Assembly: GCA_021787565.1 (NCBI GenBank)
Contig: JAJYLT010000004.1
Coordinates: 1-52,294 of the forward strand
Length of the DNA stretch: 52,294 nucleotides
Source of the DNA: Acidobacteriota bacterium
GTDB lineage: Bacteria > Acidobacteriota > UBA4820 > DSQY01
Direction of reading: 5' to 3'
Position numbers and translations under genes: made by a program. Positions 1 through 52,294 of the stretch are shown here, piece by piece (the stretch's first letter is position 1; the number at the start of each line of letters is the position of its first letter). The notes under the pieces were generated by a model. The model was not told where the DNA came from and ran no database searches. It was given only the letters and a program-made list of their open reading frames with translations.

Positions 1-2
1 AG

Positions 3-968
3 GACACGGCCCTTCTCGTCGAGCACCTCCAGGGGGCGGACCTCGTCTTCATCGCGGCCGGCATGGGGGGCGGGACGGGAACGGGCGCGGCGCCCGTGGT
101 GGCGCGCCTGGCCTCCGAGGCCGGCTCTCTCACGGTGGCCGTCGTCACCCGGCCCTTCTCCTGGGAAGGCAAACGCCGCGAAACCAACGCCCGGCTGGGC
201 CTCGACCAGCTCATGGAGGCGGCGGCCACGCTCATCGTCATTCCCAACGACAACCTCCTGCCCAACCTCCCCGAGGAGGTGACCATGGAGGAGGCCTTCA
301 CGACGGCGGACGACGTGCTGCGCCAGGGCGTCCAGGGCATCTCGGACCTCATCACCCGTCCGGGCATCATCAACCTGGACTTCGAAGATGCCCGCACGGT
401 CCTTTCCGCGGGCGGCCGCGCCGTCATGGGGATGGGCTCCGCCATCGGCAAGGACAGGGCCCTCGTGGCCGCCGAGAAGGCCGCCCAAAATCCGCTGCTC
501 GAAGACGCCTCCATCCTGGGCGCCAAGTCCATCCTGATCAACTTCACGGGTGACCGGCGCCTGGGACTGCGCGAGGTCAAGGAGGCCTGCGAGTACGTGC
601 GGAGCAAGGCCCACGCGGACGTCAACGTGCTCTTCGGGACCAGCCTGGACGAGAAACTGGGCGAGGAGCTCCGCATCACGGTGGTGGCCGCCGCCTTCGA
701 CTCGGCCGAGGTGAAGCCCATGAAGCAGCGTACCCCGATGGCCGTCTCCGTGCCGGCGATGGCCGCGGCGGGCGCTTCGGAGGCCGCCTTCGGTTCGGTG
801 CCGGGTGTGGATTCGGCGCTGCCCGCCAGCGGGCCGGGCCCCACCGGATACCTGAGGGGCGCCAAGGGCAAGGGCACGCCGCTCTTCGGACCGGGCGACG
901 GAGCTTCGAGCGGGAAGGACTACGAGATCTACCAGACTCCGCCCTTCCTGAGGAAGAGCCGGGACTAG
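3..968 (+). CDS. ftsZ: Cell division protein FtsZ (5' end missing)
   Basis: FtsZ is the tubulin-like GTPase that polymerises into the cytokinetic ring. The reading frame is open from base 3, so the N-terminus lies outside the window. The tubulin signature [10 protein letters not shown] is at bases 66-95, followed by the GTPase fold (NDNLL, the [11 protein letters not shown] stretch, and the [12 protein letters not shown] segment typical of FtsZ). A variable Ala/Pro/Gly-rich linker follows, and the protein ends with a conserved C-terminal peptide (PPFLRKSRD) that in FtsZ recruits FtsA and other division proteins. It ends convergently with typA across a palindrome. Identification is secure; only the missing 5' end is unresolved. 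Confidence 0.97.
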
Positions 969-1097
969 GTCCTCCGCCTCCCGGGAAAGGCCCGCGGGAC
1001 GGGGAAGCGCAGACCGCCCTCCCCGCGGAACCGTTTTCCCCCTTCCCAGCACTCGGGGAGAACTCCCCCTTCTCCCCTGTGGGAATTCCTCCCTTCA

Positions 1098-1121
1098 GCG
1101 GCCGCCCGATCGGGCGGCCGC
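1098..1121. terminator. Perfect palindrome between convergent ftsZ and typA
   Basis: Two 10-base arms (GCGGCCGCCC and its complement) flank a GATC centre, giving a perfect 24-base palindrome in the gap between the two converging genes. This could end transcription from both sides. Neither side has a long T-run, so intrinsic termination is probable rather than certain. Confidence 0.5.
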
Positions 1122-1224
1122 CGCCGTTTCTGGAGCCGTGGCGAAGGGTGCGTGGCGGAGGGCGGGAGGCGCTGCGGTGGAAACCTTTCGCGCCTCCCAC
1201 TCCACCCGCCTTCCCTTCCAGCCG

Positions 1225-3036
1225 CTAATGCGGTCTGTCCCGGTAGCGGTCCTGGGCCTTCAGAACCTTCTTGCGGATGCGGAGGGAATCGGGGGTGACT
1301 TCGAGGAGCTCGTCCTCGCCGAGGAACTCCAGGCACAGTTCCAGGCCGAGGATGCGGGGCGGAACCAGCTTGATGGCGTCGTCCGCCGTGGAGGCGCGCA
1401 TGTTGGTGAGGTGCTTCTCCTTGACGATGTTCACGTCGAGGTCGTTCTCGCGGGCGTGCTCCCCGACCACCATTCCTTCGTAGACGGAGGTGCCGGGCGA
1501 GATAAAGAACTCGCCCCGGGCCTGGAGGTGTTCGATGGCGTGCCCCGTCGCACGGCCCGGCCGGTCCGCCACCAGGGCGCCCGTCACTCGCCCGGGGATG
1601 GCCCCCTGCCAGGCCTCGTACCCGTCGAAGAGGTGGTTGATGATCCCCGTGCCGCGAGTGTCCGTGAGGAAGCGGGTCCTGAAGCCGATGAGGCCCCGGC
1701 TCGGCACGCGCCACTCCATCCGGATCCGCCCGGAGCCGTGGTTGGTGAGCTTGAGCATGCGGCCCCTGCGCGTTCCCAGAAGCTGCGTCACGGCCCCCAT
1801 GAACTCCTCCGGGCAGTCCACCTGAACCAGTTCCATGGGCTCCAAAACGCCCCCGCCCTCGCCGAGCCTGGTGATGATCCTGGGCCGGCTGGCGGCCAGC
1901 TCGAACCCCTCCCGCCGCATGGTTTCGATGAGGATGGCGAGCTGCAGCTCCCCCCTGCCCATGACCTCCACCTGGTCGCCCGTCTCGGGGAAGATGATGC
2001 GCAGGCTCACGTTCCGTTTGGCCTCCCGCTCCAGCCGGTTTCGGATCTGCCGGGCCGTCACGAAGCGGCCCTCCTTTCCGGCGAAGGGCGAGGTGTTGGC
2101 CGAGAAGATCATGGAGAGCGTGGGCTCGTCCACCCTGATGCGGGGAAGGGCCTTGGGGGCCACCGGATCGGCCAGCGTGTCGCCGATCCCCACCTCGGCG
2201 AAACCGGCCACGGCGCAGAGGTCGCCCGCGCCCACCTCCTGCGCCTCCACCCTGTCGAGCCCCTGAAAGGTGTAGAGCGCCGTCACCTTGCCCTTCACCT
2301 GCCCGCCCTCCTGCATGAGCAGGCACTCCTGCGCGGAGCGCAGGCGGCCGTTGATGACCCGGCAGAGGGCCATGCGGCCCACGTAGTCGCTGTAGTCCAC
2401 GTTGGTGACCCAGGCCTGCAGCGGCTCCGCCTCGTCGAACTCGGGCGGGGGCACCGCGGAGAGGATGGTTTCGAAAAGCGGGAGCAGGCTGGTGCCGGGC
2501 TCCTCAAGGCGGCGCGTGGCCGTGCCACGCCTGGCGTTGGTGTACAGGACGGGGAAATCAATCTGCTCCTCCGTGGCCTCCAGATCGATGAAGAGGTCGA
2601 AGATGTCGTTGAGAACCTCCTGCGGCCGGGCGTCCTGCCGATCGATCTTGTTGATCACCACGACGCAGGGCAGCCCCCGCTCCAGGGACTTCTTCAGCAC
2701 GAAGCGGCTCTGCGGCAGCGGCCCCTCCGCGGCGTCCACCAGGAGCAGCACGCCGTCCACCATGGTCAGGGCCCGCTCCACCTCGCCGCCGAAATCCGCG
2801 TGGCCGGGGGTGTCCACGATGTTGATCTTGACTCCCTGAAAGGCCACAGAGGTGTTCTTGGCGAGGATGGTGATTCCCTTCTCCCTCTCGAGGTCGTTGG
2901 AGTCCATCACGCGCTCGGCCACCTCCTGGTTGGCGCGGAAGATGCCGGACTGCCAGAGCATGGCATCCACCAGTGTGGTCTTCCCGTGGTCCACGTGGGC
3001 GATGATGGCGATGTTCCTCAGGTCTTCTCGGCGCAC
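1225..3036 (-). CDS. typA: Ribosome-associated GTPase TypA/BipA
   Basis: TypA (BipA) is a translational GTPase of the EF-G family that binds the ribosome and helps 50S assembly and stress adaptation. The 603-residue length is normal for the family. The G1 loop AHVDHGKTT sits at residues 13-21, followed by [15 protein letters not shown] (G3) and NKIDR (G4). The C-terminal half carries EF-G-like domains and the TypA-specific region with [19 protein letters not shown]. The start is a GTG preceded by GAGGAG about nine bases upstream. A sigma70-type promoter lies about 150 bases upstream. Confidence 0.96.
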
Positions 3037-3190
3037 AGGCTTTTCTCCTCAATGCCCCAGCCCTTCGTCCCGCCCACGGGCACGGCGCTTCCGGCCGCAC
3101 TGTGTCCCCTGCGGGCCCGATCGGTGAAGCATCTCTGGCGCGTCGGGGGATTCCACCGGAGAGGCTGGCCTCGCGGCGGATCGGTTCGTA

Positions 3191-3219
3191 AGTATAGCCG
3201 AGAAGTCCTGCAAGATCAA
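3191..3219 (-). promoter_or_regulatory. Sigma70-type promoter for typA
   Basis: On the minus strand TTGATC (3219-3214) and TATACT (3196-3191) are separated by exactly 17 bases. This predicts a start near 3184 and a 5' leader of about 150 nt before the typA GTG codon. Confidence 0.6.
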
Positions 3220-3285
3220 GCCCGAGGGAGGAGCGCCGCTTGTCAGGGGAGGGGCGAACGGGTAGAGTGGCCGTCGGAGGCGAGG

Positions 3286-3663
3286 ATGAAAAGCATCGTC
3301 ATCGTGGATGACCACTCGGCCTTCTGCTCCCACTGGAAGGAGTTCCTCGAGTCGCGCTACCCCGGACTTACGGCCGTCGAGACCTACACCGACCCCCTGC
3401 GCGCCCTGGGGGCCCTGCGCGCCGATATCCACCTCCTCATGTTGGACCTGGAGATGCCCCTGATGGACGGCCGCAAGCTCCTCGAACACGCGGCGGCCCT
3501 CGGGGTCGACCGCCGACGCGTGGTCATCGCGAGCGGTCGCGACGCCGACGATCTTCACCGCCTCTTCCCGCACGGGCGCTGCCTGGCCGTGATCAACAAG
3601 CAGGAGCCGGCCCAGCAGGCCGCTTTCCTCATGATCCTCGATTCCATCATGCGCAAGCCGTGA
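3286..3663 (+). CDS. Single-domain response regulator (receiver only)
   Basis: This 125-residue protein is a stand-alone CheY-like receiver. The acidic pair is in VDDH (residues 8-9), the phospho-accepting Asp is D54 in LMLDLEMP, a Ser replaces the conserved Thr (IASGRD), and the lysine is K105 in INKQEP. The start ATG follows GGAGG by five bases. The reading frame is open far upstream but has no homology there, so the longer version is rejected. No histidine kinase is adjacent; the partner is unknown. It is transcribed divergently from typA. Confidence 0.85.
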   Translation: MKSIVIVDDHSAFCSHWKEFLESRYPGLTAVETYTDPLRALGALRADIHLLMLDLEMPLMDGRKLLEHAAALGVDRRRVVIASGRDADDLHRLFPHGRCLAVINKQEPAQQAAFLMILDSIMRKP

Positions 3664-3887
3664 GCGGGGCCCTCAAGGGCCGAAAGGACCGTTCGGCGGG
3701 CCTTCCGCCCGGAGCGTGCACTTTTGTGCTCATTATGGCATAATTTTGTGTCTCATCCCCCTCCGCCACCGGCAGCAACGGGGCAGGGAAGGGGATTCCG
3801 AAACGACCGAGTGGACGCCGCCGGAGGCCGGGCCCCGGCGCTGAGAGCGAAGGGGGGCTTCGGTCTTAGAGGAGGTGTGGTCGACTC

Positions 3888-4715
3888 ATGGTCTCCTTTT
3901 GGGTGCTGCTTCTGATTTCGCTCGTCGCCGGATTCATAGGAGCCATGTCCGGGATGGGAGGCGGGGTGGTGCTCATCCCCGCCCTGACCCTCGTGGGCAT
4001 GGACATCAAACACGCCATCGCCATCTCCATCGTCTCCGTCATCGCCACCTCCAGCGGGTCGGCGTCGGCCTACGTGCGCGACCATATCACCAACCTGAAG
4101 GTCGGAATGTTCCTGGAGATGTTCACCATCCTGGGCGCCCTCGCGGGGGCGGCCATCACCATCATCTCCTCCCGCCGGCCCCTCTTCCTGATGTTCGCTT
4201 TCGTGCTGCTGGGCACATGGCTGGCCCTGTTCCTGCAGAGCAAGGAGGAGTGGAAGCCGCTGGCCAAGGTGGACCGCTTCTCGCGCTGGCTGGAGCTGCG
4301 CGGGAGCTACTACGACCAGGCCCAGCAGCAGCAGATCGTCTATGAGGGCGGCCGCGCCTATTTCGGCGGCCCGCTCATGTTCGGGGCCGGACTCATCGCG
4401 GGCCTTCTGGGCATCGGCGCGGGGGCCCTCAAGGTGCTGATCCACGATCTCGTCATGGGCCTTCCGCCCAAGGTCTCCACCACCACCAGCAACCTCATCA
4501 TCGGCGTGACGGCCCTGGCCGGAACGAGCGTGTACCTGGCGGCGGGCTACATCGACCCGGGCCTCGCGGCGCCCGTGATCCTGGGAGTGGGGGCCGGAGC
4601 CTTCATCGGGACGAAGGTCCTCGTCCGGCTCACCAACATGGCGGTCCGCCGCTTCTTCCTGGTGGTGCTGCTCATTCTGGGCGTGGAAATGCTCATCCGC
4701 GGGATTCGGGGGTAG
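3888..4715 (+). CDS. TauE/SafE family membrane permease
   Basis: This is a 275-residue inner-membrane protein of the sulfite exporter TauE/SafE family (DUF81), which moves small anions such as sulfite or sulfoacetate. The N-terminal helix carries the family motif GAMSGMGGGVVLIPAL, and a second related motif (LLGIGAGALKV) begins the other half, as expected for a protein with two repeated halves of about four helices each. AGAGG-type Shine-Dalgarno sequence (3869-3875) lies 12 bases upstream of the ATG. The next gene starts two bases after its stop, so the two are co-translated. The substrate cannot be read from sequence. Confidence 0.88.
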   Translation: MVSFWVLLLISLVAGFIGAMSGMGGGVVLIPALTLVGMDIKHAIAISIVSVIATSSGSASAYVRDHITNLKVGMFLEMFTILGALAGAAITIISSRRPLFLMFAFVLLGTWLALFLQSKEEWKPLAKVDRFSRWLELRGSYYDQAQQQQIVYEGGRAYFGGPLMFGAGLIAGLLGIGAGALKVLIHDLVMGLPPKVSTTTSNLIIGVTALAGTSVYLAAGYIDPGLAAPVILGVGAGAFIGTKVLVRLTNMAVRRFFLVVLLILGVEMLIRGIRG

Positions 4716-4717
4716 CC

Positions 4718-5134
4718 ATGAACCTGAAAGCCTGTTTTCTGGAACAGAAAGAGGGTGCCCGGGACCAGCAGCTCCAGGCTCGCATGGAGATGATGGTGGG
4801 CTACGTCCTTCAGGCCGGCGTCCTGATTTCCGGCCTGTTCCTTGCCGCGGGTCTCGCTTGGCGCTTTCTGGCCACGGGGCACCTGGGCTTCGACTTCACC
4901 CTCCGTGGGATGAACCTGTACGAGTTCCTCGTGCACGACGTGCACGCGGCCTTTTCCGGCGCCGCCAGGCCCCGGCTCCTGATCAGCCTGGGGATCCTCG
5001 TGCTCCTGATCACCCCCTACGTGCGCGTGCTCTCCTCCATGGTCTACTTCGCCGTGGTGGAACGGAACTGCAAATACACCCTCTTCACGGGCTTCGTATT
5101 TGCCGTCCTCACCTACAGTCTCTTCCTGCGGTAG
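4718..5134 (+). CDS. DUF1634 membrane protein, partner of the TauE/SafE permease
   Basis: This 138-residue protein has three hydrophobic segments (about residues 27-48, 86-105 and 118-136). DUF1634 genes are commonly found directly beside TauE/SafE permeases, and here the gap is two bases, so a joint function as accessory subunit is likely. The motif TPYVRVLSSMVYF before the last helix is typical of the family. Biochemical function is not known. Confidence 0.82.
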   Translation: MNLKACFLEQKEGARDQQLQARMEMMVGYVLQAGVLISGLFLAAGLAWRFLATGHLGFDFTLRGMNLYEFLVHDVHAAFSGAARPRLLISLGILVLLITPYVRVLSSMVYFAVVERNCKYTLFTGFVFAVLTYSLFLR

Positions 5135-5154
5135 GCCCTCTCCGCCGGCACAGA

Positions 5155-5184
5155 TTGGTGACCCGCGAAATCCGGTGGTAAACT
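5155..5184 (+). promoter_or_regulatory. Possible promoter of the efflux operon
   Basis: TTGGTG (5155-5160) and TAAACT (5179-5184) are 18 bases apart, upstream of the TolC-like gene. Both hexamers are only partial matches to the sigma70 consensus. A leader of about 110 nt would follow. Confidence 0.3.
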
Positions 5185-5302
5185 TCCCGCGGTCTAGCGC
5201 GTATGACTGCTGCGGGGGGGCGCCCGGCAAGGCAGGTGGCCAGGACGCCAAGAGCCCCAACTCACATTGAACCGCACGGCGCCTCTAGATCAGGAGGGCG
5301 GT

Positions 5303-6871
5303 ATGAAGCTGAAGACCTTCGGATGGGCGATAGCAGCGTGTGCATTGGGCCTGGCCCTGGGCTCCGTCCCCTGCCGGGCTGCGGAGCCCCCGGACGGGGC
5401 CGTCAACCTCTCCCTTCAGGACGCGCTGAAGACCGCCCTTGAGAAAAACTACGACGTTCAGGTGCAGAAGATCACGAGGCAACAGGCGGATGTCAGTCTG
5501 AAGGGCTCTCACGGGATCTTCGATCCGCAGCTCTCGCTCGGTTGGAACTCCCAGGTCTCCCGCCAGCCCGCTTCGAGCATTCTCCAGGGCGGCCTGGGGG
5601 TCTACCTGAACCGGCAGGACGCCTACACCCTGGGCCTGAGCCAGCTCACCCCATGGGGCGAGCAGTTCTCCCTGGCGTGGGACAACTACAGGACCAGGAC
5701 CAATTCGGCCTTCTTCACGCTGAACCCGTCCTACCAGAGCAGCGCCACCCTCTCCACCACGGTGCCTCTGCTGCAGGGCTTCGGCAGGAAAGTGGCCAGC
5801 CTCTCCGTCCTGCAAGCAAGGCTGATGCGGCAATCGGCCGGGTACCAGTACGCCCAATCCATACGGGACACGCTGCTTCAGGTCGAGACGGACTACTGGA
5901 ACCTGGTCTACGCCATCAAGAGCCTCAAGGTGGCCGAGCACGCCATGGACCTGGCCAAGCAGTTCCAGGAGGAGACCCGGAAGAAGATCCAGGTGGGGGT
6001 GCTGGCTCCCATCGAGCAGGTCTCCGCCGATGCGCAGGTGGCGAGCCGCGAGCAGGACATCATTGTGGCCCAGCAGTCGGTGGGGGATAGCGAAGACATC
6101 CTGAAGCTGGCCCTGGGGTACGCCCAGGATAGCCCCGAATGGTCCAATCGCTTCGTGCCCACCGACGAGCCCACGGTCTCCACCAACGAGACGCCCGAAG
6201 GGAAGTTGATTGAGCAGGCCCTCTTGGCCCGTCCTGAGCTGCGCCAGCTCAAGACCAAGGTGGAGAAGGACAAGCTCGGCAGCCACTGGGCCAAGAACCA
6301 GACCCTGCCCCAGCTCAATCTGACGGGCTCCCTGATCTACAACGGCACCGCCGGCTACTATCGGAACCCCCTCACGGGGCAGGTCACCGACCAGACCTTC
6401 AGCGAGGCCTGGAGCCAGGTGACGGGGCGGGACTACAAGTCCTATTTCGTGGGCCTCACCTTCAGCTATCCCATCGGGAACCGGGCGGCGCGCTACCAGT
6501 ACCAGAACTACCGGCTGGCGCAGAGCGCCGATGAGATCGCCCTGGAGAAGGAGAAGCTCATTGTCGCCAATGAGGTGCGCTCGGCCCTCCGGAACCTGCG
6601 CGCGGCCCAGAAGCGGGTTGCGGCCGCCCAGCTCTCGGTCAAGCTCCAGGAAGAACAGCTCGACGCCGAGAAGAAGAAGTTCGAGAACGGCCTTTCCACC
6701 TCCTTCGAGGTGCTCTCGTACCAGGACCAGCTCGTGAGCGCGCAGTCGAGCCTGCTCAAGGCCCAGATCGACAGCCAGGAGGCGGGAGCCTCGCTGGACC
6801 GCGCCGTGGGAACCTATCTCAAAACGCACGGCATCGAGCTGACCGACGCCAGCGGAAAGCCCATTTCGTGA
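5303..6871 (+). CDS. TolC-like outer-membrane efflux protein
   Basis: This is the outer-membrane channel of a tripartite efflux system. The ATG at 5303 follows AGGAGG and is directly followed by a signal peptide (MKLKTFGWAIAACALGLALG, cleavage near CRAAEPP), so it is preferred over the ATG 36 bases upstream. The mature protein has two outer membrane efflux (OEP) repeats: NLSLQDALKTALEKNYDV opens the first, and the second ends with the long helix EEQLDAEKKKFENGLSTS and VLSYQDQLVSAQSSLL, the typical alpha-barrel pattern. It is 522 residues long, usual for the family. Membrane-fusion, ATPase and permease genes follow in the same operon. Confidence 0.92.
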   Translation: MKLKTFGWAIAACALGLALGSVPCRAAEPPDGAVNLSLQDALKTALEKNYDVQVQKITRQQADVSLKGSHGIFDPQLSLGWNSQVSRQPASSILQGGLGVYLNRQDAYTLGLSQLTPWGEQFSLAWDNYRTRTNSAFFTLNPSYQSSATLSTTVPLLQGFGRKVASLSVLQARLMRQSAGYQYAQSIRDTLLQVETDYWNLVYAIKSLKVAEHAMDLAKQFQEETRKKIQVGVLAPIEQVSADAQVASREQDIIVAQQSVGDSEDILKLALGYAQDSPEWSNRFVPTDEPTVSTNETPEGKLIEQALLARPELRQLKTKVEKDKLGSHWAKNQTLPQLNLTGSLIYNGTAGYYRNPLTGQVTDQTFSEAWSQVTGRDYKSYFVGLTFSYPIGNRAARYQYQNYRLAQSADEIALEKEKLIVANEVRSALRNLRAAQKRVAAAQLSVKLQEEQLDAEKKKFENGLSTSFEVLSYQDQLVSAQSSLLKAQIDSQEAGASLDRAVGTYLKTHGIELTDASGKPIS

Positions 6872-6896
6872 CCCTCAGAGGGAAGGGGAGGCTTCA

Positions 6897-7679
6897 ATGA
6901 CAGACGAACGCTCCGCCATGCCCACCGGACCCGATGTATCCAGCGCCCCCTCCGGCGACCCCGTTCCGGAGGCGAAACCCGTTGGCGGCCTGGAGGGAAT
7001 GGTCGGGATGCTCACCGCGCCCGCGGCCACCTTCCGGCGCATCGCCGAGAAGCCGGGCAAGGGATTTCTCGTCCCGCTGATCCTGTTCATCCTGGTGAGC
7101 GCCGCCGCCGGCCTCGTGTTTGTCCATCGGGCCGATCTGCAGCAAGTAGTGAGGGAACAGCTTCTAAAGAGCCCCCGGACGGCCCAGATGAGTGAAACCC
7201 AGATTGACCAGTGGGTGTCCATGCAGGTGAAGGTGCTCAAATTCTTTCCGTACTTCGGCTTTGTCATCCTGGTACTCAAGTACCTCATCGTCGCGGCTGC
7301 CCTCTGGCTCGTGGTCCTTGCCTTCGGTGATACTCTCTCCTTCGGCAACAGCTTCCGCGTGGTCTGCTGGGCCCAGGTTCCGACGATGCTCTTCACGCTG
7401 CTCTGGCTCGTGACGATGTTCATCCGCGACCCGACCACCATGGACCCGCGGAACCCCGTGGCCTCCAACCTCGGTGCCCTCTTGGGTCAGGACCGCCTCG
7501 GGAAACCCCTCTACGCCTTGCTCTCGGAGCTGGACCTCTTCACGATCTGGATGCTCTGGCTTTACACCCGCGGCCTCCAGGCCTTTACCAAGGCCCGGGT
7601 GGGCAAGATGGCGGCCATCGTCTTCGGGCTCTTCTGTCTTCCCGTGGCCTGGCACCTCGTTATGGCGATCATCTTCTAA
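6897..7679 (+). CDS. Yip1-family integral membrane protein
   Basis: This 260-residue protein belongs to the Yip1 domain family: a cytosolic N-terminus, a segment GMVGMLTAPAATFRRIAEKP, then about five hydrophobic helices. Bacterial Yip1-like proteins are of unknown function; they often sit beside transport genes. It lies between the TolC-like and MacA-like genes with 25 and 18 base gaps, so it is part of the efflux operon. It may help assembly of the pump, but that is inference from position only. Confidence 0.8.
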   Translation: MTDERSAMPTGPDVSSAPSGDPVPEAKPVGGLEGMVGMLTAPAATFRRIAEKPGKGFLVPLILFILVSAAAGLVFVHRADLQQVVREQLLKSPRTAQMSETQIDQWVSMQVKVLKFFPYFGFVILVLKYLIVAAALWLVVLAFGDTLSFGNSFRVVCWAQVPTMLFTLLWLVTMFIRDPTTMDPRNPVASNLGALLGQDRLGKPLYALLSELDLFTIWMLWLYTRGLQAFTKARVGKMAAIVFGLFCLPVAWHLVMAIIF

Positions 7680-7697
7680 CCGCAGGAAGGAATCGGC

Positions 7698-8918
7698 ATG
7701 AGAAAACGCGTGCTCATCATCGGCGGCATCGTGGTGGTCGCCCTGGTCATCGTGATCCTGACGGTCGTCAACGCTCGGCCCAAGGGGGAGGAGGTCGAGG
7801 TCCAGAAGGTGACCAAGGGAGAGATAGCGCCCACGGTCACGACCGACGGCCTCATCACCGCCAAGGACACGGTGAACATCTCCAGCCAGGTCATGGGGGA
7901 AATCACCGCCATCCCCTTCAAGGAAGGCGACTACGTGAAGAAGGGCGACGTCCTGGTTCAGATCGACCCATCGACCTACCAGAGGGACGTGGCATCGGCC
8001 AAGGCGGGCCTGGATGTGGCGCGCGTGGCGGACCAGCAGGCCGAGGTGACCCTGCGGCAGCGCGAGCGCGACTGGAAGCGGGCCAAGGACATGTTCGCCC
8101 AGAAGATCTATTCCACGCAGCAGCGCGACGATGCCCTACTGGCCTACGATCAGGCCAAGCTCGGAGCCGACCAGGCCCGCGCCCAGGTCGCCGAGGCCCT
8201 GGCCTACTACCAGAAGGCGCAGGACAACCTCTCGAAGTGCACCATGCTCTCCCCCATCGACGGCGTGGTCACCGCGGTGAACGCCAAGGTGGGCGAGACC
8301 GCCATGATGGGCACGATGAACATCCAGGGGACGGTCATCCTCACGGTTTCCGACCTCTCCCAGATCATCACCGAGGTCATGGTGGACGAGGCCGACTTCC
8401 CCCGCCTCAAGATGGGCCAGAAAGCCGTCATCACCGTTGACGCGCTGGGCGGCAAGCAGTACGACGGCAAGGTGATCGAGATCGGAGCCTCGGCCCAGGC
8501 CGGCTCGGCGGGCGTGCAGACCAACATCCGGCAGTTCAAGGTCAAGGTCCTGATCACCAACCCCGATCAGAACCTGCGCCCCGGCATCACGGCCCGCGTC
8601 AAGCTCATCGCCGACAGACGCGTGGGGGTCCTGACCGTTCCCATCGGCGCCATCCGCACGGAAGAGAAGGAGGGCAACCAGATCTTCTACGTCTTCACCG
8701 CCGACAAGGGGAAGGTCAAGCGGAAAGACGTGACCGTCGGACTTTCGGACGACCAGAACACGGAGATCACCTCCGGGCTGAAGGAGGGCGACCAGGTGAT
8801 CACGGGCCCCTACCGGATCCTGCGCAGCCTCCACGAGGGCGATGCGGTCAGGGTGAAGCCGCCCTCGACCGAAAAGAAGGGGGCCGGCGAGAGCGGCAGC
8901 AAGAGCGGAGGCCAGTGA
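7698..8918 (+). CDS. MacA/HlyD-like periplasmic adaptor (membrane fusion protein)
   Basis: The 406-residue adaptor links an inner-membrane ABC transporter to the TolC-like channel. It has one N-terminal anchor helix ([20 protein letters not shown]), a first lipoyl half ([20 protein letters not shown]), a long alpha-hairpin of heptads (about residues 100-180), a second lipoyl half ([20 protein letters not shown]), a beta-barrel and a membrane-proximal domain. This order is that of the RND/MacA adaptor family. Its stop codon lies just before the ATPase start, so the genes are coupled. Substrate is unknown; MacAB-TolC systems export macrolides, peptides or heme-like compounds. Confidence 0.92.
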
Positions 8919-8920
8919 CG

Positions 8921-9639
8921 ATGACCGCATCCGGCGACACGCTGATCGAGGCCCGGGATCTCGTCAAGGACTACCCCATGGGTGAGTCGGTCTACCACGC
9001 CCTTCGCGGGGTGAGCCTGACCGTCCGCCGCGGCGAGTTCATCGCCATCATGGGCCCCTCCGGCTCGGGCAAGTCGACGCTTCTGCACCTCATCGGTTGC
9101 CTGGACACACCCACCTCCGGCGAGTACGTGCTGGCCGGAAGCCCCGTCCACACCCTGGCCCCGGACCAGTTGGCCGAACTGCGCAACAAGGAGATCGGCT
9201 TCGTGTTCCAGACCTTCTTCCTCCTGCCCAGGGCCAACGCGGTGGAGAACGTGGAGCTTCCGCTCATCTACGCCAAAATCCCGCCCGCCCAGCGCCACCA
9301 CATGGCCATGGAGGCCTTGGAGTTCCTCGGGCTCCAGACCCACGCCGCGCACCGCCCCAACCAGCTCTCGGGCGGACAGCGCCAGCAGATCGCCATCGCC
9401 AGGGCCCTGGTGAACAAGCCCTCGCTCATCCTGGCCGACGAGCCGACGGGGAACCTGGACAGCAAGACCAGCGAGAACATCATGGGGCTCCTGGTGCGGC
9501 TCAACCAGATGGGCAACACCCTGATCCTGGTCACCCACGAGCCCGACATCGCCGCCTACGCCCCGAGGCAGGTGCGCATCCGGGACGGCCTCATCGTCAG
9601 CGACGAGCTCGTGGGCACACCAGGGAAGGGAGGCGGCTC

Positions 9640-9643
<4 letters not shown>
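8921..9643 (+). CDS. MacB/LolD-type ABC transporter ATPase
   Basis: This 240-residue ATPase powers the MacB-like permease encoded next. Visible motifs are Walker [14 protein letters not shown]-loop [13 protein letters not shown] signature LSGGQRQQ, Walker [20 protein letters not shown] and the H-loop VTHEPD. The family marker [15 protein letters not shown] is typical of the MacB/LolD/FtsE group. The ATG at 8921 has GGAGG nine bases upstream; a GTG at 8915, overlapping the adaptor stop, is a possible alternative. The stop overlaps the permease start by four bases (ATGA). Confidence 0.95.
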
Positions 9644-10917
<1,274 letters not shown>

Positions 10918-10987
10918 GGGGATGATCGCGGCATCACCGGCTCCCGCCCCGCGACGGGCCTGACCGGACTGAATACGCTCTCATCAG

Positions 10988-11020
10988 AACCACCGGCCGG
11001 CCCGGGACCGGCCGGTGGTT
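10988..11020 (+). terminator. Rho-independent-type terminator of the efflux operon
   Basis: Two perfect 13-base arms (AACCACCGGCCGG and its complement) enclose a seven-base loop (CCCGGGA). The 3' arm ends in TT and is followed by TGTTG. It lies 70 bases after the permease stop codon. Confidence 0.75.
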
Positions 11021-11108
11021 TGTTGCGCCAACCGCTTCCATTGGTTATGCTGGGATTTCCAGCCAGGTGGAATGGGGGGCTGGTGTCAGCCCAAGAAGGA
11101 GGCCGTGC

Positions 11109-12626
11109 TTGTCCGATGTCCTGATCGTGGACGATGACGACCTGATCGCCAGGATGTTCTCGGACTGGCTCCACGCGGCGGGGTTCCGGACGGCCAGGGC
11201 CGCGACGGGCACCGATGCCCTCGACCTCGTGAGCCGGTCCCGGCCGGACCTGATCCTCCTGGACCTGAATCTTCCCGACATCGGCGGCTTGGCGGTGTGC
11301 CGAATCCTCAAGGATCACGAGCGGACGCACCGCATCCCCGTGGTGGTGATCACCGCTTCGGACCGGCCGGAGGACAGGACCCATGCCCTCGACCTGGGCG
11401 TGGAGGACTTCGTCAACAAACCGGTGAACCCCAAGGAGCTCCTGGCCCGCGTTCAGGCGCTCATCCGCAGCAGCGAGCTCAGCGACCGCCTCTTGCAGGC
11501 CTACACGCACATGGACGAACTGGGGGAGTTCGCGGACCGGTACGCCCATGAGATCGTAGCCGACCTGAAGCCGGCGGAGGTGGCCTGGCACGTGGCCCGC
11601 CAGCTCCTGGGGGCACAACCCGGGGACTCTCGCCGCCCCGGTTTCGTCTGGGGCAGCGCCTCCTTCAAGGGAAGAGTCCGCGGCCTCGGGTTCTGGTACC
11701 TCGATGGCACCATCGTCAGCAATCCCACCGTGAGCTCCTGGCATAAGGTCGATGCGGCCCTCTCCCCCTTCCGGACGGAGGAGGGGCAGTACCTGTCCAA
11801 CGACCCGGTCCCCGACGGCCTCCGGAGCCTGCTCGGTGCCCCGCCCGAGCTTCCCCTGGCCAACTTCGCCGCCGTCCGGGCCGGGAACGACCTCGTGCTG
11901 GCCGCCGATTACCGACGGCAGGTGACCCCCTACGAGTTTCCGCTTCTGCGGAGCAGCGTCCGCTATTGGGCCGTGTTCCAGCGCCTCTGGCGCGAGATGC
12001 GGCGGACGGAGGGGGCCTTCGTGTTTCTCATGGAGGCCCTGGCCCTCGCCGCGGAGTTCCAGGACGACGGAGTGGCCAGCCACATCCGGAGAGTAAACGC
12101 CTACGCCAAGAGCCTGGCTCACGGCGTGGGAAGCGATCCCAGGTTCATCCGGCGCATCGCCGTCTGCGCCCAGATGCACGACGTGGGCAAGATCACCATG
12201 CCCGCGTCCATCCTCCAGAAGCCCGGCCATCTCTCGCCGAACGAGTGGGACGTCATGAAACGCCACACGGTCAACGGGGCGCGCATCCTGAAGGGACCGC
12301 CCGAATTGGAAATGGCGGCCCGCATCGCGCGCTCCCACCATGAAAACTACGACGGGACCGGTTATCCCGACGGGACCGTGGGCGACGAGATTCCGCTGGA
12401 GGCGAGGATCGTCAAGGTCGTGGACATCTACGACGCCCTTCGTATGCGCCGCTCTTACAAACCCAGCTATTCTCACGAGGCCGCCGTCAACGTTCTCCGC
12501 CTCGGGGACGACCGCGTGACCCCTTCGCACCTGGACCCCATGCTCCTGGAGGCATTCCTGGACCGCCAGGCGCACTTCCAGGAGATCTACGAGAGGGAAC
12601 CGGTGCACCCGGTGGCTGCCGGGTGA
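11109..12626 (+). CDS. HD-GYP response regulator (RpfG-like, likely c-di-GMP phosphodiesterase)
   Basis: The protein joins an N-terminal receiver (acidic VDDDD, phospho-Asp D52 in LLDLNLP, Lys in FVNKPVNPKE) to a C-terminal HD-GYP domain through a middle region of about 180 residues without a recognised fold. The HD pair is H357-D358 in MHDVGKI, and HHENYDGTGYPDG gives the GYP motif, so the enzyme should hydrolyse cyclic di-GMP. The start chosen is TTG at 11109, six bases after GGAGG; it places the receiver at the exact N-terminus. An in-frame ATG at 11067 would add 14 residues with no Shine-Dalgarno sequence. Confidence 0.88.
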   Translation: MSDVLIVDDDDLIARMFSDWLHAAGFRTARAATGTDALDLVSRSRPDLILLDLNLPDIGGLAVCRILKDHERTHRIPVVVITASDRPEDRTHALDLGVEDFVNKPVNPKELLARVQALIRSSELSDRLLQAYTHMDELGEFADRYAHEIVADLKPAEVAWHVARQLLGAQPGDSRRPGFVWGSASFKGRVRGLGFWYLDGTIVSNPTVSSWHKVDAALSPFRTEEGQYLSNDPVPDGLRSLLGAPPELPLANFAAVRAGNDLVLAADYRRQVTPYEFPLLRSSVRYWAVFQRLWREMRRTEGAFVFLMEALALAAEFQDDGVASHIRRVNAYAKSLAHGVGSDPRFIRRIAVCAQMHDVGKITMPASILQKPGHLSPNEWDVMKRHTVNGARILKGPPELEMAARIARSHHENYDGTGYPDGTVGDEIPLEARIVKVVDIYDALRMRRSYKPSYSHEAAVNVLRLGDDRVTPSHLDPMLLEAFLDRQAHFQEIYEREPVHPVAAG

Positions 12627-12667
12627 GCGTCCGGCGCCGCCCGCCCCCGGCCGGCTGGTCGCTCCGC

Positions 12668-12696
12668 TTGAGCTTTTTCCCGGTGGCCGGTACAAT
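12668..12696 (+). promoter_or_regulatory. Sigma70-type promoter for gltX
   Basis: TTGAGC (12668-12673) and TACAAT (12691-12696) are 17 bases apart. The predicted start gives a leader of about 15 nt containing GGAGC before the gltX ATG. Confidence 0.65.
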
Positions 12697-12717
12697 GACC
12701 CGCCTCTGGAGCAGCCC

Positions 12718-14214
12718 ATGAACACCGACCGTGTACGCGTCCGCTTCGCCCCCTCCCCCACCGGGCACCTCCACCTGGGCAACGTGCGGACGGCCCTCTT
12801 CAATTGGCTCTACGCCAGGCGCCACGGCGGCACCTTCATCCTCCGCCTGGAGGATACGGACGCCGCGCGCTCCACCCAGGAGAGCGTCCTCTCCGTCCTG
12901 GAAGACTTGCGCTGGATGGGGCTGGAGTGGGACGAAGGGCCCGAGGCGGGGGGGGAGTTCGGCCCCTACCGCCAGACCGAACGCTACGGCCTCTACACCG
13001 CCCACCTGAACCGGCTCCTGGAGGCGGGGAAGGCCTATCCCTGCTTCTGCTCCCAGGAGGATCTGGAGAGGGGCCGCGCGGAGGCCAGGGCCGCCGGGCG
13101 AACCTACATCTACCCGGGCACCTGCCGCCACCTCACGGCCGAGCAGAGGGAGGCCAGGCGTGGCGAAGGGATACGGCCGGCGGTGCGGCTCCACGTGAAA
13201 CCCCAGACTGTGTCCTTCACCGACGTGGTCAGGGGCCCGGTCTCCATCCACAGCCAGACCTTCGGCGACTGGATCCTCAGCCGGCCGGACGGGTCGCCCA
13301 CCTACAACTTCGCCGTGGTGATCGACGACGCGCTCATGGCCGTGACGCACGTCATCCGCGGCGAGGACCACCTCTCCAACACCCCCAAGCAGGTGGTGCT
13401 CTACGAGGCCTTGGGGCTCCCCATCCCGCGCTTCGCCCATCTCTCCATGATCCTGGGTCCGGACGGCGGCAAGCTCAGCAAGCGCCACGGGGACGTCTCC
13501 CTGGACGCCTTCCGCGCCAGGGGGTACCTGCCCGAGGCCATGGTCAACGGGCTGGCCCTGCTGGGGTGGTCCGACTCGGAGGGGCAGGAGATTCTCACGC
13601 GCGAGGAGCTCGTTCAGCGATTCGACCTGGAGAGGATCAACAAGTCCGCCGCCGTCTTCGACGAGGGCAAGCTCAGGCACCTCAACGCCGCCCACCTCAA
13701 GGCCTACTCCGACGAGCAGGTGGAGGCCATGATCAGGCCTCACCTCGTCCAGGCCGGGCGCCTGCCCGCGGGCCCCCTCGCGCCCGAGGTTCAGAGCTGG
13801 GCCGTCTCCCTGGCCGGCCTCCTGCGCCAACGCATCGACCTGCTCACGGAGGCGGTGCCCGCCAGCGATCCGGTTTTTCTTTTCGATCCCGCCACCATGG
13901 ACGAGGCGGCCCGCGCGGGGCTGGCCGAGCCCGACGCCGTCCGAGTCCTGCGAGCCTTCGCCGAGGAGGCCGGCCGGATGGACCTCTCTGTCCCCGGCGC
14001 TTACCGGGAGCTCGTGATGGGCCTCAAGGCGCGGCTGAAGGTCAAGGGGAAGGCGCTCTTCCATCCCATTCGGCTGGGTGTCACGGCCGCCGACTCGGGG
14101 CCCGACCTGGAGCGGCTGGTGCCCATCCTGGCCTCCGGCAGCAGGCTGGCGCTTCCCACGCCCGTTCTGGGCCCCGCCGAACGGACGCGGCGGGTGCTGG
14201 CGCTGCTGGAGTGA
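12718..14214 (+). CDS. gltX: Glutamyl-tRNA synthetase
   Basis: This class I aminoacyl-tRNA synthetase charges tRNA-Glu (and in many bacteria also tRNA-Gln). The HIGH-type signature is PSPTGHLHLGNVRTALFN near the N-terminus and the KMSKS-type loop is GGKLSKRHGD. A Cys/His zinc-binding insertion (CFCSQEDLERG ... GTCRHL) of the bacterial enzyme is visible around residues 102-142. The 498-residue length is normal. The stop codon is embedded in a heptamer tandem repeat. Whether the enzyme discriminates tRNA-Glu from tRNA-Gln cannot be said. Confidence 0.96.
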   Translation: MNTDRVRVRFAPSPTGHLHLGNVRTALFNWLYARRHGGTFILRLEDTDAARSTQESVLSVLEDLRWMGLEWDEGPEAGGEFGPYRQTERYGLYTAHLNRLLEAGKAYPCFCSQEDLERGRAEARAAGRTYIYPGTCRHLTAEQREARRGEGIRPAVRLHVKPQTVSFTDVVRGPVSIHSQTFGDWILSRPDGSPTYNFAVVIDDALMAVTHVIRGEDHLSNTPKQVVLYEALGLPIPRFAHLSMILGPDGGKLSKRHGDVSLDAFRARGYLPEAMVNGLALLGWSDSEGQEILTREELVQRFDLERINKSAAVFDEGKLRHLNAAHLKAYSDEQVEAMIRPHLVQAGRLPAGPLAPEVQSWAVSLAGLLRQRIDLLTEAVPASDPVFLFDPATMDEAARAGLAEPDAVRVLRAFAEEAGRMDLSVPGAYRELVMGLKARLKVKGKALFHPIRLGVTAADSGPDLERLVPILASGSRLALPTPVLGPAERTRRVLALLE

Positions 14215-14238
14215 GAAGTGAGAAGTGAGAAGTAAGAA
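14211..14238 (+). repeat. Four tandem heptamers covering the gltX stop codon
   Basis: The unit GTGAGAA occurs three times in a row and then once as GTAAGAA. The gltX TGA is inside the first unit. Slippage here would not change the protein because the stop lies in the first copy. Confidence 0.8.
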
Positions 14239-14357
14239 GGCCCCTTCAGAGATTTTGCGAGACCCCATCATGCCTTTCGGCCGGAGTGGGAAGGCCTCTC
14301 CCGGCGCGTCGAGTGCGCACCCCCTGCCCCCCGCACTTGTGCGGTGAAATCGGAATC

Positions 14358-14573
14358 TATACAGCACGACGGAAGTCCGGCGCGCTGTATGCGGGTGGGG
14401 GTCCGGGGGAGGCGCCGCTGCGCCTCCCCCGGTAGGGCCCGCGGGGAGGGCTCAGCCCTTGCGCGGCCCGCAGGGCCGCACTCGCAAGGGCTGGGGCCTT
14501 CCCCGCGAATACAGAGCGGCATACGCCCCAAGCCCCACCACCTTATGCGCCTTCACTTATGCCGCTCTGTATA
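14358..14573. mobile_element. 216 bp hairpin-ended repeat element, copy 1
   Basis: Near-identical to 48307-48523; I count five substitutions and one single-base indel. Left end: ATACAGCACG pairs with CGCGCTGTAT across a 12-base loop. Right end: a perfect 15-base stem (ATACAGAGCGGCATA and complement) around a 35-base loop. Between them are an 11-base GC hairpin (GGGGGAGGCGC / GCGCCTCCCCC) and a nested hairpin at CCTTGCG...CGCAAGG. The outer bases are TATACAG...CTGTATA. It has no convincing ORF; open frames through it are by-products of its GC content. It looks like a non-autonomous element, perhaps of the hairpin-end (IS200/IS605-like) type. It sits 9 bases beyond the rimI stop. Confidence 0.8.
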
Positions 14574-14582
14574 GCCTGCATG

Positions 14583-15098
14583 TCAGTAGGCTTTGGGCTC
14601 GAGGGGATCGGGCTCCGCGGGCCTCAGGTCCCGCTCCATGTTGAGCGCGTCGCTGCCGTCGGAGTAGTAGCGGGGATAGCGCCCCACCACCACGAATTCG
14701 TGCTTCTGGTAGAGCCCGATGGCCTCCACGTTGTCCGCGCGGACCTCCAGGTGAATCCACTCCGCCCCCTCCCGCCGGGCCCGGCGGAGCACGTGCAGGA
14801 GGAGGGCCTCGCCGATCCCGAGCCCCCTGCGCTCCGGATGGACGGCAATGTTGACCAGGTGCGCGCGCTCATAGATGACCCAGAGGAAGGCATACCCGGC
14901 CACCCTCCCGCCGTCGTCCGCCACGAAGGCCCGGCAGAAGGGATTTTGGTTGAACTCGAAGGCCAGCGCCTCGAAGGACCAAGGGGCTGGAAAGGTGGCG
15001 GCCTCGATGGCCGAGACGGCGGGCAGATCCTCCTCCCTCATGGGGCGGATCGTCGTCAGCTCATGGGCCTCCACTGCCATCGGACCCCTTTCCCCCAA
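14583..15098 (-). CDS. rimI: RimI-like ribosomal-protein-alanine N-acetyltransferase
   Basis: This GNAT-fold enzyme would acetylate the N-terminal alanine of ribosomal protein S18 or a similar target using acetyl-CoA. Residues IRPMREEDLPAVSAIEAATF and PWSFEALAFEF are typical of the RimI start; the acetyl-CoA loop is HPERRGLGIGEALL; LEVRADNVEAIGLYQKHEF and the RYYSDGSDALNMER end complete the RimI signature. The protein is 171 residues from the first ATG; a second in-frame ATG at 15080 gives 165 residues and is equally possible. The hairpin-ended element lies immediately downstream and may terminate the transcript. Confidence 0.88.
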   Translation of the reverse strand: MGERGPMAVEAHELTTIRPMREEDLPAVSAIEAATFPAPWSFEALAFEFNQNPFCRAFVADDGGRVAGYAFLWVIYERAHLVNIAVHPERRGLGIGEALLLHVLRRARREGAEWIHLEVRADNVEAIGLYQKHEFVVVGRYPRYYSDGSDALNMERDLRPAEPDPLEPKAY

Positions 15099-15212
15099 CC
15101 GGACCGCGTGCGCTTCTGCCGTTCTTCCCCCCGGGCGGGAGCCGATCAGCCGGAGCCTTTCCCACGTGCGGTGTTCCGCGAGGACCGCCCCGTCTCATTG
15201 GCGGATACACCC

Positions 15213-16103
15213 TCAGGGCAGCGGCTGGCCCGTCAGCCTCTCGTAAGCCTCGCGGTACTTGGCCGTGGTTTTGGCCACCACCTCGCCCGGGAGTGAGGGC
15301 ACCGGGGGCTCCTTGTTCCAGCGTATGGAGAGCAGGTAGTCCCGCACGAACTGCTTGTCGAAGGAGGGCTGGGGGCGGCCGGGCTCATATAGGTCCACGG
15401 GCCAGAAGCGGCTGGAGTCCGGAGTCAGCACTTCGTCGCAGAGGATGAGGTCGCCCTCGTGCAGCCCGAACTCGAACTTCGTGTCCGCGATGAGGATGCC
15501 GCGCTGGCGGGCGTAGTCCGCGGCGAAGTTGTAAAGGGCCAGCGAGGTTTCCCGCACGCGGCGAGCCAGGCTCTCTCCCATCAGCGCGGCGGCCTGGGCG
15601 AATGAGATGTTTTCGTCGTGGCCGCTCTCCGCCTTCGTGGAGGGGGTGAAGAGGGGCTCGGGAAGGCGATCGCTCTCCCTGAGGCCATCGGGCAGAGGGA
15701 TACCGCACACCGAGCCGGTCCGCTGGTAGTCGCTCCAGCCCGAGCCGCTGAGATAGCCGCGGACGATGCACTCGACCGGCAACATCTGCGCCTTCTTGGC
15801 GATGGTGAACCGGCCCTCGAGGGACTCCTTGTGGGGACAGAGGGGCGAGGGCAGGTCCTCCGTGCTGGTGCTGATCAGGTGGTTCTTCACGAGGTGCCTG
15901 GTCTTTTCGAACCAGAAGGCCGAAATCATGTTCAGGACCCGGCCCTTGTCCGGGATGCCGTTGGGCAACACGTGGTCGAAGGCGGAGAGGCGGTCCGTCA
16001 CCACGATGAGCAGGTGCTCCCCGAGGTCGTACACGTCCCGTACCTTGCCGCGGGAGAGGAGCGGCACCTCCACGAAGTCCGTCTCGGTTACCACCGGATG
16101 CAT
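15213..16103 (-). CDS. purC: Phosphoribosylaminoimidazole-succinocarboxamide synthase
   Basis: SAICAR synthase catalyses the ATP-dependent ligation of aspartate to CAIR in purine synthesis. The motifs [62 protein letters not shown] and IADTKFEFG are all present. The 296-residue length fits the longer (yeast Ade1-like) subgroup. The start at 16103 follows AGGAGG by a few bases; the reading frame extends 23 codons further upstream without a ribosome binding site. No other pur gene is adjacent. Confidence 0.96.
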
Positions 16104-16122
16104 GGGTTCCTCCTGCGCCTCA

Positions 16123-17334
16123 TCAATGAACCTTGGTTTCACTGGTATTCTGACTCGCTGGTGACGGCCCACCCTTGTTCAGGGTGACCCGCTCCCCGCT
16201 GCGCGTGACCGAGAGCCCCGGAATCTTGTCCACGACCGAGACGAATTGCTGGGCATCCTTGTCCGTGTCCCAGGCCGTGTTCCACACAAAACCCTTTTCC
16301 CCTCCCGATCCCGCACCCACCACGTATCGGTCGCCGCGCCAGCCCTCCGAGGCGGCATTCGCCTGATCCCTGGCCACTCCCCACTCCTCCAGGAGGATCC
16401 TGGTGTTGAACTCTCCCCACACTCCCTTGGACACCGACTTCCACCCGGCCTTCCGCCAGGCGACCGGCAGGTCGGCCTCGACCGGGAGCGTCGGATCGCT
16501 GCCGGCGAAATACCTGGAGGGGTGAAGCACCTGCTCCATGGACCGCGGGGGGTGGAGGTACAGATCGTCGATGGCTTTGAATCCCCCCCGCTCATAAGCC
16601 GCCTGCACCAGCCGGTAGCCCGCCAGATAGGCTATGAGCAGGTTTTTCTGGAGGTAGGCCGGCACGCTCGCCCCCATCAGCTCCTGGCCTATGCCCATGG
16701 TGGTCATGAGGTCGGACATGGTGCGCTGCTGGTCGGGCTTCACCTGCAGGAGCTGGTAGAGGTAGCGCAGCATGACCCACGTGGCATCTCCCTCCACCAC
16801 GCACCGGGCGGCGTCGGCCCGGTCTTCGTTCTCTCGGTCCTCGAGGGGCAGGCTGAGCAGGTGGAAGTGCTGGTCGGTGAGCGCGTGGTCCAGCTCATGG
16901 ATCAGGAAGACGTCCGTAAGATGGAGGTCAGGCAGGCCGAGCTGGGAGCCGAGATCCCCGTCGTCTACCGGATTCCGGTTGACGTACAGCCTGCCCGTGT
17001 GCGGGTCGTACAGACCCGCCACCTGCTCGTCCAGCAGCACGTCCATCTGCTTCCGCAGGTCCATCTTGGGGGGTATGAGCCCGAACACCTTGAGCGTCTC
17101 TTCCATGCGGGGCCATTCCTTGGCCGTGTACTCCCTGGTGATCTCCCCCTGGACCACGGCCCGCATGCCCGCGTCGTCCACGTAAGCCACCTGCACGGGC
17201 GAAAGGAAGGTCAGCCCCCGGAGCGCCTCCACCTTCTTTTCCAGGGCCGCAAGGTCCGGCTTGCCCTGGCCCCGAACCCCCAGCGCCAAGACCAGCAGAA
17301 TGAAGAATATGCAGGCGTTCCTCGCCTTCCTCAT
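16123..17334 (-). CDS. Secreted HExxH zinc metallopeptidase-like protein, family unnamed
   Basis: The 403-residue protein starts with a signal peptide ([11 protein letters not shown], residues 10-20). A zinc-binding HELDH is at residues 146-150 in [15 protein letters not shown], and E181 in [12 protein letters not shown] is a likely third ligand, the pattern of gluzincin-type peptidases. [13 protein letters not shown], before the active site, is shared by a group of poorly described secreted proteins that I recall but cannot name precisely. The enzyme may act in the periplasm or outside. There is no Shine-Dalgarno sequence; a promoter placed so close to the ATG suggests a leaderless message. 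purC follows 19 bases downstream, so the two may be co-transcribed. Confidence 0.75.
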
Positions 17335-17340
17335 GAGGCG

Positions 17341-17369
17341 ATTGTGCCATCGGGGGCAGGAGCGGTCAA
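17341..17369 (-). promoter_or_regulatory. Sigma70-type promoter giving a leaderless transcript
   Basis: On the minus strand TTGACC (17369-17364) and CACAAT (17346-17341) are 17 bases apart. Six bases separate the -10 box from the ATG at 17334, so transcription should start at or next to the A of the start codon. Confidence 0.6.
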
Positions 17370-17426
17370 CCGCGGGGCGCCGCCAGCCGCCCCTCGAATC
17401 CCTCGCCTAACCCCTCGAAGAAGAAA

Positions 17427-17446
17427 GCCCCGGCATTCGCCGGGGC
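17427..17446 (-). terminator. Second copy of the tRNA-Ala terminator
   Basis: GCCCCGGC and GCCGGGGC arms around a four-base loop, followed on the minus strand by TTTCTTCTTCG. It belongs to the duplicated block at 17390-17483 and matches the terminator at 17664-17685. Confidence 0.6.
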
Positions 17447-17456
17447 CTTCTTGACC

Positions 17457-17483
17457 TCTGGTGGACGGTAAGGGATTCGAACC
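17457..17483 (-). pseudogene. tRNA-Ala 3' fragment (duplicated T-arm and acceptor end)
   Basis: On the minus strand this matches the last 25 or so bases of the intact tRNA-Ala at 17697-17772, from the T-loop TTCGAATCCC to the ACCA end, and then the same downstream sequence and terminator. The homology stops inside the T-stem. The duplicated unit as a whole covers roughly 17390-17483 and 17630-17725. It cannot form a tRNA. Confidence 0.8.
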
Positions 17484-17630
17484 TGCCTTCCCTAGAAGCC
17501 TCGCGCCCAGAGGGCGCTGCGTTTCAAGGGAAGCCACCGTTCCCGGGGCGGGTCCCCTTCCGGGTGTTCTACGGCTCACCGCCGAGCAGTCGGCGGCTCC
17601 GCCTTGAACACCACGGACGCTCCCCCGCCC
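17484..17630. other. Spacer between the two tRNA-Ala 3' ends
   Basis: About 147 bases without a supported gene. It contains inverted repeats such as GCGCCC/GGGCGC near 17507 and GTGTTC/GAACAC arms (17567-17614) around a GC-rich stem. It may be the remains of whatever caused the duplication. Confidence 0.4.
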
Positions 17631-17663
17631 TTCGAATCCCTCGCCTGACCCCTCGAAGCAGAA

Positions 17664-17685
17664 GGCCCCGGCATTCGCCGGGGCC
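17664..17685 (-). terminator. Terminator of tRNA-Ala
   Basis: Arms GGCCCCGGC and GCCGGGGCC are perfect over nine bases with a GAAT loop on the minus strand, followed by TTCTGCTTC. It begins 12 bases beyond the CCA end. Confidence 0.7.
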
Positions 17686-17696
17686 ATCTTGACCTC

Positions 17697-17772
<76 letters not shown>

Positions 17773-17781
17773 GAGCTTGTG

Positions 17782-17787
17782 AGTATA
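17782..17787 (-). promoter_or_regulatory. -10 element of the tRNA-Ala promoter
   Basis: TATACT on the minus strand lies nine bases upstream of the tRNA 5' end. No good -35 hexamer is visible at 16-18 bases. Confidence 0.45.
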
Positions 17788-17885
17788 GAGGAAACGAGGG
17801 CGCAAGAAAAGACCGGAGGAACCACCCGTGGCCGGCGGAGACGCACCGCTTCCCCACCTGATGTATGGTTATCCAAGGAGGAGTC

Positions 17886-18440
17886 ATGCCGAACCGTGAA
17901 GATGCCTGGCGATTATTGTGCGAATGGACCCAGTCTGAAGCGCTGCGCCGCCACGCCCTCGGCGTCGAAACCGTCATGCGGGCCCTCGCCCGCCGCGCCA
18001 GCGAGGATGAAGAGCTCTGGGGCCTCACCGGGCTCCTGCACGATTTCGATTACGAGCGCTATCCCCAGGCGCCCGACCACCCCACGAAGGGCTCCGAGGT
18101 TCTCCGGGGCGAGGGCTACCCGGAGGTCATGATCCAGGCCATCCTGGGCCACGCCGATTACACCGGCGTGGCGAGGGTGACGCCCCTGGCCAAGGCCCTG
18201 TTTGCCTCGGACGAGCTGACGGGCTTCCTCTTCGCGTGCGCCTACGTTCAGCCCGATCGCCGCATCGCGAGCGTCAAGCCCGAGAGCGCCAAGAAGAAGC
18301 TCAAGGACAAGTCCTTCGCCCGCGGGGTGAACCGGGACGACATCCGGAAGGGGGTGGAGGAGATGGGCGTGGACCTTCTCGAACACATCATCTTCGTGCG
18401 GGACGCCCTCGCCGAAAGCGCCGAACGGTTCGGGCTCTGA
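17886..18440 (+). CDS. HD-domain hydrolase-like protein
   Basis: A 184-residue single-domain HD protein. H23 (RRHALGVE), H52-D53 (LLHDFDYER) and a later H in ILGHADYTG give the metal-binding pattern of the HD superfamily; the arrangement resembles small HDIG-type proteins found in many bacteria that have no assigned substrate. The ATG at 17886 follows AAGGAGG closely and is preferred to an upstream start at 17865. It is a soluble cytoplasmic protein and sits upstream of the receiver/GTPase-kinase genes, but a promoter separates them. Confidence 0.8.
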   Translation: MPNREDAWRLLCEWTQSEALRRHALGVETVMRALARRASEDEELWGLTGLLHDFDYERYPQAPDHPTKGSEVLRGEGYPEVMIQAILGHADYTGVARVTPLAKALFASDELTGFLFACAYVQPDRRIASVKPESAKKKLKDKSFARGVNRDDIRKGVEEMGVDLLEHIIFVRDALAESAERFGL

Positions 18441-18494
18441 GGGGAGGCAGGCCTTCCTCGCCCCACGCCCGCGGCCACGCTCGATTAAGGGACG

Positions 18495-18524
18495 TTGAAG
18501 GCATGCGGCGCTCGCGCGTATACT
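18495..18524 (+). promoter_or_regulatory. Sigma70-type promoter of the receiver/GTPase-kinase genes
   Basis: TTGAAG (18495-18500) and TATACT (18519-18524) are 18 bases apart, about 57 bases before the GTG start of the receiver gene. Confidence 0.6.
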
Positions 18525-18581
18525 TGGCGAAGGTGCGCGCAGGGCGACAATTCGCGGTCCCAGGCGAGAGGAGCGTCATCG

Positions 18582-18929
18582 GTGAAGGTCCTGGTGGTGG
18601 ACGACGACCGGCTGATCCGGAAGATGGCCAGGGCCGTCCTGGAGGAAGAGGGGCACGAATGCCTCGAAGCGGGAACTCCGGCCGAAGCCCTTCGCCTGTT
18701 GCGGGAGGCCCGTCCCGACGTCTGCTTTCTGGACTTCATCCTGCCGGACATGGACGGCCTCAGCCTCCTGCGCGTGTACTCGGCGGAGGCCGCAGAGGGG
18801 CGGGCCCGGGTCTTTCTCCTTACCGGGAGCGAGAGTGATCACCTGCTGGAGCAGGCGCGAAAAAGCGGAGCGGAGGGGATCCTGCGCAAGCCCTTCGATC
18901 CCGAAATCCTGCTCGCCAAGCTGAAGTAG
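18582..18929 (+). CDS. Single-domain response regulator beside the GTPase-kinase fusion
   Basis: A 115-residue CheY-like receiver. The acidic triplet is D7-D9 in VVDDDR, the phospho-acceptor is D51 in FLDFILPDMDG, T81 in LLTGSES and K103 in LRKPFDPE complete the active site. The start is GTG, eight bases after AGGAG; it opens directly with the first beta strand. The stop is 16 bases before the GTPase-kinase gene, so it is the natural phospho-partner of that kinase. No output domain is present. Confidence 0.86.
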   Translation: MKVLVVDDDRLIRKMARAVLEEEGHECLEAGTPAEALRLLREARPDVCFLDFILPDMDGLSLLRVYSAEAAEGRARVFLLTGSESDHLLEQARKSGAEGILRKPFDPEILLAKLK

Positions 18930-18945
18930 TCGAGGGGGGACACCG

Positions 18946-21012
18946 ATGGTTCAGTTCCGGCACACGCAGCGCGAGATCCAGTTCAAGGTAGTCTATTACG
19001 GACCGGCGCTCGGCGGCAAAACCACCAACCTGGAAGCCCTCCACGAGATCACTGACCCCGATAACAAGACCCAACTGGTTTCTCTCAAGACGGCGGAAGA
19101 CCGCACCCTCTTCTTCGATTTCCTGCCCTTCGACCTGGGGGAGATCCAGGGGTACCACGTCCGGCTTCAGGTCTACACCGTCCCCGGCCAGGTGCACTAC
19201 AACACCACTCGAAAGGTGGTGCTGGCGGGCACGGACGGCATCATCTTCGTGGCCGATTCCCAGCCCGTCCGGTCGAACGAGAACTACATCGCCTGGGAGA
19301 ACATGCGCGCCAACCTGCTGGCCAACAAGATGGACCTCCACCAGATCCCGGTGGTGATCCAGTGCAACAAGCAGGACCTGTCCGATGCCCTGCCCAAAGA
19401 GCAGGTGCTGGCCGCCATGAAGGTGGATTCCCCCAACGTCACGCTCGCTTCGGCGCTCAACGGCGAGGGGGTCATGCAGACCTTCCTGACGTGCATCCAG
19501 CTCATGCTGGGGCTCTTCGTCGAGAAGTTCAAGCTGGCGGACCGCGGCGTCACTCCGGCCCGGATCTCCGCGGCCGTGTCGGAGGTGTTCGCCCCCCACA
19601 TGGCCAAGCGAAGGACTCCGCCCGCCCAGATCCCGGCCGCCCCCGAGCAACCACCCGCCGTGGGGCTCAGCGACGAGGAGCAGCTCGTGGCGGCCCTACA
19701 GTCCAGCACGCAGCTGGCAGAGCAATACCAGGAGGCCCACCTCCTGAGCCGGATGTACCAGGCCCGCCTGGATGAGATGACGACGATCTACAACGTCGGA
19801 AAGGGCCTGTCCGCGGCCCAGAGCATCGAGGAGGCGCTGAGCCTCACGGGGACGGTCCTGCACGAGTTCAGGCCCGCCTGGCAGGTATCCCTGTTCACCA
19901 CCGGCGAGGCGGGGGTATCGCCCCTGGCCACCTTCGGCGGCGAGGAGGACCCTCTCTGGACCGCCGACGCGCCCGGAGCCGGGAACCTCGCCCTGGGCCT
20001 GATCCAGCGAGGAGAGCGGACGCACCTTATGGACCTGCCCGCCCTTTTTCAGCGGCTCAAGGCCTCGCCCATCCCGCCCCGGGCCGACGCCCTGGCCCTC
20101 CCCCTCGGGGCCGCGGACAAACCCACGGCCTACCTCATCGCCTATTCACCTCAGGACTCCCCCTTCAGCAAGGAGGAGGACCGTTTCCTAGCGCTTCTCG
20201 AACAGATCGTCTCTCCGAGGCTGCAGACGCTGGCTCTCTTCGACGCCCTGGCCGCCGCCAACGAACGCCTGGAAGTCAAGGTGCTGGAACGGACCGCCGA
20301 CCTGCAGGAGGCCCTGGAGCGGCTCCAGGAGCTCGACCAGCTCAAGCGGGCCTTCCTGAACAACGTCTCGCACGAGATGAAGACCCCCCTCACCAACGTC
20401 CGTTCATACGCCGACCTTCTCCGCCGCTACCCGCAGCAGCGGGAGAAGAACGCCGACGAGTACCTCGGCATTATCTACGAGGAGTCCCTGCACCTCGAGA
20501 CCCTCATCAACGACCTCCTGTCCTACACGAGGATCAAGGAGCCGCCCCGCGGCGAGTCGTGCGATCTCGTGGCGGCTCTGGAGGAGGTCCTCGAAACGCT
20601 GGGCGCGCTGGCCGAGCGCAAGCACCTCAAGGTCCAGGTCCAGAAGGAGGGCGACACGCTCTTCTTCGAAATGAACCGGGAGGATGCCGTCATCCTGTTC
20701 CGCCAGATCCTCGATAACGCCTTCAAGTTCTCCCCCGAGGGGGTCAAGGTGAAGATCTACCTGCTGCAGGACGCCAAGAGGGTGATCTTCGCCGCTCGGG
20801 ACTACGGCCCGGGCTTTCCGAAGGAGCAGCAGGAGCGGCTCCTGGAGCCTTACGAGGCGGGGAATCCCACCGTTCCGAGCTACAAGGGACCCGGCCTCGG
20901 CATGGGCCTCTTCCTGGTCAAGGAGATCCTGGCCAAGTACCACGGGGGGATCGCCATCGAGAACATGGAGCCGGGAAGCAACGTGCTAGCCGAGCTTCCC
21001 AGGCACGCTTGA
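18946..21012 (+). CDS. MglA-like small GTPase fused to GAF domain and histidine kinase
   Basis: A 688-residue cytoplasmic protein with an unusual order. Residues 1-200 are a complete MglA/Ras-like GTPase: P-loop GPALGGKTTN (19-28), VPGQ in place of DxxG (79-82) as in MglA, NKQD (141-144) and an SAL-like G5 at about 169-171. A proline-rich linker and helix (205-285) lead to a GAF-like sensor region (about 285-430), a coiled coil (430-470) and a histidine kinase: phospho-acceptor H476 in SHEMKTPL, N-box LDNAFKFSP (589-597), DYGPGF (619-624) and GLGMGL (650-655). All catalytic motifs are intact. It is co-transcribed with the receiver upstream. Known MglA proteins control polarity and motility; here nucleotide state probably controls kinase activity, which is inference. 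Confidence 0.92.
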   Translation: MVQFRHTQREIQFKVVYYGPALGGKTTNLEALHEITDPDNKTQLVSLKTAEDRTLFFDFLPFDLGEIQGYHVRLQVYTVPGQVHYNTTRKVVLAGTDGIIFVADSQPVRSNENYIAWENMRANLLANKMDLHQIPVVIQCNKQDLSDALPKEQVLAAMKVDSPNVTLASALNGEGVMQTFLTCIQLMLGLFVEKFKLADRGVTPARISAAVSEVFAPHMAKRRTPPAQIPAAPEQPPAVGLSDEEQLVAALQSSTQLAEQYQEAHLLSRMYQARLDEMTTIYNVGKGLSAAQSIEEALSLTGTVLHEFRPAWQVSLFTTGEAGVSPLATFGGEEDPLWTADAPGAGNLALGLIQRGERTHLMDLPALFQRLKASPIPPRADALALPLGAADKPTAYLIAYSPQDSPFSKEEDRFLALLEQIVSPRLQTLALFDALAAANERLEVKVLERTADLQEALERLQELDQLKRAFLNNVSHEMKTPLTNVRSYADLLRRYPQQREKNADEYLGIIYEESLHLETLINDLLSYTRIKEPPRGESCDLVAALEEVLETLGALAERKHLKVQVQKEGDTLFFEMNREDAVILFRQILDNAFKFSPEGVKVKIYLLQDAKRVIFAARDYGPGFPKEQQERLLEPYEAGNPTVPSYKGPGLGMGLFLVKEILAKYHGGIAIENMEPGSNVLAELPRHA

Positions 21013-21073
21013 GGCTCTTTTTTCTCCGTGTTTCCCTGGCTCCCGGCTTCCCTGTCTCCCTTTTTCGATCCCC

Positions 21074-22849
21074 TCAGGCGGGCTTGGCCTCGGCGGCCGG
21101 CCTCACGAATTGGTGGAAGAGCCCCTTGTGGAAGGCGCTGTTGAAGGCCGCGACGACGGTGGGATCGTAGACCGTCTCCTTCAGCTCGTTGATGCGGGCC
21201 GCGCCCTGCGCCAGCGTCATGGCGCGCTGGTAGGGGCGGTTGGTGGTCATGGCGTCGAAGGCATCGGCCACGCCGATGATGCGCGCGATGACGGGGATCT
21301 CCTGCGCCTTCAAGTTGTCGGGGTACCCTCCGCCGGACCACTTTTCGTGGTGGTGGCGGATGCCGGGAATGATCTCCCTCATCTGCGGGATTCCCCCCAG
21401 GATCTGGGCACCCTTGGGCGGGTGCGTCTTCATGATCTCGAACTCCTCCGCGGTCAGGGCGCCGGGTTTTCTCAGGATCTTGTCCTCTATGCCGATCTTG
21501 CCCACGTCGTGCAGAAGCGAGGAGATCTCCATGATCCGCAGGTTGCGTTCGTCGAGGCCGTACTCCCGCGAGATGATCATGGAGTAGGCCGAGACGCGCT
21601 CCGAGTGTCCGCGGGTATACGGGTCCTTCGCGTCCAGCGCGTTGGCGATGGCGCGGATGGAGTCCATGAAGAGCTGCTGGGTCTCGCGGGCGGCGGCCTC
21701 CACCTTCTGGATGTAGTCCTGGATGTCGTCCGCCATGGCGTTGAAGGCGCGGGCCAGGTCGCCGATCTCGTTCCGGCTCCGGATGTCCGCGCGCTGGCTG
21801 AAGTTCCCGCGGGCCAAGTCCCGGCTCACCTCCGCCAGCTTGGAGATGGGCCGGGTGATGAGGCCGGCCATGACCAGGCCGACCAGCAGCGCCCCGGCGA
21901 TGGAGAGCAGGACCCACAGTTTCGATTGCTGCCTGAGCTGGAGGATGGGGGCGTAGTATTTCTCACGGTCCACCTGGGCGAAGAGAAGCCACCTGTAGCC
22001 GTTGATCGGGGCGCAGGTCACGAGATAGGTCCGCGGCTTTCCGTCCACCCTCTTGGTGACGTTGTAGTTGACCGCGCTGGTGGGATAGACGCCCGAAACC
22101 AGCATCCGCTGGACGATGGGGTCCGTGGAGAGGTCCTTGGTCTGTCCCTGGTAGGCCGCGTTGGAATGGAAAAGGAGATTGCCGTTATCGTCGGTGACGA
22201 AGAGGGTGAACTCCCGGCTGTAGTCGGTGAGGCTGTCCTGAACGCTCTGAAGCAAAAAGATCCCGGTGATGGCCGCCACGGTCTGTCCTTCCGACTGGAT
22301 GGGCGCCGTGAGCACCATGGCGGGCTCGGAGAGGCGGCCCAGGGCGGCCAGGCGGACGTAGAAGACGGGGGAGGCACCGGGCTGGCCGCTCGACAGGCAC
22401 TGGCGCGCCATGGGCGAGACCAGGCTCGTGAGCTGTGCCTGTTCGTTGGGCGTCAGCCCCTTCCACTGGGCCGTGAACTGGTTGCCCTGGGGGTCCTGGT
22501 AGGCCAGGATGAGTGAGTCGTTCGACAGGTAGCGCCCCAGGATGTCCCGCTGAAGCAAATCCTCGAAGTTGATCTTCGCGTCCGGGTCGTTCGAGTAGAC
22601 TTCGAAGGCCGCTACCAGGTCCCCCAGTCGGCGCCGGTACTCGTCGAGCAGGTTCTGGATGTGGGCGGCGGCGGGGATGGAGGTCTTGAGTTGGCGTTCA
22701 CGAAGCGACTCCTCGATGTAGTCCTTGCTCATGGAGATGGCCTTCCAGGAGTAGGTGACGAGGGGCACGACCACTATGACGACCAGGAGGACGGACAGAA
22801 CCCAGAAGATGCTGATGCTCTTGACCAGGCGCTTGGGATCTTCGGGCAC
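21074..22849 (-). CDS. Membrane sensor with dCache-like, HAMP and HD-GYP domains
   Basis: A 591-residue inner-membrane protein: a helix near the N-terminus (IFWVLSVLLVVIVVVPLVTYS), a periplasmic double-Cache-like sensor (about 45-290), a second helix (WVLLSIAGALLVGLVMAGLI), HAMP, then HD-GYP with H447-D448 in LLHDVGKIG and HHHEKWSGGGYP. The last motif has GGGYP rather than GTGYP. It should degrade cyclic di-GMP in response to an external ligand. The start is GTG at 22849 with GAGGAGGGTGGC upstream; the longer frame reads through a promoter. It is convergent with the GTPase-kinase gene. Confidence 0.9.
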   Translation of the reverse strand: MPEDPKRLVKSISIFWVLSVLLVVIVVVPLVTYSWKAISMSKDYIEESLRERQLKTSIPAAAHIQNLLDEYRRRLGDLVAAFEVYSNDPDAKINFEDLLQRDILGRYLSNDSLILAYQDPQGNQFTAQWKGLTPNEQAQLTSLVSPMARQCLSSGQPGASPVFYVRLAALGRLSEPAMVLTAPIQSEGQTVAAITGIFLLQSVQDSLTDYSREFTLFVTDDNGNLLFHSNAAYQGQTKDLSTDPIVQRMLVSGVYPTSAVNYNVTKRVDGKPRTYLVTCAPINGYRWLLFAQVDREKYYAPILQLRQQSKLWVLLSIAGALLVGLVMAGLITRPISKLAEVSRDLARGNFSQRADIRSRNEIGDLARAFNAMADDIQDYIQKVEAAARETQQLFMDSIRAIANALDAKDPYTRGHSERVSAYSMIISREYGLDERNLRIMEISSLLHDVGKIGIEDKILRKPGALTAEEFEIMKTHPPKGAQILGGIPQMREIIPGIRHHHEKWSGGGYPDNLKAQEIPVIARIIGVADAFDAMTTNRPYQRAMTLAQGAARINELKETVYDPTVVAAFNSAFHKGLFHQFVRPAAEAKPA

Positions 22850-22873
22850 GCCACCCTCCTCGGAATCGAGGTC

Positions 22874-22904
22874 ATTATAGGTCAGGACGCCTGAAAAATG
22901 CCAA
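22874..22904 (-). promoter_or_regulatory. Promoter of the HD-GYP sensor gene
   Basis: A perfect TATAAT (22879-22874, minus strand) and TTGGCA (22904-22899) with a 19-base spacer. Predicted transcription start is near 22867, giving a leader of about 18 nt that includes GAGGAGG. Confidence 0.55.
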
Positions 22905-23045
22905 GTCTCTTCGCCTGGATGGGGACAGGGGACGGGAGGGGGAGAACTGAAGCGGGAAGGGCAATCGGTCTCTTTCAATTCGCAATTCGCCATTCACGAT
23001 CCCCCATCCCTCCGGGGCTGGAGGCACGCGGGACGGCTGGCTTGG

Positions 23046-23075
23046 TTGACAGGGGGCAAGTGCGGGAATAATAAT
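23046..23075 (+). promoter_or_regulatory. Sigma70-type promoter of dxs
   Basis: A consensus TTGACA (23046-23051) is followed after 18 bases by AATAAT (23070-23075), or after 17 bases by TAATAA. The surrounding AT-rich stretch contrasts with the GC-rich background. Confidence 0.65.
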
Positions 23076-23113
23076 GAGTATTCTTGTTATTCACCCCATG
23101 GTGAGGTGGCCCG

Positions 23114-25036
23114 GTGGCTCAGACCCGACTGTTGGATTCGATTCAGGTTCCCAAGGATCTCCGGGCGCTGCCTGAAGAGGATCTGCCCAGGCTGTGCGGC
23201 GAACTCCGCGATCACCTCATCGAGGTGGTCTCGGGAATCGGCGGACACTTCTCGAGCAGCCTCGGCGTGGTCGAGTTGACGGTGGCCCTTCACTACGTCC
23301 TCAACACGCCGAGGGACCTTCTCGTCTGGGACGTGGGCCACCAGGCCTACATCCACAAGATCCTGACGGGACGAAAGGAGGCGCTGAAGACCATCCGCCG
23401 GCTGGGCGGCATCTCCGGGTTCCTGAAGCGCACGGAGAGCGAATACGACGTTTACGGAGCCGGCCACGCCTCCACCGCCCTGTCCGCCGCTTACGGCATG
23501 GCAGTGGCCAGGGACCTCAAGGGAGAGCAGTTCCGGGTGGCGGCGGTTTTCGGGGACGGGGCCCTCACTGGGGGCCTCTGCTATGAGGCATTGAACAACG
23601 CCGGGGCCTCCCACCGGCGCTTTCTGGCCATCCTGAACGACAACCAGATGTCCATCTCTCCCAACGTGGGAGCCATCTACCGCTACCTCAACAACTTCGC
23701 GCAGACGCCCCTTTACCAAGCCTTCCGCAGGCGCATCAAGGACGGGCTCGAGAGGATCCCCCGCTACGGGAAGCCCATGACCCACCTCGCCCGCCGCCTC
23801 GAGGAGGGAGCCAAGGCCACCCTCACACCCGGCGCCATCTTCGAGGCGCTGGGCTTCGACTACTATGGCCCGCTGGATGGCCATAACGTCCTCGAGTTGG
23901 TGAAGGTCCTGAGGAACCTGAAGGACTTGGACAGGCCCGTGCTGCTGCACGTTCTGACCACCAAGGGAAAGGGGTACGGCCCGGCGGAGGAATCTCCCGA
24001 AGGCTACCACGGCGTCAAGCCCTTCAGCCCGGAGGAGGGGATCCAGGCCTCGGCACCCGGCAAGCCCATGTTCCAGGACGCCTTCGGCGCCTCCCTCGTG
24101 CAGTTGGCTCGCCGCGATCCGCGCATGGTGGGCATCACGGCCGCCATGCCGACGGGAACGGGCATCGTCCCCTTCTCGCTGGAATTCCCGGAGCGGTTTT
24201 TCGACGTCGGCATCGCCGAGGAACACGCCACGATTTTCGCCGCCGGCCTGGCCACGCAGGGCCTCAGGCCCGTCTGCGCCATCTATTCGACCTTCCTGCA
24301 GCGCGCCTACGATCAGATCGTCCACGACGTGGCCCTCCAGCACCTGCCCGTCCTGTTTTGCATGGACCGAGCGGGACTGGCCGGGGAGGACGGACCCACC
24401 CACCACGGGGCCTTCGACATGGCCTACCTCCGGCCGATCCCCGGCATGGTGGTCAGCGCGCCCAGAGACGGCAACGAACTGCGCAATCTCATGGCCACCG
24501 CCCTGACTTACAACGACGGTCCCTTCGCCATCCGCTACCCGAAGGCGCCGGCCGTTCCCTTCGACCCGGAGGCCGAGCCGAGGGTCCTGCCCCTGGGCCA
24601 GTGGGAGATCGTCCGGGAGGGCGAAGATCTGATCCTGCTGGCGGTCGGCCCCATGGTTCAGGAGGCCCTCGTGGCGGCCGATGCGCTGGCCGCGGAGGGG
24701 TACCACGTGGAGGTCGTGAACTGCCGCTTCATCAAGCCCCTGGACGAGGAGTACCTCGCCCACCGCATGCCCACGGCCCGCATGGTCCTCACCGTGGAGG
24801 AGGGAATCGCCTCCGGCGGATTCGGCTCCGCGGTCATGGAGTGGAAGGAGGCGCACGGGGTCTCCTCGCCCGTCGCCGTGTTGGCCATTCCCGATCAATT
24901 CGTGACGCACGGCTCCAGGGGGGAGCTGCTGAAATCCATCGGGCTGACCTCCGAGGGCATCGCCGAGGCGGTTCGGAGCCGCGTGACGCGCAGGTCTGCC
25001 CCACACAGGAAGATCCGCAAGGCGGTGGTGGGCTGA
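23114..25036 (+). CDS. dxs: 1-deoxy-D-xylulose-5-phosphate synthase
   Basis: Dxs condenses pyruvate and glyceraldehyde 3-phosphate, the first step of the MEP isoprenoid pathway, using thiamine diphosphate. Recognised motifs are GGHFSSSLGVVELTVALHYV, WDVGHQAYIHKILTGR, the thiamine-binding GDGALTGG and NDNQMSISPNVG, HVLTTKGKGY, the transketolase-type central part FDVGIAEEHA, and DRAGLAGEDGPTHHG. The 640-residue length is normal. The start is GTG at 23114, with AGGTGG a few bases upstream and a consensus promoter about 60 bases away. No other MEP gene is in the window. Confidence 0.96.
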   Translation: MAQTRLLDSIQVPKDLRALPEEDLPRLCGELRDHLIEVVSGIGGHFSSSLGVVELTVALHYVLNTPRDLLVWDVGHQAYIHKILTGRKEALKTIRRLGGISGFLKRTESEYDVYGAGHASTALSAAYGMAVARDLKGEQFRVAAVFGDGALTGGLCYEALNNAGASHRRFLAILNDNQMSISPNVGAIYRYLNNFAQTPLYQAFRRRIKDGLERIPRYGKPMTHLARRLEEGAKATLTPGAIFEALGFDYYGPLDGHNVLELVKVLRNLKDLDRPVLLHVLTTKGKGYGPAEESPEGYHGVKPFSPEEGIQASAPGKPMFQDAFGASLVQLARRDPRMVGITAAMPTGTGIVPFSLEFPERFFDVGIAEEHATIFAAGLATQGLRPVCAIYSTFLQRAYDQIVHDVALQHLPVLFCMDRAGLAGEDGPTHHGAFDMAYLRPIPGMVVSAPRDGNELRNLMATALTYNDGPFAIRYPKAPAVPFDPEAEPRVLPLGQWEIVREGEDLILLAVGPMVQEALVAADALAAEGYHVEVVNCRFIKPLDEEYLAHRMPTARMVLTVEEGIASGGFGSAVMEWKEAHGVSSPVAVLAIPDQFVTHGSRGELLKSIGLTSEGIAEAVRSRVTRRSAPHRKIRKAVVG

Positions 25037-25155
25037 TGGTCATGGATGCCCCCCTCCAAGGGAGAAGCTGAAGGGAACAAGCCGGCCCCGTTCGCGGGCC
25101 TCGATGGCCGGGTCCGCCCGTCCGTCCATGCAGATCCAAGACAAAAGGAGATCTC

Positions 25156-26637
25156 ATGCGCTGGCAGATCGTCACCGGATCCCCCGAAAGCGTGAAGGCT
25201 CAGGCTATCGTCTTCGGGGTGTTCGAGGATCTCGATTTCACGCCATTGGCCGAAGGGAAGAAGCTCGCCGAGTCCGCCCGCCAGATCCGTTTCAAGGGGA
25301 AGCCCGGCGAAGCTTTCTTCGCCTTTGACCTCTTCGGCGCACCGGCCAAGCACCTTCTGGCGGTCGGCCTCGGGACGCGCGGCGCACTCGGGCCCGACGG
25401 CTTGCGGGCGGCCTCCGCGCTGGCCGTGCGCAAGCTCCACGAGCGCTTCCTCAAGGAGGTCGCCCTGGCCCTGCCTCTCGATGCGGATTCGCCGCAAGCC
25501 CGCAGCGAGGCCATCAGCGCCCTGACGGAGGGTCTGCTCCTGGCCAACGAGCGCTTCGGACGGTACAAGACCGGGGAGGAGACCCCGTACGACGGCCTGC
25601 ACGCATGCCGCATCCTGGTGCCCAAGAGGAAGCCCGAGTACGAGGAGGGGGCGCGAAGGGGAGAGGTGCTGGCCCGGGCCACGCTCTTCGCGCGCACCCT
25701 CGTGAGCGAGCCTTCCAACGTGCTCACTCCCGCCCGCATGGCCGAGGAGGCCAAGAAGCTGGCGAAGGAGTACGGCTTCACCCTCAAGGTATACGACGAA
25801 GAGGCCTGCGAGAAGATGGGGATGGGCGCCTATCTCGCCGTGGCGCGGGGGTCCAAGAACCCGCCGCGATTCATCCACCTCTCCTACCGGCCGAAGGGGG
25901 CGCGATTCCGGCTCGGCCTCGTGGGCAAGGGGCTGACCTTCGATTCGGGCGGGCTCTCCCTCAAGCCCGCCGATAACATGGGCGCCATGAAGAGCGACAT
26001 GGCCGGATCGGCCGCGGTGCTGGGCGCCATGAAGGCCATCGGCGAGCTGAAGCCGGCGGTGGCGGTGGAGGCCGTGATGGCCATGGCCGAGAACATGCCG
26101 GGCGGCTCGGCCTACCGCCCCGGCGATATCCTGACGAGCATGAGCGGCAAGACCATCGAGGTCCTCAACACGGACGCCGAGGGAAGGCTCACGCTGGCCG
26201 ACGCCCTCGCCTACGTCCAGCGGCAGAAGGTGGACGCGGTCGTGGACCTGGCCACCCTCACGGGCGCATGCGTCGTGGCCCTCGGTCCCGACTACGCCGG
26301 CGCCATGGGCAACGACCAGGCGTTCCTCGACGAGGTCCTGGCCGCGGCCAAGGGCTCCGGCGACCTGATCTGGCCGCTGCCGCTCCCCGAGGCCTACGGC
26401 AAGTACATCAAGAGTGCCGTGGCTGATGTGGCCAACATCTCCCGGATCCGCGGGGGCGGGGCCCTCACCGCCGGCCTCTTCCTCAAGCATTTCGTCGATG
26501 AAGGGACGCCCTGGGTCCACCTGGACATCGCCGGCCCTGCCCTTCGCGAAGAGGACGGGATCGATTCCCATAAGGCGGAAGGCTCGGGCGCGGGCGTCCG
26601 GACCCTCGCGCGGCTGGCGCTCTCCAAGGGCGCCTGA
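25156..26637 (+). CDS. pepA: Leucyl aminopeptidase (M17 family, PepA)
   Basis: This cytosolic dimetal aminopeptidase removes N-terminal residues from peptides. The C-terminal catalytic domain has all landmarks: VGKGLTFDSGGLSLKP, MKSDMAGSAAVLG, the family signature NTDAEGRLTLADAL and DLATLTGACVVALG. The N-terminal macro-like domain (residues 1-150) is less conserved, as usual. The protein is 493 residues long. AGGAG is six bases upstream of the ATG. Together with the peptide transporter and tricorn protease further on, it suggests the cell uses peptides. Confidence 0.95.
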   Translation: MRWQIVTGSPESVKAQAIVFGVFEDLDFTPLAEGKKLAESARQIRFKGKPGEAFFAFDLFGAPAKHLLAVGLGTRGALGPDGLRAASALAVRKLHERFLKEVALALPLDADSPQARSEAISALTEGLLLANERFGRYKTGEETPYDGLHACRILVPKRKPEYEEGARRGEVLARATLFARTLVSEPSNVLTPARMAEEAKKLAKEYGFTLKVYDEEACEKMGMGAYLAVARGSKNPPRFIHLSYRPKGARFRLGLVGKGLTFDSGGLSLKPADNMGAMKSDMAGSAAVLGAMKAIGELKPAVAVEAVMAMAENMPGGSAYRPGDILTSMSGKTIEVLNTDAEGRLTLADALAYVQRQKVDAVVDLATLTGACVVALGPDYAGAMGNDQAFLDEVLAAAKGSGDLIWPLPLPEAYGKYIKSAVADVANISRIRGGGALTAGLFLKHFVDEGTPWVHLDIAGPALREEDGIDSHKAEGSGAGVRTLARLALSKGA

Positions 26638-26681
26638 GGGGGCAGGGCTTCGCTCGTGATCGGACCCGAAGGGGGCAAGCC

Positions 26682-27209
26682 ATGTCTCATCAGGAGCATC
26701 AAGACAAAGCCCCGGCCCGGCTGAACTTCGCGGTGCTCACGGTGTCGGATTCACGGGATGAGTCCACCGACGAGTCCGGTCGGACCATCATGGCCATGCT
26801 GGCGGAGCGGGGCCACGGGCTGGTGGGATACCGCATCGTCCCCGACGAGCCGGAGCTGATCCGGAAAGCCATCGGGGAGTGGCTCGCCAGGGAAGACCTG
26901 CAGGCCGTGGTCGTGAACGGCGGCACCGGGGTCTCCCCCAGGGACAGGACGGTGGAGGCGGTGGAACCGCTTCTGGACAGACGGTTGCCCGGCTTCGGAG
27001 AGATCTTCCGTTGGCTCTCCTACCAGGAGATAGGCCCAGCGGCCATGCTGTCGCGCGCCCTGGCCGGCACGGCCCGAGGGAAGGCCGTCTACTGCCTACC
27101 GGGTTCAACGGCGGGATGCCGCCTGGCCATGGAGCGCCTCATCCTCCCCGTGACTGGACACTTCTGGGCCATGCTCCACCCGGAGCCCCGTTCGTCCGGC
27201 CAGCCGTGA
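26682..27209 (+). CDS. MoaB/Mog-family molybdopterin adenylyltransferase-like protein
   Basis: A 175-residue protein of the MoCF-binding family, involved in molybdenum cofactor synthesis (adenylylation of molybdopterin). Motifs FAVLTVSDSRDESTDESG, VVVNGGTGVSPRDRTVEAV and YLPG-like VYCLPGSTAGCRLAM are characteristic. It could be MoaB or Mog; the sequence does not separate them. It lies 44 bases after pepA and probably shares its transcript. No other moa/moe gene is nearby. Confidence 0.88.
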   Translation: MSHQEHQDKAPARLNFAVLTVSDSRDESTDESGRTIMAMLAERGHGLVGYRIVPDEPELIRKAIGEWLAREDLQAVVVNGGTGVSPRDRTVEAVEPLLDRRLPGFGEIFRWLSYQEIGPAAMLSRALAGTARGKAVYCLPGSTAGCRLAMERLILPVTGHFWAMLHPEPRSSGQP

Positions 27210-27285
27210 GTTTTCTCTCCCCTCGCACCGCCCACAACAGCCGAACCCGCGTGCCGGGCTGGCGAAAGAGGAGGGCACGGGATTC

Positions 27286-28428
27286 ATGACTGGAGCTGCG
27301 GAGTTGCTCCTTTGGGTCATCGTCGCCTGGTGGGCCTCAGCTTGCCTGATGCTGATCGTGAACCTTCTCCTGCTCCCGAAACTCGCCCGTGACCTCTCTC
27401 CGAGGGCATGGCCGATGCTGAGCGTCATCATTCCCGCGCGAAACGAGGCGGCGATCATCGAGCGGACCGTAGAGGCTCACTGCAGTCAGGATTACCCATG
27501 CCTCCAGGTCGTGGTGGTGGACGATGGCTCCACCGACGGGACGGCCGAGATCCTGGAAAATCTTCGACGCCGAAATCCCTGCCTCGAGGTGGTCCGAGGG
27601 CAGGAGCCTCCAGAAGGCTGGCTGGGCAAGCCCAACGCCCAGCGCGTGGGGCTCTCCAGGGCCACGGGCGATCTCCTGCTCTTCGCGGACGCCGACGTGC
27701 TCTACGCCCCAGGAGTGCACCGCCGCGCCGTGGCCGAGCTGATGTCGAGGAATCTGGACATGCTGCTCCTGCTCTCCAATCTCGAAAGCAGGGGCCTGGA
27801 GCCGCTCATCATGACCATGCTGGACGCCTTTTGCCTCTACGCCTCCCCATCGTTCCTGCACAACATCCCATGGTTCAGGAGCTTCGCCTTCGGGGCCGGC
27901 TCGGGCAACCTCGTGCGCCGCGACGCCTTCGAAGCGGCGGGCGGCATCGATCGGATCAGGGCCGAAGTCATCGACGACGTGGCCATGGGCAAGATGATGA
28001 AACGCTACCGGGGCCGGTTCCGCTTCGTGACGGCCTTCGACTCCATCCGGGTCAGGATGTATCGGGGCCTCGGGGGCTGCGTGGAGGGCTTCACCAAGAA
28101 CTACTACCACTTCTTCGGGCGCAACCCCCTCTGGGCCGCCTTCTGGCAGGGGGGAGACCTCCTCGTGCACACCCTCCCTGCGGTGATGCTCCTGGCCAGC
28201 CTCCCTTTCCCCGCCCTCGCGCCGCTGCGGTGGCCCGCCGCCCTGGCCGTCGCCGGCGGCCTGATCTGCAACGCCGCCACCTGCCTCTGGTCGCGCCACC
28301 CGCCCTGGGCCGCGCTGGCCTTTCCGATTCGGCCGCTGCTCTGGTCCTGGATCCTCCTCAGGTCCGCCTGGCGGTATTACCGGCGCGGCCTCGTCTGGCG
28401 CGGCAGGAGCTACGGTCCGCTGGGTTGA
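27286..28428 (+). CDS. Family 2 glycosyltransferase, membrane-associated
   Basis: A 380-residue protein with an N-terminal helix (LLLWVIVAWWASACLMLIVNLLL region), a GT-A catalytic domain and two or three C-terminal helices. The nucleotide-sugar motifs are SVIIPARNEAAIIERTVEA, VVVVDDGSTDGTAEIL and the metal-binding FADADVLY; the acceptor-site region contains EVIDDVAMGKMMKRY. The pattern GWLGKPNAQRVG followed by membrane segments recalls carotenoid- or hopanoid-linked glycosyltransferases (CrtQ/HpnB type), but substrate assignment is uncertain. The start ATG follows AAAGAGGAG-type sequence by about 14 bases. Confidence 0.85.
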   Translation: MTGAAELLLWVIVAWWASACLMLIVNLLLLPKLARDLSPRAWPMLSVIIPARNEAAIIERTVEAHCSQDYPCLQVVVVDDGSTDGTAEILENLRRRNPCLEVVRGQEPPEGWLGKPNAQRVGLSRATGDLLLFADADVLYAPGVHRRAVAELMSRNLDMLLLLSNLESRGLEPLIMTMLDAFCLYASPSFLHNIPWFRSFAFGAGSGNLVRRDAFEAAGGIDRIRAEVIDDVAMGKMMKRYRGRFRFVTAFDSIRVRMYRGLGGCVEGFTKNYYHFFGRNPLWAAFWQGGDLLVHTLPAVMLLASLPFPALAPLRWPAALAVAGGLICNAATCLWSRHPPWAALAFPIRPLLWSWILLRSAWRYYRRGLVWRGRSYGPLG

Positions 28429-28514
28429 ATTCGGGTTCCCATTGAAACTTGACCACAAAACACAAAGGGGCCACGGAGGTGAAGCCTTTGTGGAAATGAC
28501 GCCTGGCAAAAGAA

Positions 28515-28543
28515 GGCTCCCCGGATCCGAAACCCGGGGAGCC
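28515..28543 (-). terminator. Rho-independent terminator of the M4-like peptidase gene
   Basis: Arms GGCTCCCCGG and CCGGGGAGCC are perfect over ten bases around a nine-base loop, and on the minus strand are followed by TTCTTTTGCC. It lies 60 bases beyond the peptidase stop codon. Confidence 0.75.
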
Positions 28544-28603
28544 ATGCGTCAACCTCGTGGATTTGGGTGCAAGCCCGTCAAGGGCCGCCGGTCTCTTGCC
28601 CCG

Positions 28604-31600
28604 TCAGTTCCCGTCCGCCATGAGGGCGGCGTCGTCGATGTAGAAGTTCGTGGCCAGCGAGCTGTCCTCCACGCCCTTGAACTGAATCTTCACGGTCTGG
28701 CCCTTGTAGGTCAGCACGTTGAAGCTCTTCTTGCTGTAGGAAGTGCTCTTGTTCAGGTTGCTGTAGGTGGCCAGTGTGTGGCTGGTGCCCGCCCCGTCGA
28801 TGAGGATCACCGTGAGCTTGTCGTAGGCGCTGGTGGAGGTCGTCTCGGAGGTCGAGACCATGAGGTAGAAGCTCAGGGTCGCGGTGGTGGCGTTGGAGGG
28901 AATCGCCACGCTCTGGGTGAGCGTATCCGTCTCCGAGCTGCCGTAGCCGTTGAGCCAGGCCAGCCAGGTACCCGCGTGGGACTTGGCGCTGTCGCTCGTG
29001 ATGGGGTTGTTGCTCCCCGTGGAGGTCCAGCTCCAGGGGCCGGTGGTGCCAGAGGTGCCGGTGGAGGAAGAGCCGTAGAGGCCCCCCTCGAAGTCGCCGT
29101 CGCTCACGCGGTTGCTCGTCCCGCCGCCCGAGGCCGTGGCCGTGAAGTTCTTGCCCGTCTGGCTGGCGCCGCTGATGGTCACGGAGAGGCTCGCGGGGCT
29201 AAAGGTGTAGCCCGACTTGCTCGGCGTCACCGTGTAGGTGCCGTTGGCCAGGCCCGAGATCGTGTAGGCGCCGGTGGAGCTGGTGGTCGCGGAGGCGCCG
29301 CCCGCCGTAACCGCCACACCCGAGAGACCCGTGCCGCCAGAGGTGACGGTACCGGAGATGCTGTAGGTCGCCGTCGGCGTGGTCACCGTGGCCGTCACCG
29401 TGTAAGACCCCGCCGCGTACCCGTAAGCGCCGATGCTCCACGTGGCCACCGTGGGGTTGGTGTAGGAGAGGGACTCGTTGGTGGTCCCGCTGTTCCAGGA
29501 GCGCCCGTAGTAGGTGCTCGTGGTCGGGTGCGTCGAGCTGTTGTTCACGTAGAGGTCGATATCGGCGCTGAGGTTGGTGAGGGTAATCGTGAGGCCGGTT
29601 GCGCCCGTTGGAACGGCGATCGTGTAGTACTTCCACGCGCCCTGCGCGACGCTGCCGTTCACGCCCACGCCGCTGGTCAGGGCAGTGTCGCCGCCCGAGG
29701 CGGTGCCGGTGAAATTGATCCCCGTCACGTTGGCGCCGCTGATGGTCACCGACGTGCTCGCCGGCGAGAAGGTGTAGCCCGACTTGCTCGGCGTCACCGT
29801 GTAGGTGCCGTTGGCCAGGCCCGAGATCGTGTAGGCGCCGGTGGAGCTGGTGGTCGCGGAGGCGCCGCCCGCCGTAACCGCCACACCCGAGAGGCCCGTG
29901 CCGCCAGAGGTGACGGTACCGGAGATGCTGTAGGTCGCGGGAGGCGTGCCGCCGGTGGGCGTGGCGGACTTCACGGCCGCCAAGGCGCCCGCGCAGGAGT
30001 TGGAGGCGCCCACCGCCTGCACCGAGTAGTAGTACGTGATGTTCGGCGCTACCACCGTATCGGTATAGCTCGTCCCCGTCACCGTGGCCATGATCACCAT
30101 GCCTGAGCCGGCGCTGAACTCGTTGCGCAGCACCAGGTACTTGCTGGCGTTCGTAGCGGCCGTCCATGAGAGGGCCACCTGACCGCTGCCCGCCGTCGCC
30201 GTCAGCGCCGGCTGGCCGATACTCGGGCAGGTGGTGGAGTTGGTGTTGACGGCCGACGAGCAGGCGATGGCGTGCCGGTTGAAGGCCGCGTAGATGGCCG
30301 CCGCGTGCGGCGTTCCGTTGGACAGGTTGCCGTCGTCGTCGTCCGCCACCCGGAAGGTGGAGAACCAGTTGCCCGTCCCGCACCCGTTGGTCGTGGTGAT
30401 GCTTGGGCAGCTATAGGCGTCCGTGGAGGTAGCCCGGCTCAGGAAGAACAGCCGGTCGGCGATCATCCACGAGGTCGCCGCGTCATAGCCCGCCGCCGGC
30501 AGGTCCTTCGCCGCCAAATCCCAGCCCACCTCCGACATGATGTACGACTCGCAGTGTCCCTCGTAGCCGCAAGGGCCCGGGTAGCTGGTGCTCGTCGAGC
30601 AGTGGAAGCCGCTGGTGGCGGAGAGTTGGGCGGGTGTCGCCGGGCTCGTCGAGTTGGTGTGCTTGGTGTAGTCGGCGTCCCTTATCCCCGTGCAGTTCGT
30701 GCAGGCGTTCCCGTATCCCGAGCACTGCTGCCCGGGGATGAAGTTCACCCCGACGCAGCTCTGGTGCGTCGTCAGCAGCGCATTGATGTCGGCGTAGCTC
30801 TCGCTGGAACCCACCGTGGAGCTGCCGCTCCCGTCATTGCTGTCCAGTCCGTGCCCCACCTCGTGCAAGAAGACCGTGGGCAGCTCCCCCGTGTTGGAGC
30901 AGCCGCCGCCCGACTTGAAGAAATTGACCGCAGTGCCGTCCCAGTAAGCGTTGCACGTCTGGTTCAGGTTCACCTTGTCGTTGAGCTGCCCCTGCAGCCA
31001 GGTGTTCGACGGCAGCCACCCCAGCGCCTTCTCTTTCCATGCGGTGAGGTGGTAGTAAGTGGTGCGCGCGGCGTGAGTGTTGCCCGCTCCGCCAACCCCG
31101 GGCGTCGTGCAGTCCGTCCCAGAGGAGGTGCTGAAAGCCAGGTCGCCCGGTGCCGTCGAGGTGCTCAACGAGGAGGTGCCGCAGGAGTCCGTCACCTTGA
31201 CGTACTTGCCGGTGAGAGCCGCCGTCGCCGTGCCCGTGGTGAAGGTGTAGTTGCCGCCCGCGTCCGCCACCTTCGCCGTCCCGTTGCTCACGTTCACGTA
31301 CCCAAGCGGCCGGACCACCTCTGGATCCGCATTGGAATTCTGGTAGATCCCGCCGGTCACCGAGCCGTACACGTTCGCGTCCACGAACTGGAGCACGTCG
31401 CCCGTGTGCGCGTCGATCTTCGCCGTCCAAGTCCCCATCACCCCGGGCCGCCGGAACGCCATCGTGTACACCAAGTGGTACTCCACGCCCTTCCCCACCT
31501 GGCCGTCGTACACCCCGGCGTCCCCGTTGGGGGCTAGGGGCAGAATGCTCAGGTTCCCGCGGTTCACCCACTCATCCGAAGCGTTCAGCCCCCCCACATA

Positions 31601-32290
31601 GCCGGCCAGAATCTGCCGCGCCGTCTCCGCGTCGATGGAGGGCAGCGGATCCACGTCGATGGGCCCCATGCATTCGCCGCCGAACTGAACCAGATTCCCG
31701 TTGTTCACGCGGAAAATCACGTAGGAGCGCTCCACCGGCATTCCGTGGTAGGTCCGGTCGAACTGCACGTACCAGAGGTATCCCCCGTACTCCCCCGTCG
31801 AGACCGGGTTCACCCGCAGATCCTGCGGATCCACGCCGAACAGCTCGGGGTACTGGCGCATAAAACCCTTCGCCAGCTTCACCAGCGTGCCCCGCGTCAC
31901 CGTGCCGTTGGCCCCCAGCGACTCGCGAAGGTCCCGAAGCTGCAGCCCATTCCCGCGCCCGGGCACCCACGGCACCCCCGACCCCTCGGCCAGCGCCGGA
32001 TACCCCGTCCGCCGGTCCATCATCAGGCTCCATGCGGTCCCGTTCTCCGTCAGGAACCGGTCCCATCCCTCAAACACCACTCGCTCCCCGGGAGCGGCCA
32101 TCGCCGACTCCTTGAGCCGCAGTTGTTCCACCGGCACCACCATCTGAGGGACACGAACCCTCCCTGAGACCATGGCGAGATCGTCCAGACCGCCTTGTGT
32201 CGTCTTCGCGACCTGGGCCTGCGCAACCAACCCGAGCAGCATGGCCAGCACACCAACAGCAGCGACCGTGATCCAGATTTTCGACCGCAT
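28604..32290 (-). CDS. Secreted M4-like (thermolysin-type) metallopeptidase with C-terminal adhesion-type domains
   Basis: A 1228-residue exported protein. Signal peptide: WITVAAVGVLAMLLGLVAQAQ. Residues about 60-220 form an FTP-like propeptide. The zinc site is H476-EVGH-480 with E497 in SESYADINALL as third ligand, the gluzincin layout of M4/M36 peptidases. Downstream come a fibronectin type III-like domain (about 685-775), a carboxypeptidase-regulatory-like repeat (about 780-855), a pre-peptidase C-terminal (PPC) domain (about 865-970), a second copy of the repeat (about 972-1050), and a C-terminal beta-sandwich ending in NFYIDDAALM. ATG at 32290 has GGAGG nine bases upstream. It likely degrades extracellular protein. 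Confidence 0.9.
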   Translation of the reverse strand: MRSKIWITVAAVGVLAMLLGLVAQAQVAKTTQGGLDDLAMVSGRVRVPQMVVPVEQLRLKESAMAAPGERVVFEGWDRFLTENGTAWSLMMDRRTGYPALAEGSGVPWVPGRGNGLQLRDLRESLGANGTVTRGTLVKLAKGFMRQYPELFGVDPQDLRVNPVSTGEYGGYLWYVQFDRTYHGMPVERSYVIFRVNNGNLVQFGGECMGPIDVDPLPSIDAETARQILAGYVGGLNASDEWVNRGNLSILPLAPNGDAGVYDGQVGKGVEYHLVYTMAFRRPGVMGTWTAKIDAHTGDVLQFVDANVYGSVTGGIYQNSNADPEVVRPLGYVNVSNGTAKVADAGGNYTFTTGTATAALTGKYVKVTDSCGTSSLSTSTAPGDLAFSTSSGTDCTTPGVGGAGNTHAARTTYYHLTAWKEKALGWLPSNTWLQGQLNDKVNLNQTCNAYWDGTAVNFFKSGGGCSNTGELPTVFLHEVGHGLDSNDGSGSSTVGSSESYADINALLTTHQSCVGVNFIPGQQCSGYGNACTNCTGIRDADYTKHTNSTSPATPAQLSATSGFHCSTSTSYPGPCGYEGHCESYIMSEVGWDLAAKDLPAAGYDAATSWMIADRLFFLSRATSTDAYSCPSITTTNGCGTGNWFSTFRVADDDDGNLSNGTPHAAAIYAAFNRHAIACSSAVNTNSTTCPSIGQPALTATAGSGQVALSWTAATNASKYLVLRNEFSAGSGMVIMATVTGTSYTDTVVAPNITYYYSVQAVGASNSCAGALAAVKSATPTGGTPPATYSISGTVTSGGTGLSGVAVTAGGASATTSSTGAYTISGLANGTYTVTPSKSGYTFSPASTSVTISGANVTGINFTGTASGGDTALTSGVGVNGSVAQGAWKYYTIAVPTGATGLTITLTNLSADIDLYVNNSSTHPTTSTYYGRSWNSGTTNESLSYTNPTVATWSIGAYGYAAGSYTVTATVTTPTATYSISGTVTSGGTGLSGVAVTAGGASATTSSTGAYTISGLANGTYTVTPSKSGYTFSPASLSVTISGASQTGKNFTATASGGGTSNRVSDGDFEGGLYGSSSTGTSGTTGPWSWTSTGSNNPITSDSAKSHAGTWLAWLNGYGSSETDTLTQSVAIPSNATTATLSFYLMVSTSETTSTSAYDKLTVILIDGAGTSHTLATYSNLNKSTSYSKKSFNVLTYKGQTVKIQFKGVEDSSLATNFYIDDAALMADGN
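29202..29371 (-). repeat. 170 bp internal repeat of the peptidase gene, copy A
   Basis: Encodes part of the second carboxypeptidase-regulatory-like domain. It matches 29769-29938 with one mismatch that I can find, although the intervening DNA encodes an unrelated domain. Confidence 0.85.
29769..29938 (-). repeat. 170 bp internal repeat of the peptidase gene, copy B
   Basis: Encodes part of the first carboxypeptidase-regulatory-like domain; nearly identical in DNA to copy A at 29202-29371. Confidence 0.85.
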
Positions 32291-32355
32291 CACCCTTCAC
32301 CTCCCTGCCGTGTCCCGTTCCAAAATCCCCTGCGGAAAACCAATAACCCCTTCGC

Positions 32356-32433
32356 CCGCCGGTCTCGGCACGGCATCCGGACTGCGAGGCCGGCCTTGCC
32401 GGGGGGGTTTGCCACCGGCGGTCCTCATGGACC
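32356..32433 (-). promoter_or_regulatory. Structured leader upstream of the M4-like peptidase
   Basis: An outer eight-base stem (CCGCCGGT / ACCGGCGG, 32356-32363 and 32414-32421) encloses GGCA/TGCC and CCGGC/GCCGG pairs, and a small hairpin GGTCC-loop-GGACC (32420-32433) lies beside it. It ends about 65 bases before the peptidase start. It could be a cis-regulatory RNA or only a GC-rich fold. No known riboswitch consensus is matched. Confidence 0.3.
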
Positions 32434-32475
32434 CGCCGGAACGACTCCTAACTGTGTGAGGAAGGCGTTACCGAA

Positions 32476-32510
32476 GCCGCGCCGTGCGGGTTGCAGCCCG
32501 CCTCGGCGCG
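32476..32510 (-). terminator. Nested hairpin directly after the small hypothetical gene
   Basis: Outer arms CCGCGCCG / CGGCGCGG and inner arms GCGGG / CCCGC form a long stem starting one base beyond the stop codon at 32512. No T-run follows, so termination is plausible but not proven. Confidence 0.5.
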
Positions 32511-32511
32511 G

Positions 32512-32889
32512 TCAAACCGGGCGAGGCTTCTTGAAGATGCGGCGCCGCATGGTGCTGCCCTGGGCTTGCACCCACGCGACGAAGGAGCCGTCGGCCCGCA
32601 TCAGGCCGTCCGCGGGGGGAACTGGGGGACGCCGGACAAAGGCACCCCCGGCTTCACGGGCGGCGTTCCTGCGGACCGTGCGGCTGCTTTGAGCGCACCG
32701 AATGGCGCAACCATGGTCCTCAGCCTGTCTGCCCCAATCTCCTGAACCGGAGAATCGGGCGCCCTGCACCCCCGAAGCGGAAATGCAGAGCCAGCGAGGA
32801 GCCCGACGCAGCACGGGAGCCAGGGCATACCAACCCAGCAGGCCAATGAGTGAAATCATCGTGAGGCGGCGAAGCATTCGAACCGTCAT
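32512..32889 (-). CDS. Small hypothetical protein with N-terminal helix
   Basis: A possible 125-residue protein starting at ATG 32889. Residues 1-27 form a positively charged start plus a hydrophobic helix (MISLIGLLGWYALAPVL), like a signal anchor; the rest is Arg/Ala-rich and ends with DGSFVAWVQAQGSTM and a basic tail. I do not recognise a family. Support comes from the signal-like start and from the strong hairpin immediately after the stop. Against it are the weak ribosome binding site and overlapping frames of similar length. A longer start at 32946 is possible. Confidence 0.35.
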   Translation of the reverse strand: MTVRMLRRLTMISLIGLLGWYALAPVLRRAPRWLCISASGVQGARFSGSGDWGRQAEDHGCAIRCAQSSRTVRRNAAREAGGAFVRRPPVPPADGLMRADGSFVAWVQAQGSTMRRRIFKKPRPV

Positions 32890-33331
32890 GACCCCCAATC
32901 CCAACCCCCTTGAATCGTGCGGATGATGAGGAATGAAAACTAGCAATTGTCGTGCCTACCAGATCACTTCTTTCTAGTCCATTGATAACACTGAACTTTT
33001 CGCCTCGTGAAAAGTGCGGCCTTCGGTCACCATGGCGTGCACTCAGTAATCACCCCAACTCCACGCCGGGCCTCTGCACGCCGTAACATACTGTATTTAC
33101 GATGCTTCCACCGTGACTACGACGTACCTATCGAAGTGTGATCGCCCTTCACACTCAGCCACCGTCCTCCGATGCGCTCCCTCCGCGCCTGAAGCGCCCC
33201 CCCCCGGCGCTTGCCTCCCCCTGCCCGATCCAGTGCGCCGAACAAGGACAGTTCCTAAGCCCCCCTTGCGGCGAAGGGTGCGGGAAGGCCCAAATGCATA
33301 GCGCGCGGATTTCCTGCCGATGGCGGCACCT
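32890..33331. other. Non-coding stretch with an AT-rich patch, no supported gene
   Basis: Nothing here looks like a gene. Bases 32935-33000 are clearly AT-richer than the surroundings. Small hairpins are present at 32995-33015 (ACTTTTC / GAAAAGT) and 33192-33212 (AAGCGCC, seven-C loop, GGCGCTT). The short open frames seen on both strands have no recognisable motif. Confidence 0.5.
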
Positions 33332-33482
33332 CCCCAATTCCGCGATAGCGGCTCAACGCCTGCGTAGGAGCGGCGCCTCGCCGCGAACCGGGAGACCCTG
33401 CGACCAGGATGCGGTGCCCGCGTACGGTCCGTCGCGCCGGGGGCGGCGCTCCTACGAGTGCAATTCCATCGCGGAATTTGGG
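33332..33482. repeat. BIME/REP-like element with inverted termini, copy 1
   Basis: About 151 bases. Termini CCCCAATTCCGCGAT and ATCGCGGAATTTGGG are inverted repeats. Inside are two facing REP-like units: GTAGGAGCGGCGCC...GCCGCGA (33364-33386) and, reversed, CGCGCCGGGGGCGGCGCTCCTAC (33433-33455, arms split by the loop). The GTAG start followed by a hairpin is the hallmark of REP sequences handled by RAYT-type transposases. Other copies: 34134-34284, 47744-47894, and the right half at 41913-41984. Confidence 0.85.
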
Positions 33483-33495
33483 CACCTACCGGCCC

Positions 33496-33524
33496 TTGCA
33501 AGCCGCGACCTCGGGCGCTACAGT
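33496..33524 (+). promoter_or_regulatory. Promoter of the DsrE-like gene
   Basis: TTGCAA (33496-33501) and TACAGT (33519-33524) are 17 bases apart. It starts only 14 bases after the repeat element. Confidence 0.55.
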
Positions 33525-33578
33525 GTTTTTCCCCGTCGCGGACACGGGCACTCTGGATCTCCCGGCAGGAGCGTGCGG

Positions 33579-34070
33579 ATGGCGGAGGCGCAGCAGATCC
33601 AAGGAGAGCTGGTGCTCCTGGTCCTTTCAGGGGACATGGAGAAGGGGCTGGCGGCCTGCAATCTGGCCCTGGCGGCCCTCGCGGCGGGCCGTCCCGTCAC
33701 CCTTTTCTTCAGCTTCTGGGGCCTCAATTTCATCAAGGCAAAGAGCCCTCGCCCGGGCGGGGCCCTGCTCTCCCGTCTGTTCGGATGGATCAATAGGGAC
33801 CACGCGGAGAGGCAGCGGCTCGGACGGTTCCACCTGGGAGGCGCGGGACGTTGGGCGCTGCTCCGACTCATGCGGCGCCACCGCCTCCCCTCCTTCCGGG
33901 AGAGCCTGGGGATGGCGCACCAGATGGGGGCTCGCGTGATCGCCTGCTCCACCACCCTAGGCCTCATGGGCCTGAACCGGGATGATCTCATTCCCGAGGT
34001 GGATGAGATCGCCGGCGCCATGGCCTTCCTGGAGCGGGCCAGGGCCGGGCAGGCGCTCTGCATTTCGTAG
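33579..34070 (+). CDS. DsrE/DsrF-like small protein
   Basis: A 163-residue cytosolic protein of the DsrE/DsrF-like superfamily. The pattern LVLLVLSGDMEKGLAACNLALAALA, GRPVTLFFSFWGL and the late MGARVIACSTTLGLMGL with C123 match the peroxiredoxin-like DsrE subgroup, whose members handle persulfide sulfur or act in redox reactions. The ATG at 33579 follows AGGAG by seven bases, and the frame upstream runs through the repeat element, so a longer protein is rejected. It lies alone between two repeat elements. Confidence 0.8.
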   Translation: MAEAQQIQGELVLLVLSGDMEKGLAACNLALAALAAGRPVTLFFSFWGLNFIKAKSPRPGGALLSRLFGWINRDHAERQRLGRFHLGGAGRWALLRLMRRHRLPSFRESLGMAHQMGARVIACSTTLGLMGLNRDDLIPEVDEIAGAMAFLERARAGQALCIS

Positions 34071-34133
34071 GAGGATTCCCGCGCTGAGGACACCCGGGCA
34101 CCGCCAGGAGTCACTCCCCCCGCGAGCCGCGCA

Positions 34134-34284
34134 CCCCAATTCCGCGATAGCGGCTCAACGCCTGCGTAGGAGCGGCGCCTCGCCGCGATCCGGGTGACCC
34201 TGCGACCAGGATGCGGTGCCCGCGTACGGTCCGTCGCGCCGGGGGCGGCGCTCCTACGAGTGCAATCCCATCGCGGAATTGGGG
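34134..34284. repeat. BIME/REP-like element with inverted termini, copy 2
   Basis: Nearly identical in sequence and length to 33332-33482. It lies 63 bases after the DsrE-like gene and 29 bases beyond the 3' end of the PHP gene, so copies 1 and 2 bracket one gene in the same orientation. Confidence 0.85.
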
Positions 34285-34313
34285 GCACATGAAATCCTTG
34301 ACTGGAGGTTTTC

Positions 34314-35105
34314 TTACGCCACGCCGTTCCTCACGGAGAGGCCCCTTCTGACCAGCTCGCGGATGACGGCGCCGTAGGCGGTCCCCACGTCCTCCGGACG
34401 ATGCGCGTCCGAGGAGAGCACCACCTCGCTGCCCCCCAACCGGTGATAGAGGTCCAGGATGGCCCATCCCGGGTAGGGTTCGTTGAAGCCGACCCTGTAG
34501 GAGCCCGTATTGACCTCCAGGAAGACGCCGAAGTCCAGGCAGGCCGAGAGCGCGGAGCGGATTTCCTTGCCGTAGTGGCGCAGCCAGAACTCCCCCGTGA
34601 GGTCCGGGCCGCGCCGGCTGTAGCGCTTGGGGAAGTCGAGGTGTCCGAGACAGTCGTAGAGGTTGGACTCCACGCCCTGAAGGCAGGCCTTGAAGTAGCC
34701 GCCCAGGCACTCCTCGAGCGGGATCCCCTCCCCTTCCACCCGGGCCACGTAATTGGAGATCTCCTCCCGCCCCACGTGATGGACGGCGCCGATGACCCAG
34801 TGGTAACGCCGGGCGTGAAGAAACTCCCGGATCTCGGGCAGGCGCCTTTGCTGGTGACTGAGCTCGGCCCCGAAGCGGATCTTCAGATCGGGCGTTAGGC
34901 TCTGGATCTCGTCCCAGGCGGCCCGTGCCGAGTCGTAGTCGTACTCCCCGAAGCCGGGGTCCAGGGGATCGAACTCCACGTGGTCCGTGAGCACGAAGCC
35001 TCCGACCCCGACCCGACGCGACGCCGCGACCAGCTCCTCCAGGGAGGAATCGCTGTCCCAGGAAAACCTGCTGTGGACGTGGTGGTCGAAAAAGGCCTCG
35101 TACAT
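34314..35105 (-). CDS. PHP-domain phosphatase (histidinol-phosphatase HisK-like)
   Basis: A 263-residue PHP-superfamily metal-dependent phosphoesterase. Metal-binding motifs are in place: HVHSRFSWDS at the N-terminus, LTDHVEFDP, GAELSHQQ, GAVHHVG, GHLDFPKRY, EVNTGSYRVG and SSDAHRPEDVG. This set matches HisK-type histidinol-phosphate phosphatases, which complete histidine synthesis, but related PHP phosphatases act on other substrates and no his gene is adjacent. Start at 35105: there is no Shine-Dalgarno sequence, and a -10 box six bases before the ATG suggests a leaderless message. Confidence 0.85.
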   Translation of the reverse strand: MYEAFFDHHVHSRFSWDSDSSLEELVAASRRVGVGGFVLTDHVEFDPLDPGFGEYDYDSARAAWDEIQSLTPDLKIRFGAELSHQQRRLPEIREFLHARRYHWVIGAVHHVGREEISNYVARVEGEGIPLEECLGGYFKACLQGVESNLYDCLGHLDFPKRYSRRGPDLTGEFWLRHYGKEIRSALSACLDFGVFLEVNTGSYRVGFNEPYPGWAILDLYHRLGGSEVVLSSDAHRPEDVGTAYGAVIRELVRRGLSVRNGVA

Positions 35106-35111
35106 GCCGTC

Positions 35112-35117
35112 AGTATA
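35112..35117 (-). promoter_or_regulatory. -10 box placed for a leaderless PHP transcript
   Basis: TATACT on the minus strand ends six bases before the ATG at 35105. A -35 box is weak (CGCAAT at 17 bases). Confidence 0.4.
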
Positions 35118-35173
35118 GGGCGGGGGAATTGCGAATTGCGAATTGAAAGAACACCCCAAGGGTGCGGGGGCAT

Positions 35174-35245
35174 GTACGAGCGCTCTCCAGAGCGCGACGG
35201 GTGGAGGTGGCACGGGGCATCGGCCTCTGGAGAGGCCTCCTACGG
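35174..35245. repeat. Inward-facing pair of REP-like hairpins
   Basis: Unit 1 (35174-35196, plus strand) is GTACGAG followed by the stem GCGCTCT-CCAG-AGCGCG. Unit 2 (35219-35245) is its reverse-oriented partner: on the minus strand GTAGGAG followed by GCCTCT-CC-AGAGGCC. Both show the GTAG-like start and a short hairpin. This BIME-like pair lies between the OPT and PHP genes. Confidence 0.75.
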
Positions 35246-35365
35246 CCCCGTCCGCGTTTCCCGAGATTCCGAGATGAGGCGATGAGGAGATGCCGGAAAA
35301 AGCCCGCGACCGGCGTTCCCGGTCCTCCCTGTCCCTTGTCCCTTGTCCCTTCCCTCGTCTCACCC

Positions 35366-38017
35366 TTACATGAACTGGAAGGCCACGAGGATGGCCACGG
35401 CGATGCCCATGAGGCTCTCCCCGGCGATGATCCCCGAGGCCACGGGGATGGTGTACTGATCGGCCGTCTTGGGCGAGCGCTTCTCCACGATCCAGGCGAT
35501 GAGGGCCCCCAGAAACATGCTGACGGAGTTGAAGGCCGGGATGACCAGGGCGATGCCCATGCCGGTGGGCGAGGGCATGAAGTTCCGGCTCCCGGGCCAT
35601 CGCTTCTCGGCGACGGTGATGACGATCCCGAGCAGGCCGCCCACGAGCAGGGCCCAACGGGCCGAGACCGGCAGGGCCGAGATGCCGTGGGAGAGCAGAA
35701 GGGCCACCCCGGCCCACACCTGGGCGGCCGGGGCGGGGAGCTTGTCGGTCCCGATGACGCTCGGGTTGGGCACGAGGATGTTGTACACCGGCACGCAGAT
35801 CAGGGCCCCCAGGACGGCGCCCAGGACCATGACGAAGAACTGCTTGCGCGGGCTCGCCCCCACCTTGTAGCCGCACTTCAGGGCCTGGAGGAGGTCCGCC
35901 GAGGAGGTGGCGGCGCCGCCCGTGACGTTGGCCGTCATGAGGTTGGTGACCATGTTGCCCGGCGCGATGGCCCCGTACATGAGCTGGGTGATCTTTCCCA
36001 TGGCCCCCACGGGAGTGATGTCCGTCTCGCCCGTGGCGCGGCACGCCACGATGGCCAGGAAGAACGACATGAGGACGGCCAGGATCCCCATCCACCAGTG
36101 GATGTGGAAGAGGCTCACCTGCAGAAAGACCGCCAGGGCGCCCACGCCGACCAGCCCCAGCGCGAACCACGAGCCGGGCACCTCCACGGCCGCCAGGGGA
36201 TCGGCCGCTCCCGTCTCCTCCCCCTTCTTCTTGCCGAACATCGCCGTCAGCCCTGAGAAGGCCCGCACGATGGTGCGCCACTGGAAGAAGAAGGAGAGCA
36301 GCCCCGCCGTCACCATCATGGCTACCCCCGGCCACATGAGCCAGTGGACCATGTTGGCGTAACCGCCGTAGCGCTCCGTGCGCGTTTGCCCCGGCTCGAA
36401 GCCGAAGCGTTCGGCGCCCGGCCCTTTGGCCACGGCGAGGGAGCTGTCCCACTGGCGGGCCCTCTCCAGTTCAGCGGTGAGGTAGCCGCGCACCATGCCG
36501 AAGCGGATGAGGCCGTAGAACGAATTCGGGGTCCCCTCGGCCGTGGTGGCGCCGTTGAGTGCCGCCAGCAGAGACCGCTGGTCCTCGAAGAGGGCGCCGG
36601 CCATGAAGGTCCGCGAAACGGGAGCAAGGGCCACCGTACCCTCCGGCCCCGAGGCCCGGCCGGCTTCGAAGGCGAGCGTGGTGCCGGCGGGCACCTCCAG
36701 CGGGAAGCGCAGGACCCGGCCGCTCAGGCCCGGATCGAAGCCCAGCGCCGGCTCCGCCGTCCCGGGTGCGACAGAGAGGACCGTCGTGACCGCGGGACTG
36801 CCCGCCAGTTTGGCCAGCAGGTGGTTCTTCCCGGGATCCACTTCGAAGGTCACCAGGCCCTTGAAGGGGTTGGGCGCGCCGTCGGGCAGGGTCGCCGCGT
36901 TCAGCGCGGACTCCAGGGCCTCCCGGTTCTCGTAGACGGCTTCCGAGGGCCATCTCCTTTCGAGCAGGCTCGGGGATTGGCTCTGCGGCTCGATGCTAAG
37001 GGCCAGCACGCCGCCCGCCGGAACGGTCACCGGGAAGTAGAGCTCCTGCGAGGAGTAGATCTCCGCCGTGGGCCCGAAGCCCTCCGCCGCCCGGACCACG
37101 GGCGCCGGGTGTTCGATGTCGCCCCTGCGGATGAGCCACGGCCCCAGGGCGCCATAGCCCAGCAGGGCCGCCAGCAGGAGGCTGATGCCCACGCGGATGC
37201 CCATGATCGCGCCCGCCCCCACCATGATGAGGCTGCCCTCGAAGGAGATGGTCAGCCGCGAGAGGGGCATGCCCAGGATGGACCAGGAGGACGGGATGAA
37301 GGTGGAGGGGATGGAGGGGAGCAAGCGCCTCCACTGCCAGGTGCCCCACTCCTTGACCACGTGCCCCTTGACGAACCGCGGGAAGCCCAGCACGCCGTCC
37401 CTCGACCAAGCCACGAGAAGCCCCAGCCCCATGGCCCCGAAGAGGGCCCTGGCCTTGCCGATGGCCTCGGTGCCGGCTTCGTGGATCCCCTTGAGCACCT
37501 CCGCGGTGGCCGTCCCCGTGGGAAACTTCAGGTTCTCCACGTTGATCATCTGGCGCTTCATGGGAATGGCCATGAAGATCCCGAGCAGCAGGATGGTCAT
37601 GATCCAGAGCATGAGCTGCCAGGAGGGCAGAACCTGGCCCGAGACCATCATGAGCGCGGGGATGGCCGACACGAGTCCGGCGGAGGAGGTGTCCGCGCAG
37701 GCCGCGGCCATCGTCTGCAGCGTATTGTTCTCGAGGAGGCTCAGGTCCCGCCTCACCAGGAAGGGCAGCACCGTCCGCACGGCCTTGAAGACGGCGAAAG
37801 CCATGATGGCCGCCGTGATCGTGACGCCGAGGCTCCAGCCCGTCTTGAATCCCACGTAGAGGTTGGAGAGGGAGAGGATGGCGCCGATGAAGAGGCCCAG
37901 GATGAGGGTCCGGACGGTGACTTCGGGCTGTTTGCCGCCCTGGTACACCTTCTCCAGCCACTCCCGTTCGCGCTGCTCCACCTCGGCCTGGCTTCCGGCC
38001 GCGGGCTTGTCGTCCAT
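35366..38017 (-). CDS. OPT-family oligopeptide transporter with a repeated insertion
   Basis: An 883-residue inner-membrane protein of the oligopeptide transporter (OPT) family, which imports peptides or metal chelates with protons. The N-terminal part has typical motifs: GLFIGAILSLSNLYVGFKTGW, SLLENNTLQTMAAACADTSS and NLKFPTGTATAEVL. Membrane segments continue to about residue 295 and from about 553 to the end. Residues 300-550 are a hydrophilic insertion made of two related units of about 105 residues (328-430 and 438-545), each opening FPxxVPAG and ending GFxPG. Start ATG follows AAGGAGGGG. A terminator of the upstream tricorn gene and a -10 box lie just before it. Confidence 0.88.
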   Translation of the reverse strand: MDDKPAAGSQAEVEQREREWLEKVYQGGKQPEVTVRTLILGLFIGAILSLSNLYVGFKTGWSLGVTITAAIMAFAVFKAVRTVLPFLVRRDLSLLENNTLQTMAAACADTSSAGLVSAIPALMMVSGQVLPSWQLMLWIMTILLLGIFMAIPMKRQMINVENLKFPTGTATAEVLKGIHEAGTEAIGKARALFGAMGLGLLVAWSRDGVLGFPRFVKGHVVKEWGTWQWRRLLPSIPSTFIPSSWSILGMPLSRLTISFEGSLIMVGAGAIMGIRVGISLLLAALLGYGALGPWLIRRGDIEHPAPVVRAAEGFGPTAEIYSSQELYFPVTVPAGGVLALSIEPQSQSPSLLERRWPSEAVYENREALESALNAATLPDGAPNPFKGLVTFEVDPGKNHLLAKLAGSPAVTTVLSVAPGTAEPALGFDPGLSGRVLRFPLEVPAGTTLAFEAGRASGPEGTVALAPVSRTFMAGALFEDQRSLLAALNGATTAEGTPNSFYGLIRFGMVRGYLTAELERARQWDSSLAVAKGPGAERFGFEPGQTRTERYGGYANMVHWLMWPGVAMMVTAGLLSFFFQWRTIVRAFSGLTAMFGKKKGEETGAADPLAAVEVPGSWFALGLVGVGALAVFLQVSLFHIHWWMGILAVLMSFFLAIVACRATGETDITPVGAMGKITQLMYGAIAPGNMVTNLMTANVTGGAATSSADLLQALKCGYKVGASPRKQFFVMVLGAVLGALICVPVYNILVPNPSVIGTDKLPAPAAQVWAGVALLLSHGISALPVSARWALLVGGLLGIVITVAEKRWPGSRNFMPSPTGMGIALVIPAFNSVSMFLGALIAWIVEKRSPKTADQYTIPVASGIIAGESLMGIAVAILVAFQFM

Positions 38018-38058
38018 GGACTCCCCTCCTTGCGATTCCCGCTGGGTGCGAGGCTCCC

Positions 38059-38087
38059 ATCATAACCGGAAAAGGGAGGGACCCGAA
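38059..38087 (-). promoter_or_regulatory. Possible promoter of the OPT gene
   Basis: TATGAT (38064-38059, minus strand) is a good -10 box; TTCGGG at 17 bases is a poor -35 match. The -35 region overlaps the tricorn terminator. Confidence 0.35.
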
Positions 38088-38099
38088 GGCCCCTCCCTT
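38072..38099 (-). terminator. Terminator of the tricorn gene
   Basis: Arms AAGGGAGGG and CCCTCCCTT are perfect over nine bases around a ten-base loop, with TTCCGG following on the minus strand. It lies about 30 bases after the tricorn stop. Confidence 0.65.
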
Positions 38100-38129
38100 G
38101 AGGTGGATCGAGATCCTTCCGGTCTGGGT

Positions 38130-41100
38130 TTACTGTCCTTCCGGCGGATAGGCGGGCAGGTGGGGCGGTGGGGCGGGCAGCGTCATGGGTTTGGCCTTGA
38201 TCTTCTCCATGAGCACCTCCACCGCCTTTTCGAGCTGGGCGTCCTTGCCGGCGAGCACGTCGCCCGGCAGGTCGTCCACCTTGATGTCCGGGTCCACGCC
38301 GTGGTTCTCGATCACCCACTGGGAGTGGAGCCCATAGAGCGCGTCCTCGGGAATCGTGATGTACCCATCGTCGCACAGCGGCCAGAAGCCGCGGATGCCT
38401 CGCACGCCGCCCCAGGTCCGGGTCCCGATGACGGGGCCGAGGCCGTACTTGCGGAAGTAGTAGGGGAAGATGTCGCCGTCCGAGGCCGAGTAGTGGTTGA
38501 TGAGGCAGGCCATGTAGCCGTGCAGCACCTGCGTGGGGAGGGTGAAGCGCTCGCCCTCGCGGTTCGTGTCCATGCCGATGAGGATGCGCCGCAGGCGCTC
38601 CAGGAGGATCTGGTCGATCTCGCCACCTCCGTTCCAGCGGTCGTCGATGATGAGCCCCTCCTTGGGCGTCTGCCAGTAGAACTGGCGGATGAACTCCTTC
38701 ATCCCCGTCTCGTCCATGTCGGTCAGGTAGAGGTAGCCGATCTTTCCGCCCGAGAGGCGGTCCACCTCGGCGCGGTTGTGGTCGACCCAGTCCTTCAGGC
38801 GCAGCTCCAGCTCCTCCGGGATGGGCTTCACGACGACCTCGCGGCGGCCCTTTCCGGCGGCGTCGTCGGCCACCGTCAGGGTGACCGTCGTGCCGAGGGT
38901 GTTCACGAAGAGGCTGTAGGGGTTGGTGGGGGCCTTGAGAGGATGGCCGTTGACGGCGAGGAGGTAGTCCCCCGCCTTGACGTTCACGCCGGGCTCGGTG
39001 AGAGGCGAACGGAGCGAGGGCTTGGAGTTGTCGCCGGCGTAGATCTTGGCGAAGGTGTAGAGGCCCGCGGCTTTGTCGAGTCCGAAGTCCACACCGAGAA
39101 GGCCCGTGGGGACGTAGGCTTTCTTGAAGTCGTCCCCGCCGCCGACGTAGGTGTGGGAGTTGTGCAGCTCGCCGATCATCTCGCCGATGATGTAGTTCAG
39201 GTCTTCCCGGCAGGCGAGCAGCGGCAGGTACTTGGCATACTGCACCCGCACCTTGTCCCAATTGACGCCGTTCATCTCGGGGTTGACGAAGAAGTCGCGC
39301 TCCAGGCGCCACGCCTCGCCGTACATCTCCCGCCACTCCTGGACGGGATCGATGAAGGCCTTCATGTGCGAGAGATCCAGCTTCACCGGCTTCACCGCTT
39401 CTCCGCCCTCGCCCTTGGCCAAGGCGGACTCCAGCGTATAGACCTTCTTCTCCTTCGTGAGAACGGTGCTGCCGTCAGCGCTCAGGGCGTACTCCCCGGC
39501 GGGGGAGGCGAGGACCGCATCCTTGCGCTTGGCCATGTCAAACACGTGCAGCGCCGGCTCCTCCCCGGGCAGGGGCGTGTCGAAGCTCTTGAGGGGCACG
39601 GTCAGGTAGTAGAGGCGCCCGGCCGCGGCAGCGAGGTCCCTTATGTCGCCCGCGGGGATGGGCAGGGGCATCACGCGCTGCGCCAGGCCTTGCAGGTCGA
39701 TCCGGATGGCTGGGATCACCCCCGGCTTCCACGCGGCCTCCTTCGGCGCCTTGGTGGATTTGACGAGGCCCTCGTCGGAGCGGGGCGCGAAGGGCGAGGG
39801 CTCGCCGGCCTGGAGGGTGGCGACGTAGAGGCCGTCCATCTTGAGCGTGGCCACGTTGAACTCGCTCTCGCTGAAGACGGGGTTCTCGTGGCGCGCCGAG
39901 ATGAAGTAGAGATATTTGCCGTCGGGGCTGAAGAGGGGCTCCATGTCGTCGGTCTGGCCCGTGCTCACCAGGTGGGACTTGGCCTCCTTCACGTTGTAGA
40001 GGTAGATCCGGCCCATGTAGGTGGAGGCGTCGTCGTCCGAGCCCATGTCCTGGGCCCCGGCCTTCGTGTAGGCGAGCCAGAGGCCGTCGGGCGACCACGA
40101 GAAGTGGTGCATCTCCTCCCGGCGGTCCTGGTCCACCCGCGTGACCTGGCGGCTGGCCACGTCCAGGATCCACAGCACGTGGTCGCTGTCGGAGAAGGCC
40201 AGCCTGCTCCCGTCGGGCGACCAGTGGGGGCCGTAGAGGTAGCCCTTCGTCCGGTCCGTCAGGAGCCTCTCCTCGCCCGAGCCGTCGGCCGGCCGCACGG
40301 CGATCTCCGCCTCACCGGTGCGGTCCGTGACGTAGGTGATCCATTTTCCGTCGGGCGACCAGGCGGGATACATCTCCCGCGCGCCGGAGGTCTGCGTCAG
40401 GTCGCGTGTGTTGCCGTGCTCCTCGGGCACCGTGAAGACCTCGCCGCGGGCGTCGAAGAGCGCCCGCTTGCCGTTCGGGGCGATGCCGAAGGACATGATG
40501 TTCTTGGAGGCGTCCACCCACCGGGGCCTCGTGCGCACGTCGTCGCTCGGCACCGTCACGTCGAGCTTGTGGAGCTGCTCGGAGGGGAGGTCCATGACGT
40601 AGAGGTCGCCGCCGTCCTGAAAGACGATGCCGTCGTTGCCCAGGTTAGGCCAGTCGATGTCGTAGTCGGCGAAATGGGTCACCTGCCGGAAGGCCTTGCT
40701 CTTCACGTCGTAGGCCCACAGGTTCAGGCGCCCCTCCGGCCCTCGGTCGGAGGCGAAGTAGATGGTGTCGCCGTGCCACATGGGGAAGGTGTCGGTCCCC
40801 TTCCAGTCGGTCACCCGCTCGCAGGAATGGCTCGTGAGGTCGTAGATCCAGACGTCCTGCGCCAGGCCGCCGTAGTAGCGCTTCCAGGTGCGGAAGTTGC
40901 GGAAGATCCGGTTCATGGCCAGCTTCGTGCCGTCCGGGCTGTAGGTGCAGAGCCCCGCCGTGTCCACGGGCAGGCGCACGGGCAGGCCGCCCTCCACCGG
41001 CACGACGAAGAGGCGCCCGAACCAGGAGTTGAAGGTGTCCCGCCGGGAGAGGAAGACGATGCCCTTGCTGTCCGGCGTCCAGGTCACGACCATGTTGTCG

Positions 41101-41510
41101 GGCCCCCACCGCATGGGCGCGTCCTCTATCACGTCCGAGTGGAAGGTGAGGCGCCTGGGCGCGCCGCCCCCGGCCGGGATCACGTAGACGTCCGTATTGC
41201 CGTCGTACTGGCCCGTGAAGGCGATCCAGCGTCCGTCCGGCGAGAAGCGCGGCATGAGGTCGTTGCCCCGGTCGGTGGTGAGCCGCTCGGCCACGCCCCC
41301 CTGGCGGCTGACCCTCCAGAGGTTTCCGCCGCTCTCGAAGACGATCTCGTTCCCGTGCAACGTGGGAAAGCGCGTCAGGGCGTTCTCCGAGGCCCGCGCG
41401 GGGCCCGTCCACGCCCATCCCGTCAAGGCGATGGCCAAGGCCAGGAGCCAGGTGCACCCCAGGCCGACCGGCCGATTCGAACCTCGTCTCCCGATGAAGC
41501 GCCTGTGCAT
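38130..41510 (-). CDS. Tricorn-type protease (S41 family) with beta-propellers and PDZ
   Basis: A 1126-residue exported homologue of the archaeal tricorn protease, which trims peptides. A signal peptide covers about residues 17-41 (LGCTWLLALAIALTGWAW). Two WD40-like propellers follow (repeated FSPDG, WSPDG blades, residues about 45-680), then a mixed domain with S785-H786 in NSHTYVGGG, a PDZ domain (about 800-890), and the C-terminal S41 domain with GKIGYLYL, DRWNGGGEIDQ and the nucleophile serine near 1010 in SASDGDIFPYY. The catalytic residues match tricorn's Ser-His/Ser layout. Start ATG follows AAAGGAG by six bases. Signal peptide means periplasmic or secreted location, unlike archaeal tricorn. 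Confidence 0.92.
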   Translation of the reverse strand: MHRRFIGRRGSNRPVGLGCTWLLALAIALTGWAWTGPARASENALTRFPTLHGNEIVFESGGNLWRVSRQGGVAERLTTDRGNDLMPRFSPDGRWIAFTGQYDGNTDVYVIPAGGGAPRRLTFHSDVIEDAPMRWGPDNMVVTWTPDSKGIVFLSRRDTFNSWFGRLFVVPVEGGLPVRLPVDTAGLCTYSPDGTKLAMNRIFRNFRTWKRYYGGLAQDVWIYDLTSHSCERVTDWKGTDTFPMWHGDTIYFASDRGPEGRLNLWAYDVKSKAFRQVTHFADYDIDWPNLGNDGIVFQDGGDLYVMDLPSEQLHKLDVTVPSDDVRTRPRWVDASKNIMSFGIAPNGKRALFDARGEVFTVPEEHGNTRDLTQTSGAREMYPAWSPDGKWITYVTDRTGEAEIAVRPADGSGEERLLTDRTKGYLYGPHWSPDGSRLAFSDSDHVLWILDVASRQVTRVDQDRREEMHHFSWSPDGLWLAYTKAGAQDMGSDDDASTYMGRIYLYNVKEAKSHLVSTGQTDDMEPLFSPDGKYLYFISARHENPVFSESEFNVATLKMDGLYVATLQAGEPSPFAPRSDEGLVKSTKAPKEAAWKPGVIPAIRIDLQGLAQRVMPLPIPAGDIRDLAAAAGRLYYLTVPLKSFDTPLPGEEPALHVFDMAKRKDAVLASPAGEYALSADGSTVLTKEKKVYTLESALAKGEGGEAVKPVKLDLSHMKAFIDPVQEWREMYGEAWRLERDFFVNPEMNGVNWDKVRVQYAKYLPLLACREDLNYIIGEMIGELHNSHTYVGGGDDFKKAYVPTGLLGVDFGLDKAAGLYTFAKIYAGDNSKPSLRSPLTEPGVNVKAGDYLLAVNGHPLKAPTNPYSLFVNTLGTTVTLTVADDAAGKGRREVVVKPIPEELELRLKDWVDHNRAEVDRLSGGKIGYLYLTDMDETGMKEFIRQFYWQTPKEGLIIDDRWNGGGEIDQILLERLRRILIGMDTNREGERFTLPTQVLHGYMACLINHYSASDGDIFPYYFRKYGLGPVIGTRTWGGVRGIRGFWPLCDDGYITIPEDALYGLHSQWVIENHGVDPDIKVDDLPGDVLAGKDAQLEKAVEVLMEKIKAKPMTLPAPPPHLPAYPPEGQ

Positions 41511-41619
41511 GATGAGCTCCTTTCCGGAACGATGGGGTGAGCGGCCGGATCGAGATCTCCAGCCGCGGGCGGCGGCCGGCCGGTGCCGCCGGCCTCATCC
41601 ACCACCTCCGTGAGAGGCC

Positions 41620-41625
41620 ATTATA
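41620..41625 (-). promoter_or_regulatory. -10 box of the tricorn gene
   Basis: A perfect TATAAT on the minus strand about 110 bases before the tricorn ATG. The -35 region (TTTCTC at 17 bases) is weak. Confidence 0.5.
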
Positions 41626-41680
41626 GGCGCAGGAGGAGCGCCGAGAAAGGAGCGCGCGGGCCTGGCGCGAGGGGGACGAA

Positions 41681-41798
41681 GACTGGGGGACTGGGGGACT
41701 GGGGGACTAGGGGACTAGGGGACTAGGGGACTAGGAGACTAGGGGACTAGGAGACTAGGAGACTAGGAGACTAGGGGACTAGGAGACTGGGGGACTGG
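41681..41798. repeat. 9-bp G-rich tandem array
   Basis: About 13 units with period nine: GGGGACTAG, GGAGACTAG and GGGGGACTG variants. Runs of four or five G recur every nine bases on the plus strand, which could form G-quadruplexes. No coding frame is supported through it. Confidence 0.9.
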
Positions 41799-41866
41799 CG
41801 GATGGGGACAAGGGTTGGCTTCGAGGGTCCTGCGTGCCCTTTCCACGGATTCACTTACCCACCCGG

Positions 41867-41893
41867 TCGCGCTCCGAAGAGCGCACCTACGAG
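41867..41893 (-). repeat. Single REP-like hairpin
   Basis: On the minus strand: CTCGTAGGT followed by the stem GCGCTCT-TCG-GAGCGC. Same GTAG-start design as the other REP-like units. Confidence 0.65.
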
Positions 41894-41912
41894 GGAGGAG
41901 AGATGAAAGATG

Positions 41913-41984
41913 GCGGTGCCCGCGTACGGTCCGTCGCGCCGGGGGCGGCGCTCCTACGAGTGCAATTCCATCGCGGAATTTGGG
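41913..41984. repeat. Right half of the BIME/REP-like element
   Basis: Matches only the right half of the 151 bp element (from GCGGTGCCCGCGTACGG to CGCGGAATTTGGG). The left REP unit and left terminus are missing. Confidence 0.8.
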
Positions 41985-42038
41985 TGGTGAGCCCTCCTTT
42001 GCGCCTCGCGCCTCGCCGCGGCCTCGCGAAGACTGCGC

Positions 42039-42173
42039 TCACCGGCCCGTCATCTTCCTCGCGTCCAGCAATGCGTCCAGCTTCTCCTTGGGGAGGACCT
42101 GCTTCTCCAGGCGCAGTTCGCGGATGGTCTTTCCCGACTCGTACGCCTCGTGCGCCAAGGCGGCCGCGGCGTC
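42039..42173 (-). pseudogene. Duplicate of the fumC 3' end (last ~45 codons)
   Basis: The sequence encodes ALAHEAYESGKTIREL, then KEKLDALLDARKMTGR and a stop, matching the C-terminus of the fumarase encoded just upstream (42242-42373), including about 14 bases after the stop. The copies differ at scattered bases (for example LRLEKQVLPKEKLDALL against LCLEKGILPKGKLDELL). It has no start and no upstream half. Confidence 0.85.
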
Positions 42174-42241
42174 GCGCGGGGGGACGCGCTCCCCGTTCCC
42201 CCGCACCCCCTCGACACGCCGCGGCCTCGCGAAGACTGCTC

Positions 42242-43630
42242 TCACCGGCCCGTCATCTTCCTCGCATCCAGCAACTCGTCCAATTTCCCTTTGGGGAGTA
42301 TGCCCTTCTCCAGGCACAGTTCGCGGATGGTCTTTCCCGACTCGTACGCCTCGTGCGCCAGGGCGGCCGCGGCGTCGTAGCCGATGACGGGGTTGAGGGC
42401 GGTGACCATGGCGAGGCTCTTCTCGACCATTTCGCCGCACCGTCTGGCGTCCGCCTGGAGGCCCGTCACGCACCTGTCGGTGAAGGCGTTGCAGGCGTTG
42501 GCGAGGATCTCCACGGACTGGAGGAAGGCGTGGGCCATGAGGGGCATCATGGTGTTGAGCTCGAAGTGCCCCGCCTGGCCGCACAGGGTGACGATCAGGT
42601 CGTTGCCCGTGACCTGGGCGCAGGCCATGACCATCATCTCCGACATGACCGGGTTCACCTTACCGGGCATGATCGAGGAGCCCGGTTGTAGGTCCGGGAG
42701 CTTGATCTCTCCGATGCCGCAGCGGGGCCCCGAGCCCAGCCAGCGGATGTCCTCGGCGATCTTGTTCAGGCTGACGGCCACGGTGCGCAGGGCGCCGCTG
42801 GCCTCCACGAGGCCGTCCTTGGCCGCCAGCGCCTCGAAGAGGTTGGGCGCCTGCCGGAAGGGCAGGCCCGTCTCATCGGCGAGCCTCCCGATCACCGCCT
42901 CGGAGAAGCCCGGCACCGCGTTCAGTCCGGTCCCCACGGCCGTGCCGCCGAGGGCCAGCTCGCAGAGGGCGGGCACCGCGGCCTGAAGCCGCCTCACGCC
43001 GTTGCGCGCCTGCTGGGCGTAGCCCGAGAACTCCTGCCCCAGCCGCACCGGGACGGCGTCCTGGAGGTGCGTCCTGCCGATCTTGACCACGCCGTCGAAG
43101 GCCTTCGCCTTCCCTTCCAGCGCGTCGCCCAGGCGGCGCAGGGCCGGGATGAGGTCCTCGGCCACCGCCTCGGCGGCGGCCATGTGGATCACCGTGGGCA
43201 CCACGTCGTTGCTCGATTGGCCCTTGTTCACGTGGTCGTTGGGGTGCACGGGCTTCTTGGAGCCCACCACGCCCCCCGCGATCTGGATGGCCCGGTTGGC
43301 GATGACCTCGTTGGCGTTCATGTTCGACGAGGTGCCCGAGCCCGTCTGGAAGATGTCCACGGGGAACTGCCCGTCGTGCCGCCCCTCCACCACCTCCGCG
43401 GCGGCCAGGATGATGGCGTCGGCCACCTCGGCGGGCAGGCTGCCCCGCTCCCTGTTCAGGGAGGCGCAGGCCCGCTTCACCCGGCCGAAGGCCCTTATGA
43501 CCCGCCTGGGCATGCGAAGGCCGCTGATGGGGAAATTCTCCACGGCCCGCTGCGTCTGGGCGCCCCAGAGGGCCCGTGAGGGTACCCTCACCTCGCCCAG
43601 GCTGTCGGTTTCCACACGAAAGTCGCTCAT
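42242..43630 (-). CDS. fumC: Class II fumarate hydratase
   Basis: FumC interconverts fumarate and malate in the TCA cycle without an iron-sulfur cluster. The 462-residue length is normal. Landmarks: GAQTQRAVENFPISG, TGSGTSSNMNANEVIANRA, HPNDHVNKGQSSNDVVPT, GRTHLQDAVPVRLGQEFSGY, the superfamily signature GSSIMPGKVNP and a C-terminal ESGKTIREL. The ATG at 43630 follows GGAGG by five bases and overlaps the stop of an SDR remnant (ATGA). A duplicated copy of the gene's 3' end follows directly downstream. Confidence 0.96.
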   Translation of the reverse strand: MSDFRVETDSLGEVRVPSRALWGAQTQRAVENFPISGLRMPRRVIRAFGRVKRACASLNRERGSLPAEVADAIILAAAEVVEGRHDGQFPVDIFQTGSGTSSNMNANEVIANRAIQIAGGVVGSKKPVHPNDHVNKGQSSNDVVPTVIHMAAAEAVAEDLIPALRRLGDALEGKAKAFDGVVKIGRTHLQDAVPVRLGQEFSGYAQQARNGVRRLQAAVPALCELALGGTAVGTGLNAVPGFSEAVIGRLADETGLPFRQAPNLFEALAAKDGLVEASGALRTVAVSLNKIAEDIRWLGSGPRCGIGEIKLPDLQPGSSIMPGKVNPVMSEMMVMACAQVTGNDLIVTLCGQAGHFELNTMMPLMAHAFLQSVEILANACNAFTDRCVTGLQADARRCGEMVEKSLAMVTALNPVIGYDAAAALAHEAYESGKTIRELCLEKGILPKGKLDELLDARKMTGR

Positions 43631-44018
43631 GAAGACCTCCACGCGTGCCAGCCGAACCGGCCGGCGAGATCCCGGATGAATGCCTCTTCTTCGGCCACGA
43701 TCTCGCCGGTGGGCGGTTCGGGGCCGCCGAAAAACCCCGTGGCGAGGCTCTGATAGAGCGGCGCGTAGGGGCTGTCGGGGTCCTCCACCCCCGCGGCTAC
43801 CTCCATCGGGCGCTCGTGGAAGCCCGTCCTGAAGGCGCCCGGCTCGATGATCGTCACGCCGATGCCGACGGGAGCCGCTCGTGCCCGGGGTCATCCTGCA
43901 GGGTGGCCTCGGGGTGGCGCGAAGCGGCGGCCACGGCCCATCCCCGGTTCAGGGCCAGGCGGGCCGTGAACAGCCCGAAGCCGCTGGAAGCCCTGGTGAT
44001 CAGGATCGTCTTGGGCAT
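43627..44018 (-). pseudogene. Short-chain dehydrogenase remnant with internal deletion
   Basis: Starting at ATG 44018 the frame reads MPKTILITRASSGFG, a Rossmann start in which the usual TGASSGIG has an Arg. It continues for about 40 residues. A second piece in another frame (GTG at 43857 to 43627) reads VTIIEPGAFRTGF and the C-terminal part of an SDR. The central part, including the catalytic Tyr-x-x-x-Lys, is missing. The gene therefore lost about 130 codons and its frame. The C-terminal stop overlaps the fumC ATG. Confidence 0.8.
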
Positions 44019-44033
44019 GGATCGCTCCTTGCC

Positions 44034-44930
44034 TCAGGACAGCTTGTCGAGGAAGCCGTCCACCAGGCGCGCGAAGGTCTCCGGATCGTCGAGCATGATC
44101 CAGTGGCTCAGGCCCGGCATGCGGACGACGGGCAGGCCCTTCACCAGGTTCTGGAGGCTCCAGGCCGCCTCGTTGTCATCGGTGATGACGTCCAGCACCG
44201 GGCCCGGGTAGCGCTCCAACTCCCGGGCCGTGGGGTAGTCGCAGATGGCGTGCACGCACTTGGAGACGGCCTCGGGAGAGGAAGCCAGAAAGGTCTTTTG
44301 CACATCCGCCCGCGTCTGGGGCTTGGCGTTGGCCAGAACGTCGCCCAGGAAGGCCTCCGCGTGCTGGGTGTAGTCCGGAGGGTCGAAATAACGCCGGAAT
44401 GACTCACGCTCCGCCGCGGGCATCTTCGTCATGTCTCCCACGGGATCGGCCAGCACCAGCCCCGCCACGCTCGCCGGGTCCTGCACCGCGGCGGCGATGG
44501 CCACGGCCCCGCCCATGCTGTGCCCCACCAGCACGTACCGCTTCAGACCCAGCGTGCGGGCCACCAGCAGCACGTCCCCCGCCATGGCCTCGATGCCGTA
44601 GTTGCCGTCGGCCGGGCAGGTGGAGCGCCCGAAACCCCGCAGGTCCACGGCCAGGGCTCGGTGGGTGCGCCGGAGGTGGTCCAGCTCCGCCCGCCAGACC
44701 TCGTGGTCACCGCCCAGGCCATGCACGAACAGGACGGGGAGTCCGCCGCTGCCGCCATCCTCCACCAAGAGACGCCCTTGCGGGCCGTCCACCCATCGGG
44801 CCTGGGACGGGGGCGGCGGAGGCGGCCCGTGGTGGCGCATGCAGGAGCAGCAGCCCGAGAGCCACGCCAGAAGAAGAACCGCCCCCACCAGGGCCGCCGT
44901 GCGAAGCTTCAGGGATGCCGGCAAGCGCAT
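44034..44930 (-). CDS. Lipoprotein alpha/beta hydrolase
   Basis: A 298-residue protein with a lipoprotein signal: hydrophobic LVGAVLLLAWLSGC, with lipid-attachment Cys at position 27. The alpha/beta hydrolase fold has oxyanion motif FVHGLGG, nucleophile S138 in VGHSMGG, the acidic residue in a strand VLDVITDDNEA and histidine in GLSHWIML. It resembles esterases and C-C hydrolases; the substrate is unknown. ATG at 44930 has GGGGAGG five bases upstream. It sits 16 bases ahead of the SDR remnant on the same strand. Confidence 0.88.
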   Translation of the reverse strand: MRLPASLKLRTAALVGAVLLLAWLSGCCSCMRHHGPPPPPPSQARWVDGPQGRLLVEDGGSGGLPVLFVHGLGGDHEVWRAELDHLRRTHRALAVDLRGFGRSTCPADGNYGIEAMAGDVLLVARTLGLKRYVLVGHSMGGAVAIAAAVQDPASVAGLVLADPVGDMTKMPAAERESFRRYFDPPDYTQHAEAFLGDVLANAKPQTRADVQKTFLASSPEAVSKCVHAICDYPTARELERYPGPVLDVITDDNEAAWSLQNLVKGLPVVRMPGLSHWIMLDDPETFARLVDGFLDKLS

Positions 44931-45034
44931 GACCACCTCCCCAGATCAAACAAGGTCGACGTTCCCATGCTTCCCGTGCCTTCCGGTGATCCCGGCCGGA
45001 CCCAGGTGCCAAGGCGGATCCCCTCCACGGGGTA

Positions 45035-45499
45035 TCATCCTCCGTGAGAGCCGGTGACGCCGTTCATCCGCAAGGCCTGGATCAGGCCCTCGGGGTCATC
45101 GGCGCCCACGAAGAAGGTCTTGCCGCCGCGGAGGGTCAGCCCCACGGCGCGCGTGCCACTGGCCCGGTAGAGCCATCCCCGGGGGGTCATCCGGATGCCC
45201 CAGCCATAGAGCCAGTTGAACCGCTCGGCTTCCACGCTGACGATCTCCGTGAGCGGGATGGTGCGCCGGATCAGCCCGATGCCGAAGCGCACCCTCAGGG
45301 CCTGGCGGTCCACCGCCACCGTCAGCCATCCGAAGAGGAGGGCCGATACCAGCAGCACACCCATCACCACCACCGCCGCGAGCCTGAGTGGGCCCTTCTG
45401 CACCGCGTTGCCCACGCCGAACGCCACGACGGCGATCGCCGCAGCAAAGACCGAGGCCAGAAGCGTGCGCCACCCCGTCTGCGTCTGGCTGTACTCCAT
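45035..45499 (-). CDS. Small membrane protein with bacterial PH-like domain
   Basis: A 154-residue protein with two adjacent helices (TLLASVFAAAIAVVAFGV and AAVVVMGVLLVSALLFGWL) followed by a bacterial PH-like domain of about 90 residues (LRVRFGIGLIRRTIPLTEIVSVE, WGIRMTPRGWLYRASG, GLTLRGGKTFFVGADDPEGLIQAL). This layout is common in bPH proteins of unknown role in the membrane. The start is ATG 45499 with a GGGG stretch upstream. Confidence 0.75.
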   Translation of the reverse strand: MEYSQTQTGWRTLLASVFAAAIAVVAFGVGNAVQKGPLRLAAVVVMGVLLVSALLFGWLTVAVDRQALRVRFGIGLIRRTIPLTEIVSVEAERFNWLYGWGIRMTPRGWLYRASGTRAVGLTLRGGKTFFVGADDPEGLIQALRMNGVTGSHGG

Positions 45500-45640
45500 G
45501 CGAGTCCCCTTTTTGTCAGTTTACCACTCTCGGTTCGGCGCTCATTGCGCCAATCCCTCCGTGCCGCATTCGCGCCCAACCGGTCGCGGGCGGAGGGCAA
45601 CGCCGCTTCGCCCCTCTTGCCCACCCTGCCCGGCGGGAGA

Positions 45641-45736
45641 TCGCGCTCTGGAGAGCGCTCCTACGACCAAGCCTTCCCATCGTAGGAGTTCCCTCCCGAG
45701 GCCGAAGCCATCGCCGTCTGGCGACGGCTCCCACGG
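45641..45736. repeat. Cluster of REP-like hairpins
   Basis: A reversed unit at 45641-45666 (minus strand: TCGTAGGAGCGCTCT, loop, AGAGCGCGA), a GTAGGAG start at 45682, and another reversed unit at 45711-45736 (minus strand: GTGGGAGCCGTCGCCAGACGGCGA in arms GCCGTC/GACGGC). They share the GTAG/GTGG start and hairpin design of REP sequences. Confidence 0.7.
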
Positions 45737-45756
45737 ACCCACTTCTCCTCGCTGCC

Positions 45757-47118
45757 TCACTGCCTCCCTGTGCCACCAGCTTTCTTCCATTCCCCCGCGT
45801 CCCAATAGACGGCCCTGTTGGCGTGGACCTGCCAGCGGGCGTGCTCGGCCAGTTGGTCGATGGTGTCGGTCGAAAGGGCCGAGAAGCCCGTGGCCACGGT
45901 GTTCAGCCGCTCGACCGCCGCGGCGCCCCCCATGGCCGTGAAGATCGCCTTGGCCGGGCCGAGGTCCGAGCCCACGACGGCGAGGAAGGCCTCCTTCCCC
46001 GCCACGTCGTCCCACGCCGGCGGCGCCGGCGCCTTGAGCCCCGTGCGCAGCTCGTAGTCGTGCGCCAGACCCACCAGGCGCCAGCGCGGGATCTTCGTCA
46101 CGAAGTGGCCCCAGCCCTGGCTGACGCGCACCATCAGCACCCGGCGGCGCGGCCCGAGATCCCGCGTGGAGAGGAAGGCTTTCAGGTCCGGCCGGCCGGC
46201 CACGGCCGGATCCCTCAGCGCCTGCACCAGCCACCCCTCCTCCGTGTCGTCGAAGAGGTCGTGGCGCATGTGGCGGTCCTCCTCGTCGTTCATCAGGATG
46301 GTGATCCGCTCCAGCACCGGCGCGCTCACGGCCCCCATGGCCAGCCCGCGCAGGAGGTTCACCGGGCCGCCCGGGCTCCAAATCTCCTGCCGGGTGCCCG
46401 CGTCGCTCGCCGCCAGGTCCCACGCCTTGAACTCGCTCTTCGGGTTCAGGAGGGTCTGGATCCCCAGGTTCTCCAGCACCCCGCCGTCCGTCAGCGCGAT
46501 GCGGTTCGCCCCGGCCAGCGCGGGCGTCGAACCCCATCCCTCCGGCACGCCGCCCTTCCCCCGTCCCAGGTAGACGGGCGGCAGGCCCACGGGGAAGGCT
46601 GCCGAGGCCGTCGCCGCGAGCGCCAGCGAGTACTCCGGCAGGGGGATCCAGGCGCTGAAGTCGCGGCTGCCCGGTGGCACCAGCCCCGCGGCCTTGAAGC
46701 CCTCCCGCGCGAACTTCCCCACCTGCCCGTTGTTCAGCACCGTCGCGTTCATGACGAGCCGCGGTCGCTCCGGCAGCTCAGCCAGCGTCATCCCGCGAAA
46801 GAAGACGCCGTCGAAGGTGCCCGCCAGCGCGTTCGAGCGGGTATAGCCAGGCAGGAGGACCTTCAGCAGGCGCGGCCTCAGCGTCCGCGCGATGAAGCCC
46901 CGCGCCAGCTCGGCCCGCATCTCGGCCAGGAAGGCCTCCAGCGCCTCGCCCCGCGCCCGCGAGGCCATCCAGGCCGCGCCGAAGACGGAGCCGCCGGAGA
47001 CGGTGGAGACGACCTCGACGGCCTCCAGCAGGCCGGTCTCCGAGAGCCCCATCAGGGTCCCTCGGTGGAAGGCCGCCGCCCTGGAACCGCCGCCCGACAG
47101 CGCAAGCCCGAAGCTCAT
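45757..47118 (-). CDS. Patatin-like phospholipase
   Basis: A 453-residue hydrolase of the patatin family, which cleaves acyl chains from lipids. The glycine-rich oxyanion hole is LALSGGGSRAAAFHRG at residues 5-20; the nucleophile serine is S41 in STVSGGSVFG; the catalytic Asp is in LTDGGVLENLG. No signal peptide or helix is evident. The start at 47118 follows a GGAGGGGG stretch, and the frame upstream runs into the neighbouring gene and is rejected. It begins 50 bases after the zinc-ribbon gene's stop, so they may be co-transcribed. Confidence 0.88.
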   Translation of the reverse strand: MSFGLALSGGGSRAAAFHRGTLMGLSETGLLEAVEVVSTVSGGSVFGAAWMASRARGEALEAFLAEMRAELARGFIARTLRPRLLKVLLPGYTRSNALAGTFDGVFFRGMTLAELPERPRLVMNATVLNNGQVGKFAREGFKAAGLVPPGSRDFSAWIPLPEYSLALAATASAAFPVGLPPVYLGRGKGGVPEGWGSTPALAGANRIALTDGGVLENLGIQTLLNPKSEFKAWDLAASDAGTRQEIWSPGGPVNLLRGLAMGAVSAPVLERITILMNDEEDRHMRHDLFDDTEEGWLVQALRDPAVAGRPDLKAFLSTRDLGPRRRVLMVRVSQGWGHFVTKIPRWRLVGLAHDYELRTGLKAPAPPAWDDVAGKEAFLAVVGSDLGPAKAIFTAMGGAAAVERLNTVATGFSALSTDTIDQLAEHARWQVHANRAVYWDAGEWKKAGGTGRQ

Positions 47119-47168
47119 GGGAGTTCCCCCTCCGTGCGGGGCCCGGCCGCACCGGCCCCGGGAAGCCC

Positions 47169-47567
47169 TCACTCCTTCCGCATCGGCAGGCATGTGCCGC
47201 AGTAAGGGCAGTCGGCGGAGCGCGGGCTGGTCCAGATCACGTCCTTCCCGTGGATGGGGCCTGCGCACTTGGGACAGCTGGAGGGGAGCAGGTCGACGCG
47301 CGAACTCTGCGGCGGCGGGACCGGGGCCGGCGCGTCCCGCCTAGCCACCGACTGGGGCGATAGCGTCATGATGAGGGCCTCCACGAGCATGCTCACGGCC
47401 ACGAGAACCAGAATCCCCGGCCACCACCAGCCCTTCCAGGCGAGCAGGGCCAGCCCCGCCAGCCAGACGGCCCCGTGGACGTTGCGCCAGGGCCCCGTCA
47501 GCCGGCTCCGCCGCACGCCCCGTCTCCCGTACAACCTCCTGTCCCGACGCGAATCCCTGACCAACAT
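47169..47567 (-). CDS. Small membrane protein with C-terminal zinc ribbon
   Basis: A 132-residue protein: basic N-terminus, two hydrophobic segments (AVWLAGLALLAW and WWPGILVLVAVSMLVEALIM), a proline-rich linker, and a zinc ribbon with SCPKCAGP and DCPYCGTCL, giving four or five cysteines. Function is unknown. The start ATG at 47567 follows AGGAGG by seven bases. It probably forms a short operon with the patatin gene. Confidence 0.75.
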   Translation of the reverse strand: MLVRDSRRDRRLYGRRGVRRSRLTGPWRNVHGAVWLAGLALLAWKGWWWPGILVLVAVSMLVEALIMTLSPQSVARRDAPAPVPPPQSSRVDLLPSSCPKCAGPIHGKDVIWTSPRSADCPYCGTCLPMRKE

Positions 47568-47594
47568 CCTTCTGCCTCCTCCCGATCGTCGTCC

Positions 47595-47623
47595 ACTATA
47601 CCGCTGAGGGGGAGCCCGGCGAA
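47595..47623 (-). promoter_or_regulatory. Promoter of the zinc-ribbon/patatin genes
   Basis: TATAGT (47600-47595, minus strand) with TTCGCC at 17 bases. Good -10 and weak -35. Confidence 0.4.
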
Positions 47624-47743
47624 GGGCCATGGCCCAGTGGCCCCAACGCCACGCATGCCTGCTCCAGAAATCGGGAGGTGGCCGAACGCCGAGCCGCTTT
47701 CCTTAGGCGTTCTATGGCGATGAAGGCCCGGCGAGGGCGAGCA

Positions 47744-47894
47744 CCCCAATTCCGCGATAGCGGCTCAACGCCTGCGTAGGAGCGGCGCCTCGCCGCGAAC
47801 CGGGTGACCCTGCGACCAGGATGCGGTGCCCGCGTACGGTCCGTCGCGCCGGGAGCGGCGCTCCTACGAGTGCGATTCCATCGCGGAATTTGGG
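47744..47894. repeat. BIME/REP-like element with inverted termini, copy 3
   Basis: Same design as 33332-33482. Including flanks, the inverted termini extend to GCACCCCAATTCCGCGAT on the left and its near-complement on the right, the longest match among the copies. It lies inside the decayed region downstream of a TMEM175-like fragment. Confidence 0.85.
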
Positions 47895-48036
47895 GTGCAG
47901 CTTCGTCATCGTGGCCCAGTTGCGCGTCGTGACGGCCCCGCCGAGGGCCCGGTTCACGGCTTCGAAGCGCCTGCCAACCAGGACGCCATCGGGGCACCAG
48001 AGGTAGCCCGCGCGGGCACCGACGGTGAGCTCCTCG

Positions 48037-48141
48037 AGCCGCCAGGGAGGTCTCCCGGGGCACCTTCAGGCCCAGCACCATGATCGTGATGAGGATCGCC
48101 AGCACCCCGTCGCTGAACGCCTCCATCCGCCCCCTGCGCAT
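48037..48141 (-). pseudogene. N-terminal fragment of a TMEM175-like channel protein
   Basis: From ATG 48141 the frame reads MRRGRMEAFSDGVLAI and continues through TIMVLGLKVP, the first helix with the conserved RxxxFSDG motif of the TMEM175 (DUF1211) potassium-channel family. After about 35 residues the similarity ends; the remaining frame is low-complexity and runs into the repeat at 47744-47894. In the full family about 180 further residues follow. The open stretch GVLVGRRFEAVNRAL in another frame (around 47930-48000) is not one I recognise. Confidence 0.75.
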
Positions 48142-48306
48142 GATGCGGCGGCCTCCTCTCCGTTCTCATCCGGGAAAACGCCGGCTCCGGAGGGCCCATT
48201 CCAGCGTCGTCCGGGGGATGTTCGCGGCCGAGGCTCCACTCCCCCGAGGGGGCCTCGTCCGCACCGCTCACGGGCGCCTCGCGCGGCGGCCCGGCGATTC
48301 GGATGC

Positions 48307-48523
48307 TATACAGCGCGACGGAAGTCCGGCGCGCTGTATGCGGGTGGGGGGTCCGGGGGAGGCGCCGCTGCGCCTCTCCCGGTAGGGCCCGCGGGGAGGG
48401 CTCAGCCCTTGCGCGGCCCGCAGGGCCGCACTCGCAAGGGGTGGGGCCTTCCCCGCGAATACAGAGCGGCATACTCCCCAAGCCCCACCACCTGATGCGC
48501 CTTCACTTATGCCGCTCTGTATA
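48307..48523. mobile_element. 217 bp hairpin-ended repeat element, copy 2
   Basis: Second copy of the element at 14358-14573. In this copy the left hairpin is perfect: ATACAGCGCG pairs with CGCGCTGTAT. The right 15-base hairpin is also perfect. The right end overlaps the last codons of the beta-barrel gene: the element supplies its final six residues and stop codon. Confidence 0.8.
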
Positions 48524-49480
48524 GAAGCGGTAATGAAGGCCGGCGGTGAAGAGGGAGCGAGGCATGATCTGGTATCCGTCCACGCGCTGGTAGACGGGGA
48601 GCTGCACGAAAGCGAAGAGGTAGAACCTCTGGCCGACGCGCACGGAGAGGCCCGGACTCAAGTAGGCCGCGGTGGCCCCGCTGTTCTGAGTATCGGCATT
48701 GATCCCTCGTTCCGGCTTCTGGGCGACGATGTTGAGTTGGATCTGGGGCGTCACCCGCTCCGAGGCCGAGTAGCGCAGGCCCGCGCTGGCGTTCAGAACG
48801 TCGCCGGGGCGGAAGCCATCCCTGGAGGCCAGCGCCACCTGCACCGAGCCCTGGGCGAAGTATCCCCACGACTCCCCCATGAAGCCGAACTTGTAGAGGC
48901 CGAGGAGCACGTCGGTGGTACCCGTGCCGAGCTGGAGCCCCCGGTCCACGGGCTCTCCCGCCTGGGGGCCGCTCCGAAAGGTGTCGTGAAAGCGGCCCGT
49001 GGGCAGCTTGATCCCGAACTGAAACCCCAACGAATGGTCGCGAAGCAGCCCCTGCCAGCGCATCTGGATCTGTGCGTCGCCGATCCCGGCGCTCCGGGAG
49101 TAAGACGGTGCAGTGTCACCGGGCGCTACGGTGCTGTGCGTTCGATCGTAGGTAGGGAGCAGCACGTCGAACTGCCAGTTAGGATCCGGGCTGTAGCCCA
49201 TATCGAAGGTCAGGTTGCGGTTGATGGTCTGGAGCTGGATCTCGCGGCCGGAGGGAAACCGGATGTCGGAGAGGGCAACACGGCCGGCGCCGCTTCGAAG
49301 CTGATCCTGGTCGAAGTAGTCGTAGCGGAAGTCGAGGTGGAAGCCGCGCCCGAAGGCGAACCCCTGGCTCGCCCAGTCGGAATTGAGCGTGCAGCCGCAG
49401 GTCGCACAGGCGCGGCTCGTGACCGAGTTGGACAGGAGGGCCAGGGTCAGACCCGTCGCGAGAAACCATCCCTTATTCAC
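48503..49480 (-). CDS. Outer-membrane beta-barrel protein with N-terminal Cys motif
   Basis: A 325-residue exported protein. Signal peptide: GWFLATGLTLALLSNSVTS, then ACATCGCTLNSDWASQG with a CxxCxC cluster, followed by a chain of amphipathic beta strands (HLDFRYDYFDQDQ, WQFDVLLPTYDRT, LGFQFGIKLPTG, WGYFAQGSVQVAL, LFTAGLHYRF) typical of barrels. Similar proteins are annotated as transporters of the phenol-degradation MetA-like type; the substrate is unknown. The start GTG at 49480 has GGAG five bases upstream. The natural barrel end is probably at LHYRF; five residues (TERHK) plus the stop come from the repeat element. Confidence 0.78.
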   Translation of the reverse strand: MNKGWFLATGLTLALLSNSVTSRACATCGCTLNSDWASQGFAFGRGFHLDFRYDYFDQDQLRSGAGRVALSDIRFPSGREIQLQTINRNLTFDMGYSPDPNWQFDVLLPTYDRTHSTVAPGDTAPSYSRSAGIGDAQIQMRWQGLLRDHSLGFQFGIKLPTGRFHDTFRSGPQAGEPVDRGLQLGTGTTDVLLGLYKFGFMGESWGYFAQGSVQVALASRDGFRPGDVLNASAGLRYSASERVTPQIQLNIVAQKPERGINADTQNSGATAAYLSPGLSVRVGQRFYLFAFVQLPVYQRVDGYQIMPRSLFTAGLHYRFYTERHK

Positions 49481-49519
49481 GAGGTCTCCGCATTGCCAAC
49501 GTCCCTTCACCGGCGATGC

Positions 49520-49972
49520 TCAGTCCGCGACACCGGCGCGATCCCTGAGGGTCATCATGGTGGCCTGCATGAGGGTCACGACGGTTCGATTTCCGCCACG
49601 CTCGGCGGCCATCTCGCCCGCGCAGACCGTGAGCGTCCGGCCCGCCTTGACCACCCGCCCCGTGGCGATGAACCGCTCGCCCGCCGCCGGCGCCAGCAGG
49701 TTCACCTTGAACTCCACCGAGAGGACGCCAGCCCCCGGCGGCATGAGGGTGAGCGCGGCGTAGCCGCAGGCGCTGTCCACCACCGACGTCGCCACGCCCG
49801 CGTGGAGGAAGCCGTGCTGCTGGGTCAAATCCTCGCGGAAGGGGAGCGCGATGACCACCTCCCCCGGCGCCACCGCAAGCAGCCTTGCACCGAGCGTCGC
49901 CATGAAGGCCTGCCGCGCGAAGCTCGCCCGCACCCGCGCCTCGAAGTCGGGATCCTTCGGTTCGTAGTTCAC
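49520..49972 (-). CDS. PaaI-like hotdog-fold thioesterase
   Basis: A 150-residue hotdog-fold protein of the PaaI/YdiI acyl-CoA thioesterase group. Landmarks: EDLTQQHGFLHAGVATSVVDSACGYAA, with the QHGxxHGG-type active-site loop here as QHGFLHAGV, and SVEFKVNLLAPAAGERF. It should hydrolyse an acyl- or aryl-CoA. The start GTG at 49972 is five bases after GGAGG; the open frame continues 22 codons upstream without a ribosome binding site. It ends 39 bases before the barrel gene on the same strand. Confidence 0.88.
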   Translation of the reverse strand: MNYEPKDPDFEARVRASFARQAFMATLGARLLAVAPGEVVIALPFREDLTQQHGFLHAGVATSVVDSACGYAALTLMPPGAGVLSVEFKVNLLAPAAGERFIATGRVVKAGRTLTVCAGEMAAERGGNRTVVTLMQATMMTLRDRAGVAD

Positions 49973-50097
49973 CGGCACCTCCTTCGGCCCGCAGCACACG
50001 CCGCCGCACGTGGGCACCACTATAGCCGAGCCCGGCAAAGGGAGGTAGGTGGGGGACGAGGGATGGAGGCCTGCCCGTCTCCCATCCTCCGGTTTCG

Positions 50098-50126
50098 TTG
50101 ACGGAAGGTTGAAGGTGGCCTATGTT
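50098..50126 (+). promoter_or_regulatory. Promoter of hicBA
   Basis: TTGACG (50098-50103) and TATGTT (50121-50126) are 17 bases apart, just upstream of hicB. The -10 box is enclosed by GGCC on each side, a possible operator for autoregulation; that part is only suggestive. Confidence 0.55.
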
Positions 50127-50143
50127 GGCCGCAGGAGGTTTCG

Positions 50144-50347
50144 ATGAAACTCAAGGTGGTGGTCCACGAGGCCGAAGAAGGGGGATTCTGGGCTGAAGTA
50201 CCGGCGATCCCCGGGTGCGCCACGCAGGGCGAGGACTTCGAAACCCTGCTCGCGAATCTGTATGAGGCCGTGGAGGGGTGTCTCTCCGTGGACGTTGAGC
50301 CCGCCAGGGACGGCAAGCCGGGGCGCGTTCTCGAAATTGCCGTATGA
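50144..50347 (+). CDS. hicB: HicB-type antitoxin
   Basis: A 67-residue HicB-like protein, the antidote of a HicA toxin, with the partial RNase H-like fold: VVVHEAEEGGFWAEVPAIPGCATQGEDFE and LLANLYEAVEGCL are the family core. It is a short form without a C-terminal DNA-binding domain. AGGAGG is eight bases upstream of the ATG. The stop overlaps the hicA ATG by four bases (ATGA), so the pair is translationally coupled. The order antitoxin-toxin is the common alternative to hicAB. Confidence 0.88.
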   Translation: MKLKVVVHEAEEGGFWAEVPAIPGCATQGEDFETLLANLYEAVEGCLSVDVEPARDGKPGRVLEIAV

Positions 50348-50553
50348 AGCCCTTGACGGGCAAAGATCTCGCCAAGGTCCTCGAGGAAACCGGCTGGAAA
50401 CTTCTCCGCGTCCATGGAAGCCACCATATTTACGGCAGGGAAGGTAGCCCCATCCGCATCTCCGTGCCAATCCACGGGAACTCGGAACTGAAGAGGGGCC
50501 TCCTGCTGCATATGCTCAAAATGGCGGGGCTCAAGGAAAGCGATCTCCCATAG
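50344..50553 (+). CDS. hicA: HicA-type mRNA interferase toxin
   Basis: A 69-residue HicA toxin (YcfA family) with a double-stranded RNA-binding-like fold. The N-terminal GKDLAKVLEETGWKLLRVHGSHHIY contains the catalytic His, probably H27 in GSHHIY; VPIHGNSELKRGLL is the typical second half. It cleaves mRNA when HicB is lost. Length is usual. The coupling by a four-base overlap with hicB and the shared promoter support one transcript. Confidence 0.9.
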   Translation: MKPLTGKDLAKVLEETGWKLLRVHGSHHIYGREGSPIRISVPIHGNSELKRGLLLHMLKMAGLKESDLP

Positions 50554-50658
50554 CGCGTGGGGACGCCGAGATGGCGCCGGCATCTTCGATGCCACCCTTC
50601 GGACCTGTCACCCATTTCGCGTACGTACCAAATCGAATAGCGAAGCGGAGGCGGGACC

Positions 50659-51317
50659 ATGCGGGTACTCAGACAGCTCTTCGAGAACAACCGGGCCTGG
50701 GCCGAGGAGGTCTCCTCGCGCGACCCCGGCTTCTTCAGGAGGCTCTCTCTCCAGCAGGCCCCCGAGTATCTCTGGATCGGCTGTTCCGACAGCCGCGTCC
50801 CCGCCAACCAGGTGGTGGGGCTCATGCCCGGCGAGCTCTTCGTCCACCGCAACGTGGCCAACGTGGTCGTCCACACCGACCTCAACTGCCTCTCGGTGGT
50901 CCAGTTCGCCGTGGACGTGCTGAAGGTCCGGCACCTCATCGTCTGCGGCCACTACGGCTGCGGCGGCGTTCGCGCCGCCATGAGGGCGACCGCCACGGCC
51001 TCATCGACAACTGGCTGCGCCACGTCCAGGACGTCCAGCGCAAGCACCGGGTCCTCCTGGATGCCCTCTCCGATGAGAAATCCAGCGCCGACCGGCTCTG
51101 CGAGCTGAACGTCATCGAGCAGGTAACCAACCTCTGCGAGACCACCGTGGTCCAGGACGCCTGGGCCAGGGAGCAGCCTCTCTCGGTCCACGGCTGGATC
51201 TACGGCCTCGAGGACGGCCTCCTCCGGGATCTCGGCCTCTGCGTCACCAACGGCGGCCAGCTCGCCGAAGCCCACCGTACAGCCCTCGCCGCGCTCTCTA
51301 TCCCGGCGTCGAAATGA
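50659..51317 (+). pseudogene. can: Beta-carbonic anhydrase with a single frameshift
   Basis: The first frame (50659 to about 50984) gives [17 protein letters not shown], zinc-site C42/D44/R46 in [10 protein letters not shown], and H98/C101 in [10 protein letters not shown]. All zinc ligands are therefore in this part. From about 50985 the homologous sequence continues one frame over: [16 protein letters not shown] to a normal C-terminus at 51317. One base is missing near 50984. Whole gene would be about 219 residues, normal for the family. GGAGG is seven bases upstream of the ATG. This is either a recent pseudogene or a sequencing or assembly error. Confidence 0.85.
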
Positions 51318-51458
51318 AGATGGGTCTTCAATCTCCTTGCGAAAGGAAGGGGGGGGCAAAAGCAAGGAAGCTAGAATGCAGAATGGGCGGATCAGAAGAG
51401 GTATAGGTCGTTTGCGGGAAGTAGAGAAGAACCTCAAGGATGGGGGAAAGGAAGCAAG

Positions 51459-52294
51459 ATGAGCCAAAGAAAGTTGCGAGTTAGAGATGCAATGGTGGTA
51501 CTTGTGGCTCTACTGGTTCTTACTGGGCCTGCCTTTGGGTTACCCAAAGCCGTCTCTTCGGCACCGTCAGCCGCCTCCTCTGCCGCCGACGCCGCGCTAA
51601 CAAGCGGGGACTACCAGGAGGCGCTCCGTCAGGCCGAACTGGGCCTGAAGGCGACACCGAACGACCTGGCCCTGAGAATGCAAGAAATCAAAGCTGAGAT
51701 GGGACTTCACCAGGACATGGACGCTGCGCGTCGGGCCATGGCACTGGCCCTGGCCCATCCTCGCCACCCAGAGTTTCGTTTGGCGGCTGGCGAGTGCGCA
51801 TTTCAGATGGGATACATCGCCCAAGCCCTCCAACAGTGGTTGCAGCTCAAGGACACACCCGGCTGGCAAGAGAAGGCTTACCACCTCAGTATCCTAGCGC
51901 TGATGGCCACTGGCCAGTTTGGTCCGGCCAGGAAGCTTGCCCTCGATGCTGTCTCCAAAGCCCCACATCCCTGGCCTCTTCTTGTGTCGGACCTCTGCCT
52001 TGTGGACCACTCGCCTAAGGACTGCCTCCCCCCTCTTCAGAGCCTTCTCACGAGCAAGGTCCCGCACAGCGACTATTTCGCTCAGCTAGAAGGACTGTTC
52101 GAGTCTGCAGGTCCAGCGGGCCTCTTCCGATATGGAACGCCCTCCGCGACTCCCCTGACCATTCCGGTCAAGGAGAAGAACGTGCAGATGGACATTCCCA
52201 TGGTCGGGGAAAGTGGCGGCTACACCATTTCCAGCTGGCAGACCTATTCGACCAGTTCCAGTGTCGTGGTCCCCGTCTCTATTGGCGGAGCGGC
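51459..52294 (+). CDS. Secreted TPR-like protein (3' end outside the window)
   Basis: The frame is open from ATG 51459 to the window end (278 codons). A signal peptide is visible (VVLVALLVLTGPAFG, about residues 13-27), followed by an Ala/Ser-rich region and helix pairs (AALTSGDYQEALRQAELGL, AMALALAHPRHPEFRLAAGE, ALQQWLQLKD) that look like degenerate TPR repeats. After about residue 225 the pattern turns to beta strands (VQMDIPMVGESGGYTIS, SVVVPVSIGG), which might lead into an aspartyl-protease-like domain; that is speculation because the end is missing. GGAAAGGAAG lies upstream. Its codon use is less GC-rich than its neighbours. Confidence 0.7.
   Translation, partial: MSQRKLRVRDAMVVLVALLVLTGPAFGLPKAVSSAPSAASSAADAALTSGDYQEALRQAELGLKATPNDLALRMQEIKAEMGLHQDMDAARRAMALALAHPRHPEFRLAAGECAFQMGYIAQALQQWLQLKDTPGWQEKAYHLSILALMATGQFGPARKLALDAVSKAPHPWPLLVSDLCLVDHSPKDCLPPLQSLLTSKVPHSDYFAQLEGLFESAGPAGLFRYGTPSATPLTIPVKEKNVQMDIPMVGESGGYTISSWQTYSTSSSVVVPVSIGGA

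Follow-up and report, generated by a model that had tools for sequence, protein, structure and literature searches.

MglA of M. xanthus and T. thermophilus is a free, single-domain GTPase which is usually coupled to its GAP, MglB. Within this family Thr78 replaces the residue usually conserved at that position (PMC3000849), and exchange of Q82 for leucine in M. xanthus MglA abolishes MglB-stimulated hydrolysis (PMC2907295). Two further residues of the M. xanthus protein, K181 and K185, lie in contact with the MglB C-terminal helix, and their mutation lowers MglB-stimulated hydrolysis (PMC6785124). In the systems covered by the literature examined, namely RomR, Frz and the conservons, MglA-type GTPases and two-component systems communicate via separate proteins.

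Next to MglA/MglB, the nearest described systems are the actinobacterial conservons (CvnA-D), in which an MglA-family GTPase is paired with a histidine-kinase-like protein and which in some cases carry GAF-type accessory proteins (PMC4316618, PMC13343842). In the former report, the kinase CvnA and the MglA homologue CvnD are described as encoded side by side and without a response regulator, and the kinase as having a C-terminal extension with an LPxR motif (PMC4316618). A census of prokaryotic Ras-like proteins from 2014 comprises 1,315 G-domain proteins, the longest with 1,448 amino acids, is centred on the clade holding nearly all proteins of 240 amino acids or less, and in the passages covered here does not describe a fusion of the MglA-GAF-histidine kinase kind. 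Searches of the open-access literature retrieved work on single-domain MglA and on conservons only, with neither a description of an MglA/GTPase-kinase fusion nor a link between partner switching and an MglA-kinase, in keeping with the first-pass annotation, which knew of no described system with this order. Another related arrangement is the soluble GAF histidine kinase with its single-domain response regulator, composed of a GAF-signalling helix-HisKA-HATPase_c chain and an adjacent receiver.

The locus described here is located in a 52,294-nucleotide stretch of an Acidobacteriota contig (JAJYLT010000004.1), which will be denoted as the window. It consists of two genes, one for a receiver and one for a protein of 688 residues which combines, in a single intact open reading frame, an MglA-type GTPase, a helical linker, a GAF domain and a HisKA/HATPase_c kinase core (residues 467-686) (Table 1). 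Contrary to free MglA, the GTPase has a GAF-histidine kinase part attached, has no MglB neighbour, carries Ala21 and lacks the K181/K185 pair. The multidomain chain thus departs from the single-domain format of less than 240 amino acids of the MglA family as well as from its genomic coupling to MglB/roadblock genes, since the window harbors no such gene and the only two roadblock genes in the genome are found on contigs C7 and C58. Whereas a conservon comprises four separate genes (kinase, roadblock CvnB, CvnC and GTPase) and no response regulator, the present locus has two genes, one of them for the fused chain, with no roadblock neighbour and a linked receiver. Compared with soluble GAF histidine kinases, the fusion adds an N-terminal Ras-like GTPase with intact active-site motifs. 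The single chain, the intact GTPase and kinase motifs, the upstream receiver-only gene and the lack of an MglB-like gene in the window had all been proposed in the first-pass annotation and are confirmed. Upstream of the locus lies a tRNA-Ala (CGC) gene (17697-17772, minus strand), and downstream a convergent gene for a dCache-HAMP-HD-GYP protein, a probable c-di-GMP phosphodiesterase (21074-22993, minus strand).

Table 1. Features of the receiver-fusion locus (window positions) and loci of the sister-clade module.
Feature	Position	Strand	Basis
Possible sigma-70-like promoter before receiver gene, TTGAAG-18-TATACT	18495..18524	+	Consensus match only; 1 found, 0.1 expected
Receiver-only gene (single-domain response regulator), GTG start, D51 phospho-acceptor	18582..18929	+	Response_reg
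MglA GTPase-GAF-histidine kinase fusion, 688 aa, without transmembrane segment	18946..21012	+	ORF, Pfam, motifs, relatives
MglA-type GTPase domain, residues 1-195: GPALGGKT, D52/R53/T54, T78-VPGQ82, NKQD	18946..19530	+	3t12 match, model versus 6h5b
Linker, residues 196-290: low-confidence stretch 225-241, then predicted long helix 244-290	19531..19815	+	AlphaFold2 model
GAF domain, residues about 291-405	19816..20160	+	Model of 243-432, Foldseek, GAF_2 in relatives
Signalling helix and dimerisation/phospho-acceptor domain, residues 406-530, H476 in VSHEMKTP	20161..20535	+	HisKA, model
Catalytic ATP-binding domain, residues 538-688: N591, D619xG621xG623, GLGMGL	20557..21009	+	HATPase_c
Sister-clade module loci	L157:6313-11788, L156:5966-11730, L033, L154, L155, L158, L030, L029		

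An Arf/Ras match in Pfam covers the N-terminal GTPase of the fusion. Among solved structures, residues 1-205 match best by sequence to T. thermophilus MglA (3t12, 8.6e-53) and M. xanthus MglA (5e-49), the next non-MglA structure following at 7e-06 or weaker, and the domain is 41-48% identical to the MglA proteins of these organisms. R53, T54, Thr78, Q82 and the NKxD motif have the same numbering as in MglA, and the predicted fold superposes on MglA-GTPgammaS (6h5b) with a TMt of 0.90 in Foldseek. The nucleotide-binding motifs GKT (24-26), VPGQ (79-82) and NKQD (141-144) are present. K25, T26, R53, T54, T78, G81 and Q82, among them the MglA-family traits T78 and Q82 of the VPGQ motif, are invariant in all 53 fusions covering this region, and N141, K142 and D144 in 54 of 54. 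Position 21, which P-loop spacing aligns with Ras Gly12, is alanine in 31 of 34 fusions versus 2 of 15 short MglA proteins, the other 13 having glycine. In a wider set Ala21 is found in 41 of 53 fusions, the remainder belonging mainly to the Holophagaceae branch. An alanine at the Ras-Gly12 position need not slow hydrolysis, and other small GTPases have residues other than glycine there.

Further differences from free MglA are observed at the positions contacted by MglB. Basic residues occupy both 181 and 185 in 13 of 15 short MglA proteins and in none of 34 fusions. Together with the alanine at the Ras-Gly12 position, the loss of the lysine pair suggests, at the level of sequence, that the fused GTPase has left MglB control at least in part; L64 and I67, which are also located near the MglB helix, are kept, so that binding of MglB may persist. 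A departure from MglB control, if true, bears on how Ras-like switches acquire new regulators. An organism devoid of MglB was rejected as an explanation in view of the two roadblock genes in the genome, and the one on C7, directly upstream of a canonical MglA gene, forms an MglB-MglA pair there. The second roadblock gene (L172, G000:C58:60125-60373) has no MglA-like gene nearby and is a candidate regulator in trans.

Pfam depicts no GAF match in the window protein itself, and GAF_2/GAF matches are found in relatives of the fusion. Residues 243-432 modelled alone (mean pLDDT 89) match the GAF structures 6oap, 3ci6 and 3p01 in Foldseek. Because the relatives and the predicted structure both point to this domain type, the GAF-like sensor of the first-pass annotation is correctly assigned. 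The full-length AlphaFold2 model (mean pLDDT 78, pTM 0.42) consists of a G-domain up to residue 194, a mixed alpha/beta domain (294-405), a long helix which follows the GAF region and continues into the DHp domain, and an ATP-binding domain from about residue 538, the C-terminal part superposing on HK853/WalK-type kinases in Foldseek; at a pTM of 0.42 the model does not fix the domain contacts. The hydropathy of the protein peaks at 1.44 over 19 residues, below the level of a membrane span, and the fusion is therefore probably cytosolic.

The kinase half gives Pfam matches to HisKA (467-532, 1.4e-16) and HATPase_c (582-686, 8.4e-14) and possesses H476, N591, DYGPG (619-623) and GLGMGL (650-655), thus the phospho-acceptor histidine and the N and G boxes expected of a HisKA kinase. 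The chain stops immediately behind the catalytic domain, its last residues being ...NVLAELPRHA. Neither the window protein nor any other member of its family has lost H476, N591 or the G boxes. Among all aligned fusions the phospho-acceptor histidine is found in 40 of 54 and has been lost in several lineages. In one genome (G009) a second fusion paralogue (L024:1498-3564) has SGD in place of SHE at the phospho-acceptor site and is likely a pseudokinase with an intact GTPase.

The receiver gene ends 16 bases before the ATG of the fusion, and its product matches Response_reg (6.1e-24) over residues 3-114, its whole length, with D7-D9, D51, T81 and the lysine of the RKP motif all present. Each of the eight family members with flanks has a receiver directly upstream, at a distance of no more than 17 bases or with an overlap. 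Over the entire set a receiver-only gene on the same strand adjoins 21 fusions, upstream in 20 of them, and is missing from many others, including all Planctomycetota fusions with flanks. The histidine is present in every one of the 21 fusions that adjoin a receiver, versus 15 of the 27 that do not (Fisher p=3e-4, uncorrected for kinship, n=44 with sufficient flanks). On the tree this association reduces to only three well-supported independent pairs and is not significant; that presence of a receiver predicts an intact kinase is therefore not established. By best match, receivers do not pair up across clades. A proposed orthology between the window receiver and the sister-clade receivers was found unsupported, the window receiver ranking only 26th to 28th among the matches to them in its own genome, and the fusion-receiver pairing is thus not one inherited gene pair; receivers have probably been recruited or replaced more than once. 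The earlier description of the receiver as the fusion's own consequently holds as a regular neighbourhood and not as a universal, commonly inherited one.

Taken together, the two genes would constitute a small two-component system, in which the MglA-type GTPase would serve as the built-in switch module of the kinase. The GTPase may cycle at a low rate or be controlled by some regulator that is not MglB, and its GTP/GDP state, together with a signal sensed by the GAF domain, could be relayed along the uninterrupted helices into the DHp domain. There the relayed signal would set kinase versus phosphatase output (H476, ExxT motif), and the phosphate of H476 would be passed on to D51 of the adjacent receiver, which, lacking a DNA-binding domain, presumably acts through contact with other proteins. 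That a cytosolic kinase is controlled by a GTPase of its own chain, for the most part freed from MglB, and delivers phosphate to the adjacent receiver is a reading that we hold with about even confidence. The proposal of the first-pass annotation that the GTPase switch is coupled to phosphorelay is backed by the single chain, the intact motifs, the linked receiver and the occurrence in two phyla, but control by the nucleotide state rather than the reverse is not established by these features. As both active sites reside in one chain, a single purified protein, with the neighbouring receiver as its one likely substrate, suffices to test their coupling and its direction. Nucleotide gating of phosphorelay, if true, would link Ras-type switches directly to two-component signalling.

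By analogy with the conservons, signal flow could also be reversed, the GAF-kinase half being the sensor and the GTPase the output, switched by conformation of the kinase or by phosphorylation. Wuichet and Sogaard-Andersen posit MglA as the conservon output (PMC4316618). In 12 of 48 relatives the GTPase is kept while the histidine is gone, and the GTPase residues are invariant even there (L024, L032, L116, L041, L175, L174). Kinase output is thus not the function common to all fusions, the GTPase may be less dispensable than the kinase, and for the relatives without the histidine this reversed flow is favoured; the many fusions without an adjacent receiver point in the same direction. In the clade of the window, however, the kinase is intact and the receiver tightly linked, which would be needless if the kinase served its own GTPase only, and reversed flow is considered unlikely overall.

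We regard it as rather improbable that the GTP-bound MglA domain merely places the kinase at a pole or at the pilus or gliding machinery without catalytic gating. Free MglA is indeed a polarity protein which localises by its GTP state (PMC2907295), and the predicted partial disorder of the GTPase-GAF linker (pLDDT < 50 at 225-241) would suit a tether. Contrary to such a role, no pilus or motility gene is found among the annotated neighbours, and the predicted helix 244-290 leads on into the GAF domain, an arrangement seen in sensors that transmit signals.

That the frame is an artefact, joining adjacent mglA-like and kinase genes by an assembly or sequencing error, can be dismissed with near certainty despite the 77-contig assembly of the window, since the same frame is found in independent assemblies across the order and the phylum, in Planctomycetota and in the 6-Mb single-contig record of Acidobacteria bacterium Mor1 (L030). 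This disposes of the assembly join named in the first-pass annotation as a possible refutation: the fusion is present at 98% identity in a genome of the same genus and at 55-71% in family members with enough contig, and purifying selection acts on every domain (dN/dS 0.03-0.32 for the close pairs compared). It also occurs in the next family of the same order. Within Acidobacteriota, 54 of the 396 genomes contain a match at E<=1e-55, and in at least 42 of them it reaches beyond residue 420, a lower bound with two candidates scored per genome; in Planctomycetota matches extend past residue 460 in 9 of 294 genomes. No kinase-reaching match at E<=1e-85 was obtained among 148 Nitrospirota and 189 Myxococcota genomes, with few candidates scored per genome, so that the lack of matches in Myxococcota is uninformative on its own. 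Loci lacking gene calls were covered by ORF searches, and a scan of viral contigs gave no match.

The closest relatives of the fusion outside the order of the window form a sister clade on the tree, in which the gene order is constant and reads GAF-SpoIIE phosphatase, receiver, MglA-GAF-histidine kinase, an RsbW-like HATPase_c_2 protein, a PAS-HisKA protein without ATPase domain, and STAS. The RsbW-like protein is only sometimes present and then overlaps the end of the fusion, whereas the eight loci with wide flanks all have SpoIIE upstream, seven of them the HisKA-only protein and six STAS. These conserved neighbours tie the fusion to partner-switching control in this clade, where the same core would be wired to a switch of SpoIIE phosphatase, RsbW-like kinase and STAS, and the HisKA-only protein may serve as a partner in phosphotransfer or in a heterodimer. 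The fusion of the window, by contrast, is accompanied by the receiver only and is not surrounded by such a set. We propose only tentatively, and with less than even confidence, that one-chain GTPase-kinases in which an MglB-independent Ras-like nucleotide state gates phosphorelay exist phylum-wide, with one clade coupled to SpoIIE/RsbW/STAS.

Related architectures are observed beyond the fusions proper. In the genome of the window an MglA-like protein with a C-terminal extension (L003, G000:C48:40109-42720) has its gene immediately behind those for a histidine kinase and a receiver-containing regulator. MglA-like proteins of 300-620 amino acids, with C-terminal extensions lacking a Pfam match in those scanned, are found in many bacteria, with loci in the same genome (L004 and L005 on G000:C3 and C6), Nitrospirota, Fibrobacter and Planctomycetota. 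A Holophagaceae (Geothrix) variant unites MglA, PAS, a degenerate kinase core (HATPase_c) and a C-terminal receiver in one chain (L054:5902-8361). In the hybrid loci of this family (L054, L057, L063, L070, L080, L095, L096) the kinase motifs are poorly kept and the GTPase is intact.
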